Part shown: piece by piece, positions 1 to 64,000 of the stretch | Numbering within the stretch: position 1 is the stretch's first letter | How the letters are laid out: the number at the start of each line of letters is the position of its first letter | Assembly (NCBI RefSeq): GCF_003014485.1 | Contig: NZ_PYGA01000010.1 | Span: 124,001 to 188,000, forward strand | Direction: 5' to 3' | Source of the DNA: Murinocardiopsis flavida | GTDB lineage: Bacteria > Actinomycetota > Actinomycetes > Streptosporangiales > Streptosporangiaceae | Length of the DNA: 64,000 nt | Translations under genes and position numbers: made by a program | The notes under the pieces: generated by a model | Database searches by the model: none | What the model was told of the DNA's origin: nothing | What the model saw: the letters and a program-made list of their open reading frames with translations, nothing else

Positions 1-1105
1 TGGGGTTGCGCACGAACAGCATCGCGGCCGGTGCGACAGCGGAGAACACCCCGGCGTCGTGCCCCGCCCCCGTCGGCAGTGCCGGTGCGCCGCCGGCCAG
101 CGCCGCCACCTGGTCGCGCAGCCCGCGTTCGAAGTCGACGACGGGTGTCAGGGACTCCTGGTAACTGGCGAGCGTGACCCCGTTGCCGCCGGAACTGCGG
201 CGGGCCGCCGACTCGATCTCGTCCACCATCGCGCGCAGGGTCGCCTCGTCGGGGGCGCGCGCGTCGAGCCAGGCGCGGACCCGCGACGGGATGGCGTTGG
301 CGCCGTTGGGCGAGACCCGCACCTTCCCCACGGTCGCCACCGCGTCCAGCCGCTGCGCCGACGCGCGGGCCGCGAGGACCGTCTCGGCGAACGGCAGCAT
401 CGGGTCGTTGCGGTCGGCCAGGCGGGTCGTCCCGGCGTGGTCGGCCTGCCCGGCGAAGTCGAGCCGCCACCGGCCGTGCGGCCAGATCGCCTCGGCGACG
501 CCGATGGGTGTGTCGCGGTGGACGAGGGCGCGGCCCTGCTCGACGTGCAGTTCGAGGAACACCCCGATGCGGCCGACCACCTCGGGGTCCGGCCCGATGC
601 GTTCGGGGTCGAGGCCCGCCGCCTCCATGGCGCGCGCCCACGTGACGCCGTCGCCGTCGGTGAGGGCGCGGGCCCGCTCCGGCGCGGTGACCCCGGTGAG
701 CAGCCGCGACCCCAGGCACGGGACGCCGAAGCGGGCGCCCTCCTCCTCGACGAAGACGCCGACGGCGAACGGCCGCCGCGGCGCGACGCCGCGCCGCTTC
801 AGCTCGTCCACCGCTGCGAGCGCGCTGACGACCCCGAGCGGGCCGTCGAACGCGCCCCCGTCGGGCACGGAGTCGAGGTGGGACCCTGTGACGACCGCGT
901 CGGGTCCGGGTTCGCCCCACCACGCCCACAGGTTGCCGTTGCGGTCGCCGCGCACGTCCAGGCCGCGCCGCTCCGCGGCCTCGGTGAACCACGCGCGCGC
1001 CTCCGCGTCGGCAGCGGTCCAGGAGAAGCGGCGGTACCCGCCGGTCCCGCCGAAGCGGCCGATGGGCAGCAGCTCGGACCACAGGTCGTCGAAGGTGTGG
1101 CTCAT
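1..1105 (-). CDS. Allantoate amidohydrolase / N-carbamoyl-L-amino-acid hydrolase family (M20 metallo-amidase), 3' end outside window
   Basis: About 368 N-terminal residues are visible; the C-terminus lies beyond base 1. The family hydrolyses N-carbamoyl, formimino or ureido groups using two metal ions. Metal-site motifs are all present: GSHLDSVPDGG near residue 73, the EEEGARF glutamates near 118, HVEQG near 185 and GAGHDAG near 350. The start is the ATG at 1103-1105. It is the third gene, on the same strand, of a histidine-utilisation cluster (hutH, hutU, this gene). I infer that it may act on a histidine breakdown intermediate such as N-formyl- or N-formimino-glutamate rather than on allantoate, because no purine degradation gene is nearby. 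The family call is firm; the substrate is open. Confidence 0.85.
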   Translation of the reverse strand, partial: MSHTFDDLWSELLPIGRFGGTGGYRRFSWTAADAEARAWFTEAAERRGLDVRGDRNGNLWAWWGEPGPDAVVTGSHLDSVPDGGAFDGPLGVVSALAAVDELKRRGVAPRRPFAVGVFVEEEGARFGVPCLGSRLLTGVTAPERARALTDGDGVTWARAMEAAGLDPERIGPDPEVVGRIGVFLELHVEQGRALVHRDTPIGVAEAIWPHGRWRLDFAGQADHAGTTRLADRNDPMLPFAETVLAARASAQRLDAVATVGKVRVSPNGANAIPSRVRAWLDARAPDEATLRAMVDEIESAARRSSGGNGVTLASYQESLTPVVDFERGLRDQVAALAGGAPALPTGAGHDAGVFSAVAPAAMLFVRNP

Positions 1106-1134
1106 GCTCGTCCGTCCTATTCGCGTGTGTCCCG

Positions 1135-1176
1135 GGTGGGGGTGGGTGGACGCAGCGGCGTCGGCCCGCCCCCACC
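1135..1176 (-). terminator. GC-rich hairpin between hutU and the amidohydrolase gene
   Basis: Arms at 1135-1146 and 1165-1176 are complementary at 11 of 12 positions, with an 18-base loop. It lies in the 121-base gap downstream of hutU. There is no T-run, as is usual in high-GC actinomycetes. It could be a terminator or a partial attenuator lowering expression of the amidohydrolase gene. Confidence 0.4.
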
Positions 1177-1226
1177 GCAGTCTGCCCGCGCAGGGCCCGT
1201 GTCCCGGAGCCGCCGCGCCCGCGCGG

Positions 1227-2897
1227 TCAGCCCTCGCGCATCGGGACGCGGAGCCCGTTGTCCTCGGCGACCGCATCGGCCTCGGGGTAGCCGGCGTCGA
1301 CGTGGCGCAGGACCCCGGTAGCGGGGTCGTTGGTCAGGACCCGGTCGAGCTTGCGGGCCGCGAGGTCGGTCCCGTCGGCGACGCTGACCTGCCCGGCGTG
1401 GATGGAGCGGCCCATGCCGACCCCTCCGCCGTGGTGGATCGACACCCAGGACGCGCCGGAGGCGGTGTTGACGAGGGCGTTGAGCAGCGGCCAGTCGGCG
1501 ATCGCGTCGGAGCCGTCCTTCATGCCCTCGGTCTCGCGGTACGGCGACGCCACCGAGCCGGTGTCGAGGTGGTCGCGGCCGATCGCGAGCGGCGCGCTGA
1601 TCTCACCCGAGGCGACCAGCTCGTTGAACCGGGCGCCCGCCGCGGCCCGCTCCCCTTGGCCGAGCCAGCAGATGCGGGCGGGCAGCCCCTGGAAGGCGAC
1701 CTTCTCGCCCGCCATGCGGATCCACCGCGCGAGGTGGTCGTTGTCGGGGAACAGGTCGAGGATCGCCCGGTCGGTGCGCGCGATGTCGGCCGGGTCGCCG
1801 GAGAGGGCCGCCCACCGGAACGGGCCCTTGCCTTCGCAGAACAGCGGGCGGATGTAGGCGGGGACGAAGCCGGGGAAGTCGAAGGCGCGGGAGAATCCCG
1901 CGGTCCGCGCCTCGCCGCGGATGGAGTTGCCGTAGTCGAACACCTCGGCACCGGCGTCGAGGAACCCGACCATGGCGGCGACATGCGCCGCCATGGAGTC
2001 CTGGGCGCGGCTGGTGAACTCGGCGGGCTTCGCCGCGGCGAGGTCGCGCCACTCCTCGAACGCCACCCCGGCCGGCAGGTACGCCAGCGGGTCGTGTGCG
2101 GAGGTCTGGTCGGTGACGATGTCGATGGGCGCGTCGCGGCGCAGCAGCTCCGGCAGCACCTCGGCGGCGTTGCCGAGCAGGCCGATCGACAGCGGACGCC
2201 GGGCGTCGCGCGCCTCGGTGGCCAGGCGCAGCGCGTCGTCGATGCCGTCGGCGCGCACGTCGAGGTAGCGGTGGGCGATGCGGCGCTCGATCCGGCTGGC
2301 GTCGCACTCCACGACGATGGCGACGCCGCCGTTCATGGTGACTGCGAGCGGCTGGGCGCCGCCCATGCCGCCGAGGCCCGCGGTGAGGGTGATGGTGCCC
2401 GCCAGGCTCCCCCCGCTGCCGCCGCCGAGTTTGGCGGCGACGGCGGCGAACGTCTCATAGGTGCCCTGGAGGATGCCCTGGGTGCCGATGTAGATCCACG
2501 ACCCGGCGGTCATCTGCCCGTACATGGTCAGGCCGAGGTCGTCCAGGCGCCGGAACTCCTCCCAGTTCGCCCAGTCGGGCACCAGGTTGGCGTTGGCGAT
2601 GAGCACGCGCGGCGCCCATTCGTGGGTGCGCAGGATGCCGACCGGGCGGCCGGACTGCACGAGCAGGGTCTCGTCGCCCTCGATGTCGCGCAGCGAGGCG
2701 CTGATGCGGTCGAAGCTGCGCCAGTCCCGGGCGGCCTTGCCGGTGCCGCCGTAGACGACCAGGTCGTCGGGGTGTTCGGCGACCTCGGGGTCCAGGTTGT
2801 TGTGCAGCATGCGCAAGGCGGCCTCTTGCGGCCAGCCCTTCGCGCTCAGCCGGGTGCCGCGGGGGGCGCGGACGGGGCGCGGTCCTGACGTGGTCAT
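1227..2897 (-). CDS. hutU: Urocanate hydratase
   Basis: Converts urocanate to 4-imidazolone-5-propionate, the second step of histidine degradation, in the cytosol with tightly bound NAD+. It has 556 residues, the normal family length. The NAD-binding signature [14 protein letters not shown] is near residue 173, and the conserved active-site segment [11 protein letters not shown] is in the C-terminal third. The start is an ATG just after a short GGGAAT-type leader, 54 bases from the hutH stop, so hutH and hutU are probably co-transcribed. Confidence 0.97.
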
Positions 2898-2951
2898 GGG
2901 CGTGATTCCCCTTTTTTCTGTGGGCGGGCGGGTCCTCAGTGGGCGGGCCGG

Positions 2952-4496
2952 TCAGCGCAAGGGGGTGACCCCTGCGGCGGCGCGCCGCACGGTGCCGTCG
3001 GCGACGAGGGCCGTCGCGGCGTCGATCTCGGGGGCGAGGTGGCGGTCGGGGCCGGGGCCGGCGACCTTCTCCCGCACCGCTGCGACGACGGCGCCGGTGG
3101 CGGGGCCGGGCCGCAGCGGTGCGCGCAGGTCGACGGCCCGGGCGGCGGTGAGTACTTCGATGGCGAGGATGCCGGTCAGCCCGTCGACGGCACGGCGCAG
3201 CTTGCGCGCCGCCGACCACCCCATGGACACGTGGTCCTCCTGCATCGCGGAGCTGGGGATGGAGTCGACGCTCGCCGGTGCGGCGAGCCGCTTGAGTTCG
3301 GAGACGATGGCGGCCTGGGTGTACTGGGCGATCATGTGGCCGGAGTCGACACCGGGGTCGTCGGCGAGGAACGCCGGCAGGCCGTGCGAGCGGGCGACGT
3401 CGAGCATCCGGTCGGTGCGCCGCTCGGAGATGGAGCCGAGGTCGGCGACCGCGATGGCGAGGAAGTCGAGGACGTAGCCGACGGGGGCGCCGTGGAAGTT
3501 GCCGTTGGACTCCACCCGGCCGTCGTCGAGGACCACGGGGTTGTCGATGGCCGCGGCGAGTTCCCGCCCGGCGACCGCTTCGGCGTGCGCGAGGGTGTCG
3601 CGCGCGGCCCCGGCGACCTGCGGCGCGCAGCGCAGCGAGTAGGCGTCCTGCACGCGGTTGCAGTCGGGGCCGCGGTGGGAGGCGACGATGGGCGAATCGG
3701 CGAGCAGGGCCGCCATGTTCGCCGCGGCGGCGGCCTGGCCGGGGTGCGGGCGCAGGGCCTGGAGGTCGGACGCGAACACCCGGTCGGTGCCGAGCAGCGC
3801 CTCCACGCTCATCGCGGCGGCGATGTCGGCGGTGACGAGCAGGCCGCGCAGGTCGTGGATTGCCAGCGCGAGCATCCCGGTCATGCCGTCGGTGCCGTTG
3901 ATGAGCGCGAGGCCCTCTTTCGCGGCGAGTTCGAAGGGGCGCAGTCCGGCGGCCGCCAGCGCGGCCGCCGCGTCGGTGTCGGCGCCCGAGGCGTCGAGCA
4001 CCCGCCCCTCCCCCATCAGGGCGAGCGCGACGTGCGACAGGGGCGCGAGGTCGCCGGAGCAGCCGAGGCTGCCGTACTCGTGGACGACGGGGGTGATCCC
4101 GTGGTTCAGCAGCGCCGCGAGCAGTTCGGCGGTCTCGGGCCGCACTCCCGTGTGGCCGGAGGCGAGGGTGTGCAGCCGCAGCAGCATCAGGGCGCGGACG
4201 ACGTCGCGCTCGACAGCGGGGCCGGTGCCGGCGGCGTGCGAGCGGATCAGCGAGCGTTGCAGGCGGGCGCGGAGCTCGGGGGCGATGTGCCGGGTGGCGA
4301 GCGCGCCGAACCCGGTGGTCACCCCGTAGGCGGGTGCTGTTTCGGATGCCAGCGCCTCGACCCGCTCGCGGCCGTCGGCGAGGGCCTTGCGGGAGTCGTC
4401 GGAGAGGCGGACGGGCGCGTTGTCGCGGGCGACGGCGACGACATCGGTGATGCTCAGCGGCTCTCGGCCGAGGGTGATGGGCGCTGCTGTGGGCAT
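2952..4496 (-). CDS. hutH: Histidine ammonia-lyase
   Basis: Deaminates L-histidine to trans-urocanate, the first step of histidine use. I chose the ATG at 4496 (514 residues) because a GGGGG Shine-Dalgarno tract lies just upstream; an in-frame start 39 bases further up lacks this support. The family's self-made MIO electrophile comes from a three-residue motif. Here the motif reads Cys146-Ser147-Gly148 inside GSLGCSGDLAPLSH, rather than the textbook Ala-Ser-Gly. The catalytic Tyr57 (APAYGVTTGFG) is present. The gene opens the hut operon. Confidence 0.97.
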   Translation of the reverse strand: MPTAAPITLGREPLSITDVVAVARDNAPVRLSDDSRKALADGRERVEALASETAPAYGVTTGFGALATRHIAPELRARLQRSLIRSHAAGTGPAVERDVVRALMLLRLHTLASGHTGVRPETAELLAALLNHGITPVVHEYGSLGCSGDLAPLSHVALALMGEGRVLDASGADTDAAAALAAAGLRPFELAAKEGLALINGTDGMTGMLALAIHDLRGLLVTADIAAAMSVEALLGTDRVFASDLQALRPHPGQAAAAANMAALLADSPIVASHRGPDCNRVQDAYSLRCAPQVAGAARDTLAHAEAVAGRELAAAIDNPVVLDDGRVESNGNFHGAPVGYVLDFLAIAVADLGSISERRTDRMLDVARSHGLPAFLADDPGVDSGHMIAQYTQAAIVSELKRLAAPASVDSIPSSAMQEDHVSMGWSAARKLRRAVDGLTGILAIEVLTAARAVDLRAPLRPGPATGAVVAAVREKVAGPGPDRHLAPEIDAATALVADGTVRRAAAGVTPLR

Positions 4497-4568
4497 GCCC
4501 CCATTGCACATCCGGCGCGGCGTCGGCGGGAGCACCGAACCGCGGTTCGTGTCTGAGATTTCAGATAC

Positions 4569-4811
4569 TCAGGGCGGGGGCGGACGGGGGCCGCCGGGGG
4601 TCGACGCGTCCGGCGGGTCCCGCCAGATGCGGGCGACGGTCATCTCCGCGAGGAAGTGGCACTGCGACGGCCGGAGGTGGGCGACGTGGCGCGAGACCGC
4701 GAGGCGGGGCTCCTCCCAGGTCTCGGCGCGCACGATCGCGCCGAAGCATCGGGCCTCGTGGGCCAGCAGCGGAATGTCCGGTGGGTCGTGACTGGGCTGC
4801 GCCGGATACAC
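4569..4811 (-). CDS. Hypothetical protein, about 80 residues
   Basis: I do not recognise this protein. Support for coding is a strong G/C bias at third positions through most of the frame and a GGAG Shine-Dalgarno sequence eight bases before a GTG at 4811. An ATG at 4880 would give 103 residues, but the added codons look less coding-like. The product is soluble, begins with an aromatic/proline-rich stretch, and ends in a Pro/Gly/Arg-rich tail. No membrane span or known motif is seen. It lies on the same strand as hutH, 72 bases upstream of it. It may also be non-coding. Confidence 0.4.
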   Translation of the reverse strand: MYPAQPSHDPPDIPLLAHEARCFGAIVRAETWEEPRLAVSRHVAHLRPSQCHFLAEMTVARIWRDPPDASTPGGPRPPPP

Positions 4812-5179
4812 CTGAATCGCTCCAGATGCCGCGATACGTGCGGCAATTGGGGGTCTCGCCGTGAATGCTCTCACATTCACGAGCGGAAACCGACGGGTCG
4901 GTATACAGAATTCCCGACGTCCGAATCGCTACTCTCCGCAGGTGGACACGGAGCGCAACCCCGCTCCCGCCATTTCGGACACTTCGTCACCCCCCGTGTC
5001 GCCACCCCGGCGGCGTCGAAGGCCGCCGCCGCGGGTCCCACTGCGCGATACGCCGCGAAGCGGGCGCAGTAGGGGAGTGCGAAGCATTCGCGACGGCAGC
5101 CACCCCCCTCGTCCGAGGGCACCAGGGGCGTCCCGCACACCCCCTTCACCCAGGACACCAGGAACGTGGGAACGGGCGG
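4812..5179. other. Intergenic region with no convincing gene
   Basis: The first part (about 4812-4990) has lower GC than the neighbours and looks like promoter DNA. The rest is GC-rich. Open frames on both strands here show no consistent codon bias, no ribosome site and no recognisable product. Confidence 0.4.
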
Positions 5180-5872
5180 TCAGCCCGGGGTTTCCGCTGC
5201 GAGTTTGGCGCGCATTTGCGCCGACCAGGCCGTTGCCGCGCGCAGGACCGGGCCCGGCAGTTCGTGGCCGCCCGGGTGCTGGTGGAAGGCGACGTCCGCG
5301 CCGCGCTCGGTGAGCTGGTCGGACAGCAGCGCCGCCTGGTCGTACGGGGTGATCGTGTCGGCGCGGCCGGCGCCGACGAACACCGACGCGCCGGCCAGGT
5401 CGACGCGGTCCGGCTCCCTGCCCTGCAAGGGTGCCGCCGGTGCGAACAGCGCGGCGCCCCGGAGCAGGTCCGGCCGCAGCAGGAGCAGCGCCGCGGCGAT
5501 GTTCGCACCGTTGGAGAACCCCACGGCGACGATCTTCGCGGGGTCCAGCCCGTACTCGCGCGCCGCGAGTCCCGTGAAATCGGCGAGATCCCCCGCTCGG
5601 CGGATCACGTCGGGCACGTCGAAGCGGCCCATGCCCATCCTGCGGAACCACCGGTTCGCACCGTTCTCCTCGACGGCGCCGCGCGGGGACAGCAGCGCCG
5701 CCCCGGGGGCGAGCGCCGCGCCGAGGTCGAGCAGGTCGTGCTCGTCGGCCCCGGTGCCGTGCAGCAGGAGCAGGGTCACCCCGTCGCCGTGCCCGGGCAC
5801 GTAGACGTGCGGTGTGCTCTGCGCGTCGGTGCCGGGGTGGAAGCGGCGGGTCTGCGGCCTCGGCATGGTCAT
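5180..5872 (-). CDS. Alpha/beta hydrolase, MhqD-like carboxylesterase/phospholipase family
   Basis: A 230-residue serine hydrolase. The nucleophile elbow is Gly-Phe-Ser120-Asn-Gly, the oxyanion segment HGTGADEHD is at 38-46, an Asp follows in GRADTITPYD, and the His is in PGGHELPG near the C-terminus. The ATG start overlaps the stop of the upstream dioxygenase gene by four bases (ATGA), so the two are translationally coupled. In Bacillus the homologous pair MhqD/MhqO handles hydroquinones and quinones, which suggests the same role here. The exact substrate is not shown by sequence. Confidence 0.85.
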   Translation of the reverse strand: MTMPRPQTRRFHPGTDAQSTPHVYVPGHGDGVTLLLLHGTGADEHDLLDLGAALAPGAALLSPRGAVEENGANRWFRRMGMGRFDVPDVIRRAGDLADFTGLAAREYGLDPAKIVAVGFSNGANIAAALLLLRPDLLRGAALFAPAAPLQGREPDRVDLAGASVFVGAGRADTITPYDQAALLSDQLTERGADVAFHQHPGGHELPGPVLRAATAWSAQMRAKLAAETPG

Positions 5873-6825
5873 GCCTCCTTCGCGAGCGCGATCTCCGGCA
5901 GCGAGCGCTCGATCTGGGCGCGGTCGGGCTCCAGCCAGGGCGGCAGCCGCAGGGACCGGCCGAGTTCGAGCAGCGGCTCGTCGTAGTCGAATCCGGGGCC
6001 GTCGGTGGCGATCTCCAGGAGGACGCCGCCGGGCTCGCGGAAGTAGATCGAGCGGAAGTACTGGCGGTCGCGGATGTCGGTCACGCCGACGCCCTCGTCC
6101 AGCAGCGCGCGCCGCCAGTCGGACTGGGACTGCTCGTCGGGGGCGCGGTAGGCGACGTGGTGGACGGTGCCGGCCGCGACCAGCCCGCTGGGCGCCTTGG
6201 GGTCGGCGAGGACGTCGACGACCCGGCCGACGCCTTCGGTGCCGGGCGCGGTGCGGAAGCGGTAGCGCCCGGCGTCCTCGGCGACCAGCTCGAACCCGAG
6301 CTTGCCGGACAGCATCGACGCCGTCCCCTCGTAGTCCCGTTCGGTCAGGGTGACGGCGCGGACGCCGCGGATTGCGTGCTCCTGGGGGACGGGGCCGCCG
6401 TCCCAGGGGTCGGTGTCGTGGTAGTCGGCGCTGGCGACCAGTTCCACGATCAGGCCGTCGGGGTCGCGCAGGCTCAGTACGTCCTCGTCGATGCGCTCGG
6501 CCGGCCGGGTGGACGGGATGCCGGTCGCGGCGAGGTGGCGCTGCCACCAGCCCAGCGAGCCCTCGGGGACCGAGAAGGAGGTCGTGGTGGCCTGCCCGGC
6601 GCCGAGCCGGCCCTTGGGCGCGCCCGGCCACGGGAAGAAGGTGAGGACGGTGCCGGGGTTGCCGGCGCGGTCGCCGTAGTAGAGGTGGTAGGTCCCGGGG
6701 TCGTCGAAGTTGACGGTCTTCTTCACGAGCCGCATGCCGAGCGCGTTGAGGTAGAAGTCGGCGTTGGCCTGCGGGTCGCTGGCGATCGCTGTGACGTGGT
6801 GGATCCCGGAGGGTCGGACGGCCAT
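5869..6825 (-). CDS. Ring-cleaving dioxygenase of the VOC/glyoxalase superfamily, MhqO/LinE-like
   Basis: 318 residues forming two vicinal-oxygen-chelate modules, as in hydroquinone-type extradiol dioxygenases. Likely metal ligands are the His in GIHHVTAIA at the N-terminus, the His in VHHVAYRAP (about residue 215) and the Glu in GVLLEIATDG (about 265). The ATG at 6825 has an AAGGAG Shine-Dalgarno sequence nine bases upstream. It shares a coupled operon with the hydrolase that follows and is divergent from an IclR regulator across 178 bases. Role by family: ring cleavage of hydroquinones and protection against quinone stress. Confidence 0.88.
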   Translation of the reverse strand: MAVRPSGIHHVTAIASDPQANADFYLNALGMRLVKKTVNFDDPGTYHLYYGDRAGNPGTVLTFFPWPGAPKGRLGAGQATTTSFSVPEGSLGWWQRHLAATGIPSTRPAERIDEDVLSLRDPDGLIVELVASADYHDTDPWDGGPVPQEHAIRGVRAVTLTERDYEGTASMLSGKLGFELVAEDAGRYRFRTAPGTEGVGRVVDVLADPKAPSGLVAAGTVHHVAYRAPDEQSQSDWRRALLDEGVGVTDIRDRQYFRSIYFREPGGVLLEIATDGPGFDYDEPLLELGRSLRLPPWLEPDRAQIERSLPEIALAKEA

Positions 6826-7003
6826 GCTCGGCTCCTTCGCGCTGGACGGGTGCTCGCAGTCTACAGAACAGTTGAAAATTAAATTGAATTCCCGAACGCG
6901 CCCCACTGTCCCCTCCCCCCTCGAGCGGCGGCTCGAACAGCGAGAATCGGTGCGTGCCCCCGCCGGCACGAACCCGCAGTGGACCAGAAAGGGTGAACGC
7001 GCA
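6826..7003. promoter_or_regulatory. Divergent promoter region between dioxygenase and IclR genes
   Basis: This 178-base spacer contains an AT-rich island at about 6856-6892, unusual for this genome, with two TTGAA words eleven bases apart. Such an island between a regulator and its divergent target is where the RNA polymerase and IclR sites would be expected. The exact operator is not defined. Confidence 0.45.
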
Positions 7004-7765
7004 TTGAGCATCGTCCCCGCGGCGACCCGCGCCCTGCGGCTGCTGCGCTTCCTCGCCGCGCAGCAGGGCCCCGTCTCCGCCGCCGCCATCGCCCGCGACC
7101 TCGGCCTGCCCCGCTCCAGCGTCTACCAGCTGCTGGAGGCCATGGCCGACGAGGGCTTCGTGACACGGCTGCCGGAGGAGCGGCGCTGGGGACTGGGCGT
7201 CGCCGCGTTCGAGATCGGCTCGGCCTACCTGCGGCACGACCCCCTCGAACGGCTGGCCGGGCCGCTGCTGACGGTCCTCGCCGAGCAGACGGGCGCGACC
7301 GCCCACCTCGGCGTCCTGCACGGCGCCGACACGCTGTACCTGCTCAAGGAGCAGCCGCGCTACGCGCCGACCCTGGTCACCGGTGTCGGCGTGCGGCTGC
7401 CCGCGCACCTCACCGCATCGGGCCGGGCGATCCTCGCGCAGCTGCCGCGCGCCCAGGTCCGCGCCCTCTACCCGGCGCGCACCGGGTTCGTGGACCGGAC
7501 AGGACGCGGCCCCGCGTCGCCGACCCAGCTGCGCGAGCTGCTGGACGTCGAGCGCCGCCGCGGCTGGTCGAGCGAGGACCAGCAGGTCACCGAGGGATTC
7601 GCGTCGGTCGCCGCCGCGGCGTTCGACCACACCGCCCGCCCGGTGGCGGCGATCGGGCTGACGGTGCCAGGCGAGCGCCCCGTGACACCCGCGGCGCTTG
7701 CGTCGCGGGTACGCGACTCCGCCGCCGAACTCACCCGCCGCCTCAACGGCCGCGCGCCGGGCTGA
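7004..7765 (+). CDS. IclR-family transcriptional regulator
   Basis: About 253 residues: an N-terminal winged helix-turn-helix (residues 5-65, including LPRSSVYQLLEAMADEGFV) followed by the IclR effector domain (HLTASGRAILAQLP, GFASVAAAAFD). I chose the TTG at 7004 because an AAAGGG ribosome site precedes it and the HTH begins as usual within a few residues. Upstream in-frame codons run through the AT-rich promoter. It is divergent from the dioxygenase/hydrolase operon, which it probably controls. In Bacillus that pathway is controlled by a MarR-type repressor instead. Confidence 0.87.
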   Translation: MSIVPAATRALRLLRFLAAQQGPVSAAAIARDLGLPRSSVYQLLEAMADEGFVTRLPEERRWGLGVAAFEIGSAYLRHDPLERLAGPLLTVLAEQTGATAHLGVLHGADTLYLLKEQPRYAPTLVTGVGVRLPAHLTASGRAILAQLPRAQVRALYPARTGFVDRTGRGPASPTQLRELLDVERRRGWSSEDQQVTEGFASVAAAAFDHTARPVAAIGLTVPGERPVTPAALASRVRDSAAELTRRLNGRAPG

Positions 7766-7799
7766 TCGCCCGCGCGCCGCCGCCCGCCGTCCCTCGCCG

Positions 7800-9704
7800 C
7801 TACTCGTCCTCGAACAGCCGCAGGTTGGGCGCCTTGCCGGTCGACGGCTCGACCTTCAGCGACTTCAGCGAGAAGGACATGACGTCGGTGAACACCGGCG
7901 CCGCGCCCTCGCCGCCGTAGTAGTCCTTCTTCGGGTTGTGCAGCACGACCTGGACGATGAGCTCGGGGTCCTCCACCGGTGCCATGCCGACGAACGTGCT
8001 TGTGTAGCCGCCGCCCTTGTACTTGTTGGTGTCGGGGTTGATGCGGTTCGCCGTCCCGGTCTTGCCCGCGACCCGGTACCCCGGGATGGCGGCCTGCTGC
8101 GCGGTGCCGTGCTCGCCGGTGACGGCCTCCAGCATCAGCTTCACCTCGCCGGCGGTCTTCTTGCTGACGACCCGCTCCTTCTTCCCCTCCTCCGCCGGGG
8201 TGAACTCGCCCTGGTCGTTCTCCGTGCCCGCGACGACGGTCGGCTCGACCCGCACGCCGTCGTTGGCGATAGTGGCGTAGACCCCCGCCATCTGCACGGC
8301 GTTGACGCTCAACCCCTGACCGAAGGAGACCGACGGGAGCTGGGTCCCCCACCAGTCGTCGGGGTTGCTGAGGATTCCCGCGTTCTCCCCGGGCAGGTCC
8401 AGCCCGGTGGGCTTGCCGAACCCGAACTTGCCCAGGTAGTCGTAGAGCTTCTGGGCGCCCAGCTGCTCCCCCACCTGGATGGTCCCCACGTTGCTCGACT
8501 GCGCCATGATCCCGTTGAGGGTCATGCGCTCGGTCTCGTGGAAGTGGGAGTCGCGGAACGTGCGGTCGTAGCGCTTCACCGAGTACGGCACGGTGTAGAC
8601 CGTGTCGGGCGTGGTGAGCCCCTCCTCCAGCGCGCCGGCCGCGGTGATGACCTTGTTGGTGCTGCCGGGCTCGAACGCGTCGCCGACCGCGCCGTTGCGG
8701 CGCGCCTCGGGCGTGGTCCCGTCGATGTCGTTGGGGTCGAAGGAGGGCGCGTCGGCCATCGCGACGACCTCGCCGGTCTTGCGCATGACGACGACCGAGC
8801 CGCCCTCGGCGCCCAGCGCGTCGACCTGCTTCGACAGCGCCTTCTGCGCGTTCCACTGGATGTCGCGGTCGAGGGTGAGGCGGACGTTCTTGCCGGGCAC
8901 GGGCTCCTTCGCCAGGCCGCCGGCCATGGGGATCTGGGTCCCGGTCTTGCCGATCTCGACCTGGCGCTTGCCGGCCTGCCCCGCCAGCGTCTCGTCCAGG
9001 ACGCTCTCCAGCCCTTCGAGCCCCTCGCCCTCGGAACCGGTGAACCCGACGAGGTTCGCCGCCCCGGTCTCGGCGGGGTAGACCCGCTTGTAGTCGCGCT
9101 CGGAACCGATCCCCTCGAGCCCCAGCTCGTTGAGCGCCATCCACTCCTTCGGCGGCACGTTCTTCTTGACGACCTGGTAGCGGCTGGGCTTGGCGTCGAC
9201 CTTCGCCGCGACGGTGCCCGGGTCGAGCCCGAACCGGTCGACCAGCTCGTCGACGACCTTGTCGCGCTGCTTGGCGTCGATCACCTCGGGGTCGACGAAG
9301 ACCGTGCGCACCTCCACCGACATCGCGAAGGGGTTGCCGTCGGCGTCCGTGATGTCGCCGCGCATGGTCGGCACGTTGAGGACGCTGAGCCGGGTGTTCT
9401 CCGCGGCGGTGGCGTAGTGCTCGGCCTTGTAGCCCTGGATGTAGACCAGGCGGCCGGCGAACACCAGCAGGACCACGCCCATCAGCACGGTGGCGATCTT
9501 GATGCGGCGCCGGTGGTCGACCCGCTGGAACCTGCGGCGCAGCGGAGGGATGCCCCCGCCCCCCGACGCGGCCGGCCGGGGCCGCCGCGGCGGGGGCGGC
9601 GACGCCCCCGCCGGGCGCCGGCTCGGCGCGCCCTCGCGCTTCGGCCGCCGCCCGGTGGAGCCCTGGCCGGGACGCCGGGGGTCGCGGGATCTGGGCGCGC
9701 TCAA
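7800..9704 (-). CDS. ftsI: Division-specific penicillin-binding protein, class B transpeptidase
   Basis: 634 residues. Order: a basic, proline-rich cytoplasmic tail (1-65), one membrane span (about 70-90), a pedestal dimerisation domain and the transpeptidase domain. Active-site motifs are Ser348-Thr-Asn-Lys351, Ser403-Ser-Asn405 and Lys548-Thr-Gly550. It cross-links septal peptidoglycan with FtsW. There is no PASTA repeat at the C-terminus. The start is a TTG overlapping the ftsL stop (TTGA). Unlike the usual division and cell wall cluster, murE does not follow: an IclR gene converges 34 bases away. Confidence 0.95.
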   Translation of the reverse strand: MSAPRSRDPRRPGQGSTGRRPKREGAPSRRPAGASPPPPRRPRPAASGGGGIPPLRRRFQRVDHRRRIKIATVLMGVVLLVFAGRLVYIQGYKAEHYATAAENTRLSVLNVPTMRGDITDADGNPFAMSVEVRTVFVDPEVIDAKQRDKVVDELVDRFGLDPGTVAAKVDAKPSRYQVVKKNVPPKEWMALNELGLEGIGSERDYKRVYPAETGAANLVGFTGSEGEGLEGLESVLDETLAGQAGKRQVEIGKTGTQIPMAGGLAKEPVPGKNVRLTLDRDIQWNAQKALSKQVDALGAEGGSVVVMRKTGEVVAMADAPSFDPNDIDGTTPEARRNGAVGDAFEPGSTNKVITAAGALEEGLTTPDTVYTVPYSVKRYDRTFRDSHFHETERMTLNGIMAQSSNVGTIQVGEQLGAQKLYDYLGKFGFGKPTGLDLPGENAGILSNPDDWWGTQLPSVSFGQGLSVNAVQMAGVYATIANDGVRVEPTVVAGTENDQGEFTPAEEGKKERVVSKKTAGEVKLMLEAVTGEHGTAQQAAIPGYRVAGKTGTANRINPDTNKYKGGGYTSTFVGMAPVEDPELIVQVVLHNPKKDYYGGEGAAPVFTDVMSFSLKSLKVEPSTGKAPNLRLFEDE

Positions 9705-10168
9705 TTGGGTTCGGCCTGGTTCTCGGTTCCCGGCAGGCCGGTGCCGCTGTCGCCGCTCTCCGAGGTCTTGCCGTCCTCCAGGTCGAGGACCTCGGGCGCC
9801 TGGCCGGACTCCATGCCGTACCCTTCGGCCTTCTCTGCGATCGCGCCGGGCGCGGACTCCCGCTCGACCTTGTCGCGGAGGTCCTGCTCCTCGTGGACGA
9901 GCGCCTGCTGCCGGTCGCGCTCCATGTCGATGGCGAACGCGTCCTCGGTGAGGACGGTGCGCAGCGCGAGCAGGCTGATCAGCGCGCCTGCCAGCAGGGC
10001 GAGGATGAGCAGCACGAACGGCAGCCGCGGCGCGCCCGGCGCAGCGGGCGCGGGGCGCGGCCGCTGCGCCGGCCGGGTGGCCGGCCGTTCGGGCTTGCGC
10101 GGGCGCGGCGGCGCCTTGCGGCTCGCGGTCCCGGTGGCACCCCGGGTGTCCTCACTCGTCTGGCTCAT
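9701..10168 (-). CDS. ftsL: Cell division protein FtsL-like (septum formation initiator family)
   Basis: 155 residues: a basic Pro/Arg-rich cytoplasmic N-terminus (1-48), one membrane span (about 49-69), a short coiled coil (about 76-105) and an acidic, low-complexity tail. It normally joins FtsB/DivIC and FtsQ in the divisome that activates FtsW/FtsI. The ATG overlaps the rsmH stop by four bases and the stop overlaps the ftsI start, the standard position in the mraZ-rsmH-ftsL-ftsI order. Sequence conservation is weak, as is normal for FtsL; the assignment rests on topology and place. Confidence 0.85.
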
Positions 10169-11154
10169 GCGCCCTCCCGGACTCGCTCGGCGGCCCGCAG
10201 CCGGGCCGATGCCGCACGGGGGTTCCGTTCGTTCTCCTGCTCAGGGGGGACTTCGGCGCCCCTGGTCAGGAGCCGGAGTTCCGGCTGCGCGTCCGGCAGT
10301 GGGACGGGCAGGCCGGGAGGGGTGGTATCGGTCGCGAGCGCGGCGAGCGCCCGCTTGGTGATGCGGTCCTCGAGGGAGTGGTACGACAGCACGGCGATGC
10401 GCCCGCCCACGGCCAGGGCGCCGATGGCGGCGGGGAGGGTGCGCTCCAGGATGGCGAGCTCGGCGTTGACCTCGATGCGCAGGCCCTGGAAGGTGCGCTT
10501 GGCCGGGTTGCCGCCGGTGCGGCGGGTCGCGGCGGGGATGGCGTCGCGGACCAGCTCGGCGAGGCGGCGGGTGGAGTCGAGTGGAGCGGCCGACCGCTCC
10601 TTGACGATCGCGGCGGCGATGCGGCCGGCGAAGCGCTCCTCGCCGTACTCGCGCAGCACCCGGGCGAGCTCGGCCGCGGTGTAGGTGTTGACGACGTCGG
10701 CGGCGGTCCGGTGCTGGGTGCGGTCCATGCGCATGTCAAGGGGCGCGTCGCGCGCGTAGGCGAAGCCGCGCTCGGCCTCGTCGAGCTGCGGGGACGACAC
10801 CCCGAGGTCGAGCAGGACGCCCTGGACACCGCTGATGCCGAGCCCGTCGAGGACGGCGGGGATCGCGTCGTACTCCGCGTGCGCGAAATCGACCCGCGGG
10901 GCGAACGGCGCGAGGCGCGCGCGGCTGCGCTCCAGCGCGGTGGTGTCGCGGTCGACGCCGACGAGCCGCAGCCCGGGGTGCGCCGCGAGCAGGGCCTCGG
11001 CGTGCCCGCCGAGGCCGAGGGTACCGTCGACAACGACGGCCCCCGGCTCCCGCAGGGCGGGGCCCAAAAGCTCGGTGATCCGGTCGCGCATGACCGGGAT
11101 GTGCGAAGGCTCCGCGCCGGTGCTCCCGGCGTCGCCTGTGCCTTCCGTCAACAC
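10165..11154 (-). CDS. rsmH: 16S rRNA (cytosine-1402 N4)-methyltransferase
   Basis: Methylates C1402 of 16S rRNA in the ribosomal P site. 329 residues. The N-terminal segment [13 protein letters not shown] and the SAM-binding loop [14 protein letters not shown] are typical, followed by the [18 protein letters not shown] motif and [11 protein letters not shown] near the C-terminus. The start is a GTG at 11154 with a strong GGGGAGGGGA ribosome site. It is second in the mraZ operon, with a 171-base leader between it and mraZ. Confidence 0.96.
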
Positions 11155-11325
11155 GGGTCCCCTCCCCCCTGGTTGCGGCTCTCCGGGCGCGGCGCCCGTC
11201 GAGTGAGACCGGTCGTGGCCCCCCTTGACCTGGACGGGCCCTCAGGCCCCGCCCCCACCTGGCGCCGGGGAAGATGCGTCAGCTAGTGGGCGGTCGGCCT
11301 GAAGGCCCCAACCGGACAAGCCGGG

Positions 11326-11757
11326 TCACAGCACCCCCGGCAACACCTCCTCCGAGAGGTCGGAGAACGCCTGCTCCTGGTCTGCCTCGTACGCCGCCCA
11401 CGCGGCGGCGTCCCAGATCTCCAGTCGCGTGTTCGCACCGATGACCACGCAGTCCCGCTCCAGGCCCGCGTAGGCGCGCAGCCCCGCGGGAATGGTGATG
11501 CGGCCCTGCTTGTCGGGGACTTCGTCCGATGCGCTGGCGAAGAAGACACGGCTGTAGTCCCGAACGGCCTTGGCCGTGACCGGGGCCGTGCGGAGAGCGT
11601 CGGTGATGCGGTGGAACTCGCCCATGGGAAAGGCGTAGAGGCAGCGTTCCTGGCCCTTCGTGATCACCAGCCCCCCCGACAGTTCGTCGCGGTACTTCGC
11701 CGGAAGGAACAGCCGTCCCTTCTCGTCAAGGCGTGGCGAGTGGGTCCCGAGGAACAT
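11326..11757 (-). CDS. mraZ: Transcriptional regulator MraZ
   Basis: 143 residues with two AbrB-like half-domains: [20 protein letters not shown] at the N-terminus and [20 protein letters not shown] in the second. MraZ forms a ring-shaped oligomer that binds repeated boxes in its own promoter and tunes the division cluster. I chose the ATG at 11757 because GGAGGTGG lies eight bases upstream and the family starts MFLG; a longer frame upstream runs into the promoter boxes. First gene of the operon. Confidence 0.95.
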
Positions 11758-11800
11758 CCGGCCCCACCTCCCCAGCCTCCCGTGGCGGAGTCGCCTCCTC

Positions 11801-11839
11801 CACGGTGCCCCACTGTACTCCACTCTCCTCCCCGGTCAA
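11801..11839 (-). promoter_or_regulatory. mraZ promoter with MraZ boxes
   Basis: On the minus strand a -35 TTGACC (11839-11834) and a -10 TACAGT (11817-11812) are separated by 16 bases. Three GTGG words (CCAC on the plus strand, ending at 11803, 11813 and 11823) repeat exactly every 10 bases across the -10 and start-site area. Tandem one-turn repeats of this kind are the known MraZ operator pattern, so autorepression is likely. Confidence 0.7.
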
Positions 11840-11936
11840 CAGAAATCACTCCTGCACAACCCGAAAGGCCAGTGAGAAACCCCAGTTCAAACGGGGTGGA
11901 GCAGGGTGGGTCCCGGCGTGTCGCACTGCGGGGCCG

Positions 11937-12029
11937 TTGTCAAGAGGCGGCGACGACCTATTCCGGTTCGCGGGTGTTCGGCGCAGTATCGCCGTTGAGG
12001 TTTGCATTCCACCGCTTTACGCCTAGCCT
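11937..12029 (+). promoter_or_regulatory. Two candidate promoters for the moxR operon
   Basis: Candidate 1 is TTGTCA (11937-11942), 16 bases, TATTCC (11959-11964). Candidate 2 is TTGCAT (12002-12007), 16 bases, TAGCCT (12024-12029). The moxR GTG follows at 12066 with a GGGAGGGG ribosome site. This explains most of the 308-base divergent space to mraZ. Confidence 0.45.
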
Positions 12030-12065
12030 TCAAGTGATCAGAATCGGCCCTGCGGGAGGGGACAC

Positions 12066-13058
12066 GTGTCACTCGACACGCGCTACACCGATCATGGCGA
12101 CGGGTCGTCCGAGGGCTCCGATTCGGTCATCGCCGCGGCCGGCCGCATCCGCGAGGCGGTCGAGACCGTCATCGAGGGCAAGGCCGACATCGTCCGGGTC
12201 GCGATGACCGTCCTGCTCGCAGAGGGCCACCTGCTGATCGAGGACATCCCCGGTGTGGGCAAGACCATGCTCGCCAAGGCGCTGGGCCGCGCCGTCGACT
12301 GCACCGTGCAGCGCATCCAGTTCACGCCCGACCTGCTGCCCAGCGACATCACCGGTGTGAGCGCCTACCACCAGGAGCGGCGCGAGTTCGAGTTCAAGCC
12401 CGGCCCGGTCTTCGCCAACGTCGTGGTCGGCGACGAGATCAACCGCGCCTCGCCCAAGACCCAGTCCGCGCTGCTGGAGTGCATGGAGGAGGCCCAGGTC
12501 AGCGTCGACGGCCAGACCCGCCTCCTCGACCGCCCCTTCATGGTGGTCGCGACCCAGAACCCGGTCGACATGGAGGGCACCTACCCGCTGCCCGAGGCGC
12601 AGCGCGACCGGTTCATGGCCCGGGTCGCGGTCGGCTACCCCGAGCCGCAGGCCGAGCTCGACATGATCGACACCCACGCCTCGAACTCCCCGCTCGACGA
12701 CCTCGTCCCGGTGGCCACCGCCGCCGACGTCCGGGCGATGATCAGCCACGTGCGCGGCGTCCACGTCGCCCCCGCGGTGCGACGCTACGCCGTCGACCTG
12801 GTCACCGCCACCCGCACCTCGCCGGCGCTGCGACTGGGGGCGTCCCCGCGCAGCACCCTGCACCTGATCCGGGCGTCGCGCGCCTATGCCGCGCTCGCCG
12901 GCCGCGGCTACGTCCTGCCCGACGACCTCCAGGACCTCGCCGTCCCGGTCCTGGCGCACCGCCTGCTGCCGAGCCCCGAGGCGCAGCTCGAACGCCGCCC
13001 GCCCGAACAGGTCGTCAGCGACATCGTCTCCCGGCTGCCCGTGCCCGAACACGTCTAG
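12066..13058 (+). CDS. MoxR-family AAA+ ATPase
   Basis: 330 residues. Walker A (IPGVGKTMLAKA, about 61-72), Walker B region (VVGDEINRASPKTQSALLE) and the sensor VATQNPVDMEGTYPLPEAQ are intact, with the lid domain following. MoxR ATPases act as chaperone-like remodellers for VWA or DUF58 partner proteins. Downstream lie a DUF58 protein and a transglutaminase-like membrane protein, the standard three-gene actinobacterial set. A GTG start with GGGAGGGG upstream is clear. A palindromic repeat begins immediately after the stop codon. Confidence 0.93.
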   Translation: MSLDTRYTDHGDGSSEGSDSVIAAAGRIREAVETVIEGKADIVRVAMTVLLAEGHLLIEDIPGVGKTMLAKALGRAVDCTVQRIQFTPDLLPSDITGVSAYHQERREFEFKPGPVFANVVVGDEINRASPKTQSALLECMEEAQVSVDGQTRLLDRPFMVVATQNPVDMEGTYPLPEAQRDRFMARVAVGYPEPQAELDMIDTHASNSPLDDLVPVATAADVRAMISHVRGVHVAPAVRRYAVDLVTATRTSPALRLGASPRSTLHLIRASRAYAALAGRGYVLPDDLQDLAVPVLAHRLLPSPEAQLERRPPEQVVSDIVSRLPVPEHV

Positions 13059-13218
13059 GGAGTGTTTTGAAAGGGCTTTCGGATCAGCGAGCGGCCGTCC
13101 AGGGCGGGGCTCGCAAGCCGATCTGCGAAGTTCAGCCTGGTTGGCTGTTCGAGCCGATCGGCGCGGCGAGCATCGTCCTGGTGGCCGCGAGCCCGAAATG
13201 GCTTTCAAAACACGACCT
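13059..13218. repeat. Palindromic intergenic repeat, copy A (160 bp, MITE-like)
   Basis: The left arm GTGTTTTGAAAGGGCTTTCG (from 13062) and the right arm, read in reverse GTGTTTTGAAAGCCATTTCG (from 13214), are inverted versions of each other differing at three central bases, and the similarity runs on to a GCGAGCGGCC/GCTCGCGGCC edge. About 95 bases of unrelated sequence sit between. The same two arms recur as compact copies at 45305-45364 and 58770-58829. No coding capacity is seen inside. It sits between two genes of one operon. Confidence 0.7.
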
Positions 13219-13230
13219 TGGCGGTCAGCG

Positions 13231-14505
13231 GTGCTGAGAGCGTTCACCCTCCGCGGCAGGGTGCTGCTGTGCGTCGGCGCCGCCTTCGGCATCGGAGCGG
13301 TGCTGCTCGGCGAGCGCGACCTCCTGCGTGTGGGCGTGTTCACCCTGCTCATCCCGGTGCTGTCGGCGGTGGCGGTGGCCCGCATGCCGCGCGCCGTGAG
13401 CCACACCCGCGACCTGCTGCCCGCGCGGGTCGCCGCGGGCGAGGACGCCCGCGTCCGGCTGCGGCTCACCGGGGGCACGCCCGCACTGCGGGCCGGCAGC
13501 CTGCTCATCGAGGACTCCCTGCCCGTCGTCCTCGGCGAGGTGCCCCGCTACACCATCGGGCGGCTGCCGCCGGGGGCGTCGCGCGAGGTCACCTACCGGG
13601 TGCACGCCCAGATGCGCGGGCGCTACCCCATCGGCCCGCTCCGGCTGCGCTTCCTCGACCCCTTGGGCTGCGTCCAGTTGGAGCGCCTGGTCGGGTCGAG
13701 CGTGGCGCTCCTGGTCACCCCGCCCACGGTCGCCCTCGGCGGCAGCTCCCCCACCGGCGACTCCACCGACAGCGGCGAGAGCCGCACCCGGTCCATGGCC
13801 AGCGCGGGCGACGACGACATCGTGCCCCGCGGGTACCGCCACGGCGACGACCTCCGCAGGGTCCACTGGCGCTCCACCGCGCGCCACGGCGAGCTGATGG
13901 TGCGCCGCGAGGAGCACCAGTGGCGCGACCACAGCGCGCTGCTGCTCGACGTCCGCGAACCGGCCCACGCGGGGTCCGGGCCCGGGTCCTCGATGGAGAC
14001 CGCGGTCAGCTCCGCCGCGTCCGTCGCGCTGCATCTGCTGTCGCTGGGCCAGGAGCTGCGGTTCGCCACCAACGACCACGAGGTCACCGCCTTGGGCGGG
14101 GCCGACGCCGTCCTCGACACCCTCGCCGTCACGCGGCCGTCCCTGTCGACCAGCCTGCACACGGGGATCGACCTGCTGGGCCACACCGCGGTCACCGGCC
14201 AGGGCATGATCGTGGCGGTGCTGGGCGCCCTGCGGGCCGCCGAGGCCGAGGCGCTCGCCCAGGCGCGCGGCGTCCGCGAGCGCCGCTGCGTCGCCGTGCT
14301 CTGCCCCACCGCGGCGTGGACCACGCCGGCCGCCCGCACCGAGGCGCGGCACCGGCTCACCCGGGCCGGGTGGGTGGTCCTGGAGCCCGCCACCGTCGAC
14401 GCACTGCCCCGGCTGTGGCGCGAACACGTGACGGGGGCCGCGCGCGGCGCCGACGCAGCGCGCTCCGCCGCCGTCCCGCCCCGGACGGGAGGCACGGTCT
14501 CATGA
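13231..14505 (+). CDS. DUF58 domain protein
   Basis: 424 residues from the GTG at 13231: two N-terminal membrane spans (RVLLCVGAAFGIGAVLL and a second nearby), a beta-rich middle, and the DUF58 core with RGYRHGDDLRRVHWRSTARH at about residue 200, followed by a von Willebrand-like fold. An in-frame ATG at 13198 lies inside the right arm of the repeat and would add 11 residues; neither start has a strong ribosome site. The stop overlaps the next gene's ATG. Probable partner of the MoxR ATPase; the process served is unknown. Confidence 0.88.
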   Translation: MLRAFTLRGRVLLCVGAAFGIGAVLLGERDLLRVGVFTLLIPVLSAVAVARMPRAVSHTRDLLPARVAAGEDARVRLRLTGGTPALRAGSLLIEDSLPVVLGEVPRYTIGRLPPGASREVTYRVHAQMRGRYPIGPLRLRFLDPLGCVQLERLVGSSVALLVTPPTVALGGSSPTGDSTDSGESRTRSMASAGDDDIVPRGYRHGDDLRRVHWRSTARHGELMVRREEHQWRDHSALLLDVREPAHAGSGPGSSMETAVSSAASVALHLLSLGQELRFATNDHEVTALGGADAVLDTLAVTRPSLSTSLHTGIDLLGHTAVTGQGMIVAVLGALRAAEAEALAQARGVRERRCVAVLCPTAAWTTPAARTEARHRLTRAGWVVLEPATVDALPRLWREHVTGAARGADAARSAAVPPRTGGTVS

Positions 14506-16796
14506 GGTTCCGCATCACCATCGCCGTCGTGGTGGCCACCCTGTGCGGGATCAGCCTGCTCGACCCGCTCTTCGCGACCGAGGGATGGTGGTCGGGCGCC
14601 GCGATCGCGGTGGCCGCGGTAGCCGCCACCGGCCTGGCGGGGCGCGCGGCGCGCCTGCCCTCGCTGCTGCTGCCCCCGGCGCAGGCGGTCGTGGCGCTGT
14701 GCGCCGTGACCGCCATGTACGCCGGCGACACCGCACCGCTGGGGTTCGTGCCGGCCCCCGAGGCGATCGACCGGCTGCGTGTCCTCGCCGAGGCCGGGCG
14801 CACCGCGATCAACCTGAGCCCCACCCCGGTCGAGATGTCGGCCGGGATCGGCCTGGTCCTCGCCCTCAGCATCGCGCTGTTCGCCATCGTCGCCGACGTC
14901 GTCGCGGTCACCCTGCGCGCCCCGGCGCTCATGGGGCTGGCGGTGCTCGCACTGCTGGTCGTCCCGCTGGCCGTGCACCAGGACGGCGTCCAGTGGCCGG
15001 CGTTCGCCGCGGCGGCGGGCGGGTACCTGCTGCTCCTCGCCGTCGACGGGTGGGAGCGCACCACCGCGTGGGGGCGCGGATCCGCTGCCGACCGCTCCGA
15101 CAGCGCCTCCCTGCACCTGCTCGGCGCCGCGCGCATCGCGATTCCGGCGGTCGCCGTGGCGCTGCTGGCGCCCCTCGCCGTACCGGGCCTCGCCAGCGAC
15201 GCGGTGTTCGACCTGGCCTCCGGAGTCCGCGCCGGCGGCGAGACCATCACCACGACGCACCCCATGGTCACCCTGCGCCGCGACCTCGCCTCGGGCACCA
15301 ACCGCCGCGTCATGTACTACAACACCACCACAGAGACCCCCGACTACCTGCGCATGTACGTCCTCGACGGCTTCGACGGCCAGGACTGGACCATGGCGCC
15401 GCTCCAGGCCGCCGACCGCAACCGGGTGCGGGCGGGACAGGAGCTCCCCCAGCCCGAGGGCCAGTGGCTCGACGACGCCCCCTCCGACGTCACCTCCGAG
15501 ATCACCCTGACCACCGGGTCCCGGCGCATGGCGTTCCTCCCCGCCCCGTACCCCGCGCGGGAGATGACCGTCACCGGCGACTGGTTCGTCGACCCCGAGA
15601 CCCTCATGGCGTTCTCCCCCACCCAGCAGGGCGCCGGGCTCACCTACACGGTCCGCAGCACACCGGCCGCCGCCACCCGCGCCGATCTCGCCGGCGGCGA
15701 CTTCCCGGCCGACGGCCAGGTGGACGACCGCTACCTCGCGCTGCCCGACGACGTCGACCCCCGCGTGGCCGAGCTGACCGAGTCGATCACCGGCGACGCC
15801 GCCGACCCGCACGAGGCCGCCGTGGCGCTCCAGGACTGGTTCACCGACGGCAGGTTCACCTACGACCTGCGCCCGCCGGTGCTCGCCGAGGGCGAGGACC
15901 CGCTCACCGACTTCCTGTTCGACACCCGCACCGGCTACTGCGAGCAGTTCGCCGCGTCCATGGCGGTCATGGCCCGGCAGGCGGGGATCCCCGCCAGGGT
16001 CGCGGTCGGCTACACACCCGGCGAGCGCAACGGCGACCGCTGGGTGGTCACCGAGCGCAACGCCCACGCGTGGCCGGAGCTGTACTTCCAGGGGTTCGGC
16101 TGGCTGCGGTTCGAACCCACGCCGTCCTCCGCCGACGGACAGGGCACCGCGGTGGTGCCGTCCTACGCGTCCGAGGCGGCCGCGGCGCGGCCCGACACCG
16201 ACACCGGAACCGCCGCCCCCAACGCCGACGACCTTGCCGAGCGGCAGAGCCCCGACACCGGTGAGAGCGCCGCCCCCGCCGAGCGCGACCCCGCGGCGGG
16301 CGCCGACTCCGCCGGCGGGGCACGCCCCGACCCCAATCCCCTGCCCGCGCTGCTCACCGGGGCGGCACTGGTGCTGGCGCTGTCGGCGCCCGCGCTGACG
16401 CGGCTGCTGGTGCGCCGGTTCCGGTGGGCGCGCGCCGCGACGCCGCGCGACCGCGCCAACGCGGCGTGGCGGGAACTGCGCGACGACCTCACCGACCTGG
16501 AGATCGGGTGGAGCGGCGCCGAGACCGCCCGCGCGCTGGCGCAGCGGGTCGCCGCGGAACAGCGGCTCACCGGGCCGGCGCGGGAATCGCTCGAACGGAT
16601 CGCCCGGGCCAGGGAGCGCGCGCTCTACGCACCCGACGCCCCAGAAACGGGACCGTCGGCGGCCGACTCGCGCACGGTGCGCGCGGCGCTGCGCGCCGCC
16701 GCCGAGCGGCGGGTCAGGGTGCGGGCGGCCGTGCTGCCGGTGTCGATCCTACGCCGCCCGGCGCCCGCGGCGGCCCCGGGCCCCACACGCGCCTAG
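14502..16796 (+). CDS. Transglutaminase-like membrane protein (TgpA/DUF4129 type)
   Basis: 764 residues: six or so N-terminal membrane spans (to about residue 235), an extracellular domain, the transglutaminase-like core and a last membrane span near residue 620, then a cytoplasmic DUF4129-type tail. Catalytic candidates are Cys480 (GYCEQFAASMAVMAR) and His522 (NAHAWPEL). The third position is Glu in RFEPTPS where many relatives have Asp. Third gene of the MoxR operon, coupled by ATGA. It probably acts on envelope proteins or peptides; the substrate is not known. Confidence 0.88.
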   Translation: MRFRITIAVVVATLCGISLLDPLFATEGWWSGAAIAVAAVAATGLAGRAARLPSLLLPPAQAVVALCAVTAMYAGDTAPLGFVPAPEAIDRLRVLAEAGRTAINLSPTPVEMSAGIGLVLALSIALFAIVADVVAVTLRAPALMGLAVLALLVVPLAVHQDGVQWPAFAAAAGGYLLLLAVDGWERTTAWGRGSAADRSDSASLHLLGAARIAIPAVAVALLAPLAVPGLASDAVFDLASGVRAGGETITTTHPMVTLRRDLASGTNRRVMYYNTTTETPDYLRMYVLDGFDGQDWTMAPLQAADRNRVRAGQELPQPEGQWLDDAPSDVTSEITLTTGSRRMAFLPAPYPAREMTVTGDWFVDPETLMAFSPTQQGAGLTYTVRSTPAAATRADLAGGDFPADGQVDDRYLALPDDVDPRVAELTESITGDAADPHEAAVALQDWFTDGRFTYDLRPPVLAEGEDPLTDFLFDTRTGYCEQFAASMAVMARQAGIPARVAVGYTPGERNGDRWVVTERNAHAWPELYFQGFGWLRFEPTPSSADGQGTAVVPSYASEAAAARPDTDTGTAAPNADDLAERQSPDTGESAAPAERDPAAGADSAGGARPDPNPLPALLTGAALVLALSAPALTRLLVRRFRWARAATPRDRANAAWRELRDDLTDLEIGWSGAETARALAQRVAAEQRLTGPARESLERIARARERALYAPDAPETGPSAADSRTVRAALRAAAERRVRVRAAVLPVSILRRPAPAAAPGPTRA

Positions 16797-16856
16797 CGTC
16801 CGGGGTACGGGCCCTTGGTGCAGGCCCGTGCGGCGCTAAGGGCATAGGGACATGCG

Positions 16857-16917
16857 CAGGCCAGGGCGGTGGCGGTGCGCGGTTCGGCGAACCGCGCAGA
16901 GCCGGCGCCCTGGCCTG
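16857..16917. terminator. Bidirectional terminator between convergent genes
   Basis: Nested perfect inverted repeats: outer arms CAGGCCAGGGCG (16857-16868) and its complement (16906-16917), inner arms GCGCGGTTCG (16877-16886) and complement (16888-16897). A smaller ACGGGCC/GGCCCGT hairpin lies at about 16806-16829. They separate the transglutaminase gene (plus) from the DUF3040 gene (minus), so the structure can stop transcription from both sides. Confidence 0.75.
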
Positions 16918-16926
16918 TCGCCCGAG

Positions 16927-17322
16927 CTACTGGTCGTTGCCTTCTTGGCGGCGGCGCCAGCGCTCCTCGAAGCGGTTCATCATGCCTTGGCGCTGCTGGC
17001 GCCGCTGCTTGGGTTCGGCCGCGCCGGCCTGCTCGCCCTCGGCCGACCCGCCGGCGACCCTGCGCCAGCCGGAGATGCCCCAGAGCGCGCAGCCCAGCAT
17101 GACCAGGAAACCCAGGGCACCGACGAACACCTGCTGGACGATGACCCCGCCCATGAGCAGGCACACGCCCACGGCGAATCCGGCCGACGCCTTGATGATC
17201 GAGCGCTTGTAGTGGACCTTGGGGTTCGTCTGGCGAACCGTGTTGGCGAACTTGGGGTCCTCTTCGTAAAGCGCCTGCTCGATCTGGGCGAGCATGCGCT
17301 GCTCGTGTTCAGAGAGCGGCAC
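16927..17322 (-). CDS. DUF3040 family membrane protein
   Basis: 131 residues from a GTG at 17322, giving the family N-terminus PLSEHEQRMLAQIEQALYEE. The GGGAGG ribosome site four bases upstream decides the start; longer frames run through the promoter. Two adjacent membrane spans (about 45-85) are followed by a charged Gln/Arg-rich tail. The family is confined to actinobacteria and often found near division and cell wall genes; its function is unknown. Confidence 0.88.
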   Translation of the reverse strand: MPLSEHEQRMLAQIEQALYEEDPKFANTVRQTNPKVHYKRSIIKASAGFAVGVCLLMGGVIVQQVFVGALGFLVMLGCALWGISGWRRVAGGSAEGEQAGAAEPKQRRQQRQGMMNRFEERWRRRQEGNDQ

Positions 17323-17360
17323 GGCGCCTCCCATAGACAGTCCCTTGATGGGGCAGCGGG

Positions 17361-17399
17361 TTCTGGGCAACTTCTCGATGGCCAGTGATATGCCCAGAA
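17361..17399 (-). promoter_or_regulatory. Perfect spaced inverted repeat upstream of the DUF3040 gene
   Basis: TTCTGGGCA (17361-17369) and TGCCCAGAA (17391-17399) form exact 9-base arms 30 bases centre to centre, three helical turns. It lies about 40-80 bases upstream of the GTG. On the minus strand the distal arm overlaps a possible -10 (TATTCT). Read as a candidate operator for a dimeric regulator or as a leader hairpin. Confidence 0.5.
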
Positions 17400-17535
17400 T
17401 ACGGTGCCTTAGCGCCTGGTGAAAAGAAAAGATGTGCGCCGGCAGCGCCAACTTCCGTCACGGTCCACTCACCTCTGTTCCGACCACTGCAACCCTCACC
17501 CTGTGAACGCGCGGCAACTCTCACGAGTCGCCACA

Positions 17536-18810
17536 TCATATGTCATTTTCATCACGATTCACCAATGAAGCAGGACGAAGCGCCCCGGCTCCGAACCGCC
17601 GCGCCGCCTCGTCCATCACCCCCTCGGCGTCCCGCCAACCGGTCTCGGGCTCGTCGAAGGCGAGCTGGCGGTGGACCGACGCGGAGTCGGTCAGACCTTC
17701 GGCCCTGACCCCCACCAGCCGCAGCGGGGCGCCCACGAGACCCGACGCGGCGTACAGCTCCCGCGCCGCGGCATTGATGTCGCGACCCAGGTCGGTGGGG
17801 ACCGCCAGGGTGCGCGAGCGTGTGATCGTGGAGAAGTCGCCGCGGCGCAACTTGACCACGACCGTGCGCCCCGCGACCCCCGCGGCGCGCAGCCGCCGCG
17901 CGACCTTCTCCGACAGCTCCAGCAGCTCCCTGCGGATGCGGTCGGGGTCGGCGACGTCGCGGGGGAAGGTCTCCTCGGTGCCGATGCTCTTCTCGGCCGC
18001 GCCCTCGCTGTCGACCCCGCGGGGGTCGCGGCCCCACGCCAGCGCGGCGAGGTGCGCCCCCACCGCCTCGCCCAGCGCGCTGCGCAGGGTGGGCTCGGGG
18101 GTCCTGGCGACGTCGCCGACCGTGCGCAGGCCCAGGCGGCGCAGCGACTGCTCGGTCTTCTCGCCGACGCCCCACAGCGCGCCGACCGGCAACGGGTGCA
18201 GGAACGCCGTGACCCGGTCGCCCGGCACCAGCAGCAGGCCGTCGGGTTTGCACTGGGTCGAGGCGAGCTTGGCGACGAACTTGTTCGGCGCGACGCCCAC
18301 CGAGCAGGTGAGCCCCTGCTCGGCCGCGACCCTGGTCCGGATGAGCTCGGCGACGCGCACCGGCGAGCCGAGCCGCAGCCGGGCGCCGGAGACGTCGAGG
18401 AACGCTTCGTCGACGCTGAGGGGTTCGACCTCGGGGGTGACCGAGAGCAGGATCTCCCGGACGGCCTTCGACACCCGCCGGATGGCGGCGCCGTCAGGGG
18501 GGAACACCGCTGCGTCGGGGCACAGCCGCAGGGCGCGCGCCATGGGCATGGCCGAATGGACGCCGTAGGCGCGGGCGAGGTAGTCGGCGGAGGACACCAC
18601 GCCGCGTGCCCCGGTACCGCCGACGATGATGGGGGTGTCGCGCAGCTCGGGGCGCTCCAACCGCTCCACGCCGGCGAAGAACGCGTCCATGTCGACGTGC
18701 AGCACCGGGCAGCCGTCGTCGGGGGCCGGGCCGGTGGGCAGGGGCTCGATACCGTCGGCCCCGACCACACCGCGCAGGGCGGCCCCGCGCTCCAACTGGC
18801 GTCGGCTCAT
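17536..18810 (-). CDS. dinB: DNA polymerase IV (Y family)
   Basis: Error-prone translesion polymerase. 424 residues. The palm carries catalytic Asp40 and Asp42 in HVDMDAFFAGVE, and Asp134-Glu135 in SVDEAFLD. The helix-hairpin-helix thumb (LWGVGEKTEQSLRRLGL) and little-finger domain follow. I see no beta-clamp motif of the QLxLF type at the extreme C-terminus, which instead ends in RPASLVNRDENDI, though QLAFD is present about 40 residues earlier. The start ATG is 10 bases after the methyltransferase stop, suggesting co-transcription. Confidence 0.94.
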   Translation of the reverse strand: MSRRQLERGAALRGVVGADGIEPLPTGPAPDDGCPVLHVDMDAFFAGVERLERPELRDTPIIVGGTGARGVVSSADYLARAYGVHSAMPMARALRLCPDAAVFPPDGAAIRRVSKAVREILLSVTPEVEPLSVDEAFLDVSGARLRLGSPVRVAELIRTRVAAEQGLTCSVGVAPNKFVAKLASTQCKPDGLLLVPGDRVTAFLHPLPVGALWGVGEKTEQSLRRLGLRTVGDVARTPEPTLRSALGEAVGAHLAALAWGRDPRGVDSEGAAEKSIGTEETFPRDVADPDRIRRELLELSEKVARRLRAAGVAGRTVVVKLRRGDFSTITRSRTLAVPTDLGRDINAAARELYAASGLVGAPLRLVGVRAEGLTDSASVHRQLAFDEPETGWRDAEGVMDEAARRFGAGALRPASLVNRDENDI

Positions 18811-18820
18811 GGCCTTGAGG

Positions 18821-19588
18821 TTACTCCCCCGCGCGGTGCGCCAGCAGATGCAGCTGGGTGGCGATTCCGGAGAGCACCGGGTGCTCGGACGCCGCCTTCT
18901 CCAGCTCGAGGAGCTCCGCGCTGCTGTGCGCGCCCTCCTCCAGCACCCGGCCGGGCAGCAGGTCGGTGAAGACCCGGACGCCGCGGATGTCGACCGCCTC
19001 GAACCCGGCCTCGCGGGCCAGCGCGGCGAGCTGGTCGGCGCCGAACCGGCGCGGCATGGGGTCGCCCTCGCCCCACCGGCCCTGCGGGTCGGCCAGCATT
19101 CTGTGGGCGTCGGCCAGGTGGCCGGCGAACGCCCGGTGCAGCGCGCCGGCGACGGCGTTCGCCGCCAGCACGCTGATGGCGCCCGACGGCCGCAGCAGCG
19201 CCGCGGCGTCGACGAGGGAGCCGAGGGGCTCCTCGACGTGTTCGAGCACGTTGTGCATCAGGACCAGGTGGGCCTCGCCGGGCGGGAGCAGCTCGGGGAG
19301 GTCGCGGGTCTCGCCCTGGAGGGCGCGGACGCGCACCCCCGCCTCGGCGGCGCGCCGCTCCAGCGCCGCCAGCGAGTCGGGGTTGGGATCGACGACGGTG
19401 ACCTGGTGGCCCAGTTCGGCGAGCGGGACGGCGGCGCCGCCGGTACCGCCCCCGGCGTCGACGATCTCCAGCGGCGCCTCGGCGCCGGCCGCGAAATCGG
19501 CCAGCAGGTGGCGCAGGGCCTCCCACACGACGGCGGTGCGCGCCGCGTTCGCCGCGCGCTGCGGTCCGGTGGCGGTCCGGTCGAGCAC
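18821..19588 (-). CDS. SAM-dependent methyltransferase, class I
   Basis: 255 residues. SAM-binding motif I is VDAGGGTGGAAVPLAELG (about 43-60), the acidic loop VTVVDPNPDSL follows, and motif IV-like VLMHNVLEHVEEP near 110 is typical of methyltransferases of the UbiE/Coq5-like fold. C-terminal helices are substrate-specific and not recognisable. It lies between nusB and dinB on the same strand. The substrate is unknown. Confidence 0.82.
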   Translation of the reverse strand: MLDRTATGPQRAANAARTAVVWEALRHLLADFAAGAEAPLEIVDAGGGTGGAAVPLAELGHQVTVVDPNPDSLAALERRAAEAGVRVRALQGETRDLPELLPPGEAHLVLMHNVLEHVEEPLGSLVDAAALLRPSGAISVLAANAVAGALHRAFAGHLADAHRMLADPQGRWGEGDPMPRRFGADQLAALAREAGFEAVDIRGVRVFTDLLPGRVLEEGAHSSAELLELEKAASEHPVLSGIATQLHLLAHRAGE

Positions 19589-19619
19589 CGAGCATCCCCC
19601 TAGATCGTTGGGCGGAACG

Positions 19620-20033
19620 TCACAGAACGAGCTTCGCCTTGTTCTCCATCAGCCGCGACAGCAGACCGTTGATGAAGGCCGGCGACTCGTCGGCCGACAG
19701 CTCCTTGGCGACCGCCACCGACTCGGCGATGGCGACACCGTCGGGGATGTCCTCGGCCCACAGCAGCTCATAGGCGCCCATCCGCAGGATGTTGCGGTCG
19801 ACCACCGGCATGCGTTCCAGGGTCCAGCCGATCGCGTACTCGCTCAGCAGTTCGTCGATGCGCGGGCGGCGCTCGTCGACGGCCGCGGCGAGCCGCTCGG
19901 TGAACTCGTTGATGGGCGGCTCGGTCTGCGCGAGCCGCCGGGTGATGACATCGGCGACCGACACCCCCCGCAGCTCGGCCTCGTACATGACTTCGACCGC
20001 GCGCATGCGGGCTTTGCGTCGTGCACCGCTCAT
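19620..20033 (-). CDS. nusB: Transcription antitermination factor NusB
   Basis: 137 residues, all-helical RNA-binding factor that with NusE (S10) binds boxA of rRNA leaders. Conserved blocks are ARRKARMRAVEVMYEAELRG at the N-terminus, MPVVDRNILRMGAYELLW in the centre and SPAFINGLLSRLM near the C-terminus. The ATG shares one base with the efp stop (TGATG), so the two genes are coupled, the common actinobacterial order. Confidence 0.96.
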   Translation of the reverse strand: MSGARRKARMRAVEVMYEAELRGVSVADVITRRLAQTEPPINEFTERLAAAVDERRPRIDELLSEYAIGWTLERMPVVDRNILRMGAYELLWAEDIPDGVAIAESVAVAKELSADESPAFINGLLSRLMENKAKLVL

Positions 20034-20596
20034 CAGTTGACGCGGCCCAGGTAATCGCCCGTACGGGTGTCGACCTTGAGGCGCTCGCCCGTGGAGATGA
20101 ACAGCGGGACCTGGATGACGGCGCCGGTCTCCATGGTCGCGGGCTTGGTGCCGCCGGTGGAGCGGTCGCCCTGGAGCCCGGGGTCGGTCTGCGAGACGGT
20201 CAGCACCACGGCGGCGGGCAGCTCGATGTAAAGCGGGTTGCCCTCGTTCACGGCGACGGTGACCATGGCGCTCTCCAGCAGGAAGTCGCCGTTCTTGCCC
20301 ACGACCTCGGTCGGGACGAAGAGCTGGTCGTAGGTCTGGGTGTCCATGAAGACGTAGGACTCGCCGTCGGCGTAGAGGTACTGCATCTCGCGCCGGTCGA
20401 CGTTGGCGATCTCGACCTTGATGCCGGCGTTGAAGGTCTTGTCGACGACCTTGCCGGAGGTGACGTTCTTGAGCTTGGTGCGCACGAACGCGCCGCCCTT
20501 GCCCGGCTTGACGTGCTGGAACTCGACAACGCTCCAGAGTTCGCCATGGTCGAGCTTGAGGGTGATGCCGTTCTTCAGGTCGTTCGTCGTCGCCAC
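20033..20596 (-). CDS. efp: Translation elongation factor P
   Basis: 187 residues. Relieves ribosome stalling at polyproline. The KOW-like domain I carries the tip loop [12 protein letters not shown] with Lys at the functional position, flanked by Pro and Gly as in actinobacterial EF-Ps thought to work without modification. Two OB domains follow, with the end [11 protein letters not shown] chose the GTG at 20596 because the family begins ATTNDLKNG and GGAGAG lies eight bases upstream; a longer ATG-initiated frame starts nine codons earlier. Confidence 0.96.
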
Positions 20597-20734
20597 GTCG
20601 GTCGTCTCTCCAGGTTCGGGCACAGGAAAAGCGGGGGTCCCCCTGCCGGAAGAGTCTAGTGGTTGGGCGGGCCGGATCGGGCCGGGCCAGGTCGCGGCCG
20701 GTCGGTGACCGGTCGGCGGCCGCCGCGGGCGCGG

Positions 20735-21814
20735 TCAGACCGCGACGGCCTCGTAGGCCCGCTCCAGCAGCGCGTCGGAGGGCCCGGCCAGGATCGCGGG
20801 CGACCCGATGGCGTCGAGGACGACGAAGCGCACGGTCGCGCCGCGCGCCTTCTTGTCGACCCGCATGCTCTCGCGGAGCCCCGGCCACGCCCCGCGCGCG
20901 TAGGTCACGGGCAGCCCGACCGACGTGAGCACCTCGCGGTGCGCCGCCGCAGCGGCGGCGTCGATGCGCCCGTCGAGGCGGGCGAGTTCGGCGGCGAACA
21001 CCATGCCCACGGACACGGCGTAGCCGTGCCGGAACCGGTACGCCTCGGCCCGCTCGATGGCGTGGCCCAGCGTGTGGCCGTAGTTGAGGAACTCGCGCCG
21101 GCCGCTCTCGCGGAGGTCCTCGGAGACCACGGCGGCCTTGACCGCGATGGCGCGTTCGATGATCTCGCGCGTGTGCCGGCCCTCGGGCCGGACGGCGCCC
21201 TCGGGGTCGGCCCTGACCAGGTCGAGGATGACCGTGTCGGCGATGAACCCGGCCTTGATGACCTCGGCCAGGCCGCCGATGTAGTCGGCGGCGGGCAGGC
21301 CCGGCAGGGTCGCCAGGTCGCACAGCACCCCCGCGGGCGGGTGGAAGGCGCCGACCAGGTTCTTGCCCTCGGGCGTGTTGATGCCGGTCTTGCCGCCCAC
21401 GGCGGCGTCGACCATGCCGAGGAGGGTGGTGGGCACCAGGACCGTGCGGACGCCGCGCAGCCAGGTGGCGCCGACGAACCCGGCGAGGTCGGTGGTCGCG
21501 CCGCCGCCGACGCCCACGACGGCGTCGCTGCGGGTGAACCCGGCCTGCCCCAGCCGCTCCCACAGACCCGCGGCGACGGACGCGGTCTTCGCGGCCTCGC
21601 CGTCGGGCACGGGCAGGGCCAGGACGCCGTGCCCGGCGTCCGCCAGCACCCGCTGGACCGGCCACGCGAGCTCGGCGAGCCCTTCGGGGTGGATGACCGC
21701 CACCTGGGCCGCCTGCTCCCCGACGAGCCCGGGCAGCTCGGCGAACACCCCGCTGCCGACGACGACGTCGTAGGGCGCGGCGGCGCCGCCCACCCCGATG
21801 CGCGTCGCGGTCAC
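20735..21814 (-). CDS. aroB: 3-dehydroquinate synthase
   Basis: Second step of the shikimate pathway, making 3-dehydroquinate with NAD+ and a divalent metal. 359 residues. NAD-binding VVGVGGGATTDLAGFVGATW and the metal-site residues in AEVIKAGFI and GHTLGHAIE are present. The GTG start overlaps the aroK stop (GTGA). The 138-base gap to efp lacks the pepQ and aroQ genes often found here in related actinomycetes. Confidence 0.96.
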   Translation of the reverse strand: MTATRIGVGGAAAPYDVVVGSGVFAELPGLVGEQAAQVAVIHPEGLAELAWPVQRVLADAGHGVLALPVPDGEAAKTASVAAGLWERLGQAGFTRSDAVVGVGGGATTDLAGFVGATWLRGVRTVLVPTTLLGMVDAAVGGKTGINTPEGKNLVGAFHPPAGVLCDLATLPGLPAADYIGGLAEVIKAGFIADTVILDLVRADPEGAVRPEGRHTREIIERAIAVKAAVVSEDLRESGRREFLNYGHTLGHAIERAEAYRFRHGYAVSVGMVFAAELARLDGRIDAAAAAAHREVLTSVGLPVTYARGAWPGLRESMRVDKKARGATVRFVVLDAIGSPAILAGPSDALLERAYEAVAV

Positions 21815-22335
21815 CGGCCGCCGCCCTGGAGGGCCTCCAGCGCGCCCACGATGGTGTCGACGACCTCTTCGGGGTGGTAGCCGCTGGTGGACACGGTGGT
21901 GGTCGCCAGCGACTCGTACACGGGCAGGCGCTCGTCGAGGAGCTTCTTCAGCCGGGCGCGCGGGTTGCCCATGAGCAGGGGCCGGGCCTGGTCGAAGCCG
22001 ACGCGCTTGGCGGCGTCGGCGAACTCGACGTGCAGGTAGACGACGTGCAGCGCGGCGAGATCGGCGCGGGTCGCGTCGTCGAGGACGGATCCCCCGCCGA
22101 GGGACACCACGCCGCCGGCCCCGGCGAGCGCCTCGGCGACGACCGCGCGCTCGAGGGCGCGGAAGCCCTCCTCGCCGTCGTCGATGAAGATCTCGCCGAT
22201 GGGCTTGCCGGCCCTGGCCTCGATCTCGTCGTCGGTGTCGGTGAACACCGTGCCGATGCGCTCGGCCAGGATCCGGCCGACCGTGGACTTGCCCGAGCCG
22301 GGCGAGCCGATGATGACCGCGATGGGTGCACTCAC
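21811..22335 (-). CDS. aroK: Shikimate kinase
   Basis: 174 residues. Phosphorylates shikimate at the 3-hydroxyl. P-loop IGSPGSGKSTVGRILA, the shikimate-binding DTDDEIE, and GGGSVLDDATR are in family order. I chose the GTG at 22335 because GGAGAGG lies about nine bases upstream and it gives the normal length; a longer frame reaches into aroC sequence. Coupled to aroB by a four-base overlap. Confidence 0.95.
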   Translation of the reverse strand: MSAPIAVIIGSPGSGKSTVGRILAERIGTVFTDTDDEIEARAGKPIGEIFIDDGEEGFRALERAVVAEALAGAGGVVSLGGGSVLDDATRADLAALHVVYLHVEFADAAKRVGFDQARPLLMGNPRARLKKLLDERLPVYESLATTTVSTSGYHPEEVVDTIVGALEALQGGGR

Positions 22336-22417
22336 GTGCGACCGTCCTCTCCGGGGACGCGGAAGGCGGGTGTCCTGCTGTGCGGGTGCCGGCCCGCGGC
22401 GGTTCTCACGATAGTCC

Positions 22418-23596
22418 TCAGGTGATGGCGAGGGAGTCGACGTAGCCGCGGAGGTTGCGGGCGACCTCGGCGACGGAGTCGCCGCCGAACTTCTCGACCG
22501 CGGCCTCGGCGAGGACCAGCGCCACCATCGCCTCGGCGACCACACCGGCCGCGGGAACGGCGGTGACGTCGCTGCGCTGGTGGTGCGCCGGCGTGCTCGC
22601 CCCGGTCGTGACGTCGACGGTGTCGAGCGCGCGCGGCACGGTGGCGATGGGTTTCATGGCGGCGCGCACCCGCAGGGGCTCGCCGGTGGTCATGCCGCCT
22701 TCGACGCCGCCGGCGCGGTTGGTGCGGCGGCGCACGCCCTCGGGGCCGGGGTCGATCGCGTCGTGGGCCAGCGAACCGCGCCGCGCGGCGGTGCGGAAGC
22801 CGTCGCCGACCTCCACCCCCTTGATGGCCTGGATGCCCATGAGCGCCCCGGCGAGCCGGGCGTCGAGCCGGCGGTCCCAGTGCACGTGGCTGCCCAGGCC
22901 GGGCGGCAGCCCGTAGGCCAGGACCTCGACGACGCCGCCCAGGGTGTCGCCAGCCTTCTTGGTGTCGTCGACCTCGGCGACCATGCGGGCGCTGGTGTCG
23001 GCGTCGAAGCAACGCAGCGGGTCGGCGTCGATGCGGTCGAGGTCGCCCGGCTCGGGCAGGGTGCCGTCGGGGACGGCGACCTCCCCCATGGACACGACAT
23101 GGCTGAGGATGTGGACGCCGAGCGCCTGGGCGCAGAAGCGGCGGGCGACCTCGCCGATGGCGACCCGCGCCGCGGTCTCGCGGGCGCTGGCGCGCTCGAG
23201 GACGGGGCGGGCTTCGTCGTGGCCGTACTTCTGCATGCCGACGAGGTCGGCGTGGCCGGGCCGGGGCCGGGTGAGCGGCGCGTTGCGCGCCACCCCGTCG
23301 AGGTCGGCCGCCGCAACGGGGTCGGCCGACATGACCTGCTCCCACTTGGGCCACTCGGAGTTGCCGACCTCGATCGCAACGGGGCCGCCCATGGTGGACC
23401 CGTGCCGGATTCCTCCGACGAGGGTGACCTGGTCCTGCTCGAACTTCATCCGGGCGCCACGGCCGTACCCGGCGCGACGGCGGCGCAACGCGGCGGAGAT
23501 GTCGTCGGAGGCGACGGACACACCGGCCGGAAGGCCCTCCAGGATCGCGACGAGTGCCGGGCCGTGGGACTCCCCTGCGGTCAGCCAGCGCAACAT
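22418..23596 (-). CDS. aroC: Chorismate synthase
   Basis: 392 residues. Converts EPSP to chorismate using reduced FMN. Family signatures: [18 protein letters not shown] near the N-terminus, [15 protein letters not shown] at about 110 and [18 protein letters not shown] near 290. First gene of the aroC-aroK-aroB run, with 82 bases to aroK. The ATG has a clear position after a short gap from the prepilin peptidase gene. Confidence 0.97.
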
Positions 23597-23660
23597 GGGA
23601 ACGATCTTCCCACGCCGGGGCGGGTGTCGGCGCCGCGGCCCCGACCGTTCGGGGCGCCGC

Positions 23661-24476
23661 TCAGCCGAACACCAGCGGACTGGGATCGCCCGCGAGGATC
23701 AAGATGAACGCGCCGATGAGCATGAACGGGCCGAACGGGATCGCGCTCTTGCGGGTGGCCTTGCCCACGGCGATGAGACCCAGCCCGATCACCGCCGACG
23801 CCAGGAACGCCAGGAAGGTGCCCGACACCGGGGCGCCGAGCGTCTCCCAGCCGAGGTAGAGGCCGAGCAGTCCGGCCATCTTGACGTCGCCCCAGCCCAT
23901 GCCGGCCGGGTAGATGAACCACAGCACGAAGTAGAAGACGCTCAGGCCGACGAGGCCGATGAGGCCGTCGACCAGCGAGTCCGTCGCGCCGGGCGTGGTG
24001 AGCGCCGCGCCGCCGAGGAGCACCAGGGCGATGGGGTAGCCGGGGAACACCAGCAGGTTGGGCAGCCGCTTCACGCGGGCGTCGACCACGCCGAGCAGGA
24101 CCGCCCACACCGCCAGGAAGCAGAACGCGGCGAGTTCCAGCGGCGACCGGTCGCCTCCGGTGAGCACGACCGCCGCCGCCAGCACACCGGCCAGGACGGG
24201 CACGGAGGCAGGGGCGCGCACCGCTGCCGCGCACGCGGGGCACCGCCCGGCCAGGACGAACCGCGCGGGCAGCGGCGCCCAGCGCGACCAGGCGACCTCG
24301 GCGCGGCACTCGGGGCAGGACGGCGGGGGCGGCGGCGGAGGCCCGGCGTCCGGGTTCTCGGGGTCATCGGGGGGATAGGGGTGGAACAGCGGCACGACCC
24401 GCCCGGCGAGCACCCCGATTCCGGCGCACGTGAGCGCGAGGAGCGCGGCGAGCAGCAACTGGGGGATCGTCGGCAT
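23661..24476 (-). CDS. Prepilin peptidase, A24 family
   Basis: 271 residues and about seven membrane spans. The cytoplasmic zinc-finger loop has two Cys pairs, CPEC and CPAC. The two catalytic aspartates are in [11 protein letters not shown] and in [11 protein letters not shown], the GxGD-type signature. It would cleave and possibly N-methylate type IV or Flp/Tad prepilins, or competence pseudopilins; no pilin gene lies in the window. Just upstream of aroC on the same strand, a typical actinobacterial place. Confidence 0.92.
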
Positions 24477-24581
24477 GGTCGAGAAGTGTAGGGGACGCCC
24501 ACGGGCCCGGCGAGTGCGGTGCGCGGGCCCCGGGGGTCAGCCGCGGCGGGCCAGGCGGGGGCGGCCCGCCGCACCGGCCGG

Positions 24582-25283
24582 TCAGCCGCGGCGGGCCCGA
24601 ACGACCGCGCTCAACTCGACCCCGCCCGGCAGGACGTGGGCGAGATCGGCGGCGAGCCGCTCGGCGACGCGGCGGATCGACGCGTCGTCGCGGGTCTCCA
24701 TCTCCAACCGGACTCCGATGTCGGCCTGCTGGGAGTCGTGGATGCGCACGCGCTCGATACCGGCCTCGGTGTGGGTGATGCGGTAGATCATCGCGAGGAC
24801 CTGGGGGTCCTCTTTGGGTTCGGGGATCGCGCCGTGCTGGGCGAGGCTGGTGAGGAACCGCCCCTGGATCGGGTACGTGACGGGGCCGGCGACGTCGACG
24901 ACGAGTGCCTCGGCGCCGTCGTCGACGGCGGCGCGGCACGCGTCGACCGCGGTGTAGGGGACGGGCCGTGCGTCGGCGCGCCACAGCTTGACGGTGTCGA
25001 CGCTGGTGAAGGCGAGCACGCCGCGGCGGCCGTCCTTGCCGGTCATGACCGGCATTCCGACCTCGCTGTGCTTTTCCCGCCGCAGGCCGTCGGCGCCCTC
25101 CTCGACCTCGGTCGCCACCGCCGCGACCGGGATCAGCAGCCGCGAGGAGCCGATGGCGCTGAGCACCTGGCGCTCGCCGGTGCCGCCGGCGGAGAAGGAG
25201 TCGAGCGCCGCGCGCACCGCGGGGTCGGCGCCGCCGTCGTCGTCGCGGAACCCTTGGGCGCCGATGATCTGTCGTCCCGTCAC
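24582..25283 (-). CDS. SseB-family protein
   Basis: 233 residues from a GTG at 25283. The middle (RRGVLAFTSVDTVKLW, ADARPVPYTAVDACRAAVDD and AEALVVDVAGP) matches the SseB N-terminal domain. The C-terminal part, with ERVRIHDSQQADIGVRLEM, is actinobacteria-specific. No signal peptide or membrane span. The ribosome site is weak. The function of this family is not known in actinobacteria. Confidence 0.75.
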   Translation of the reverse strand: MTGRQIIGAQGFRDDDGGADPAVRAALDSFSAGGTGERQVLSAIGSSRLLIPVAAVATEVEEGADGLRREKHSEVGMPVMTGKDGRRGVLAFTSVDTVKLWRADARPVPYTAVDACRAAVDDGAEALVVDVAGPVTYPIQGRFLTSLAQHGAIPEPKEDPQVLAMIYRITHTEAGIERVRIHDSQQADIGVRLEMETRDDASIRRVAERLAADLAHVLPGGVELSAVVRARRG

Positions 25284-25376
25284 GTGACGCGACTCTACTT
25301 CGTCGCGGAGGCGCCCAGGGTGCGTACGGCGGTTCCGCCCGCCCCGCCTGACGCGGGCCGGAAGCCGATCGGGGTA

Positions 25377-25433
25377 CCGGTCCGGCCGGTAGTGCCCGGG
25401 ACGCGCTTCGGCTGCCTCCCCGGCCGGTACCGG
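25377..25433. terminator. GC-rich inverted repeat downstream of the marR gene
   Basis: CCGGTCCGGCCGG (25377-25389) pairs with CCGGCCGGTACCGG (25420-25433) apart from one bulge. Located in the 176-base gap after the MarR gene and before the SseB-like gene on the same strand, so probably the marR terminator. Confidence 0.5.
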
Positions 25434-25459
25434 CGCGGGCCCGGCACTCCGACAACCGG

Positions 25460-25924
25460 TTAGCCGGGATCGGCGCGCAGGGACTCCTGGAGCCGATCGA
25501 GGATCGCGGCGAGGCGGTCGGCGTCCTCGGGGCCGAGCCGGTCGAACATCAGGGCCCGGACCTGGGCGACGTGGTCGGGCGCCGCCTCGCGCAGGGAGCG
25601 TTCGCCCTTGGGGGTGAGGATCGCCCAGGAGCCGCGCCGGTCCTCCTCGCAGGGCTCGCGGCGGACGTAGCCGTCGCGTTCGAGCCTGCCGATCTGGTGG
25701 GTGAGGCGGCTCCTCGACACGATGACGATGTCGGCGAGTTCGCTCATCCGCAGCCGCCGCCCGGCCGCCTCGGACAGGTGCACGAGGATGCCGTACTCGA
25801 TGAGCGACAGGCCGTTGCCGCGGCGCAGGTCGCGGTCGAGGGACTCCTGGATCAGCGAGTTCACCCGCAGAAATGCCCGCCACGTGCGCTGTTCCCGGGC
25901 GCTCAGCCAATCCGACCTGCTCAT
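25460..25924 (-). CDS. MarR-family transcriptional regulator
   Basis: 154 residues: dimerisation helices around a winged helix-turn-helix, with RMSELADIVIVSRSRLTHQI as recognition region (about 59-78) and the wing CEEDRRGSWAILTPKGE. Divergent from the yceI gene across 78 bases holding repeated motifs, so yceI is its likely target along with itself. The inducer is unknown. No Cys of the OhrR type is at the N-terminus. Confidence 0.9.
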   Translation of the reverse strand: MSRSDWLSAREQRTWRAFLRVNSLIQESLDRDLRRGNGLSLIEYGILVHLSEAAGRRLRMSELADIVIVSRSRLTHQIGRLERDGYVRREPCEEDRRGSWAILTPKGERSLREAAPDHVAQVRALMFDRLGPEDADRLAAILDRLQESLRADPG

Positions 25925-26002
25925 GACCTGATTTTAACTTGCGTTGCGTGGACGAATCTGCAAGTATCTTCCTAGAAAGAAGTTTCCTAGAATGGGGCAA
26001 TC
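25925..26002. promoter_or_regulatory. marR/yceI divergent operator-promoter region
   Basis: Low-GC spacer with an inverted pair ACTTGC (25937-25942) / GCAAGT (25960-25965) and an exact direct repeat TTCCTAGAA at 25969-25977 and 25984-25992, 15 bases apart. The second copy overlaps a possible -10 (TAGAAT, 25988-25993). These are the best candidate MarR sites in the window. Confidence 0.6.
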
Positions 26003-26548
26003 ATGGCAGATCACCAGCTCACACCCGGCATCTGGACAATCGACCAGGTCCACTCCGAGATCGGCTTCACCGTGCGCCACATGATGGTGAGCAAGGTGCG
26101 CGGGCGGTTCGAGAAGTTCGACGCGACGCTGAACGTCTCCCATGACCCGTTCCAGTCCTCCGCCAGCGCCACCATCGACGCCCGGTCGATCAACACCGAC
26201 AACCAGCAGCGCGACGACCACGTGCGGTCCGCCGACTTCTTCGACGTCGACAGCAACCCGGAGTTCACCTTCGTCTCCACCGGCGCCGTGCAGAAGGGCG
26301 ACGACTTCGTCGTCACCGGCGACCTGTCGATCAAGGGCAACACCCGCCCCATCGAACTGGCCGTCGAGTTCAACGGCACCACCCGCGACCCCTACGGCCT
26401 GCTCCGCGCCGGCTTCCACGCCGAGACCGAGATCAGCCGCAAGGAGTTCGGCGTCGACATCGAGATGCCGATGGACGGCGGCGGCGTCGTCGTGGGCGAC
26501 AAGATCAAGATCGAGATCGACGCGGAGTTCACCCTTCAGGAGAACTGA
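26003..26548 (+). CDS. YceI-family lipocalin-fold protein
   Basis: 181 residues, no signal peptide, so cytoplasmic. The YceI pattern is clear: GIWTIDQVHSEIGFTVRHMM at the N-terminus, DDHVRSADFFDVDSNPEFTF in the middle and KEFGVDIEMPMDGGGVVVGD near the end. The fold is a beta-barrel binding polyisoprenoid-like chains or amphiphiles in characterised members. GGGG stands seven bases before the ATG. Divergent from and probably regulated by the MarR protein. Confidence 0.92.
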   Translation: MADHQLTPGIWTIDQVHSEIGFTVRHMMVSKVRGRFEKFDATLNVSHDPFQSSASATIDARSINTDNQQRDDHVRSADFFDVDSNPEFTFVSTGAVQKGDDFVVTGDLSIKGNTRPIELAVEFNGTTRDPYGLLRAGFHAETEISRKEFGVDIEMPMDGGGVVVGDKIKIEIDAEFTLQEN

Positions 26549-26580
26549 CGATCGGGCCCCGATCGCGGCCGCCTAGCATC

Positions 26581-26612
26581 GGGGGCGCCGGCGCAGCCGC
26601 GCCGGCGCCCCC
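26581..26612 (+). terminator. Strong hairpin after yceI
   Basis: Perfect 14-base arms (26581-26594 and 26599-26612, GGGGGCGCCGGCGC and its complement) around a 4-base loop. It follows yceI by 32 bases and precedes the DUF2470 gene. A possible -10 (TAGCAT, 26574-26579) lies just before it, so it may also form in the leader of the DUF2470 transcript. Confidence 0.75.
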
Positions 26613-26639
26613 TTCGCGCATCCCGAGGAGCCCAGCCCC

Positions 26640-26939
26640 GTGCCGGCACAACCGTTCAGCCCCGAAGTCGTCAGCGCCGTCACCGCGCACATGAACGGCG
26701 ACCACCCCGAGGACACCCTGGTGATCTGCCGCGCGTTCGGCGGGCGCCGCGACGCCACGGCGGCCCGCATGGTCGGCCTCGACGCCGAGGGCGGCGACTA
26801 CCTGGTCACGGCCGACGGCGCCGAGGAGCCGCTGCGCGTCCCGTGGTCGTACCGGCTGACCGAGCGCGCCGAGATCCGCCGCGAGGTGGTCCGGCTGTAC
26901 CGCGAGGGCTGCGCGGTCCTTGGCCTCGAACCCCGGTAG
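26640..26939 (+). CDS. DUF2470 domain protein
   Basis: 99 residues made of one DUF2470 domain: VVSAVTAHMNGDHPEDTLVICRAFGG at the N-terminus with the conserved HMNxDH motif (residues 17-22), ending EIRREVVRLYREG. In larger proteins this domain forms the C-terminal part of haem-handling FMN-binding split-barrel proteins; here it stands alone. GTG start with GAGGAG about ten bases upstream. The function as a single domain is unknown. Confidence 0.85.
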   Translation: MPAQPFSPEVVSAVTAHMNGDHPEDTLVICRAFGGRRDATAARMVGLDAEGGDYLVTADGAEEPLRVPWSYRLTERAEIRREVVRLYREGCAVLGLEPR

Positions 26940-26967
26940 CGGCGGCCCGTACCCCTGGACTCTCAGC

Positions 26968-27056
26968 GGCCTCCGCGCCGTTCCTTCCGCTTCGGGCGCC
27001 TCGGAATGGCGGGAACGGCACGGAGGCCGGCCGCCGAGGTGGACCGAAAGTCCACC
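26968..27056 (+). promoter_or_regulatory. Two hairpins between the DUF2470 and kinase genes
   Basis: Hairpin 1: GGCCTCCGCGCCGTTCC (26968-26984) with 27012-27028, one mismatch in 17. Hairpin 2: GGTGGAC (27038-27044) with GTCCACC (27050-27056), perfect. The first is probably the DUF2470 terminator. The second lies about 50 bases upstream of the kinase -10 and could be an operator. Confidence 0.5.
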
Positions 27057-27108
27057 CCCTAAGGGAAATACCGGGCTCGGGGCGCCGCCGCCGCGGCGGC
27101 GGCTCGCC

Positions 27109-27120
27109 TACCCTGGGCGG
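27109..27120 (+). promoter_or_regulatory. -10 element suggesting a leaderless kinase transcript
   Basis: TACCCT at 27109-27114 is followed after five bases by the GTG at 27120. No ribosome site stands before this codon. Transcription from this -10 would begin at or next to the GTG. Confidence 0.4.
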
Positions 27121-29666
27121 TGACACGCCCGCGAGCCCACGAAGGAACGCCGCACCAGACGATGGCCACACCCGAACCGTCAGACCCCGCAGCCCCCACG
27201 ACCCAGATCGAGGCAGGCCGCACACGCTGGGTGACCCGGATCCTGCGCCCCGGCGAGCCCGCGGCCGCCGCGGCGCCCGCCGCCGCGCCGTCGTCCGATG
27301 CCGAGCCCACGGCCGTGCGGCCCGCCGCCGCGCCGCGGACCCGCCGCCTGGGCGCACCGCGCGGCGACGCCGGGGGGCGCAAGCCCGCCCGCAAAGGGGT
27401 CCGGCTGCCCGGCGCGGTGAACCGGATGATCTCGCGCGCGGTCACGGGTCCCGCCGCCGAGCTCGACTACGCGGTCCCCGCGGAGCTCCGCCGCTCCTAC
27501 GAGGTCGTCGACCACATCGGGTCGGGCGGCGAGGCGGTGGTCTACCTCGCCCATCCCACCGGCGACGCCGACCGCAGCATCGCCCTGAAGATCTACCGCC
27601 CCGGGCACGACATCAACCGCGAGCTGCTCGACCGGCTGCGGGCGCGCGGCGCGGCCGACCCGCACACGCCGGCCATCCACGGCTACGGGTACGCGGGGAG
27701 CGTGTGGGGCGAGCAGATCGCGTGGGAGGCCCAGGAGTACTTCGCCGCCGGTTCGCTGCGCGCGGTCATGGACGACGCACCGCTGCCCGAGGAGCGGGCC
27801 CGCGCCGTGGTCGGCGCCGTGGCCGAGTGCCTCCGGCACTGGCAGGAGACCCTCCAGCACAACCACACCGACGTCAAGCCCGAGAACCTGCTGGTCCGCG
27901 GGCTCGATCCGCCGGTGTTCGCCCTGACCGACTTCGGCGGCGCGGTGCGGGCGACCATGAGCCGGGTCTACGGCGGTTTGGCGATCACCGAGGACTACGC
28001 CGCTCCGGAGGTCGTGGAGGGCCGCCGCGAGGCCGCGGCCGCGTGGTGGTCGCTGGGGATCATGGTGCACGAGCTCACGACCGGGCGGCGGCCCGCGCGC
28101 GGTGAGAACTGGCTCAGCGCGCGCAGCACCGAGATCGACGTGTCCGCCATCACCGACGACCGGTGGCGGCTGCTGGCGCGCGGGCTGCTGACCCCCGTCC
28201 CCAGTGCGCGCTGGGGCTATGAGCAGGTCCGGCAGTGGCTCGCCGGTGAACGGCCCGAGGTGGTCAAGCCGCGCAGGCACGCCCCGATCCTGTTCGCCGA
28301 CGTCAACCACGAGGACCCGCCGAGCCTCGCGTTCGACCTGCTCGACCGCTCCGACAAGGGCGAGGTGTGGCTGCGCACGCACTGGCCGTCGCTGCGCACC
28401 TGGCTCGACCGCGAGGTGAACGACTACACCTTCGACCGCGCCTACCTCACCTCGCTCGCCGAGCACCCCGAACGGGCGCACCTCGCCATCAGCGCGCTGG
28501 CGGCCCGGTTCGTCCCGGGGATGCCGCCCCGGTACCGCGGCCACGAGGTCAGCGCCGAGGGGGTGTTGGCCATGGCGACCGGCGAGAGCAGCCGGTTCGC
28601 GGTGCTGCGCGAGGCCGTCGAGATGGGCGCGCTGTCGCTGGCGGCCCGGCACTTCTGCGATCACCCGGAGTGCCGCGCCCAGGGCACCAACCGGTGCGCG
28701 CTGCTCGAACGCGTGCAGCACGAGGTGCCGCTCATCGTCGACCGCACCCGGTCGACGGTCGAGGGGCTCGGCCAGCCGAACCCGGCCGGGCTCACCCCGC
28801 CGGAGCCCCACGAGTGGGACGCCGCGTGGGCGCACGCGGCGGAGCTCGTCCTCGACCCGGAGGCCCCGTCCCGGTACCGGCGCCGGTTGCGCGCGCAGTC
28901 CTGGCACCCGGCCCAGCGCAGCGACGCGCCGCGTTCGCCGTGGTGGCGCGAGCAGCGCACCACGGCGGTGCGCGGCGACGACGGCACCGTCGCGACGAAC
29001 GCCGCCTTCGTCACGGCGGTCCTGATGCTCCCGAGCGCCACCCGCGCCGGCGGGGCGCAGCGCGAACGCGACCGGTTGAACGGCAAGGTCCGCCGCCAGG
29101 CGCTGCTCGACCGCGCCCGGCAGCAGGTCGGCCGCTCCACCGGCTCAGGCGAGGGTGCGCGCGAGAACCGGGAGCTCGACCCCGCCGCGCGCGCCGCCCG
29201 GGTCGAGCGCGGCATGCGGCAGATCCGCCGCGCCATGGGCTCGGGCCGGTGCCGCCGCTTCGCGTACCCCGCGGCGCTGCTGGGCGTGCTCGACGGTGTC
29301 GGCGGGCTGCTGTACCCGGCCGGCGGCTACTACACCGATGTGGCCTTCACCGGCGACTCCATCGAGGGCGTGCGCGCGTTCAGCGGCGCCGCGCCCGTCG
29401 ACGCGGTCTCGACGGCGGCCTCGGCGGTGCTGTCGCTGCTGCCGGGCGGGGTGGCGCTCATGTGGGGCTTCCCGCTGCTGCTCGCCATCGCGCTGGTGCT
29501 GCTCGGCCGAACGGCGGCGAACCAGCAGCGCAAGGCCCGCACCCAGCTCATCTCCTACCGGCTCGCCCTCGCGGGTTCGGCGCTAATGGCGGTGCGCCTG
29601 CTGGCGAGCGGGCTGTTCCTGCTGTGCATGGGAGTGCTGATCCCCTTGGACCTCCTGCTGAGCTGA
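27120..29666 (+). CDS. Ser/Thr protein kinase with a long uncharacterised C-terminal half and membrane anchor
   Basis: 848 residues. The disordered Ala/Pro/Arg-rich N-terminus (1-115) contains TTQIEAG. The kinase domain (about 125-385) has the glycine loop IGSGGEAVVY (133-142), Lys157, HTDVKPENLL with Asp251 and Asn256, DFGG with Asp271, and an APE at 295-297, so it looks active. Residues about 400-690 match no domain I know; they include a Cys cluster FCDHPECRAQGTNRC. Hydrophobic spans follow at about 700-725, 745-785 and 805-848. No PASTA repeats. An ATG at 27162 is the alternative start. The gene stands alone; no phosphatase or substrate gene is adjacent. Confidence 0.88.
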   Translation: MTRPRAHEGTPHQTMATPEPSDPAAPTTQIEAGRTRWVTRILRPGEPAAAAAPAAAPSSDAEPTAVRPAAAPRTRRLGAPRGDAGGRKPARKGVRLPGAVNRMISRAVTGPAAELDYAVPAELRRSYEVVDHIGSGGEAVVYLAHPTGDADRSIALKIYRPGHDINRELLDRLRARGAADPHTPAIHGYGYAGSVWGEQIAWEAQEYFAAGSLRAVMDDAPLPEERARAVVGAVAECLRHWQETLQHNHTDVKPENLLVRGLDPPVFALTDFGGAVRATMSRVYGGLAITEDYAAPEVVEGRREAAAAWWSLGIMVHELTTGRRPARGENWLSARSTEIDVSAITDDRWRLLARGLLTPVPSARWGYEQVRQWLAGERPEVVKPRRHAPILFADVNHEDPPSLAFDLLDRSDKGEVWLRTHWPSLRTWLDREVNDYTFDRAYLTSLAEHPERAHLAISALAARFVPGMPPRYRGHEVSAEGVLAMATGESSRFAVLREAVEMGALSLAARHFCDHPECRAQGTNRCALLERVQHEVPLIVDRTRSTVEGLGQPNPAGLTPPEPHEWDAAWAHAAELVLDPEAPSRYRRRLRAQSWHPAQRSDAPRSPWWREQRTTAVRGDDGTVATNAAFVTAVLMLPSATRAGGAQRERDRLNGKVRRQALLDRARQQVGRSTGSGEGARENRELDPAARAARVERGMRQIRRAMGSGRCRRFAYPAALLGVLDGVGGLLYPAGGYYTDVAFTGDSIEGVRAFSGAAPVDAVSTAASAVLSLLPGGVALMWGFPLLLAIALVLLGRTAANQQRKARTQLISYRLALAGSALMAVRLLASGLFLLCMGVLIPLDLLLS

Positions 29667-29745
29667 CCGCAGGGTCGGCGGACCGGTCGGCGGCGGGCGC
29701 CGGCGGGCCCCGGACACGGTCGCGATCAGCGGGGAGCCGCCGGAG

Positions 29746-29751
29746 TAGGAT
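29746..29751 (+). promoter_or_regulatory. -10 element for a leaderless galM transcript
   Basis: TAGGAT lies six bases before the GTG start codon at 29758, and no ribosome site is present between them. This is the spacing expected of a leaderless mRNA, common in actinomycetes. Confidence 0.5.
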
Positions 29752-29757
29752 CTGCGG

Positions 29758-30672
29758 GTGAGCGATGCGATCGAACTGACGGCCGGGCACTACCGCGCCG
29801 TGGTCCACCCGTACGGTGCCGCGCTGTGCGCATTGGAGTACGCGGGGCGCGACCTCGTCTGGGGCTACGATCCCGGCGGGGCCCCCGCCTTCTCCCAGGG
29901 GCAGTTGCTGCTGCCGTGGCCCAACCGGATCGCCGACGGCCGCTACACCTTCGGCGGCGCCGAACACCGCCTGCCCCTCAACGAGCCGCAGCGGCACAAC
30001 GCCATCCACGGGCTGGTCTCCGACCGCATGTGGCGCACCGTCGACGCCGGGCCGGCCGCGGCCCGGTTCACCGTCGGCATCGACGCGCCCGCCGGGTACC
30101 CGTTCCAGGTCGAGTGCACGGCCGCGTACGCGCTCGACCCCGAGCAGGGGCTCACCCTGGCCCTCGGGGGGCGCAACACCGGCGCAGTGCCCGCGCCGTT
30201 CGGCGCGGGCAGCCACTTCTACCTCACGGTCGGCCAGGTGCTCGACCACACGGTGCTCCGGCTCCCGGCGGGGCGGCGCCTGCCGGTCGACGAGCGGCGG
30301 CTGCTTCCCACGGGGGCGCCGGTGCCGGTCGCGCATCCCGGCGACGACTTCCGCGACCCCCGGCCCCTGGGGGCCGCGTCCTTCGACACCGCGTTCACGG
30401 ACCTGCGCCGCGGCGCCGACGGCGCGGCGTGGACGGTGCTGTCGGGCGGCGGGCACGCGGTGGGCCTGTGGGCCGACGCCGCCTACCCCTGGTTGCAGGT
30501 GTTCAGCTCCGACCCGATCGAGCCGCACCGCGGCCAGCTCGCCGTCGAACCCATGACCTGCCCGCCCAACGCGTTCGCGTCGGGGATCGACCTGATCACG
30601 CTGGAGCCGGGCGGTTCGGTGTCGGCCCGGTTGGGCGTCCGCGACGTCGCACCGCTCACTCCGACCCGTTGA
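29758..30672 (+). CDS. Aldose 1-epimerase family protein
   Basis: 304 residues, mutarotase fold. LLLPWPNRIADGRYTF (about 42-57) and NAIHGLVSDRMW (about 81-92) carry the substrate-binding Arg and His; GAGSHFYL holds the second His and FDTAFTDL the Asp region. It interconverts alpha and beta anomers of a hexose or related sugar. It has no sugar gene neighbours, so the sugar is unknown. The 3' end overlaps the convergent MocA-like gene by 17 bases. Confidence 0.88.
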   Translation: MSDAIELTAGHYRAVVHPYGAALCALEYAGRDLVWGYDPGGAPAFSQGQLLLPWPNRIADGRYTFGGAEHRLPLNEPQRHNAIHGLVSDRMWRTVDAGPAAARFTVGIDAPAGYPFQVECTAAYALDPEQGLTLALGGRNTGAVPAPFGAGSHFYLTVGQVLDHTVLRLPAGRRLPVDERRLLPTGAPVPVAHPGDDFRDPRPLGAASFDTAFTDLRRGADGAAWTVLSGGGHAVGLWADAAYPWLQVFSSDPIEPHRGQLAVEPMTCPPNAFASGIDLITLEPGGSVSARLGVRDVAPLTPTR

Positions 30673-31252
30673 GCAGCTCCCGCAGGCGCGCCAGGTCATC
30701 CGCCGTGTCGATGTCGTCGGCCGCCGCGATCCCGTCGCACGGCACCTCGGTCACGTCGGGGTGGGACCGCAGGAACGGGCGGGCGCCGACGTCGCCCTCC
30801 GCCATGGCGCGCACGGCGGGCCAGTGCTCGCGGCCCAATAGCACCGGGTTGCGCACGGCGCCGTTGTAGGTGGCGGCGGCCACGCGGGCGCCGTCGGCGT
30901 GTGCGGCGCGGAGGCGGCGCACGGCCTCGGCGGACACCAGCGGCTGGTCGGCGAGCGCGACGACCACCGCGTCGGGCCCGTCCGCCGCGCCGTCGAGGGC
31001 CTCCAGGCCCGCCCGAAGCGAGGACCCCATGCCGCTGCGCCAGTCGGGATTGCGCACGATCCGCGCGTCGGGCACTGCGGTGTCGGCGGCGCCCAGCACG
31101 ACCAGGACCGGCGCGCAGCCGCCCGCGCGGAGCAGCCGCGCGCCGCGGCGGGCCAGCGTCTCCCCGCCGAGTTCGATGACGGCCTTGGGGCGGCCCAGCC
31201 GGGCCCCCTCCCCCGCTGCGAGCAGCAGCCCGGCGACAACGCGCGCGCTCAC
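30656..31252 (-). CDS. Molybdenum cofactor nucleotidyltransferase, MocA/MobA-like
   Basis: 198 residues with the NTP-transferase N-terminus LLLAAGEGARLGRPKAVIEL and the metal-site region VVVALADQPLVSAE near 95. It probably links CMP (or GMP) to molybdopterin for insertion into hydroxylases. The GTG start overlaps the upstream stop (GTGA). With XdhC, CoxE and CoxD on the same strand upstream, it forms a maturation set for a CO-dehydrogenase/xanthine-dehydrogenase-type enzyme. Confidence 0.87.
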   Translation of the reverse strand: MSARVVAGLLLAAGEGARLGRPKAVIELGGETLARRGARLLRAGGCAPVLVVLGAADTAVPDARIVRNPDWRSGMGSSLRAGLEALDGAADGPDAVVVALADQPLVSAEAVRRLRAAHADGARVAAATYNGAVRNPVLLGREHWPAVRAMAEGDVGARPFLRSHPDVTEVPCDGIAAADDIDTADDLARLRELLNGSE

Positions 31253-31872
31253 CGGTCGTGCTGCTCGCCGGAGGTGAACCCGTGGCCGCTCCAGTCGACA
31301 CGGGAGTCGCTGAATCCGCCGGTGCTCCAGTCGTGCGGCTGGTCCCGGGGGGAGCCGTCGGCGTGCTCGTCGCCGGGATCGGTGCCGTCGGTGCCGCCGG
31401 TGCCTTCGGGGCCGGGACTCCCGGGGCCGGTGCGGTCGCGGCCCGCGTCCGGCTCGGAGGGCCGCGCGGGCTCCGCGCGGCGCGGCGCGCCGGGGCCGTC
31501 GTAGCGGCGCCGGCCCTCGTCGGCGAGCCCGTCGGCGGGGTCGGGCGCGCCCTTGACCTCCTCGTCGATGAGCTTCGCCGCCTGGTCGTCCACGCTCGTG
31601 GTCAGGGGACCCGCGTTGTGGGGCTGGCCCTGGATGAGCGCCGCGGCCTGCTCGTCGATGGTCGCCGTCATAGGCGAGCCGCCCTGGTCGACCTCGACGG
31701 TCTGCGGGGCGTGGGTGCCCTTCTCCTCGGGAGTGAACTCCTCACGGGCGGGGTCGGCGTGGCCGCTGCGGAAGAACTTCTTCGGCTTCTTGGTCCACTG
31801 CACGAGCGCCCAGGTCCCGAAAATCCCGAACGCCAGTATCAGTAGTCCCGTGACCACCAGGAACTGCACCAT
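31249..31872 (-). CDS. Hypothetical single-span membrane protein, acidic and low complexity
   Basis: 207 residues. One membrane span (about 3-25, FLVVTGLLILAFGIFGTWAL) followed by a basic patch KKPKKFFRSG and a long acidic, Gly/Asp/Pro-rich tail predicted to be disordered. Two similar short units, ATIDEQAAALIQG and TSVDDQAAKLIDE, lie near 70 and 90. I do not recognise it. It is coupled to the MocA-like gene and lies between it and another single-span protein of like design. Confidence 0.72.
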   Translation of the reverse strand: MVQFLVVTGLLILAFGIFGTWALVQWTKKPKKFFRSGHADPAREEFTPEEKGTHAPQTVEVDQGGSPMTATIDEQAAALIQGQPHNAGPLTTSVDDQAAKLIDEEVKGAPDPADGLADEGRRRYDGPGAPRRAEPARPSEPDAGRDRTGPGSPGPEGTGGTDGTDPGDEHADGSPRDQPHDWSTGGFSDSRVDWSGHGFTSGEQHDR

Positions 31873-31947
31873 CGTCGCCCTCTCGCCGTGTCGCGCGGTC
31901 GCGCCCCTTTACGTGATCATTGCCCTCAGGACGGCGGCGGCAACATC

Positions 31948-32424
31948 TCAGCCCCGGGAATCGCCCTTCTCGCCGGGCTCGTCGGGCTCGTCGGGCTCGC
32001 CGGCCGGAGGGCGCTGCGGGAGGAACCCGCCTTCGGGGATGTCGGCCTCCGGCAGCCGCTTCGACGGTTTGGGGACCTGGCGGAGGAAGCCGCCCGGCGG
32101 TTCGGGTGGCGGCGGCGCGTAGTCGTCCTTGGTGCCCGGCGGCGGTCCGTAGGGGCTTTCGGACGGCGGCCGGCCGATGCCCTCGCCGATCTCGCCGGGC
32201 GCCACGTTCTGCGAGGGGTGGCTCTCGTCCACGATGGTCTCGGGCTCCTGACCGGCGTTCTCGTCGGCGTAGAGGTCGGAATGCCCCGTGCGGCCCCGCT
32301 CGGAGTCGCCGATGCCGCCGCGGAAGACGCGCCGCGGCTGGTTGATCATCGTGATCCGGAACCAGAGGAACGACACCACCCCCACGACCAGGAGCACGGC
32401 GAGGACTCCGAACCACGGCGACAT
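31948..32424 (-). CDS. Hypothetical single-span membrane protein, proline-rich
   Basis: 158 residues: an N-terminal span (about 4-22, WFGVLAVLLVVGVVSFLWF), a basic patch, then a Pro/Gly/Glu-rich disordered tail. The same layout as the neighbouring 207-residue protein suggests related roles, but the sequences do not align well by eye. Possibly membrane scaffolds for the adjacent Cox/Xdh maturation proteins; that is inference from position only. Confidence 0.68.
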   Translation of the reverse strand: MSPWFGVLAVLLVVGVVSFLWFRITMINQPRRVFRGGIGDSERGRTGHSDLYADENAGQEPETIVDESHPSQNVAPGEIGEGIGRPPSESPYGPPPGTKDDYAPPPPEPPGGFLRQVPKPSKRLPEADIPEGGFLPQRPPAGEPDEPDEPGEKGDSRG

Positions 32425-32571
32425 AGCGGTCTCCCGTCGCAGGGGCCGCGCCCCGCGCGCGGCCGGATCCCCCGACGCCTATAACACCACCGGGCAGGGG
32501 CGCTGTCAGTACCGGAGTGCGATCCGGTGCAATGGTGCGCACCCGAAACGCCGTGCAGCGCACGGCCGAAT

Positions 32572-33696
32572 TCAGCGGGTCAGGCTCATCCCCAGCGGCT
32601 CGGAGTGGATCCGGCCGTCCGTCTCGTGCAGCGGGCGGCCCGTGCCGCCCCACCGGGTCTGGATCAGCTCGGCGGCGATGGACACCGCGGTCTCCTCGGG
32701 CGTGCGCGCCCCCAGGTCCAGGCCGATGGGCGAGCGCAGCCGCGCCAGCCGGTCCTCGGAGACCCCCGACTCGCGCAGCCGCGCCATGCGGTCGTCGTGG
32801 GTGCGGCGGCTCCCCATGGCGCCGATGTAGCCGGCCGGGGTCGCGAGCGCGGCCTTGAGCACGGGCACGTCGAACTTCGGGTCGTGGGTGAGGACGCAGA
32901 TCGCGGTCCGCTCGTCGACCTCCGGCGCGACCTCGGCGAGGAACACGTGCGGCCACTTCACCACCACCTCGTCGGCTTTGGGGAAGCGCTTGGCCGTGGC
33001 GAACACCGGGCGGGCGTCGCACACGGTCACCCGGTAGCCGAGGTAGGCGCCGACGTCGGCCACCGCTGCGGCGAAGTCGATGGCGCCGAACACCAGCATG
33101 CGGGGCGCCGGCGCGAAGGACTGGACGAACACCTCCAGCTCGTCGCCGCGCCGCTGGCCGTCGGCGCCGTAGCGCAGGATGCCGGTGCGGCCTTGGGCGA
33201 GCATGCCGCGCGCGTCGTCGGCGACCGCCTGGTTCAGCCGCTCGCCCCCGAGGTCGCCGTCGGCGCGGTCGGGCCGGATGACCGCGCGGCGGCCCAGGTG
33301 CGGGCCCGAGGCGACGGTGGCGACGGCGACCGGCCGGTGCGCGTCGACATCGGCGATGACCTCGCCCAGGTCCGGGTGCGTGGTCGGGTCGACGGGCTCC
33401 ACGAGGATGTGCAGGGTGCCGCCGCAGGTCAGGCCGACCGCGAAGGCGTCGTCGTCGCTCACCCCGTAGGTCTCGCGCACGGCCGTGCCGGTGCCGATGA
33501 CCTCCTGGGCCAGTTCGTAGACGGCGCCTTCGACGCACCCGCCGGACACGCTGCCGATGACCTCGCCCGAGGCGCTGACGGCCATGGCGGCGCCGGCCTC
33601 GCGCGGCGCACTGTGGTAGGTGTCGATGACGGTCGCGATCGCGAACGTCTCGCCGCTGCGGTACAGACCGGCGACGCCGGTGCGGATGTCACGCAC
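32572..33696 (-). CDS. XdhC/CoxI-family molybdenum hydroxylase maturation protein
   Basis: 374 residues. The N-terminal XdhC domain has GSVSGGCVEGAVYE (about 48-61) with its conserved Cys. The C-terminal domain is a Rossmann fold, RMLVFGAIDFAAAVADVG near 200. XdhC-type proteins bind sulfurated molybdenum cofactor and insert it into the hydroxylase. GTG start at 33696 with GGGGAGGA upstream, overlapping the end of the CoxE-like gene by eight bases. Confidence 0.92.
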   Translation of the reverse strand: MRDIRTGVAGLYRSGETFAIATVIDTYHSAPREAGAAMAVSASGEVIGSVSGGCVEGAVYELAQEVIGTGTAVRETYGVSDDDAFAVGLTCGGTLHILVEPVDPTTHPDLGEVIADVDAHRPVAVATVASGPHLGRRAVIRPDRADGDLGGERLNQAVADDARGMLAQGRTGILRYGADGQRRGDELEVFVQSFAPAPRMLVFGAIDFAAAVADVGAYLGYRVTVCDARPVFATAKRFPKADEVVVKWPHVFLAEVAPEVDERTAICVLTHDPKFDVPVLKAALATPAGYIGAMGSRRTHDDRMARLRESGVSEDRLARLRSPIGLDLGARTPEETAVSIAAELIQTRWGGTGRPLHETDGRIHSEPLGMSLTR

Positions 33697-34852
33697 GGGA
33701 TCCTCCCCTTTCGGTGGGTACTCGCCGCGGCGCCGGTCGGCCCCGGGGTCCGGTGCCGCCGATGACGGTGGCCAGGTCCTCCAGCGCGCCCAGGCTGTGC
33801 CCGGACACGAAGTCGTCGATGTGCGGCAGCGCGGCCCGCATCCCGCCCGTGATGGGCTGGAACCCGGGCTGGGCCTTGTGCGGGTTGACCCACACCACCC
33901 GGTACGCGAGCCGGTGCAGGCGCGCCATCTGCGCGCCGAGCAGGGCGCAGTCGCCGCGCTCCCAGCCGTCGGACGCCACGACCACGAGGGCGCCGCGCGC
34001 CATGCCGCGCTGCCCGTGCAGGTCGAGGAACTCCTTGAGTTCGGCGCCCAGCCGGGTGCCGCCGCTCCAGTCGGGAATGGCGGCGCCCGCCGCCCGCAGC
34101 GCGGCGTCGGCGTCGCGCCGGGCGAGTTCCCTGGTGACGCGGGTGAGCCGGGTCCCGGCGCTGAACACCTCGGTCTGCCCGGGATGCCCGCGCACCACGG
34201 CGTGGGCGAGCCGCAGCAGGGCGTCGGCGTAGGGCTCCATGGAGCCGCTGACGTCGACCAGCAGCACGACGCGGCGCGGCCGCGCCACCCGGCGCCTGCG
34301 CGGCAGGTGGAACGCCTCGCCGCCCTGCCGCAGGGTGGCGCGCACCGTGCGGGAGAGGTCCAGCCGGCCGCGGTGCGCCGGCCGGGTGCGCCGGGTCCGC
34401 CGGTAGGGGCGGCGCACGCTGATGAGCGACAGCAGCCGGGCGACCTCGGCGCGCTCCTCGGCGCTCAGGGCCGCGATGTCGCGGGAGCGCAGGACCTCGG
34501 TGTCGGCGGCCGCGCCGAGCAGGTCGGGGTCGCCGCCGGCGTCGCCGCCATCAGCGGGCCACTGCGCGGGGCGCGCGGCAGGGACGGGCGCGCCGCGCCG
34601 GCCGGGGCGCGGCGGCGGCCCGCCGAAGTACAGGGCGAAGCACGCGTCGTAGCGGGGCAGGTCGGCGCGCGCGGAGCAGAGCGTGAGGCGGCCCGCCCAG
34701 TAGACCGACGCGGGGTCGGCGGGGTCGAGGTCGCGCAGCGCGCGCAGGAACGCCTGCCCGCTGCCCGTCCCCGCGGGGACCCCGGCGGCGCGCAGGGAAC
34801 GGACGAAGCCCAGCATCGTCTCCGTCGCGTCGCGCCCCGCCGTGCCCGCCAT
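33689..34852 (-). CDS. CoxE-like VWA domain protein
   Basis: 387 residues. An N-terminal helical region is followed by a basic stretch (about 150-200) and a VWA domain with the MIDAS motif VLLVDVSGSMEP near 205 and SGGTRLGAEL near 268. CoxE partners the CoxD AAA+ ATPase in maturing the CO-dehydrogenase copper-molybdenum site. It overlaps the XdhC gene and follows the CoxD-like gene by ten bases, the canonical order CoxD-CoxE-maturation factor. Confidence 0.9.
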   Translation of the reverse strand: MAGTAGRDATETMLGFVRSLRAAGVPAGTGSGQAFLRALRDLDPADPASVYWAGRLTLCSARADLPRYDACFALYFGGPPPRPGRRGAPVPAARPAQWPADGGDAGGDPDLLGAAADTEVLRSRDIAALSAEERAEVARLLSLISVRRPYRRTRRTRPAHRGRLDLSRTVRATLRQGGEAFHLPRRRRVARPRRVVLLVDVSGSMEPYADALLRLAHAVVRGHPGQTEVFSAGTRLTRVTRELARRDADAALRAAGAAIPDWSGGTRLGAELKEFLDLHGQRGMARGALVVVASDGWERGDCALLGAQMARLHRLAYRVVWVNPHKAQPGFQPITGGMRAALPHIDDFVSGHSLGALEDLATVIGGTGPRGRPAPRRVPTERGGSRA

Positions 34853-34862
34853 CGGCGCCGCC

Positions 34863-35789
34863 TCAGCCCCGGTGCCCGTTGAACAGCGCGGCGAGGGAGC
34901 CGCGCACGGCCTCGTGGTCCTCGTGGTGCTTCACCAGGGCGCCGAGCGTGCGGGCGGCGGTGTCGGGGTCGACGTCGCGGGCGCCGATCGCGAGCAGCGC
35001 GGCGGTCCAGTCGATGGTCTCGGCGACACCGGGCGGTTTGAGCAGGTCGACACCTCCCGACGCGGGGTCGCGCAGCCGCTGGGCCGCCGCTGCCACGGCG
35101 CGGACCAGATGCTCGGTGGCGTCGGGGACGCGGCGGCGGATGATGGCGACCTCGCGGTCGAACCCCGGGTGCGGCATCCAGTGGTAGAGGCAGCGGCGCT
35201 TGAGCGCGTCGTGGACCTCGCGCGTGCGGTTGGACGTGAGAACCACGACCGGTGGCACCTCGGCGCGCACCGTGCCCACCTCGGGGATGGAGATGGCGAA
35301 GTCGGAGAGGAACTCCAGCAGGAACGCCTCGAACTCGTCGTCGGCGCGGTCGATCTCGTCGATGAGCAGGACGCTGCGCGCCGCCCCGCCGCCCTCCAGC
35401 GCGGTGAGCAGCGGGCGGGCCAGCAGGAACCGGCGGTCGTACAGCCCCGCCTCCAGTTCGGCGACGCCCGCGGCACCGGCGGCCTGCGCGGCGCGCAGGT
35501 GCAGCAGCTGCCGCGGGTGGTCCCAGTCGTAGAGCGCCTGCGCGGAGTCGATCCCCTCGTAGCACTGCAAGCGGATCAGCGGCCCGCCGAGTACGGCCGC
35601 CACCGCCTTGGCGAGTTCGGTCTTGCCGACACCGGCGTCGCCTTCGAGGAACAGGGGGCGACGCATCCGCAGGGCGAGGAAGCACGCGGTGGCCGCGCCG
35701 TCGTCGGCGAGGTAGTCGTGCCCGTCGAGCAGGGTGCTCAGCTCGTCCGGTGTGGCGGCGGTCTCGACCGCCCCGATGGCGCCGCTCAT
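34863..35789 (-). CDS. CoxD-like MoxR-family AAA+ ATPase
   Basis: 308 residues from the ATG at 35789. Walker A is LEGDAGVGKTELAKAVA (about 48-64), the Walker B area is SVLLIDEIDRADDEFEAFL near 125, and the sensor VVLTSNRTREVHDALKRR follows. In Oligotropha CoxD is a chaperone for sulfuration of the CoxL active site. Alternative in-frame starts exist at 35807 and 35816. GGGGGG lies ten bases before the chosen start. Partner of the adjacent VWA protein. Confidence 0.88.
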   Translation of the reverse strand: MSGAIGAVETAATPDELSTLLDGHDYLADDGAATACFLALRMRRPLFLEGDAGVGKTELAKAVAAVLGGPLIRLQCYEGIDSAQALYDWDHPRQLLHLRAAQAAGAAGVAELEAGLYDRRFLLARPLLTALEGGGAARSVLLIDEIDRADDEFEAFLLEFLSDFAISIPEVGTVRAEVPPVVVLTSNRTREVHDALKRRCLYHWMPHPGFDREVAIIRRRVPDATEHLVRAVAAAAQRLRDPASGGVDLLKPPGVAETIDWTAALLAIGARDVDPDTAARTLGALVKHHEDHEAVRGSLAALFNGHRG

Positions 35790-35920
35790 GGTGCCGATGC
35801 CCCCCATCGTCGTCACATGCAGGCTACGCGTGCGCGGCCCGACGAGGAGGGCCCGGAACCTCCGAAGATCCGGTGCGGTCCTCGTGGCCGCGTACATACC
35901 CACCATGGTCGCGCATGCCG

Positions 35921-35952
35921 CCGCCGCGCGGCTTCGCGGAGCCGCGCGGCGG
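35921..35952. repeat. GC-rich perfect hairpin upstream of the CoxD-like gene
   Basis: CCGCCGCGCGGCT (35921-35933) and AGCCGCGCGGCGG (35940-35952) are perfect complements around a six-base loop. The 16-base core GCGCGGCTTCGCGGAG recurs in another intergenic hairpin at 42554-42569. It could end transcription of the small membrane peptide gene at 36001-36111. Confidence 0.6.
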
Positions 35953-36000
35953 TCGGTGCGGGCCGCATGGCGGCCGTGCCGGTATCGGGGGTTTGCCGGA

Positions 36001-36111
36001 TTAGTTGACGATGAGCGCGTACAGCGCGATGACGACCAGGATCGTCCAGACGAGCAGGGCGACCCGGTCGACGCCGCGGTGGCGCCGCTGCTGCCGAGTC
36101 TTCGTGTCCAT
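36001..36111 (-). CDS. Small single-span membrane peptide, 36 residues
   Basis: ATG to TAA frame: a basic N-terminus (MDTKTRQQRRHRGVDR) then a clean hydrophobic span (about residues 17-35, LLVWTILVVIALYALIV) with inward-positive topology. Codon bias is consistent with the genome. A hairpin at 35921-35952 follows it. No clear ribosome site, so translation may be leaderless. Unrecognised; it lies between the PH-domain gene and the Cox-type genes on the same strand. Confidence 0.6.
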   Translation of the reverse strand: MDTKTRQQRRHRGVDRVALLVWTILVVIALYALIVN

Positions 36112-36158
36112 AACCGGTATGACGCCGACAACACCCGCCGGGTTTCGAATTCGGGGCC

Positions 36159-36193
36159 GAATTCTCGCGGCGCGGTGCGCGCGCCGCGAATTC
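36159..36193 (-). terminator. Hairpin terminator after the PH-domain gene
   Basis: GAATTCTCGCGGCGCG (36159-36174) pairs with CGCGCCGCGAATTC (36180-36193) apart from one bulged T region. It is 17 bases beyond the stop of the PH-domain gene and so probably ends the riboflavin operon transcript. Confidence 0.65.
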
Positions 36194-36210
36194 CGGCGGC
36201 CGCGGCGCGG

Positions 36211-36705
36211 TCAGGTGGCGCGCGGCGGCTCCTCGGCCTCGCCCCGCTCGTGCACCATCGCGCGGAACGCGGCGAGCTGCGCCGCGGCGAGCTTGCCGTC
36301 GTTGCTCTGGATGCCCATGGCGCCCACCGTGGTGCCGTCGGCGAGGTCGATCGTCGGCCACGGCTCGCCCACGGGCATCCGCACGTCGATGATCTCGGCC
36401 CACTCCAGTACGTAGGTGCGGATGCAGTTGACCACGGTGACCCGCCCCTCGGCGGCGATCACCTTGGGCCGCGCGAGCACGCCGAGCACGGCGACGCCGA
36501 CCACGCCGAACAGCACCATGGACGCGCGGTCCTGCGCCTTCCACTCGGGGGGCAGGATCACCGCGAGCACCAGCATGGCGCCCATCAGGACCGCGGCGAG
36601 GCCCCAGGCGACGTAGCGGAGCGTCCGCGGCCGCCACACGGTCGTCGGACGGGGGGTTGCACGGTCGTCCACTCCGTCGTCCACGACGCCCTCGCTCTTC
36701 GGCAC
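36211..36705 (-). CDS. PH-domain membrane protein, actinobacterial
   Basis: 164 residues from the GTG at 36705, with GGGAGGAT ten bases upstream. Two membrane spans (about 32-75) precede a small PH-like beta domain (VIAAEGRVTVVNCIRTYVLEW onward, starting near residue 82). In many actinomycetes a protein of this type directly follows ribH, as here. Function unknown; it may be a minor last cistron of the riboflavin operon. Confidence 0.8.
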   Translation of the reverse strand: MPKSEGVVDDGVDDRATPRPTTVWRPRTLRYVAWGLAAVLMGAMLVLAVILPPEWKAQDRASMVLFGVVGVAVLGVLARPKVIAAEGRVTVVNCIRTYVLEWAEIIDVRMPVGEPWPTIDLADGTTVGAMGIQSNDGKLAAAQLAAFRAMVHERGEAEEPPRAT

Positions 36706-36739
36706 TTCTCGCCATCCTCCCGGGTCGGTCGGCCGCGGC

Positions 36740-37249
<510 letters not shown>

Positions 37250-37277
37250 TCACGGTTCGGTGCGGGGCGGGCGGCGG

Positions 37278-38588
37278 TCATGTCAGGACGGCGACCCCGG
37301 GCAGGTCGTGCCCCATGCGGTCCCGCTTGGTCTGGAGGTAGTGCAGGTTGTCGGGTGTGACTGCGGCGGGCATGGCGACCCGCTCGGTGACGGCGATGCC
37401 GCCGCGCGCGATGTCGGTCGCCTTCCCGGGATTATTGCTGAGGAGCCGGAGCGAACCGACCCCCAGGTCCGCGAGGACCGCCGCGCCCGCGGTGAAGTCG
37501 CGCGCATCGGCGGGCAGGCCCAGCCGGAGGTTGGCGTCGACGGTGTCGGCCCCGGCGTCCTGCAACTGGTAGGCGCGCAGCTTGTGCAGCAGGCCGATGC
37601 CGCGCCCCTCGTGCCCGCGCAGGTACACCACGACGCCGCGGCCCTCCTCGGCGATCGCCGCCATGGCCGCGTCGAGTTGGCTGCCGCAGTCGCAGCGCCG
37701 CGACCCGAACGCGTCGCCGGTCAGGCACTCGGAGTGCAGCCGGACGAGGACGTCGGTGCCGTCGCCGAGGTCGCCGAAGACCAGGGCGAGGTGCTCGGCG
37801 CCGTTCGCGCGCTCCCGGTAACCGACGGCGCGCCACCGCCCGTACCCGTTGGGCAGGGTCGTCTCGACGACCCGCTCCACCGGCGCGGGCTCCGGGACGA
37901 GGACGGGCGCGGGTGCGGGTTCCGGGGCGGGAACGGGGCCGGGCGCGGGCTCCGGCGCGGGCGCCGCGAGCCGCTGCGCGAGCGCCTCGATCGAGACCAG
38001 GCACAGCCCGTGGGTGTCGGCGAACGCGCGCAGCTCGGGCAGCCGCGCCATCGTGCCGTCGTCGTTGACGACCTCGGCGAGGACCCCGGCCGGGCGCAGC
38101 CCCGCGAGGCGGGCGAGGTCGATGGCGGCCTCGGTGTGCCCGCGGCGCTCCAACACCCCGCCGGGCCGGGCGCGCAGCGGCAGCACGTGGCCGGGCCGCA
38201 CGAAGTCCGCCGCCGCGGTGGCCGGGGCGGCGAGGAGCCGGACGGTGTGCGCCCGGTCGGCGGCGGAGATGCCGGTGGAGACGCCGTCGCGGGCGTCGAC
38301 CGTCACCGTGTAGGCGGTGCGCAGGCTCTCCTCGTTGCGCTCCACCATCGGCGGCAGGCCGAGCCGGTCGCAGTCGGCGCCGGGCAGCGGCACGCACACG
38401 ACGCCCGACGTGTGGCGGATGGTGAACGCGAGCAGCTCCGGCGTCGCCGCCTCGGCGGCGAAGATGATGTCGCCCTCGTTCTCGCGGTCCTCGTCGTCGA
38501 CCACGATGACCGGCCGTCCCGCGGCGATGGCGGCGACCGCGTCGCCGACGTCGTCCAGGACGATGGCGTCGGGGTTGGTGTCCGTCAT
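37278..38588 (-). CDS. ribBA: Bifunctional DHBP synthase / GTP cyclohydrolase II
   Basis: 436 residues. The N-terminal RibB domain (about 1-205) has [15 protein letters not shown] and [13 protein letters not shown] Pro/Ala/Glu-rich linker (about 212-245) with repeated PAPEPAP units leads to the RibA domain, with zinc ligands in [18 protein letters not shown] and [12 protein letters not shown]. It makes both riboflavin precursors. The ATG overlaps the ribM stop by ATGA and has GGAGGTG upstream. Confidence 0.96.
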
Positions 38589-39241
38589 GTGCGCACCTCC
38601 GGGATCCGTGCCGCGTCCATGGCACGGTATTGGCGCATCCAGTCGCGGATGCCGATGATCGCGAGAACGAAGAACACCGCGTAGACCGCGCCGGTGACCC
38701 ACAGGCCCGCCATGAACGCCAGCGGCACGCCCACGAGGTCCACCACGATCCACACGAACCAGAAGTCGACCAGGGCGCGGGACTGCCCGAACGTGGCGAC
38801 CGCGCTGCCGACGAAGATGAACGCGTCGGGCCACGGCGCCCACGACATGCCCGTGTAGTCGAACAGCAGCGCCATGGCGACGGTGCCGCCCAGCAGCAGC
38901 CCGGCGAGCAGGGCGCGCTCGCGCGGGGTCGCCGGTCGCACGGGCAGCGCAGCACCGTCGCGGGTGCCCTTGATCCAGCGGTACCAGCCGTAGGCCACCA
39001 GCGCGAGGAACATGACCTGCTTCAGGGCGTTTCCGGTGAGGCCGGCGTCGATGGACACCGCGAACAGCAGCACCGAGCCGGTCAGCTGGACCGGCCAGGT
39101 CCACAGGCTGCGCCGCACCGCCAGCGCGACGGTGCCCAGCGCCGCGAGGTTGCCGATGAGGTCGGCCCACCGGATGTTCTCGCCGAACAGGGTGAACCCG
39201 GCGTTGGCCCATTCCAGCCACCACACGCCCGCGCCGCCCAT
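38585..39241 (-). CDS. ribM: Riboflavin transporter RibM, PnuC family
   Basis: 218 residues with about seven membrane spans. PnuC-family features include [20 protein letters not shown] near 25-45 and [19 protein letters not shown] near 150-168. PnuC proteins usually carry nicotinamide riboside, but members inside actinobacterial riboflavin operons under an FMN riboswitch, as here between ribE and ribBA, import riboflavin. Start and stop both overlap neighbouring genes. Confidence 0.9.
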
Positions 39242-39873
39242 CACAGGGCCCCGGTGGGGGCGCCGGTCAGCCGCTCGACGTACTTGGCGATCACGTCGAC
39301 CTCCAGGTTGACGGGGTCGCCGACCTGCTTGGTGCCCAGCGTCGTCGCCTTGAGGGTGGTGGGGATGAGGCCGATGCCGAAGGAGCCGTCGGCGGCGTCC
39401 GCGGCGTCGGCGACGTCGGTGACGGTGAGGCTCACCCCGTCGACGGCGATGGAGCCCTTCTCGGCGACGTAGCGCGCCAGCGCGGCGGGCAGCGAGATGC
39501 GCACCTCGTCCCAGGCCGTTCCGGGCGTGCGCTCCAGCAGGGTCGCCGTGCCGTCGGCGTGGCCCTGGACGATGTGCCCGCCCAGCCGGTCGGCGGCGCG
39601 CACCGCCTGTTCGAGGTTGACCGGGGCGCCGGCGGTCAGCGCGCCGAGCGCGGAGCGGTGCAGGGTCTCGCGCATGACGTCGGCGCTGAAGTCGCCGTCC
39701 GCTGCGTCGGTGACGGTCAGGCAGACGCCGTTGACGGCGACGGAGTCGCCGTGGCGGACCTCGGCGCTGACAGCGGGTGCGTGGACGGTGAGCCGGGCGG
39801 CGTCGCCCGCGTCGGCCCCGACGGGCGTGATCGCGACGACCGCGCCGAGTTCCTCGATGATCCCGGTGAACAT
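39241..39873 (-). CDS. ribE: Riboflavin synthase alpha subunit
   Basis: 210 residues. Two tandem lumazine-binding barrels: the first begins [15 protein letters not shown] with NGVCLTV, the second has [11 protein letters not shown] with [12 protein letters not shown] near 180. Dismutates two lumazines to riboflavin. I prefer the ATG at 39873, which gives the invariant family N-terminus; an ATG four codons up at 39885 follows AAGGG and is possible. First gene after the FMN riboswitch. Confidence 0.95.
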
Positions 39874-39997
39874 TGAAAGAGCCATCCCTTGACAGGTATG
39901 GCTCCGGGGTTACACGTGTGCAGCAATCTGCCGTAGGGGCCGGGACGGCGCGGCGCCGCGGACGGCCCCCTTGCACGAGGGCCCACCGGTCCCACGC

Positions 39998-40116
39998 GCG
40001 CTGCCTCCCATCCGGACTTTCACCGTCGGTACCGGAATTCCACCGGTTCAACCGGCCGATGGATTCGGCCGGGTCGCGGACTGTCACCGCCGGTTCGGAC
40101 TTTCACCGACCCCGGA
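39998..40116 (-). promoter_or_regulatory. FMN riboswitch (RFN element)
   Basis: Reading the minus strand, conserved RFN blocks occur in order: GGTCGGTGAAAGTCCGA, CGGCGGTGACAGTCCGCGA, TTGAACCGGTGGAATTCCGG, and CGACGGTGAAAGTCCGGATG ending GGGAGGCAGCGCG. It lies about 125 bases upstream of ribE. A GGGGCCG/CGGCCCC stem at about 39945-39970 follows and could be the terminator of the expression platform. FMN binding should switch off ribE-ribM-ribBA-ribH. Confidence 0.97.
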
Positions 40117-40267
40117 GCACGCGTGCGTGTACTTCTACTCGAACAGTGTGCCACCCGCCCGTGTTCCCGATCAGAGCGGGGTATCCCGATCCGGACCGGC
40201 CAGGGCCGGGGCCGGATCCTCAGCTGCTCACTTACAGGGCCGGTCCGCCCGCGATCGAGGGAGCCCT

Positions 40268-40933
40268 TCACCGGGCGGCGGCCTCGGCCTGGGCGCGGAG
40301 GGCGGTGACGGCGGCGGCGGGGTTCTCGGCGCCGTAGACCGAGGAGCCCGCGACGAACACGTCGGCGCCGGCCTCGGCGCAGCGCTCGATGGTCTCGGCG
40401 CTCACCCCGCCGTCGACCTGCAAGCGCACCGACACCCCGCTGCCGTCGATGAGGGCGCGGGTGCGGCGGATCTTGGGCAGCACCATGTCGAGGAACTTCT
40501 GCCCGCCGAACCCCGGTTCGACGGTCATCAGCAGCAGCATGTCGACCTCGCCGATGAGGTCGGTGTAGCCCTCGACGGGGGTCGCCGGGTTCAGCGCGAG
40601 CCCCGCGCGGGCGCCCTGGGCGCGGATCTCCCGCAGGGTCCGCACCGGCGAGCGGGCCGCTTCGGCGTGGATCGTGACGCTGCCGGCGCCCGCCTCGGCG
40701 TAGCCCGGCGCCCAGCGGTCGGGGTCCTCGATCATCAGGTGGCAGTCCAGCGGCAGCGCGGCGGACTTGTGCAGCGCCGCGACGATGGGCAGGCCGAGGG
40801 TGAGGTTGGGCACGAAATGGTTGTCCATGACGTCGACGTGCAGCCAGTCGGCCGTGTCGGCGACCGCGGCGGCTTCGTCGGCGAGGTGCGCGAAGTCGGC
40901 GGCGAGGATGCTGGGAGAGATCTGTTGGGCCAC
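40268..40933 (-). CDS. rpe: Ribulose-phosphate 3-epimerase
   Basis: 221 residues, TIM barrel. Interconverts ribulose 5-phosphate and xylulose 5-phosphate; ribulose 5-phosphate is also the RibB substrate. Motifs: [15 protein letters not shown], the metal-site [15 protein letters not shown] (about 30-44), [14 protein letters not shown] and [13 protein letters not shown] start. It precedes the riboflavin riboswitch and follows rsmB on the same strand. Confidence 0.96.
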
Positions 40934-40995
40934 GGTCCGCAGTGTAGAACGGCCGCCCCGCGCCCGTGCTGGTCAGCCTCCCGGCGGCACGCGTG

Positions 40996-42429
40996 TCAGC
41001 GCTTGCGCAGCAGCGCGAGGAACATCGCGTCGGTGCCGTGGCGGTGCGGCCAGAACTGGACGAACCTCCCCTCGGGGCCCGCTGCGAGGTCGGGGACCTC
41101 GGGCAGGGTGTCGGCGGCGCGCAGCACCTCGACGTCGTCGCGGCCCGCGAGGACCTCGCCGACCAGCCCGGAGGTCTCGGGCAGGTACGGCGAGCAGGTG
41201 ACATATGCCACGACCCCGCCCGGGCGGGCGGCGTCGAGCGCCCGGTCGAGCAGATCCCGCTGCATCGGGGCGAGCGCCGCCGCGGTCTCGGGCGTGCGCC
41301 GCCAACGCGACTCGGGGCGGCGGCGCAGCGCCCCCAGTCCGGTGCACGGCGCGTCGAGCAGCACCCGGTCGAACGCGCCGGGACGCCACGCCGGCCGGGT
41401 GGAGTCGGCGACGACGGTGCGCGCGGAGTCGCGCACCGACCGCTCGACCGCCCCCGCGACGAGCCGCGCCCTGGTGGGCTGCACTTCGGCCGCCAGCAGC
41501 CGGGCGCCGTTCTGCCCGGCGACCCCGGCGAGCAGCGCGGCCTTGCCGCCCGGTCCGGCGCACATGTCGAGCCAGCGGGAGTCGGCCCCTTCGACCGGGA
41601 CGCGGGTGAGGGCGAGCGCGACGAGCTGGCTGGCCTCGTCCTGCACGGCGGCGCGGCGCTGGCGGACCTCGCGCAGCCCAGCGGGGTCGCCCTCGGGCAG
41701 GTGCGCGCCGTAGGGCGAGTAGCGTGCCCGCTCGGCCCCCGCCTCGACCAGGTCGGCGACCGATGCTCGGCCCGGCTTGGCGACCAGCGTCACCCGCGGT
41801 CGCTCGTTGTGCGCGGCCAGCAGGGCGGTGGTGTCCGCGAGCCCGCCGCCCGGGTCCTCCCCCAGCGCCTCGGCGAGCGCCCGGACCACCCAGCGCGGGT
41901 GGCTGTGCACCACCGCCGCGTGCCCCACGGGGTCGGCCTCGCGGGCGGGTGCCACGATGGCGAGCCATTCGTCCGCGTCGCGGGCGCTGACCTTGCGCAG
42001 GACGGCGTTCGCGAAGCGCGCCCTGTGGTGCCCGACCACCCGCCGCGCGATGTCGACCGTCGCGCTCACCGCGGCGTGCGGCGGGATGCCGGTCGACAGC
42101 AGCTGGTGCGCGCCCAGCCGCAGCACCGGCACGACCTCGCTGTCGACCGACTTCAGGGAGCGGTCCACGCAGGCGTCCAGGATGGCGTCGTAGGTCCCCT
42201 GCCGGCGCAGCGTCCCGTAGGTGAGCTCCGTGGCGAGCGCGGCGTCGCGGCCGCTCACACCCCGTTCCCGCAGCATCGACGGCAGCAGCAGGTTCGCGTA
42301 GGCGTCGCGCTCCTCGACGGCGCGCAGGACGTCGTAGGCGATCCGCCGGGCCGGGTCCTTGGGGCCCGGCGGCGGCCCGCTGGGTCCGCGGCGCGGAGAG
42401 CGGTAGGGGGAGCGGGAGCGTTCGGACAC
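40996..42429 (-). CDS. rsmB: 16S rRNA (cytosine-967 C5)-methyltransferase
   Basis: 477 residues: a NusB-like N-terminal domain (about 25-160, with YGTLRRQGTYD) and a SUN/RsmB catalytic domain. SAM-binding DMCAGPGGKAALLAGVAG is near 285, and the catalytic cysteines are in LLDAPCTGLGALRRRPE and VAYVTCSPYLPETS. The C-terminus FQFWPHRHGTDAMFLALL-type ending is present. It follows fmt, but here with a 234-base gap rather than the usual close coupling. Confidence 0.95.
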   Translation of the reverse strand: MSERSRSPYRSPRRGPSGPPPGPKDPARRIAYDVLRAVEERDAYANLLLPSMLRERGVSGRDAALATELTYGTLRRQGTYDAILDACVDRSLKSVDSEVVPVLRLGAHQLLSTGIPPHAAVSATVDIARRVVGHHRARFANAVLRKVSARDADEWLAIVAPAREADPVGHAAVVHSHPRWVVRALAEALGEDPGGGLADTTALLAAHNERPRVTLVAKPGRASVADLVEAGAERARYSPYGAHLPEGDPAGLREVRQRRAAVQDEASQLVALALTRVPVEGADSRWLDMCAGPGGKAALLAGVAGQNGARLLAAEVQPTRARLVAGAVERSVRDSARTVVADSTRPAWRPGAFDRVLLDAPCTGLGALRRRPESRWRRTPETAAALAPMQRDLLDRALDAARPGGVVAYVTCSPYLPETSGLVGEVLAGRDDVEVLRAADTLPEVPDLAAGPEGRFVQFWPHRHGTDAMFLALLRKR

Positions 42430-42546
42430 GGAGGATCAGCCTTCAGCAGGTGGGCGGGACGGGTTACCGGGCGCGGCGGCAGTGGACGGGCGACGCACCC
42501 GACCGCTGCGGGAACGCCTGCTGCCGAGGTTAGAGGGTTTGCCGAC

Positions 42547-42582
42547 CCCCGCTGCGCGGCTTCGCGGAGATCGCACGGCGGG
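42547..42582. repeat. Imperfect hairpin in the fmt-rsmB gap
   Basis: Outer arms CCCCGC/GCGGGG-like flank a core GCGCGGCTTCGCGGAG (42554-42569) identical to the core of the hairpin at 35921-35952. No gene is seen in 42430-42663. It could reduce read-through from fmt into rsmB. Confidence 0.4.
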
Positions 42583-42663
42583 GCCGGCGGGTCGGGCCGG
42601 GAAACCGCACCGCGCGGGTCCGACGGGCGGCGCCCGGAGAACCGCACGGCAGCGGACGGGAGA

Positions 42664-43596
42664 TCAGTCGCCGCCCAGGCGCTCGTCGTCGCCGGGGCGG
42701 ACGCCGCGCGCCCACTCCGGGGCGTCCATGCTGCGCTTGCCCTGGGGCTGAACCGCACCGAGGCGCACCGGCGTGGTCGCCGTGCCCACCAGCACCTCGT
42801 GCTTGGCGACCGACAGCCGCCCCGGGGGCAGCGCCGGGGCCTCCGGCGCGGGGACCACCGGCCCCAGCTTGACCCGGGCGCCGCGGAACGTGGTCCAGGC
42901 CCCCGGCGCGGGCGTGCAGGCCCGCACCAGGCGGTCCACCCGCATGGCGGGGGTGTGGAAGTCGACCTCGGAGTCGGCGGGGGTGAGCTTGGGCGCGTAC
43001 GACATCCCGTCGGACTCCTGCGGGCGGGCGGCGAGCGTCCCCGCGTCGATGCCGTCGAGGGTGCGGGCCAGGAGGTCGGCGCCGGAGCGGGAGAGCCGCT
43101 CCAGGAGGTCGCCGCTGGTGTCGTGCGGCCCGATGGGCTCGGTGAGCATGCCGAACACCGGGCCGGAGTCGAGCCCCGCCTCGATCTGGAACGTCGCGGC
43201 GCCGGTGACGTCGTCGCCGTGCAGGACGGCGTGCTGCACCGGTGCGGCGCCGCGCCAGGCCGGGAGCAGCGAGAAGTGCAGGTTGACCCACCCCTTCGGC
43301 GGGACGTCGAGGGCGTCCTGGCGGAGCAGCGCGCCGTAGGCCACCACGGGGCAGCAGTCGGGGGCGATGGCGCGCAGTTCGTCGAGGAACACCGGGTCGT
43401 CGGCCTTCTCCGGCTTGAGCACCCGGACCCCGGCCTCGGCGGCGACCTCGGCGACCGGGCTCGCAGCGACCTTGCGCCCGCGTCCCGCCGTTGCGTCGGG
43501 CCGGGTGACGACCGCGGCGACGTCGTGCCCGGAGTCGAGCAGCACCCGCAGCGAGGGAACCGCCGCCCCGGGTGTTCCGGCGAAGACCAACTTCAT
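42664..43596 (-). CDS. fmt: Methionyl-tRNA formyltransferase
   Basis: 310 residues. Formylates initiator Met-tRNA using 10-formyl-tetrahydrofolate. N-terminus [20 protein letters not shown]; the catalytic region [20 protein letters not shown] (about 107-126) holds the Asn/His of the formyltransferase site; a C-terminal OB domain follows ([16 protein letters not shown]). The ATG at 43596 matches the family start. No def gene is adjacent. Confidence 0.96.
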
Positions 43597-43787
43597 GACG
43601 CGCCCCCAGCATTCGTTCCCGACCCCGCGACGGCCCTCCCGGGCCCGTGACAGTTTAGGTGCCGACCGCCCGCCCCGCGCCCGCTTTCCCGGCCCGGGCC
43701 GCCGCGCCGCTGCCTCCGGAGGCGGCAGCAGCCGACCCGGCCCCACCACCCGGTAGCCCGGCGGGGCCGCCCGCCCGGCGGGTGCGG

Positions 43788-45098
43788 TCAGGCGAGGGCG
43801 GTGCGGGCCGCCTCGGCGGCGCGGGGGTCGGGGTGGAAGTCGGCGACGAGGCGCAGGGCGTGCCGCCGCTCGGGGTGCGCGCCGTTCGGGAGGCCCACGA
43901 TCAGGTCGATGTCGCGGCGGGTGAGCAGCCGGTCCACGCGGCGGATGAAGTCCTGCGGCCCGTGGCGGCCGGCCGCGGCGAGGAGCTGGTCGATCAGCAG
44001 CCACCCCAGGTCGGCGTCTGCCAGCGGCCGCCCCGGCGGCAGGCCGCGGTCGGTGAGCCAGGCGCAGCAGTGGCGCCACATCAGGGGGTCGGCCAGGCCG
44101 GCGCGCACCGCGGGCTCGGCAGCGGGGCCGAGGAGGCGCAGCAGGTCGGCCGCCGCGCCCCGGCGCGCGAACCCGCCCGCGCCCGCGGCCGTGAGCAGGG
44201 CGGCCGCCGCGTCGTGCTGCGACCGGCGCCCCAGCCACGCGCGGAACTCGGCGAAGCGCTCGTTCTCGGGGTAGGCCGCCACCGCGTCGAGCAGCGCCGC
44301 CGGGGAGGCGTTGGCGTAGCCGCCGAGCACGGGCGCGCTGATCCCCGCGCCGTTGAGTTCGCGGTTCACGGCCCACCGGCCCAGCGGGGTGAGTTCGATC
44401 CGCCCGCCGCGGTGCAGAGTGAGCGACCTGTGGTGGGCGAGCTGGGCGAGCGCGCCGTGGACGGCGGACTCCACGACCGCGCGCAGCCGGGTGTGCTCGT
44501 GAACGGGGGTGTCGCCCTCCTCCAGGACCTCGACGGCCAGCCGCGCCACCTCTGGCTCGACCTGCGCCGGGGAGTCGCCCTGGTAGAGGCCGAACAGCAG
44601 CGCCGCGAGGACCCGCTCGGCGACGGTACGCCCCTCACCCTCGATGTCGGCGGGGTACTCGGCGAGCTCGGTGATGGCGACGTGCACACCGAGCCAGTGC
44701 TGGAGCACCGCCGCGTCGGTGTCGCCGAGGTCGGCGGCCTCGTCGCGGGTCATGCCGTCGGGACCGCGGCGGGTGCGCAGCACACCGGAGGCGTAGGCCA
44801 GCGCCCAGATGCCGGACGCCACGGACACCGGGGGCCCGGCCCTGTCGGAGTCGCGCACCCGGGCGGCGAGGTCGACCAGGTCGGCGAGGACCCCGGAGTC
44901 GCGCGCCGCACCGGCGAGCTCGGGTTCGCCGGGCAGCCGCACCGGGCGCAGCGCGGGAGGGGCGGTACCGGACCGGGGCGCGGCGTCCACGGCCGCGTCG
45001 ACCAGTCGGTGCACCGCGCCGGTGCCGTCGGACGGCCGCCATTCGGCGGGCGCGAACCGGGCCGCGGCGCCGCCGTCTCCCAGGTGGTCCACAGCCAT
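43788..45098 (-). CDS. Conserved hypothetical protein, about 436 residues
   Basis: I do not recognise a family. The protein is soluble and mostly helical. A winged-helix-like segment ([22 protein letters not shown]) lies at about residues 206-227, and the C-terminal third has short ALLxA helical repeats with [20 protein letters not shown] near the end. GC3 bias supports coding throughout. The ATG at 45098 has GAGG nine bases upstream; a longer frame begins at 45137. Divergent from priA. Confidence 0.75.
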
Positions 45099-45304
45099 GG
45101 TGTCGGGTGCCTCTCGTCCTTCGGTGCCGCGTGCCACGTCGTGCGTCCCCTATCAAACAGCGTGACACGGATCGCGGTGCCGCGCGGGCGGAATGCGCGA
45201 TTTCCCGCCTTTTCCGTTGCGCCGCGCCGAGGCGCGCCCGGTCAGCGGGGCCGCCGCGCCGCCCGCGGCGATCCGGCCCCGTCCCCGCCCTCTGGTAGAC
45301 CTGG

Positions 45305-45364
45305 GTCGTGGTGGGAAAGCCGTTCCGGGCTCGCGGCCCCGACAGGCCCGTCCACGACACTCCC
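45305..45364. repeat. Palindromic intergenic repeat, copy B (60 bp)
   Basis: Ends GTCGTGG/CCACGAC form an imperfect hairpin. One arm, GAAAGCCGTTCCGGGCTCGC (45315-45334), matches the right arm of copy A (13059-13218) at 18 of 20 bases. The other arm, read in reverse as GGAGTGTCGTGGACGGGC, resembles the left arm of copy A, including the flanking CTAGGGAGTGT. It lies between the divergent hypothetical gene and priA. Confidence 0.65.
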
Positions 45365-45437
45365 TAGGTGTCCGCCCTACCCCGGCGGCGCCGCGCAGTG
45401 CCCGCCGCGGTCGGCGGCGAGGGGAAGGAGAGCACAG

Positions 45438-45518
45438 GTGAGGTCCGCGCGACTCGGCGCGTCCCTGCGCGCGGAGCCGGGCGCGGCGCGCCCCCGCCCC
45501 GGGCCGGCGGCCCGATGA
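45438..45518 (+). CDS. Short upstream ORF (26 codons) overlapping the priA start
   Basis: A GTG with a strong AAGGAG ribosome site eight bases upstream opens a 26-codon frame rich in Arg, Ala and Pro. Its TGA stop overlaps the priA ATG (ATGA). The priA ATG itself has little ribosome site. This suggests translation of the short frame delivers ribosomes to priA. The peptide resembles nothing known and may matter only by being translated. Confidence 0.5.
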   Translation: MRSARLGASLRAEPGAARPRPGPAAR

Positions 45519-47593
45519 CCCCGGCCCCCGGGGACGACGCGCTGTTCGACCTGCCGGGCGCCAAGGCGGCCGCGCGGCGCAAGTCGCCCAAGCCGCGCTC
45601 CCCCGCCGCGTCGCTGCCCATCGCCCGGGTGGCGGTCGACACCCCGCTGCCGCACCTCGACCGGCTGTTCGACTACGTCGTGCCCGACACCATGGACGCC
45701 GACGCGGTACCCGGCTGCCGGGTGCGGGTCTCGTTCAGCGGGCAGAGCCTCGACGGCTTCCTCATCGAGCGGGTCGCCGAATCCGACTTCGACGGGCGGA
45801 TCGCCTACCTGAAGCAGGTCGTCTCCGCCGAGCCGGTGCTGACCCCCGAGGTCGCCGCGCTCGCCCGCGCGGTGGCCGACCGCTACGCCGGGACCCTCAG
45901 CGACGTGCTGCGCCTCGCGGTCCCGCCCCGGCACGCGCGGGTGGAGAAGGAGGAGCGGGCGGCACCCGACCCCGGCGCCGAGCCGGCGGCCGCTCCATCC
46001 GCCGACCCGCCCGCCGACCCCGATCCCGACCCCGACCCCGACCCGTGGGACGAGTACCCCGACGGCCCCGCGTTCATCGCGGCGCTGCGCGGCGGCGGCT
46101 CCCCCCGCGCCGTCTGGGCGGCGCTGCCCGGCCGCTCCTGGACCGATGCCGTCGCCGCCGCGGCCGCCGCCGCGCTCGACGCGGGGCGGGGCGCCCTGAT
46201 CGTCGTCCCCGACGGCCGCGACGCCGCCGCCATCGACGCCGCCCTGCTGGCGCGCCTGGGCGCGGGACGGCACGTCGCCCTCACCGCGGGGCTCGGGCCG
46301 ACCGAGCGCTACCGCCGCTTCCTCGCCGTGGTGCGCGGCGACGTCAAGGCCGCGGTGGGCACCCGGGCCGCGATGTTCGCGCCGGTGCGCGACCTCGGCC
46401 TGGTCGTGCTGTGGGACGACGGCGACGACGTCCACGCCGACCCGCACGCCCCCTACCCGCACGCCCGCACCGTCCTCGCCATGCGCGCGCACCGGGCCGG
46501 CGCGGCGGCGCTCATCGGCGGCTTCACCCGCACCACCGACGCCGCGCTGCTGGTCGAGTCGTCCTGGGCGCGGCCCATCACCGCCGACCGCGCCGTGCTG
46601 CGCCGCCGCGCCCCGCGGGTGCGGGCGGCCGGCGACGACGCCGAGCTCGCCCGCGACGAAGCCGCCCGCTCCGCCCGGCTGCCGAGCCTCGCGCTGCGGG
46701 TCGCCCGCGAGGCCGCGCTGACCGGCCCCGTCCTCGTCCAGGTCCCGCGCCGCGGCTACCTCGACTCCCTCGCCTGCGCGCGGTGCCGCGCCCCCGCCCG
46801 GTGCGCCGCCTGCCAGGGCCCGCTCGCGCTGCGCAGTGCGCACGCCATGCCGTACTGCCGCTGGTGCGGGCGCCTCAGCGGGGACTGGCGGTGCGCCGGG
46901 TGCGACCACGGGCGCATGCGCGCGAACGTGGTCGGCGCCCGCCGCACCGCCGAGGAGCTGGGCCGCGCGTTCCCCTCGGTGCCGGTGCGCACGTCGGGGC
47001 GCGAGGAGGTCCTCACCGAGGTGGGCGACCGCCCCGCGCTGGTCGTCGCGACCCCGGGGGCCGAACCGGCCGCCGCCGGCGGGTACGCCGCAGCGCTGCT
47101 CCTCGACGGGTGGGCGCTGCTGGGCCGCGCCGACCTGCGCGCCGCCGAGGAGGCGCTGCGCCGCTGGTTCACCGCCGCCGCGCTCGTGCGCCCGGCCGAG
47201 GACGGCGGCCAGGTCGTCGTCCTCGCCGATCCCGCGCTGCCGGCGACCCAGGCGCTGATCCGCTGGGACCCCGCCGGTTTCGCCGAGCGCGAGCTCGCCG
47301 ACCGCCGCGCGCTGGGCTTCCCGCCCGCGGTGACCATGGCCTCGGTCACCGGCGCCCCCGCCCAGGTGAACGAGCTGGTGGCGGGCGTGGAGCTGCCCGG
47401 GTCGGCCGAGGTCCTCGGCCCGGTTCCGGTCCACGGCACGGGTACCGAGGGGACCGAGCGGGCGCTGCTGCGGGTGCCCCGGGGCGACGCCCGCGCGCTC
47501 ACCGCCGCGCTGAAGGCCGCCGCGGTGGCCCGCACCGCGCGCAGGCAGGAGCACCTCGCCCAGGTGCGGGTCGACCCCACGGCGCTCATGTGA
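45515..47593 (+). CDS. priA: PriA-like primosomal protein with degenerate helicase motifs
   Basis: 692 residues. The N-terminal 3'-DNA-binding domain is clear (VAVDTPLPHLDRLFDYVVP, VRVSFSGQSLDGFLIERV). An Asp/Pro tract (DPDPDPDPDP) near 170 replaces part of the linker. The helicase core lacks a recognisable Walker A, and the DEEH box reads LWDDGDDVHADPHAPYPHAR. The zinc region keeps eight cysteines (CARC, CAAC, CRWC and CAGC). Such helicase-deficient PriA proteins are characteristic of actinobacteria. The start is the ATG overlapping the short upstream frame; a longer GTG frame at 45368 passes next to the repeat and is less likely. Confidence 0.88.
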   Translation: MTPAPGDDALFDLPGAKAAARRKSPKPRSPAASLPIARVAVDTPLPHLDRLFDYVVPDTMDADAVPGCRVRVSFSGQSLDGFLIERVAESDFDGRIAYLKQVVSAEPVLTPEVAALARAVADRYAGTLSDVLRLAVPPRHARVEKEERAAPDPGAEPAAAPSADPPADPDPDPDPDPWDEYPDGPAFIAALRGGGSPRAVWAALPGRSWTDAVAAAAAAALDAGRGALIVVPDGRDAAAIDAALLARLGAGRHVALTAGLGPTERYRRFLAVVRGDVKAAVGTRAAMFAPVRDLGLVVLWDDGDDVHADPHAPYPHARTVLAMRAHRAGAAALIGGFTRTTDAALLVESSWARPITADRAVLRRRAPRVRAAGDDAELARDEAARSARLPSLALRVAREAALTGPVLVQVPRRGYLDSLACARCRAPARCAACQGPLALRSAHAMPYCRWCGRLSGDWRCAGCDHGRMRANVVGARRTAEELGRAFPSVPVRTSGREEVLTEVGDRPALVVATPGAEPAAAGGYAAALLLDGWALLGRADLRAAEEALRRWFTAAALVRPAEDGGQVVVLADPALPATQALIRWDPAGFAERELADRRALGFPPAVTMASVTGAPAQVNELVAGVELPGSAEVLGPVPVHGTGTEGTERALLRVPRGDARALTAALKAAAVARTARRQEHLAQVRVDPTALM

Positions 47594-47681
47594 GCCCGCC
47601 GCCGTAGGGTGTGGCTGTCCCGGGGCCGCCGGCCCCTCGACCACGGCGGGCGCGCCCCGCCGGCGCTCCAGAGAGGGCACG

Positions 47682-48506
47682 ATGCGCCACTCCTCCCCCG
47701 AGTTCGCCGCGCTGGCGGAGAACGGGACGATCCTGCGCTGCCTGGTCGGCTCCACCGTGCACGGCACGGCGGTCGACGACCAGGGCGACCGCGACGAGAT
47801 GGGGATCTGCGTCGAGCCCAAGGAGTACGTGGTGGGGCTGCGCCGGTTCGACCAGTACATCCACCGCACCCGGCCCGACGGGGTCCGTTCCGGGCCCGGC
47901 GACCTCGACCTCACCGTCTACTCGCTGCGCAAGTGGATGCGGCTCGCCCTCGACGGCAACCCGACGGTGCTGCTGCCGCTGTTCGTGCCCGACTCCCAGG
48001 TCGTGCGCCGCACGCCCCTCGCCGACGAGCTGCGCGCGCAGGCGCACCGGTTCGCGACCCGCGCCGCTGGCCGGCGGTTCATCGGGTACCTGCGGTCGCA
48101 GCGCGAGAGCATGCTCGGGCTGCGCGGCGGGCGCAAGGCCAACCGGCCGGAGCTGATCGAGCGGTTCGGCTTCGATGTCAAGTTCGCCCACCACATGGTC
48201 CGGCTCGGGATCCGGGGCGTCGAGCTCATGGAGACCGGCCGCATCACCCTGCCCATGGCGGAGCCGTGGCGGTCCTGGCTGGTCGCGCTGCGCACGGGCG
48301 GGCACACCCGGGAGGAGGCGCTCGACGAGGCGCGCGCACTGGAGGACCGGCTGCTGGCCCTCGTGGCGGCCGTCGACCTGCCGGATGCGGCCGACCGCGA
48401 GTGGGCCGACCGCTGGCTGGTCGACGCCTACGAGCGGGTGTGGAGCGGCGGGGAACCCGGCGCGGGCGTCACTCCGCGACCGGCCGCGCGGGGTCCGGCC
48501 CGCTGA
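47682..48506 (+). CDS. RlaP-like nucleotidyltransferase (DNA polymerase beta superfamily)
   Basis: 274 residues. N-terminal motif CLVGSTVHGTAVDDQGDRDE (residues 20-39) has the GS and Asp-rich active-site pattern of the RNA-repair-pathway nucleotidyltransferase family, followed by DLDLTVYSLRKWMRLAL and KFAHHMVRLGIRGVELM. Other members occur with RNA ligases, but none is adjacent here. The start follows GAGAGGG. The 3' end overlaps the convergent DinB-like gene by 38 bases. Confidence 0.82.
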   Translation: MRHSSPEFAALAENGTILRCLVGSTVHGTAVDDQGDRDEMGICVEPKEYVVGLRRFDQYIHRTRPDGVRSGPGDLDLTVYSLRKWMRLALDGNPTVLLPLFVPDSQVVRRTPLADELRAQAHRFATRAAGRRFIGYLRSQRESMLGLRGGRKANRPELIERFGFDVKFAHHMVRLGIRGVELMETGRITLPMAEPWRSWLVALRTGGHTREEALDEARALEDRLLALVAAVDLPDAADREWADRWLVDAYERVWSGGEPGAGVTPRPAARGPAR

Positions 48507-49035
48507 GGCCCGCCCGGTACAGGTCGCGCAGCAGGGCGACCTCCGCGCCGTGGTGGATCAGCTCCCTGTTGATGTGCAGGGCGAGCATCGCGAAGGGGAA
48601 CTCGGCCCACTGCTCCGGCTCGGCGGCGCCCACGGGCGCGGCGAGCGCCTCGGGGCCCAGTTCGCGCACGCCCGCGCACCAGGCGCGGTAGGCGTCGCCC
48701 AGGCGGGTGAGGGCTTCGTCGGCGCTACCCGGCCACGACACGGTGTCGAGGCGCATGGACCGGTCGCCGAAGTGGTGGTCGACCCGCAGTTCGAGCACTC
48801 CCACGGCCATGTGGCCAAGCCGCCAGCCGATGGTGGTGACGGGCGGCGGCGACGGCTCCGGCCACGTCCAGTCGACGGTGTGGCCGCCGTCGCCGCGCGG
48901 CCGCACGGTCCAGCAGCCCTCGACCGGCTCCCAGTAGAACTCGCGGTCGCCGAGGCCGCGCAGCCGCGGCCACAGCGACACATCCCAGTAGAACTCCAAC
49001 TGCCCCAGCAGCTCATCGGTCCAGTTCAGCGCCAT
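48469..49035 (-). CDS. DinB-superfamily protein
   Basis: 188 residues, four-helix bundle expected. The DinB-like metal positions are suggested by GHMAVGVLELRVDHHFG (about 74-90) and the C-terminal INRELIHHGAEVALLRDLY. Family members include thiol-dependent S-transferases and hydrolases using bacillithiol or mycothiol; the actual reaction here is unknown. The gene lies 21 bases after the upstream methyltransferase gene on the same strand and overlaps the convergent RlaP-like gene. Confidence 0.85.
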   Translation of the reverse strand: MALNWTDELLGQLEFYWDVSLWPRLRGLGDREFYWEPVEGCWTVRPRGDGGHTVDWTWPEPSPPPVTTIGWRLGHMAVGVLELRVDHHFGDRSMRLDTVSWPGSADEALTRLGDAYRAWCAGVRELGPEALAAPVGAAEPEQWAEFPFAMLALHINRELIHHGAEVALLRDLYRAGLSGPDPARPVAE

Positions 49036-49056
49036 GGCCCCCCGCTATTCGCACCG

Positions 49057-49686
49057 TCAGGCCCGGCCGGCGACACCGGCCAGCACCCCCACGCCGGAGC
49101 CGGTGACCTCGGCGTCGGGGTACGGCCACCATGCCATGTCGGCGAGGCCGGGATCGAGCACCGTGAACGGCGCGAACAGGCGCGTTGCGGCACGGGCGCC
49201 CGCGCCGTCGCCGGGAGCGGGGCGGCAGATGACGACGTGGCTGCCCGGCGCGGTCGCCGCGTGGGCGTCGCGCACCAGCGCCGCGACGGCGGTGTCGGTG
49301 AGGTCGCCGGTGTCGACCAGCAGCAGCGCGATGGGCGCGGCGGGGTCGAGCGCGCCGCTGCGCAGGACGGTGCCGAGCGGGCCGCCGGACAGGTGGACGG
49401 CCGACGCCTCCGGCCGGTGCTCGCGCGCCGCAGTGTGGACCGCCTCGGCGGTGGCCGGGCGGGCGCCGACGTTGACGAACTGGCGGACGCCGAGGTCGGC
49501 GGCGAGGTAGCCGACGACCCGGCGGACGAAGCCGCGCCGCGCGCGGGCCAGCGCGAGCGCCTCGGGCGGGGCCGCGCGGGGCCGCGGCGCGCGGGGCGGT
49601 GCCGCCCCGAACCGCAGGACGTGCGGGCCGCCGGTCTCGGGCGCGCCGACCGGCCGAGGGCCGCTGAGTTCCTGCTCCTCGGACAA
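49057..49686 (-). CDS. SAM-dependent methyltransferase, DUF574/PF04672-like, shortened
   Basis: 209 residues, shorter than the usual 265-280. The fingerprint RRGFVRRVVGYLAADLGVRQFVNVGA-type segment begins at about residue 51, which is the family hallmark (helix then SAM site region). The later acidic stretch VYVDNDP-type motif is not seen; instead ASAVHLSGGPLGTVL occupies that place. It may be a diverged or inactive member of this actinobacteria-specific family. Role unknown. Confidence 0.7.
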   Translation of the reverse strand: MSEEQELSGPRPVGAPETGGPHVLRFGAAPPRAPRPRAAPPEALALARARRGFVRRVVGYLAADLGVRQFVNVGARPATAEAVHTAAREHRPEASAVHLSGGPLGTVLRSGALDPAAPIALLLVDTGDLTDTAVAALVRDAHAATAPGSHVVICRPAPGDGAGARAATRLFAPFTVLDPGLADMAWWPYPDAEVTGSGVGVLAGVAGRA

Positions 49687-49755
49687 CCGCGCTCCCCATT
49701 CACCGCCGGCTCGCGCGGGTGCGCCGGCGGCAGCACCGCACCGCCGTGACCCGCG

Positions 49756-51105
49756 TCACTGCGGGTCGATGCTACCGCCCGTCGCGCGGCGCGGGTCGGG
49801 GACCGGGGCGATCCGGCCGTCTTCGAGCTCGTAGTCCCACCGGGGGCCGCGCTCGGCGAGTTCGGCGACCGCGGCGACGAGGCGGTCGACGTGCGCCGCC
49901 GTGGTGCCCAGTCCGAGGCTGGCCCGCACCGCCTGGGCGTGGCCCGGCGGCAGGAGTTCGCGGGTCAGCAGGTGCGCGCAGAACAGTCCGTCGCGCACCC
50001 CGATGCCGTACTCGGCGGACAGGGCCGCGGCGAGCAGGTCGGCGGCGATGCCGTCGACAACGAACGACACGATCCCCACACGCGGCCCGCCGGCGTCCCA
50101 CAGGCTCAGATCGTGGACGCCGGGGATCGCGGCGAGACCCGCGCGCAGCCGGTCCAGCAGCGCCTGCTCCTCGGCGTGCAGCAGCTCCTGGCCCGCCGCG
50201 CGGAGCGTGTCGCAGGCCGCGGCGAGGCCGACGGCGCCCAGGACGTTGGGGCTGCCGGCCTCGTGCCGGGCGGGCAGGTCGTTCCAGCGCACGTCGTCCT
50301 CTGTGACGGAGGCGGTGGCGCCGCCCCCGGCGAGGTAGGGCACCGCGGCGCGCAGCCAGTCGGTGCGCCCGGCGAGCACGCCCGCGCCGAACGGGGCGTA
50401 CAGCTTGTGCCCGGAGAAGGCGACGTAGTCGACGCCGCTGCGGCTCAGGCTGAACGCCTGGTGCGGCACCAGCTGGGCTGCGTCCACCACGATGCGCGCC
50501 CCCGCGGAGTGCGCGACGGCGGTGAGCTCGTCGACGGGCCAGATCTCCCCGGTGACGTTGGAGGCCGCGGTCACGCACAGCAGCCGCGGCCCCTCGGGGG
50601 CGTCGAGCAGCGCGGCCCGCGCGGCGGCCACGGCGTCCTCGGGCCCGGCGGGCAGCGGCAGCCGCACGACGCGGCCGGCCCGGGCGCCCCGGTGCTGCCA
50701 CGGCAGCAGCGCGGCGTGGTGCTCACCGGCGAACACGACAACGGTGCAGCCGTCGGGCACGGACCGGGCGAGCAGGTTCAGGGCGTCGGTGGTGCTGCGG
50801 ACGAACAGCACCGCGTCGTTGCCGCGCGCGCCCACGAACCGCGCCACCGAGCGGCGGGCCGCCTCGTAGGCGTCGGTGCTCACCTGCGAGTGGTAGCCCG
50901 CCCCGCGGTGGACGCTCGCGTAGTAGGGCAGCGCCTCCTCCAGCCGCCGCCGCACGGCGCCGAGGCAGGGCGCGCTCGCGGCGTAGTCGAAGTTGGCGTA
51001 CTCGACCTGCTCCCCGGTGACGAGCGGGATGCGGACGTCGGCACCGACGATGCCGACGTCGACGGCGGAGGGGGTGGCGGCGGGGTTCGCGGCGACAGTG
51101 GTCAC
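49756..51105 (-). CDS. Class V aminotransferase-fold PLP enzyme (cysteine desulfurase-like) under SAM-IV riboswitch
   Basis: 449 residues, fold type I. NFDYAASAPCLGAVRRRLEE (about 32-51) opens the domain; the PLP Lys is in VAFSGHKLYAPFG near 238; VVDAAQLVPHQ holds the cofactor Asp; FVRSTTDALNLLAR is the phosphate loop. It resembles NifS/SufS/EgtE-type C-S lyases, though the mobile-loop Cys is not evident. The GTG at 51105 has AGAGG eight bases upstream; a longer frame runs through the riboswitch. SAM-IV control implies a job in methionine or sulfur metabolism. Confidence 0.85.
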   Translation of the reverse strand: MTTVAANPAATPSAVDVGIVGADVRIPLVTGEQVEYANFDYAASAPCLGAVRRRLEEALPYYASVHRGAGYHSQVSTDAYEAARRSVARFVGARGNDAVLFVRSTTDALNLLARSVPDGCTVVVFAGEHHAALLPWQHRGARAGRVVRLPLPAGPEDAVAAARAALLDAPEGPRLLCVTAASNVTGEIWPVDELTAVAHSAGARIVVDAAQLVPHQAFSLSRSGVDYVAFSGHKLYAPFGAGVLAGRTDWLRAAVPYLAGGGATASVTEDDVRWNDLPARHEAGSPNVLGAVGLAAACDTLRAAGQELLHAEEQALLDRLRAGLAAIPGVHDLSLWDAGGPRVGIVSFVVDGIAADLLAAALSAEYGIGVRDGLFCAHLLTRELLPPGHAQAVRASLGLGTTAAHVDRLVAAVAELAERGPRWDYELEDGRIAPVPDPRRATGGSIDPQ

Positions 51106-51117
51106 AGTGCACCTCTC

Positions 51118-51140
51118 ATGGGTCTCGGGGGACCCCATGG
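51118..51140 (-). promoter_or_regulatory. Hairpin next to the aminotransferase ribosome site
   Basis: CATGGGTC (51118-51125) pairs with GGACCCCATG (51131-51140), with one bulge. On the minus strand it ends just before the AGAGG ribosome site. With the SAM-IV aptamer 30 bases further up, it may be part of the expression platform that hides or frees the start region. Confidence 0.4.
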
Positions 51141-51171
51141 GACGCACACGCAGTGCTGCCGTGGCCGGATA

Positions 51172-51304
51172 GGGTCCGCGCTTGCCTGACACGTAGCTGA
51201 TAGACGGTCGTGTCTCGACCTGGTCCTCACCCGGGGCACCCCACCGCGGAACAGAGGGTTGCCGGCCAGCAAGCCGGGGCTTCGCGCTGGCACTCATGAC
51301 CTGG
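51172..51304 (-). promoter_or_regulatory. SAM-IV riboswitch aptamer
   Basis: On the minus strand: GGTCATGAGTGCCAGCG, then AAGCCCCGGCTTGCTGGCCG followed by GCAACCCTC, then CCGCGGTGGGGTGCCCCGGG, GTGAGGACCAGG, and a pseudoknot-side tail GGCAAGCGCGGACCC. The order and core sequences match the SAM-IV class described from actinomycetes. The outer GGTC/GACC pairing closes P1. The only downstream gene is the class V aminotransferase. Confidence 0.9.
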
Positions 51305-51410
51305 GGACGACTGTAGCGCACTCGCCGACGCCGCTGCCGCCCGGCCCGCCTCCCGCGAACCGGTGGGCCGCGCTGGCCGGTGCCCGGCGGGGGTGCCTAG
51401 AGTCGCCCCT

Positions 51411-51471
51411 AGGGCGTTCTCCGCGGACCGTTCCTGGCTCGCGCCCGGACGCGGCCACGTGACACGCCCCG
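51411..51471. repeat. Possible decayed copy D of the palindromic repeat
   Basis: Read on the minus strand, GCGAGCCAGGAACGGTCCGC followed by GGAGAACGCCC matches copy B at about 21 of 31 positions, and CCTAGGGCG flanks it as in copy B. The other end (GACACGCCCC) resembles the AACACGCCC end of copy C. The similarity is moderate and judged by eye. It lies between the SAM-IV riboswitch and gcdH. Confidence 0.3.
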
Positions 51472-51523
51472 GTAGGTCCGCGGCAATCGCGCGACCGGCG
51501 ACCACTGCCACGGAAAGGACCCA

Positions 51524-52714
51524 ATGAGCGAGCGACGCAAGGCAGCACCGCCCGACCCGCACGACTTCCTCGCCGTCGACGCCGAGCTGGCCGCGGAGGA
51601 GCGCGACATCCGCGACTCCGTGCGGGCCTTCGCGGCCCGCGAGCTGGCGCCGTCGGTCGCCGACTGGTTCGAGGCCGGCACCATCCCCGACCCCCGCGCC
51701 CTGGCGAAGGCGTTCGGGGAACTCGGCGTGTTCGGCATGCACCTCGACGGGTACGGCTGCGCCGGGGTCAGCGCCACCGCCTACGGGGTCGCCTGCCGCG
51801 AGCTCGAAGCGGTCGACTCCGGGCTGCGCAGCTTCGTGTCCGTCCAGGGCTCCCTGGCGATGGCGGCGATCCACAAGTTCGGGTCGGCGGAGCAGAAGCA
51901 GGAGTGGCTGCCGCGCATGGCGTCCGGCGACGCCATCGGCTGCTTCGGGCTGACCGAGCCCGACTCCGGCAGCGACCCCGGGTCGATGCACACCCGGGCC
52001 CGGCGCGACGGCGCCGACTGGGTCCTCGACGGCACCAAGATGTGGATCACCAACGGCACCGTCGCCGACGCCGCGGTCGTGTGGGCGGCCACCGACGACG
52101 GCATCCGCGGCTTCCTGGTGCCCACCGCGACCCCCGGGTTCGCGGCGAACACCATCCACCGCAAGCTGTCGCTGCGCGCGTCCATCACCGCCGAACTGGT
52201 CCTCGACGGGGTGCGGCTGCCCGATTCGGCCCGGCTGCCCGGCGCAGCCGGGCTCGGCGCCCCCCTGGCGTGCCTGAACGAGGCCCGTTACGGCATCGTG
52301 TGGGGCGCCGTTGGGGCCGCGCGCACCTGCTACGAGGCGGCGCTCGACTACGCAGGCACCCGGGTGCAGTTCGACCGGCCCATCGCGGGGTTCCAGCTCA
52401 CCCAGCGCAAGCTGGCGGACATGCTGGTCGACGTCAACAACGCGCAGCTGGCGGCGCTGCGCATCGGCCGGTTGAAGGACGCGGGCGCGTGCCACCACAC
52501 CCACGTCAGCTACGGCAAGTTCGCCAACGTCGCCGCAGCCCAGCGGGTCGCGGCCGCGGCGCGCGCGATCCACGGCGCCAACGGCATCACCCTGGAGTAC
52601 CCGGTGCTGCGGCACATGCTGAACCTGGAGACGGTCGCCACCTACGAGGGCACCGAGGACGTGCACGCGCTCAGCCTCGGCCAGGCCGTGACGGGGGTCT
52701 CGGCGTTCCGGTAG
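51524..52714 (+). CDS. gcdH: Acyl-CoA dehydrogenase, glutaryl-CoA dehydrogenase type
   Basis: 396 residues. FAD enzyme oxidising and decarboxylating glutaryl-CoA to crotonyl-CoA in lysine/tryptophan breakdown. Signatures: CFGLTEPDSGSDPGSM (about 143-158), MWITNG, the Arg region VQFDRPIAGFQLTQRKLADM and catalytic Glu in TYEGTEDVHALSLG near the C-terminus. The start is the ATG at 51524 after a GGAAAGGA site. No lysine degradation neighbours, so the substrate is assigned by similarity only. Confidence 0.9.
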   Translation: MSERRKAAPPDPHDFLAVDAELAAEERDIRDSVRAFAARELAPSVADWFEAGTIPDPRALAKAFGELGVFGMHLDGYGCAGVSATAYGVACRELEAVDSGLRSFVSVQGSLAMAAIHKFGSAEQKQEWLPRMASGDAIGCFGLTEPDSGSDPGSMHTRARRDGADWVLDGTKMWITNGTVADAAVVWAATDDGIRGFLVPTATPGFAANTIHRKLSLRASITAELVLDGVRLPDSARLPGAAGLGAPLACLNEARYGIVWGAVGAARTCYEAALDYAGTRVQFDRPIAGFQLTQRKLADMLVDVNNAQLAALRIGRLKDAGACHHTHVSYGKFANVAAAQRVAAAARAIHGANGITLEYPVLRHMLNLETVATYEGTEDVHALSLGQAVTGVSAFR

Positions 52715-52779
52715 GCCCGTGTACCTGCGCACGCGCGCGAGCCGCCAGAATGGAAGGGACCGGACTTAGGGAGATGGCG

Positions 52780-53244
52780 ATGGCGAACGGCACGGGCCGA
52801 TTCCCGACCACCAGGGTGCGGCGGACCCTCAACACCGTCCTCGGCGGGCTCGTCAAGTACGGTGTCGCCGCCCCGCAGCTCCACCTGCTCACGACCAGGG
52901 GGCGTACGTCGGGCTTCCTGCGCAGCACGCCCATCATCCTGGTCGAGAACGCGCAGGGCCGGTTCCTCGTCGCCCCCTACGGCCCCGTCGGCTGGGTGCG
53001 CAACATCCGCGGCGACGGGTTCGGCACGCTGCGCCGGGGCGGCTGGATCGAGCTCATCAGCGTGACCGAGGTCGGCCCCGAGCGCGCGGCCCCGGTCCTG
53101 CGCGAGTACCTCGATCACCCCCGCGCGGCCTGCGTCGGCGACCACTTCGAGGTCTCCCCGCACGACCCGATCGGCGCCTTCGAGAAGATCGCCGCCAACC
53201 ACCCCGTGTTCGAGATCGTGCGCAGCACGACCGTCCGGCTGTAG
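52780..53244 (+). CDS. Deazaflavin (F420)-dependent nitroreductase family protein
   Basis: 154 residues, split-barrel fold of the Ddn type. Typical order: LLTTRGRTSGFLRSTPIIL (about 36-54), FLVAPYGPVGWVRNIRGDG (about 63-81) and HPVFEIVRSTT at the end. Uses F420H2 to reduce quinones or nitro compounds. ATG at 52780 has AGGGAG six bases upstream; an ATG two codons earlier is too close to that site. Unlinked to F420 synthesis genes here. Confidence 0.88.
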   Translation: MANGTGRFPTTRVRRTLNTVLGGLVKYGVAAPQLHLLTTRGRTSGFLRSTPIILVENAQGRFLVAPYGPVGWVRNIRGDGFGTLRRGGWIELISVTEVGPERAAPVLREYLDHPRAACVGDHFEVSPHDPIGAFEKIAANHPVFEIVRSTTVRL

Positions 53245-53254
53245 CCGGGCGCCG

Positions 53255-53297
53255 CCGGGCCGCCGCCCGCCGTTGGGCGCGGGCCCGGGCGGCCCGG
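53255..53297 (+). terminator. Hairpin after the nitroreductase gene
   Basis: CCGGGCCGCC (53255-53264) and GGCGGCCCGG (53288-53297) are perfect 10-base arms, starting ten bases after the stop codon. Confidence 0.6.
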
Positions 53298-53480
53298 TGA
53301 CGCCTGCCGCCACCGATCCCGGCCTCGTCCCCTGGGGGCGCGGCCGTCCGCGTGCCGTCCTTCCAAAGCACCATGCCGGGCTCCGCACAGCGCAGGATCC
53401 GCGGACGGCCTCTGACCGGCCACGATGGTCGTAGCCGCCGGAACCGGCGGCCGCGACGCCGATCAGGGGAGCCCGCACCC

Positions 53481-54704
53481 ATGGACGCCATCCGCGCGCC
53501 CGCGACCGAGACCGACGCGCCGCCCGCGCCGCGGCGCCTGCCGCTCCTCGACGTCCTGCGGGGTGTCGCGATCCTCGGCACGCTCGGCACCAACATCTGG
53601 ATCTTCACCCACCCGGGCGGCGAGCTGGGTTTCTTCGCCGACGCGTCCGCAGTCTCGCCGCTGCCGGACCCCGGCGCCCCCGTGACCGCGGCCGCGCTGG
53701 TCGAGGCGGCGGTGCGCTTCGCCGCCAACGGCAAGTTCCTGGCCCTGCTCACCGTGCTGTTCGGGGTGGGGGTCGCCATCCAGTACCGGTCGGCGGCCAA
53801 GCGCGGGCTGCCGTGGCCGGGACCCTACAAGTGGCGGGCGCTGCTGCTGTTCGCCGAGGGCACCGTGCACTTCGTGTTCGTCTTCGCGTTCGACGTGCTC
53901 ATGGGCTACGCGGTGGTGGCACTGGTGGTCGCCTGGCTCCTCGGCCGCTCCGACCGGGCCCAGCGGGTCGTGATGTACACCGCCGGCGCGGCCCACGTGG
54001 CGCTGATGGCGCTGCTCTCCGCCGGCGCGGTGGCAACGGGCGCCATCAGCGGGAGCCCCGAGCCCGACCCCTCCGTCAACGCGCTGTTCGCGTCGGCGGA
54101 CTACCCGGGTCAGATCATGTCCCGGCTGGACAACGTGGTCGGGCTGCGCACCGAACCGGTGCTCTGCTTCCTGCTGCTGCTCTTCCTGTTCCTGCTCGGC
54201 ACCCGGCTGCTGCGCGCGGGGGCGTTCGAGCCGGGCGAGCGGGGCCGGGCGCTGCGCGCGCGGATGGCGCTGATCGGTATCGGCGCGGGCCTGCCGCTGA
54301 ACATCGCGACCACACTGGCAGGGCCCGACATGATGGTCCTGGACCGCTGGGCCGCCGCACCGGTACTCGCGGTGGGCTACATCGGGGTCGTCGGCCTGGT
54401 GCTGGACCGCGTCCGCACACCCGGCCCGGCGAGCCGCGCGCTGGCGTCCCTCGGCCGGTGCGCGCTGAGCGGCTACGTCCTCCAGAACGTGCTGGGCGCG
54501 GTGCTGTGCTACGGGATCGGGTTCGGCCTGGCGACGACCTTCGCCGGGAGCGGGCCGTGGTGGGTGCTGGCGCTGCTGGCCGGGATGTGCGCGGCGCTGC
54601 TCGCCGGGGCCACACTCTGGCTGCGGTTCTTCGAGCAGGGCCCGCTGGAGGCCGGCCAGAAGTGGCTGCTGGCGCGGGTCCCGCGGCGCGGGTCCCGGGC
54701 CTGA
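53481..54704 (+). CDS. DUF418 multi-span membrane protein
   Basis: 407 residues and about ten membrane spans. N-terminal LPLLDVLRGVAILGTLGTNIW is the family hallmark, and the C-terminal half has the DUF418 segment (LASLGRCALSGYVLQNVLGA and LRFFEQGPLEAGQKWL). Some relatives sit beside acyltransferase-3 or transport genes; the function is unknown. ATG at 53481 after AGGGGA. Convergent with metK across a strong terminator. Confidence 0.88.
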   Translation: MDAIRAPATETDAPPAPRRLPLLDVLRGVAILGTLGTNIWIFTHPGGELGFFADASAVSPLPDPGAPVTAAALVEAAVRFAANGKFLALLTVLFGVGVAIQYRSAAKRGLPWPGPYKWRALLLFAEGTVHFVFVFAFDVLMGYAVVALVVAWLLGRSDRAQRVVMYTAGAAHVALMALLSAGAVATGAISGSPEPDPSVNALFASADYPGQIMSRLDNVVGLRTEPVLCFLLLLFLFLLGTRLLRAGAFEPGERGRALRARMALIGIGAGLPLNIATTLAGPDMMVLDRWAAAPVLAVGYIGVVGLVLDRVRTPGPASRALASLGRCALSGYVLQNVLGAVLCYGIGFGLATTFAGSGPWWVLALLAGMCAALLAGATLWLRFFEQGPLEAGQKWLLARVPRRGSRA

Positions 54705-54709
54705 CACGA

Positions 54710-54754
54710 GACCGGGCCCCGGCGCCCCCTCGCGGGGACGGCCGGGGCCCGGTC
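54710..54754. terminator. Bidirectional terminator between the DUF418 gene and metK
   Basis: GACCGGGCCCCGGC (54710-54723) and GCCGGGGCCCGGTC (54741-54754) are perfect 14-base arms; CACGA/TCGTG extends the stem loosely. The genes converge on it. Confidence 0.8.
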
Positions 54755-54771
54755 GTGCGCGTGTATCCGGG

Positions 54772-55965
54772 TCAGGCGCCCACGGCCGCCTTGAGCGCGG
54801 CGGCGCGGTCGGTCTGCTCCCAGGTGAACTCGGGGATCTCGCGGCCGAAGTGGCCGAAGGCCGAGGTCAGCGAGTAGATGGGCCGCAGCAGGTCGAGGTC
54901 GCGGATGATCGCGGCCGGGCGCAGGTCGAAGACGTCCTGGACGGCCTTCTCGATGTTCTCCGGCGCGACGGCCTCGGTGCCGAAGGTCTCGATGAACACG
55001 CCCACCGGGTGCGCCTTGCCGATGGCGTAGGCCACCTGGACCTCGCAGCGGTCGGCGAGCCCGGCGGCCACGATGTTCTTGGCGACCCAGCGGGTGGCGT
55101 ACGCGGCGGAGCGGTCGACCTTGGACGGGTCCTTGCCGGAGAACGCGCCGCCGCCGTGGCGCGCGTACCCGCCGTAGGTGTCGACGATGATCTTGCGCCC
55201 GGTGAGCCCGGCGTCGCCCATGGGCCCGCCGATCTCGAAGCGGCCGGTGGGGTTGACCAGCAGCCGGTAGTTGTCGGACTCCAGGCCGTAGCTCGCCACC
55301 ACCGGGGCGATGACGTGCTCCTTGACATCGGGGGTCAGGAGTTCGAGCAGGTCGATGTCAGGCGCGTGCTGGCTGGAGACCACCACGGTGTCGAGGCGGA
55401 CCGGGGTGTTGTTCTCGTACTCGACCGTGACCTGGGTCTTGCCGTCGGGACGCAGGTAGGGGACGGTGCCGTCGCGGCGGACCTCGGAGAGACGCTGGGA
55501 GAGCGCGTGCGCCAGCTTGATCGGCAGCGGCATGAGCTCGGGGGTCTCGCGGTTGGCGTAGCCGAACATCAGGCCCTGGTCGCCGGCGCCCTGCCGGTCG
55601 AGGTCGTCGGTGCCGGCCTCGGCGCGGGTCTCGTAGGCGGTGTCGACACCCTGGGCGATGTCGGGCGACTGGGCGCCGATGGACACCGAGACTCCGCAGG
55701 ACCCGCCGTCGAATCCCTTCGCCGAGGAGTCGTAGCCGATCTCCAGGATCTTGGCGCGGATCAGGCTGGGGATGTCGACGTAGGTCTGGGTGGTGACCTC
55801 ACCGGCGACGTGCACCTGCCCGGTGGTGATCAGGGTCTCGACGGCGACCCTGCTCTTCGGGTCATCCTTGAGCATCGCGTCGAGTACGGCGTCACTGATC
55901 TGGTCGGCCATCTTGTCGGGGTGGCCTTCGGTGACCGACTCGGAGGTGAAAAGGCGACGGGACAC
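54772..55965 (-). CDS. metK: S-adenosylmethionine synthetase
   Basis: 397 residues. Makes SAM from methionine and ATP. Signatures: [20 protein letters not shown] at the N-terminus (catalytic His in GHPDK), [12 protein letters not shown] near 120 and the ATP loop [19 protein letters not shown] near 265. GTG start with AAGGAG eight bases upstream. No SAM riboswitch is visible in its 214-base leader, although a SAM-IV element serves another gene 4 kb away. Confidence 0.97.
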
Positions 55966-56179
55966 GTTGAGCGACTCCTTGCAGCGGCTGCTGGCTGACA
56001 GATGCGCGTGCGGCGGCCGGAGGAACGGTGGGGAAGTCCTCCTCGAATACCGACCTGCACGGTGGGTTTACGGGTCCACTGTAGGGGACCAGGGTGTTGC
56101 GGGGACGGCGGTGTCCCCGGGGTTCGATCGTGGGTAGCGTACCCACATTATCCGCGCGTCACCTTATCGCGGGCGCTGA
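55966..56179 (-). promoter_or_regulatory. metK leader and promoter region
   Basis: A -10 candidate TACAGT lies at 56083-56078 on the minus strand, about 115 bases before the metK start. Upstream, GGGGAC/GTCCCC (about 56097-56117) and GGGTA/TACCC (about 56130-56142) hairpins may end the coaBC transcript. No riboswitch fold is recognised. Confidence 0.4.
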
Positions 56180-57391
56180 TCAGCTCAGACGCTCCGCCAC
56201 CAGGTCCCACACCCGGTCGGCGAGATCCTCCTTGGGCCCGGTGGGGATGTCGGTGCTGGAGCCGTCGGCGCCGAGCACCACCGCCTGGTTGTCGGCGGTG
56301 CCGAACGCCAGCCCGTCGCCGACCTGGTTGACCACGAGGAGGTCGCACCCCTTGCGGGCGAGCTTGGCCCGCCCGTTCTCGACGACGTGGTCGGTCTCCG
56401 CCGCGAATCCCACGACGACCTGCCCGTCGTGGGCGCGCCCGCGGGTCAGCTCCAGCAGGATGTCGGGGTTCTCGACCAGTGCGATGGGCGCGGGGGCGCC
56501 CCCGGTCTTCTTGATCTTGCCGGGGGTGGTGGTCGCGGGCCGGAAGTCGGCGACGGCCGCCGCCATCACCACGGCGTCGGCGGCGCCGCTCTCCTCGTGC
56601 ATGGCGTCGCGCAGTTCGGCGGTCGACCCGACGCGGCGCACCGCGGCGCCGGCGGGGTCGGGCAGCGCGGTGTTCGCCGAGACGAGCACGACCTCGGCGC
56701 CGCGGGCGAGCGCGGTGACGGCGAGGGCATAACCCTGGCGGCCGGAGGAGCGGTTGCCGATGAAGCGCACCGGGTCGATGGGTTCGCGGGTGCCGCCGGC
56801 GGAGACGACGACGCGCCGCCCCGCGAGGTCGCCGGGCCCCGAGCCGCGGCGCAGGACCCGGGTCGCCGCCGCGAACAGCGCGTCGGGGTCGGGCAGCCGG
56901 CCGCGCCCGGTGTCGGCCCCGGTGAGGCGGCCGACGGCGGGGTCGAGGACGACGGCGCCGCGCGCGCGCAGCGTCGCGACGTTCGCCCGGGTCGCGGGGT
57001 GCTCCCACATCTCGGTGTGCATCGCCGGAGCGAACACGACGGGGCACCGGGCGGTGAGCAGCGTATTGGTCAGGAGGTCGTCGGCCAGGCCGTTGGCGGC
57101 CCGCGCGAGGAGGTCGGCGGTCGCCGGGGCGACGAACACCAGGTCGGCGTGTTGGCCGATGCGGACGTGCGGGACGGCGTGCACGGCGTCCCACACACCG
57201 GTGGCGACCGGGCGGCCCGACAGCGCTGCCCACGTGGGCTCGCCCACGAACCGCAGGGCGTCGGCGGTGGGGACGACCTGGACGCCGTGGCCGGTCTCGG
57301 TGAAGCGGCGCAGCAGCTCGCAGACCTTGTAGGCGGCGATACCGGCGCCGACGCCGAGGACGATCTCGGGTGCTCGTGGCGTTTCCGTCAT
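56180..57391 (-). CDS. coaBC: Bifunctional phosphopantothenoylcysteine decarboxylase / synthetase
   Basis: 403 residues. Two steps of coenzyme A synthesis. The CoaC flavodomain starts IVLGVGAGIAAYKVCELLRR and has VFVAPATADLLARAANGLADD; the classical PxMNxxMW motif reads PAMHTEMW, and the loop RLTGADTGRGRLPD lacks the usual Cys. These look like actinobacterial variants rather than defects. The CoaB half has VSAGGTREPIDPVRFIGN and the CTP Lys in KIKKTGG. Start ATG at 57391 or GTG two codons earlier. Confidence 0.94.
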   Translation of the reverse strand: MTETPRAPEIVLGVGAGIAAYKVCELLRRFTETGHGVQVVPTADALRFVGEPTWAALSGRPVATGVWDAVHAVPHVRIGQHADLVFVAPATADLLARAANGLADDLLTNTLLTARCPVVFAPAMHTEMWEHPATRANVATLRARGAVVLDPAVGRLTGADTGRGRLPDPDALFAAATRVLRRGSGPGDLAGRRVVVSAGGTREPIDPVRFIGNRSSGRQGYALAVTALARGAEVVLVSANTALPDPAGAAVRRVGSTAELRDAMHEESGAADAVVMAAAVADFRPATTTPGKIKKTGGAPAPIALVENPDILLELTRGRAHDGQVVVGFAAETDHVVENGRAKLARKGCDLLVVNQVGDGLAFGTADNQAVVLGADGSSTDIPTGPKEDLADRVWDLVAERLS

Positions 57392-57585
57392 GCTCACTCG
57401 GCGGGCGCGCGGCGCGCCGGTCCCTTCCTGGAGATCGGATCGGCGGTCGCGGCCCTCAGGCGCGCGTCACGGCCGCGCGGCGGCCGGGAACGGGTGCCAT
57501 GGGCGCGCCCGGAACGGAGTCGTCAGGGCGCGCGTGCGGATGCTCCGGGGGCGCCCGGAGCGGTCCGCGTGCGGCGGGGTGGGGC

Positions 57586-57852
57586 TCAGGCGCCTTCGAA
57601 CGGCTCTGCGTGCAGCAGGCCCTCGTTGACCTCGCGCAGCGCGATGGACAGCGCCTTCTCCTGCACCTGGGTCTCGACGAGCGGGCCGACGTATTCGAGC
57701 AGGCCCTCGCCGAGCTGGGCGTAGTAGGCGTTGATCTGCCGGGCGCGCTTGGAGGCCATGGTGACCAGGCTGTACTTGCTCTCGACGGTGCTGAGCAGTT
57801 CGTCGATCGGCGGGTTGGTGATGCCTTCGGCGACGGGAAGCGTGCCAGCCAC
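57586..57852 (-). CDS. rpoZ: RNA polymerase omega subunit
   Basis: 88 residues. [20 protein letters not shown] and [20 protein letters not shown] are the conserved omega blocks that clamp the beta-prime subunit. The end [17 protein letters not shown] fits actinobacterial members. GTG start. Order gmk-rpoZ-coaBC-metK is conserved in actinobacteria. Confidence 0.95.
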
Positions 57853-57924
57853 GTTGCGTACCTCTAGACCTTGGGCCGACCCCCTGGCGGGGCCGATGCT
57901 GTGCGGGTTCTGCCGCGCCCGCTA

Positions 57925-58512
57925 TCACATCGTGGGCGCGGCCATCAACGCTAGCAGTTCACGGCAGACGTCGCGCACAGAGGTGTTGGTGAGCGTGACG
58001 TCGAACTCCTTCTCGGCGGCGAGCTCGATGCGCGCCGTGTCGAGCCTGCGCTGCACGACGTCGGGCGGTTCGGTACCGCGGCCGTTGAGCCGGCGCACCA
58101 GCTCCTCCCACGTGGGCGGGGCGAGGAACACGAGCAGGGCGTCGTCGAGGTTCGCGCGGACCTGGCGGGCCCCTTGCAGGTCGATCTCCAGCAGGACGGG
58201 GAGGCCCTTCTCGAGCCGCTCCAGGACCGGGGCGCTGGGGGTGCCGTAGCGGTTGCCGGCGAACTCCGCCCATTCGAGGAGCGCGCCGGAGGCGGCCATG
58301 TGGTCGAACTCGTCGGCGGTGAGGAAGTGGTACTCGACGCCGTCGGTCTCACCGGGGCGCGGGGCGCGGGTGGTGGCCGAGATCGACAGCCAGATCTCCG
58401 GGTGCGCCCTGCGCAACTCCTTGACCACCGTGCTCTTGCCCACACCGGACGGTCCGGACAGGACCGTGAGCCGTTTCGACGTGCTGGCGTCGGGTGCGGA
58501 CTCGGCAGGCAC
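57925..58512 (-). CDS. gmk: Guanylate kinase
   Basis: 195 residues. Phosphorylates GMP to GDP. P-loop [15 protein letters not shown] (about 19-33), the GMP site [21 protein letters not shown] (just beyond it, about 43-63) and [12 protein letters not shown] are intact. GTG start. It heads the gmk-rpoZ-coaBC block, with its own probable promoter about 160 bases upstream. Confidence 0.96.
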
Positions 58513-58670
58513 TGAAGATCAGACCCTCGTTCTGGTCGGGGACTCGGCCGGCTGCACCGGACACTGGGCACCGCACCGGCGGAACGGACCCGCCGGCACA
58601 CTGCCGGGCGGAGAGGCGGTCGCTGCGGCCGCGGCGCTCGGCGCGTGCAGGGAAACGCTGGTGGTGTGGG

Positions 58671-58682
58671 TCAGTTATACCA
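58671..58682 (-). promoter_or_regulatory. Extended -10 promoter candidate for gmk
   Basis: On the minus strand TGGTATAAC contains a TGn extension plus TATAAC (58679-58674), about 160 bases before the gmk GTG. It is the only TATA-like word in the gap. No -35 match is evident. Confidence 0.45.
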
Positions 58683-58769
58683 CCACGGGCGGGCGCGCCT
58701 CCGCGCTGCCGAGGGGACGGCCGTCCGCCCCTCGCCGCCCGGCGCGTACGCCGGGCGGCGAGGGGACAA

Positions 58770-58829
58770 GGGCGTGTTCGGAAAGCCATTTCGGGTTCGC
58801 TGGCCCGAAAGCCCTTCCCGAACACGCCC
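58770..58829. repeat. Palindromic intergenic repeat, copy C (60 bp)
   Basis: GGGCGTGTTCGGAAAGCCAT begins the left arm at 58770; the right arm, read in reverse from 58829, begins GGGCGTGTTCGGGAAGGGCT. The arms pair into a long imperfect hairpin around TTCGCTGGCC. The left arm matches copy A's right arm (GAAAGCCATTTCGGG identical over 15 bases) and the right arm matches copy A's left arm (AAGGGCTTTCGG). It lies in the gmk-mihF gap. Confidence 0.7.
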
Positions 58830-58896
58830 AGGCGCGTTCAGCCTGCCGGGCGGGTGCGGCGTGGGGGCGGCGCCCACCCGGCGGTGTCGCGTGCTG

Positions 58897-59220
58897 CTAC
58901 TGCTCGATGCCCCCGAACTCGCGCTCCAGCGCCGCGCGCTGGTTCGCGCCCAAGCCCCGGACGCGCCGGGACTCGGCGATGTTCAGACGCTCCATGATCT
59001 GCTTGGCGCGGACCTTGCCCACGCCGGGCAGCGACTCGAGCAGCGCCGACACCTTCATCTTGCCGATGACGTCGTCGGACTGGCCGTCGTTGAGTACCTC
59101 GGACAGCGAGACGCCGCCGTGCTTAAGCCGATTCTTGACTTCCGCGCGTTCTTTTCTGGCCTTGGCGGCTTTCTCCAGAGCCGCGGCGCGCTGTTCGGGT
59201 GTGAGGGGAGGAAGGGCCAC
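58897..59220 (-). CDS. mihF: Actinobacterial integration host factor mIHF/sIHF
   Basis: 107 residues, no relation to enterobacterial IHF. N-terminal helix LTPEQRAAALEKAAKARKER and a helix-two-turn-helix DNA-binding part LESLPGVGKVRAKQIMERL (about 63-81), ending VRGLGANQRAALEREF. It binds and bends DNA and shapes the nucleoid. GTG start with GAGGTGA about eight bases upstream. Normal place between pyrF and gmk. Confidence 0.96.
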   Translation of the reverse strand: MALPPLTPEQRAAALEKAAKARKERAEVKNRLKHGGVSLSEVLNDGQSDDVIGKMKVSALLESLPGVGKVRAKQIMERLNIAESRRVRGLGANQRAALEREFGGIEQ

Positions 59221-59568
59221 GCCGGGTCACCTCGGTTTTCTCTCGTTTACGGAGGGCGGACGCTTGCGCAAGTTAGTAGGTTCCGACCCTGTTCGGCAAC
59301 GCAAAGTGGCTTTTCAAGCGCTATTTCATTGAAGGAACTACACTCTGTTTCCGAATGGTTGCACTGTGATGATCAAATCGGGACTTTAGGCACGTTGCGG
59401 CGGCCGGACCCGCCGCCCACCTCCGCGGGCGGAAATGAAGCGGCGCAGGCCCTGGCACTGCATCCTCCCCCAGTTTCGGCCCGCCACCTACTCGAAGCCG
59501 CTTCTGTCCCAAATCTGCCCTATGGGTGGTGTTGGGCCGATCGCCCTGGGTGCTCCCGGCCCGGACCG
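59221..59568 (-). promoter_or_regulatory. mihF upstream region
   Basis: 348 bases without a gene. The part next to mihF (59221-59390) has unusually low GC, as expected for a strongly expressed nucleoid protein promoter, and contains the perfect palindrome CTTGCGCAAG (59263-59272). No clear terminator for pyrF is seen. Confidence 0.45.
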
Positions 59569-60270
59569 CTACGCCGAAGCGGCCTCGGCGCGGCGCAGCG
59601 CGGCGGCGATCGACGCCGCAGCGGCACCCGGGTCGGCGGCCCTGGTGATGGGCCGCCCGATCACCAGGAGGTCGGCGCCCGCCGACACGGCCTCCTCGGG
59701 GGTCGCCACCCGCGCCTGGTCGCCGCGGTCGGCGCCCGCCGGACGCACACCGGGGGTGATCAAGGTGATGTCGGGGCCCACCTCGGCCCGCAGCGACGAC
59801 ACCTCGTGCGGGGAGCACACCAGAGCCGTGGCCCCCGACTCCACGCTGAGCACCGCCAGGCGCCGCGCGGCGTCGGCCGTGGTCCCGCGCATGCCGACGT
59901 CGTCGAGGGTGTCCTCGTCCAGCGAGGTGAGCACCGTGACGGCGGCGATCATGGTGTCGGGCGACGCCTCCACGGCCGCCTTGATCATGTCGCGCCCCCC
60001 GACCGCGTGCACGGTCAGGATGGAGGGCCGCAGCCGCGCCACCGCCCGGCAGGCTCCGGCGACGGTCGCGGGGATGTCGTGCAGCTTCAGGTCGAGGAAC
60101 ACCGAGACCCGGTTCGCCCCGCGCATGGTGCTGATGACCTCGGGCCCGTACCGCAGGTACAGCTCCAGCCCGACCTTGACCGTGCTGACGTGGGGGGCGA
60201 CCGACGAGGCCCAGCGGGCGGCGGTCTCGATGTCGGGTGCGTCGATGGCGACGGCGATAGGCGCGGCCAC
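59569..60270 (-). CDS. pyrF: Orotidine 5'-phosphate decarboxylase
   Basis: 233 residues. Last step of UMP synthesis. Catalytic signature FLDLKLHDIPATVAGA (about 58-73, with Asp-x-Lys-x-x-Asp), N-terminal AIDAPDIETA and the phosphate site LLVIGRPITRAADPG. GTG start. Normally follows pyrD closely; here 459 bases separate them. Confidence 0.95.
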   Translation of the reverse strand: MAAPIAVAIDAPDIETAARWASSVAPHVSTVKVGLELYLRYGPEVISTMRGANRVSVFLDLKLHDIPATVAGACRAVARLRPSILTVHAVGGRDMIKAAVEASPDTMIAAVTVLTSLDEDTLDDVGMRGTTADAARRLAVLSVESGATALVCSPHEVSSLRAEVGPDITLITPGVRPAGADRGDQARVATPEEAVSAGADLLVIGRPITRAADPGAAAASIAAALRRAEAASA

Positions 60271-60729
60271 GCTCTTCTCCTCAAATTCGGGTTTCCCGGC
60301 GAGGCGCCGAGATGCGGGTCATGTGCCCCGGGCGCTGTAGCGCGCTCGCGCACGGTGCTTGGCCGGCCTGATGCGGCCGGGCTGGTTGTCCGGGGCTGCG
60401 CCGACCCGGTGTGCCGCGGACAGTGCGGCGGTGACCGGCCCCAACAGCCTGCCATTGCAGCCTGCCATTGACCCCGGCGCCGCCCCGCCGCTGCCCCTTC
60501 GGCCTTGTCGGCCGACAACCCTGTGTTCCCCCTGCTATGCCCGGTATGCGTGCGGCGGCGGGGACGGCGCCGCTTCGTTATCCACCGGCGCGCCACCGGA
60601 GCGCAGTCCCGGCTACTCATCGTCACAAGACGCTCAGATGGATTCTGACGGGTGCGAAACCCGCTGGGGTGGTCCTGTGCACCCCCGCGCAATTCGGGGG
60701 CCGCACAGCGCGCCTGACCGGTTCGATGA
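60271..60729. other. Long intergenic region between pyrD and pyrF
   Basis: 459 bases with no credible gene on either strand. It contains an exact 13-base tandem duplication CAGCCTGCCATTG (60445-60457 and 60458-60470) and a lower-GC tract at about 60580-60670. Probably a separate promoter/leader for pyrF, or the remains of a lost gene. Confidence 0.45.
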
Positions 60730-61686
60730 TCATCGTCCCAGCGCAGCGCCGATTGGACGGTGCGCGCCGCCCACGAGGTCGGCGGCGCGGGCGATCCCGT
60801 GCTCGTCCAGTGCCTCGGTGAACTCGCGCAGGATGCGCACGCAGGCGGACGGATCGTGGAAGTTCGCCGTGCCCACGGCCACGGCCGACGCGCCGGCGAG
60901 CATGAACTCCAGGACGTCGGTCCCCGCGTGCACCCCGCCCATGCCGATGAGCGGGACGTCGGGCAGCGCGGCGTGCACGTCGTACACGCACCCCAGCGCG
61001 ATGGGCCGGATCGCCGGGCCGGACACCCCGCCCCCGCCGCCGGCCACGGCCGGGCGCATCGTGGCGGTGTCGATGGCCATGCCGCGCACCGTGTTGATGA
61101 GCGCCAGGCCGTCGGCCCCGGCCTGCACGCACGCCTTCGCCAGCGCCACGATGTCGGCGGTGTCGGGAGAGAGCTTCGCGAACACCGGGACGCCGCCGGA
61201 CAGCCGGGCGCGGACCGCCGCCACCACCCCGGCGGCGGCGTCGGGGTCCACGGCGAAGTGCCGCCCCTGGTCGGCGGGGTTGGCGCACGACAGGTTCAGC
61301 TCGATCAGCGACGCCCCGCCCGCCTCCTCGACGCGGTGCGCGACCTCGGCGTACTCGGCGGGGGTGCCGCCGGCCACCGAGACGGCGGCCCTGCCGCCGC
61401 GCGAGATCAGCCAGGGGAGGTCGCGTTGCAGGAAGACGTCGACGCCCGGCCCTTGGAGCCCCACGGCGCTGAGCATCCCGCTCGGGGTCTCGGCCATGCG
61501 GGGCGCCGGCCGCCCGGCGCGCGCCTCCAGCATCACCGACTTGGTGGTCACGGCGCCGAGCCGCGCGATGTCGAAGAACTGCGCGAGCTCGCGCCCGCTG
61601 CCCGCGCAGCCCGCCGCCGTCAGGACCGGGTTGGGGAGGTCGGCGCCGCCGAGCGCGGTGCGCAGGTCGGGTGCTGCCCCGGGCAT
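60730..61686 (-). CDS. pyrD: Dihydroorotate dehydrogenase, class 1B catalytic subunit
   Basis: 318 residues, TIM barrel with FMN. The active-site Cys of the class 1 enzymes is in IELNLSCANPAD (about residue 134), the Lys in TTKSVM, and the FMN phosphate site in VAVGTANFHDP near the C-terminus. Works as a complex with the PyrK electron-transfer subunit encoded two bases upstream. NAD+ is then the final acceptor. Confidence 0.95.
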   Translation of the reverse strand: MPGAAPDLRTALGGADLPNPVLTAAGCAGSGRELAQFFDIARLGAVTTKSVMLEARAGRPAPRMAETPSGMLSAVGLQGPGVDVFLQRDLPWLISRGGRAAVSVAGGTPAEYAEVAHRVEEAGGASLIELNLSCANPADQGRHFAVDPDAAAGVVAAVRARLSGGVPVFAKLSPDTADIVALAKACVQAGADGLALINTVRGMAIDTATMRPAVAGGGGGVSGPAIRPIALGCVYDVHAALPDVPLIGMGGVHAGTDVLEFMLAGASAVAVGTANFHDPSACVRILREFTEALDEHGIARAADLVGGAHRPIGAALGR

Positions 61687-61688
61687 GC

Positions 61689-62594
61689 TCAGCTCACCTC
61701 CCGCTCGGCGACCGCGTCGTCCTGCGCGCCCTGCTCGACGGACTTCCAGCCGGGCGCGCCGAGCGCGTCGAAGGGGATCGCGCCGACGTCGTCGAAGCGC
61801 ACCCGCTCGCCGCGGAACACCGGGCCGTCCACGCAGGAGCGCGCCATGCGCGTGATGCCGTCATCGCCCACGACCGGCAGCACGCACGACATGCACACGC
61901 CGACCCCGCACGCCATGGCCTCCTCCACCGACACCTGGACGGGCACCCCGAAGTTCGCCGCCAGGGCGCTGACCTCCCGGAGCATGGGCATCGGGCCGCA
62001 CGCGTAGACCACGTCGGAGCGGGCGTCCTCGATCACCCCAGGCAGCGCGTCGACGACCGTCCCGCGCACCCCGAACGAGCCGTCGTCGGTGGTGAAGGTC
62101 GCGGTCTCGGCGACCCGGCGCGCGCCGATCGCGCCGAACACCCGGTCGGCCGACGCGGCGCCGATCACGAAGTCGACCCGGCACCCCCTCCGGCGCAGCG
62201 CCTGCGCCAGGGGGAACAGCGGGGCGCTGCCCGACCCGCCGCCGACCAGGACGCAGTTCACGGGGTCCCGGGGCAGCGGGAACGGGCGGCCGAGCGGACC
62301 GACGATGTCGAGCAGGTCGCGGGACCGGCGGTCGGCCAGCCAGGCGGTGCCCTGGCCGCGCACCGCGAACCGGAACTCCACGGTGCCCCCGTGGTCGGGC
62401 TTCACGTCGTGCACGGCGAACGGCCGCCGCAGCAGCATCGAGGACTGGTCGCCGCCGACGGCGACCGACACGAACTGGCCGGAGCGGAACCGCTCGGCGA
62501 CGCCCGGGGCGACCACGGTGATGGCGACGTAGGCGTCCACCCGCCGCACCGTGAGCACCGGGCTGCGCATCTGCACGGGGCCGAGGTCGCTCAC
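61689..62594 (-). CDS. pyrK: Dihydroorotate dehydrogenase electron transfer subunit
   Basis: 301 residues. FAD domain (LRRPFAVHDV, residues about 55-64), NAD domain (VLVGGGSGSAPLFPLA near 115) and a C-terminal [2Fe-2S] site with CGVGVCMSC plus a fourth Cys in ARSCVDGPVF. It passes electrons from PyrD to NAD+. GTG start, 129 bases after carB; nearly touching pyrD. Confidence 0.95.
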   Translation of the reverse strand: MSDLGPVQMRSPVLTVRRVDAYVAITVVAPGVAERFRSGQFVSVAVGGDQSSMLLRRPFAVHDVKPDHGGTVEFRFAVRGQGTAWLADRRSRDLLDIVGPLGRPFPLPRDPVNCVLVGGGSGSAPLFPLAQALRRRGCRVDFVIGAASADRVFGAIGARRVAETATFTTDDGSFGVRGTVVDALPGVIEDARSDVVYACGPMPMLREVSALAANFGVPVQVSVEEAMACGVGVCMSCVLPVVGDDGITRMARSCVDGPVFRGERVRFDDVGAIPFDALGAPGWKSVEQGAQDDAVAEREVS

Positions 62595-62723
62595 CGCCGG
62601 CCCCTGGACCCGCCCCGGCGCGCCGCACGGCCGCGCGCCGCCCTGTGCTGCCCACTCACCCGCGAGGCCCCCCTCTGACCGGGACCGGCGCCGCCCGTCC
62701 CGTGCCCTCGTCCCGACTTCGTC

Positions 62724-64000
<1,277 letters not shown>

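Follow-up and report, generated by a model that had tools for sequence, protein, structure and literature searches.

What does a PLP enzyme do when its gene stands behind a riboswitch for SAM, and how might the riboswitch act on it? The locus that raises this question lies on the minus strand of a 64,000-nucleotide stretch of the genome of Murinocardiopsis flavida (contig NZ_PYGA01000010.1), which is called the window in the following and whose numbering is used throughout. An earlier note on this DNA had assigned positions 49756-51304 to a SAM-IV riboswitch and a class V PLP gene; the span and both classifications were correct.

The riboswitch and the gene behind it

A cmscan search of the whole window against Rfam matched SAM-IV (RF00634) with 96.8 bits and an E-value of 2e-16. 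The gathering score is 38, so the covariance-model check of the claimed SAM-IV identity ended far over its threshold. The match spans the full model (1-116) and is untruncated. The following features were located at this point:

51173..51301, minus strand: SAM-IV riboswitch aptamer (RF00634), from the Rfam cmscan of the whole window
51245..51249, minus strand: PK-2 strand CCGCG in the P3 loop, pairing seen in the sequence, PK-2 as in PMC6890682
51176..51180, minus strand: 3' strand of PK-2, CGCGG, its last two G common to the aptamer tail
49756..51105, minus strand: cysteine-desulfurase-like class V PLP enzyme linked to SAM-IV, 449 aa, starting with GTG, from Pfam, NCBIfam, alignment and structure matches
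49057..49686, minus strand: ORF with a partial Methyltransf_19 match (Pfam, 47 bits)
48469..49035, minus strand: ORF with a DinB_2 match (Pfam, 54.4 bits)

PK-2, which according to the available text of PMC6890682 is a feature of SAM-IV, is present here between the P3 loop and the 3' end (CCGCG at 51249-51245 with CGCGG at 51180-51176). Compared with RF00634 the element has the full-length match, the conserved core strands and both PK-2 strands in common, while the insert in its P5 region is longer (14 versus 3 alignment positions); the rest is typical. The element belongs to the SAM-IV class, from which binding of SAM and an effect on expression are predicted. It is the only SAM-IV copy in the genome, as determined by a scan of the whole assembly (7.38 Mb, 75 contigs, 99.27% complete). 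The window also carries an FMN riboswitch at 39994-40124 on the minus strand (94.2 bits, cut-off 66.2) and, about 3.5 kb from SAM-IV, metK at 54772-55965 on the minus strand (563.3 bits, cut-off 309.4). No leader of its own was detected for metK in the Rfam scan of the window.

The gene at 51105-49756 follows directly downstream of SAM-IV on the same strand. Its product scored 263.5 bits with Aminotran_5 (PF00266; cut-off 21.5) and carries an invariant lysine, Lys234, which bears out the class V aminotransferase fold claimed for it. It had also been described as the only gene downstream, which is wrong in view of the two further ORFs on the same strand listed above. Because strong stem-loops fold after the stop codon (-41.6 kcal/mol over 81 nt), a single-gene unit of riboswitch and gene is plausible. 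No sulfur acceptor was recognised among the ORFs adjoining the gene. A search for a conserved operon, in which ten reference loci were compared with 81 neighbourhoods, returned only this gene as recurring across genera; its neighbours recur only within one genus or family. A DinB_2 gene follows at a distance of about 1 kb or more in 6 of the 80 named loci listed, all of them from Nocardiopsis or Marinitenerispora.

Linkage of riboswitch and gene across actinobacteria

Linkage was followed in a same-family set of 37 genomes (G000-G036) that were present in both the riboswitch and the protein searches, positions being compared by hand. SAM-IV occurred in 23 of them, and in all 23 a relative of the gene lies directly behind it on the same strand (53-100% identity, some fragmented). 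The 14 genomes without SAM-IV were all without the gene as well, no listed match exceeding 42% identity. Among 150 genomes of the family 102 have SAM-IV, and the best-scoring 30 SAM-IV loci all encode a relative of the gene.

Named genomes yielded at least 80 loci, from Nocardiopsis, Streptomyces, Amycolatopsis, Actinomadura, Lentzea, Kribbella and others. With a model built from 23 family members SAM-IV was found just upstream in 78 of the 80 named loci listed; in L092 and L093 neither this model nor that of Rfam detected one. A named relative, from Marinitenerispora sediminis, is 83% identical to the window's gene product. No SAM-IV was found at the more distant relatives L026, L028, L030 and L031. 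Taken together, the pair of riboswitch and gene is genuine and conserved. It is also already published. In the available text on S. clavuligerus, CRV15_21540, a PLP enzyme of the class V fold, is under SAM-IV (PMC8269248), and in that on S. lividans the same holds for SLIV_26975, annotated as a cysteine desulfurase (PMC8079986). The riboswitch class and the type of gene agree with those of the window, and judged by the named Streptomyces loci both genes are probably orthologous to the window's gene. Because the S. lividans gene already bears this annotation (PMC8079986, as far as its available text goes), the unknown reaction that the earlier note saw is no puzzle peculiar to this locus.

Among 20 regions around additional SAM-IV matches two more (L165, L166) precede the same gene. 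For nine of the other 18 the protein behind SAM-IV was classified by Pfam, giving GST-like, FAD-NAD(P)-binding, solute-binding (three), luciferase-like, CMD and LuxR-type proteins, and one without any Pfam match. Second SAM-IV copies were seen in other members of the family (L148, L149, L151, L155-L157, L160, L161 and L167, with L151 and L167 assigned by their resemblance to L148). The genes behind these copies are of the GST-like, FAD-NAD(P)-binding, solute-binding, luciferase-like and CMD-domain kinds, and together they resemble a regulon for sulfur acquisition.

Active site and family of the enzyme

Two codons mark the expected catalytic residues:

50404..50406, minus strand: codon of Lys234 (in SGHKLY), which should bind PLP and does not vary among the 24 relatives aligned
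49978..49980, minus strand: codon of Cys376 (in VRDGLFCAH), which should be catalytic, does not vary among the 24 relatives aligned and lines up with the loop Cys of SufS

Lys234, Cys376, Arg371, Arg394 and His130 were invariant in all 24 aligned relatives, which include one riboswitch-free member (L026). Judged by the alignments, the Arg, His and Lys positions probably equal the substrate and PLP contacts of SufS. In phmmer alignments the loop of Cys376 coincided with that of solved cysteine desulfurases, which reads VRxGHHCA or VRxGQHCA. The statement that no Cys is evident in the mobile loop thus has to be corrected: Cys376 is there, and it aligns to the loop Cys of the desulfurases.

The AlphaFold model of the protein has a mean pLDDT of 82.9 and is poor at residues 255-267 and 271-286. 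Its 50 best PDB matches were all type II cysteine desulfurases or selenocysteine lyase, with TM-scores of 0.70-0.73 normalised by the query and 29-35% identity; the cargo desulfurase of M. smegmatis (8kg1) came at the top, followed by SufS proteins. SufS is likewise the best NCBIfam model, yet the score of 264.8 bits stays below the TIGR01979 cut-off of 475.1, as do those of two other members (248.2 and 269.5 bits). SufS proper was rejected on this score. Also rejected were the family 2A encapsulin cargo desulfurase (247.6 bits, cut-off 800), the selenocysteine lyase SclA (131 bits, cut-off 525) and EgtE (58.9 bits, cut-off 400), and with the last of these the earlier suggestion of a hercynine-sulfoxide lyase falls away.

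A tree of 35 proteins placed the SAM-IV-linked proteins and L028 in one clade of 25 (support 99/98) and the SufS and CsdA proteins in another (93/93). Comparison with enzymes of the SufS type (M. tuberculosis SufS and 8kg1 of M. smegmatis) shows the same fold, PLP lysine, loop Cys and arginines, whereas the window's clade is separate, its loop reads VRDGxFCAH instead of VRxGHHCA and its score is under the SufS cut-off. By these sequence comparisons the protein belongs to a distinct clade of type II cysteine-desulfurase-like enzymes, apart from the SufS of the genome's own suf operon. Because fold, PLP lysine, loop Cys and arginines are those of type II cysteine desulfurases, the sulfur role that had been predicted from SAM control gains support. 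The substrate could be one other than cysteine, because the SufS cut-off is missed and the HHCA of the E. coli-type loop reads FCAH. In one genome that has no SAM-IV, a different SufS-like gene (L031, G012:C96:87656-91741; 37-40% identity) was seen next to a PF01053 enzyme.

A candidate expression platform

The earlier guess that a hairpin beside the ribosome site is the switch was followed in the leader between aptamer and gene, where four elements were recognised:

51169..51177, minus strand: aptamer tail GGACCCUAU, complementary to the anti-tail (9 pairs, -14.1 kcal/mol)
51130..51138, minus strand: anti-tail AUGGGGUCC, which also lies in the 5' arm of the Shine-Dalgarno hairpin
51107..51149, minus strand: extended hairpin enclosing the Shine-Dalgarno sequence (-20.8 kcal/mol)
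51112..51117, minus strand: Shine-Dalgarno sequence GAGAGG, 6 nt before the start

From 116 sequences entered 108 leaders were obtained; L044, L071, L092, L093, L119, L122 and L140 had no pattern match, and L056 had no gene frame. The paired six bases start inside the last PK-2 strand (consensus GGACCC), and their partner after the aptamer was defined as the motif RGRYCC. Two leaders were excluded from the pairing count for want of a recognisable tail (L095, L116), which left 106. The motif was missing in five of these, namely L051, where the start was probably chosen too early, L079, which has a matching pair outside the pattern, L086, L130 and L131. Tail and motif were fully paired over six positions in 98 of the remaining 101 leaders. 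When the motif was swapped among leaders 2000 times, the count averaged 90.0 and never exceeded 95; this control is uncorrected for relatedness. An unrestricted pairing score of all 108 leaders had a mean of 9.68; regions that were shuffled gave 6.01 (maximum 6.53, 200 trials), and swapped tails gave 9.00 (maximum 9.24, 200 trials), with relatedness uncorrected in these controls as well. Matched changes of tail and motif occurred in separate lineages: GGACUCC with GGAGUCC in L079, GGGCCU with AGGCCC in L069, and GGAUCCC with GGGAUCC in L040, L050, L068 and L098.

Of 68 short leaders, 67 use the motif that pairs with the tail as the 5' arm of a hairpin as well, and in 62 of the 68 the hairpin comes within 3 nt of the Shine-Dalgarno sequence or enters it. 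Placement was scored on 68 of the 108 leaders and accessibility on 71, these being the short leaders with a recognisable Shine-Dalgarno sequence (and motif). Against dinucleotide shuffles the hairpin had a mean z of -1.25, with values below -1 in 34 of 68 short leaders. When the tail was held in PK-2 the predicted accessibility of the Shine-Dalgarno sequence hardly changed, with a mean of 0.262 as compared to 0.294 with the tail free, which speaks against the switch; it was lower in 23 and higher in 7 of the 71 leaders. The window's own leader had an accessibility of 0.25 in either state, and as a whole it was no more stable than its shuffles (z -0.27). Folding of this full leader, done without pseudoknots, did not reproduce the aptamer. 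The conserved complementarity and the position of the hairpin give support to the guess of a hairpin switch, the switching itself being a model. In this model the arrangement of tail, anti-tail and hairpin would be a natural OFF switch for translation. The SAM-IV aptamer changes little upon binding of SAM according to the available text of PMC6890682, and therefore switching would have to be co-transcriptional. In the available text of that paper on the aptamer structure the term expression platform is absent.

Two Kribbella leaders (L086, L130) extend only 27 nt past the aptamer and have no GGGUCC motif; in them the Shine-Dalgarno sequence GGGAG may itself be the pairing partner of the tail, CUUCCC. 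Most Streptomyces leaders differ from that of the window in another way: they run for about 130-370 nt past the aptamer and contain a mini-ORF of six codons, while the window's leader has 78 nt and no mini-ORF. The mini-ORF (M-x-[KQ]-R-M-[RL]-stop) was present in 36 of 37 leaders longer than 110 nt, 28 times as MSKRMR, and the sole exception, L115, is an Actinomadura leader with a misjudged start. It sits between aptamer and gene (e.g. in L076, L085, L091, L095-L099 and other Streptomyces loci), is preceded by GAGGGAG or GAGGAG resembling a Shine-Dalgarno sequence, and occurs in nine different DNA forms that include synonymous changes of codon 6. A literature search for MSKRMR found no paper. 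The mini-ORF is possibly a leader peptide coupled to the riboswitch.

Proposed mechanism, role and alternative explanations

On balance we favor the view that high SAM, acting through SAM-IV, turns down a dedicated type II cysteine-desulfurase-like enzyme, and that this enzyme feeds the supply of methionine and SAM. With SAM bound, PK-2 would retain the 3' strand (GCGCGG) within the aptamer; GGGGUCC downstream would then be free to fold into a hairpin that covers the Shine-Dalgarno sequence or adjoins it, which would keep translation low. When SAM is absent, the 3' strand and the tail (GGACCC...) would pair with GGGGUCC, the hairpin would not form and the ribosome site would open. While the aptamer match, the linkage and the alternative pairings are computed results, as are the desulfurase fold and its residues, we infer the OFF direction and the translational level of control. 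The enzyme would take sulfur off cysteine via a persulfide at Cys376, and the reduced sulfur would be passed on towards methionine and SAM; here we infer both cysteine as the substrate and the metabolic destination. That SAM should turn off a cysteine desulfurase is consistent with a demand for reduced sulfur at low methionine. Points against this reading are the nearly constant predicted accessibility, the ordinary stability of the leader, the uncorrected relatedness in the swaps, the S. clavuligerus data discussed below, the missed SufS cut-off with the deviating FCAH loop, the lack of a genomic partner in the presence-absence comparisons and the absence of a recognisable sulfur acceptor among the adjoining ORFs. 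A precedent is M. avium, where SAM-IV precedes an O-acetylhomoserine sulfhydrylase according to the available text of PMC3774663. There as here the same sensor stands over a gene of sulfur-amino-acid metabolism, but the enzyme differs, and the window's genome has no MetY above cut-off.

A less probable explanation is that the riboswitch works by transcription attenuation, intrinsic or Rho-dependent, and that the hairpin at the Shine-Dalgarno sequence is a terminator or incidental. In S. clavuligerus the reads fall strongly from a premature transcript to the class V coding region, which points to premature termination over, or besides, translation control (PMC8269248, available text), and the elements in Table 3 of the S. 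lividans study were judged by read profiles of 5'-UTRs (PMC8079986, available text). Because most Streptomyces leaders are longer and differently built, however, they may not represent the window. Moreover, no terminator-like site with a U run was found within 51060-51520 of the window, and a terminator would not need the placement at the Shine-Dalgarno sequence that 62 of 68 short leaders have. With regard to the enzyme it appears improbable that it is a second housekeeping SufS for Fe-S clusters, whose control by SAM mirrors the demand of SAM-using Fe-S enzymes. It is true that SufS is the best NCBIfam model and that SufS structures match best after the mycobacterial cargo desulfurase. Yet the genome has its true SufS at a separate locus (L168; TIGR01979 580.7 bits, cut-off 475.1), beside ORFs that by their sequences appear to be SufC-like and SufU-like; the SAM-IV-linked proteins with L028 are a clade of their own, and no neighbour gene recurs across genera.

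We also consider it unlikely that the enzyme, instead of being a desulfurase, cleaves cystathionine as a C-S lyase and so stands in for MetC. SAM control would fit such a lyase, because it catalyses a direct step to homocysteine, and the inventory of the genome is compatible with it: cystathionine gamma-synthase is present (NF005871; 663.5 bits, cut-off 513), MetY is absent above cut-off, MetZ stays below its cut-off (363.2 versus 510) and the PatB-type match is weak (142.5 versus 340). In addition, eight family genomes lack both MetY and a strong PatB match (E ≤1e-70), and seven of these have the gene (G000, G001, G005, G015, G020, G022 and G036). This pattern is weak, however. The gene is also found in 16 of the 29 other family genomes, G006 is without the gene, MetY and a strong PatB, and strong PatB matches occur in 16 of 23 genomes with the gene and in 12 of 14 without it, so that PatB (TIGR04350, same E-value limit) is not convincing as a genomic partner. 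MetY (TIGR01326) showed no link either, being present in 7 of the 23 same-family genomes that have the gene and in 4 of the 14 that do not. MetZ-type proteins (TIGR01325) are above cut-off in 2 of 60 genomes, and cystathionine gamma-synthase, found in 55 of the 60 including all 37 family members, is uninformative as a partner. Most genomes, that of the window included, hold several PF01053 matches that could do the cystathionine step (eight in G000). Finally, the invariant loop Cys is expected of a desulfurase, while beta-elimination does not need one.

Significance

For the published pair of riboswitch and gene this analysis corrects the active site of the enzyme, sets the enzyme apart from SufS, shows how far the linkage reaches and proposes a specific model of the platform. 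It is a tentative and rather doubtful step further to see here an actinobacterial desulfurase subfamily that serves methionine and SAM and not Fe-S clusters, a sulfur-mobilising step of the methionine pathway that has gone unrecognised, and a SAM-IV platform in which the PK-2 strand is itself the arm that competes with the Shine-Dalgarno hairpin. The conserved tail, anti-tail and hairpin offer a concrete, testable expression platform for SAM-IV, the aptamer of which is already solved. For the enzyme, to which databases give the generic name class V aminotransferase or cysteine desulfurase, the riboswitch is a physiological handle. Because the pairing of riboswitch and gene is near universal among the relatives examined and extends over several actinobacterial families, antibiotic producers among them, a single knockout or assay would assign the function across many genomes.
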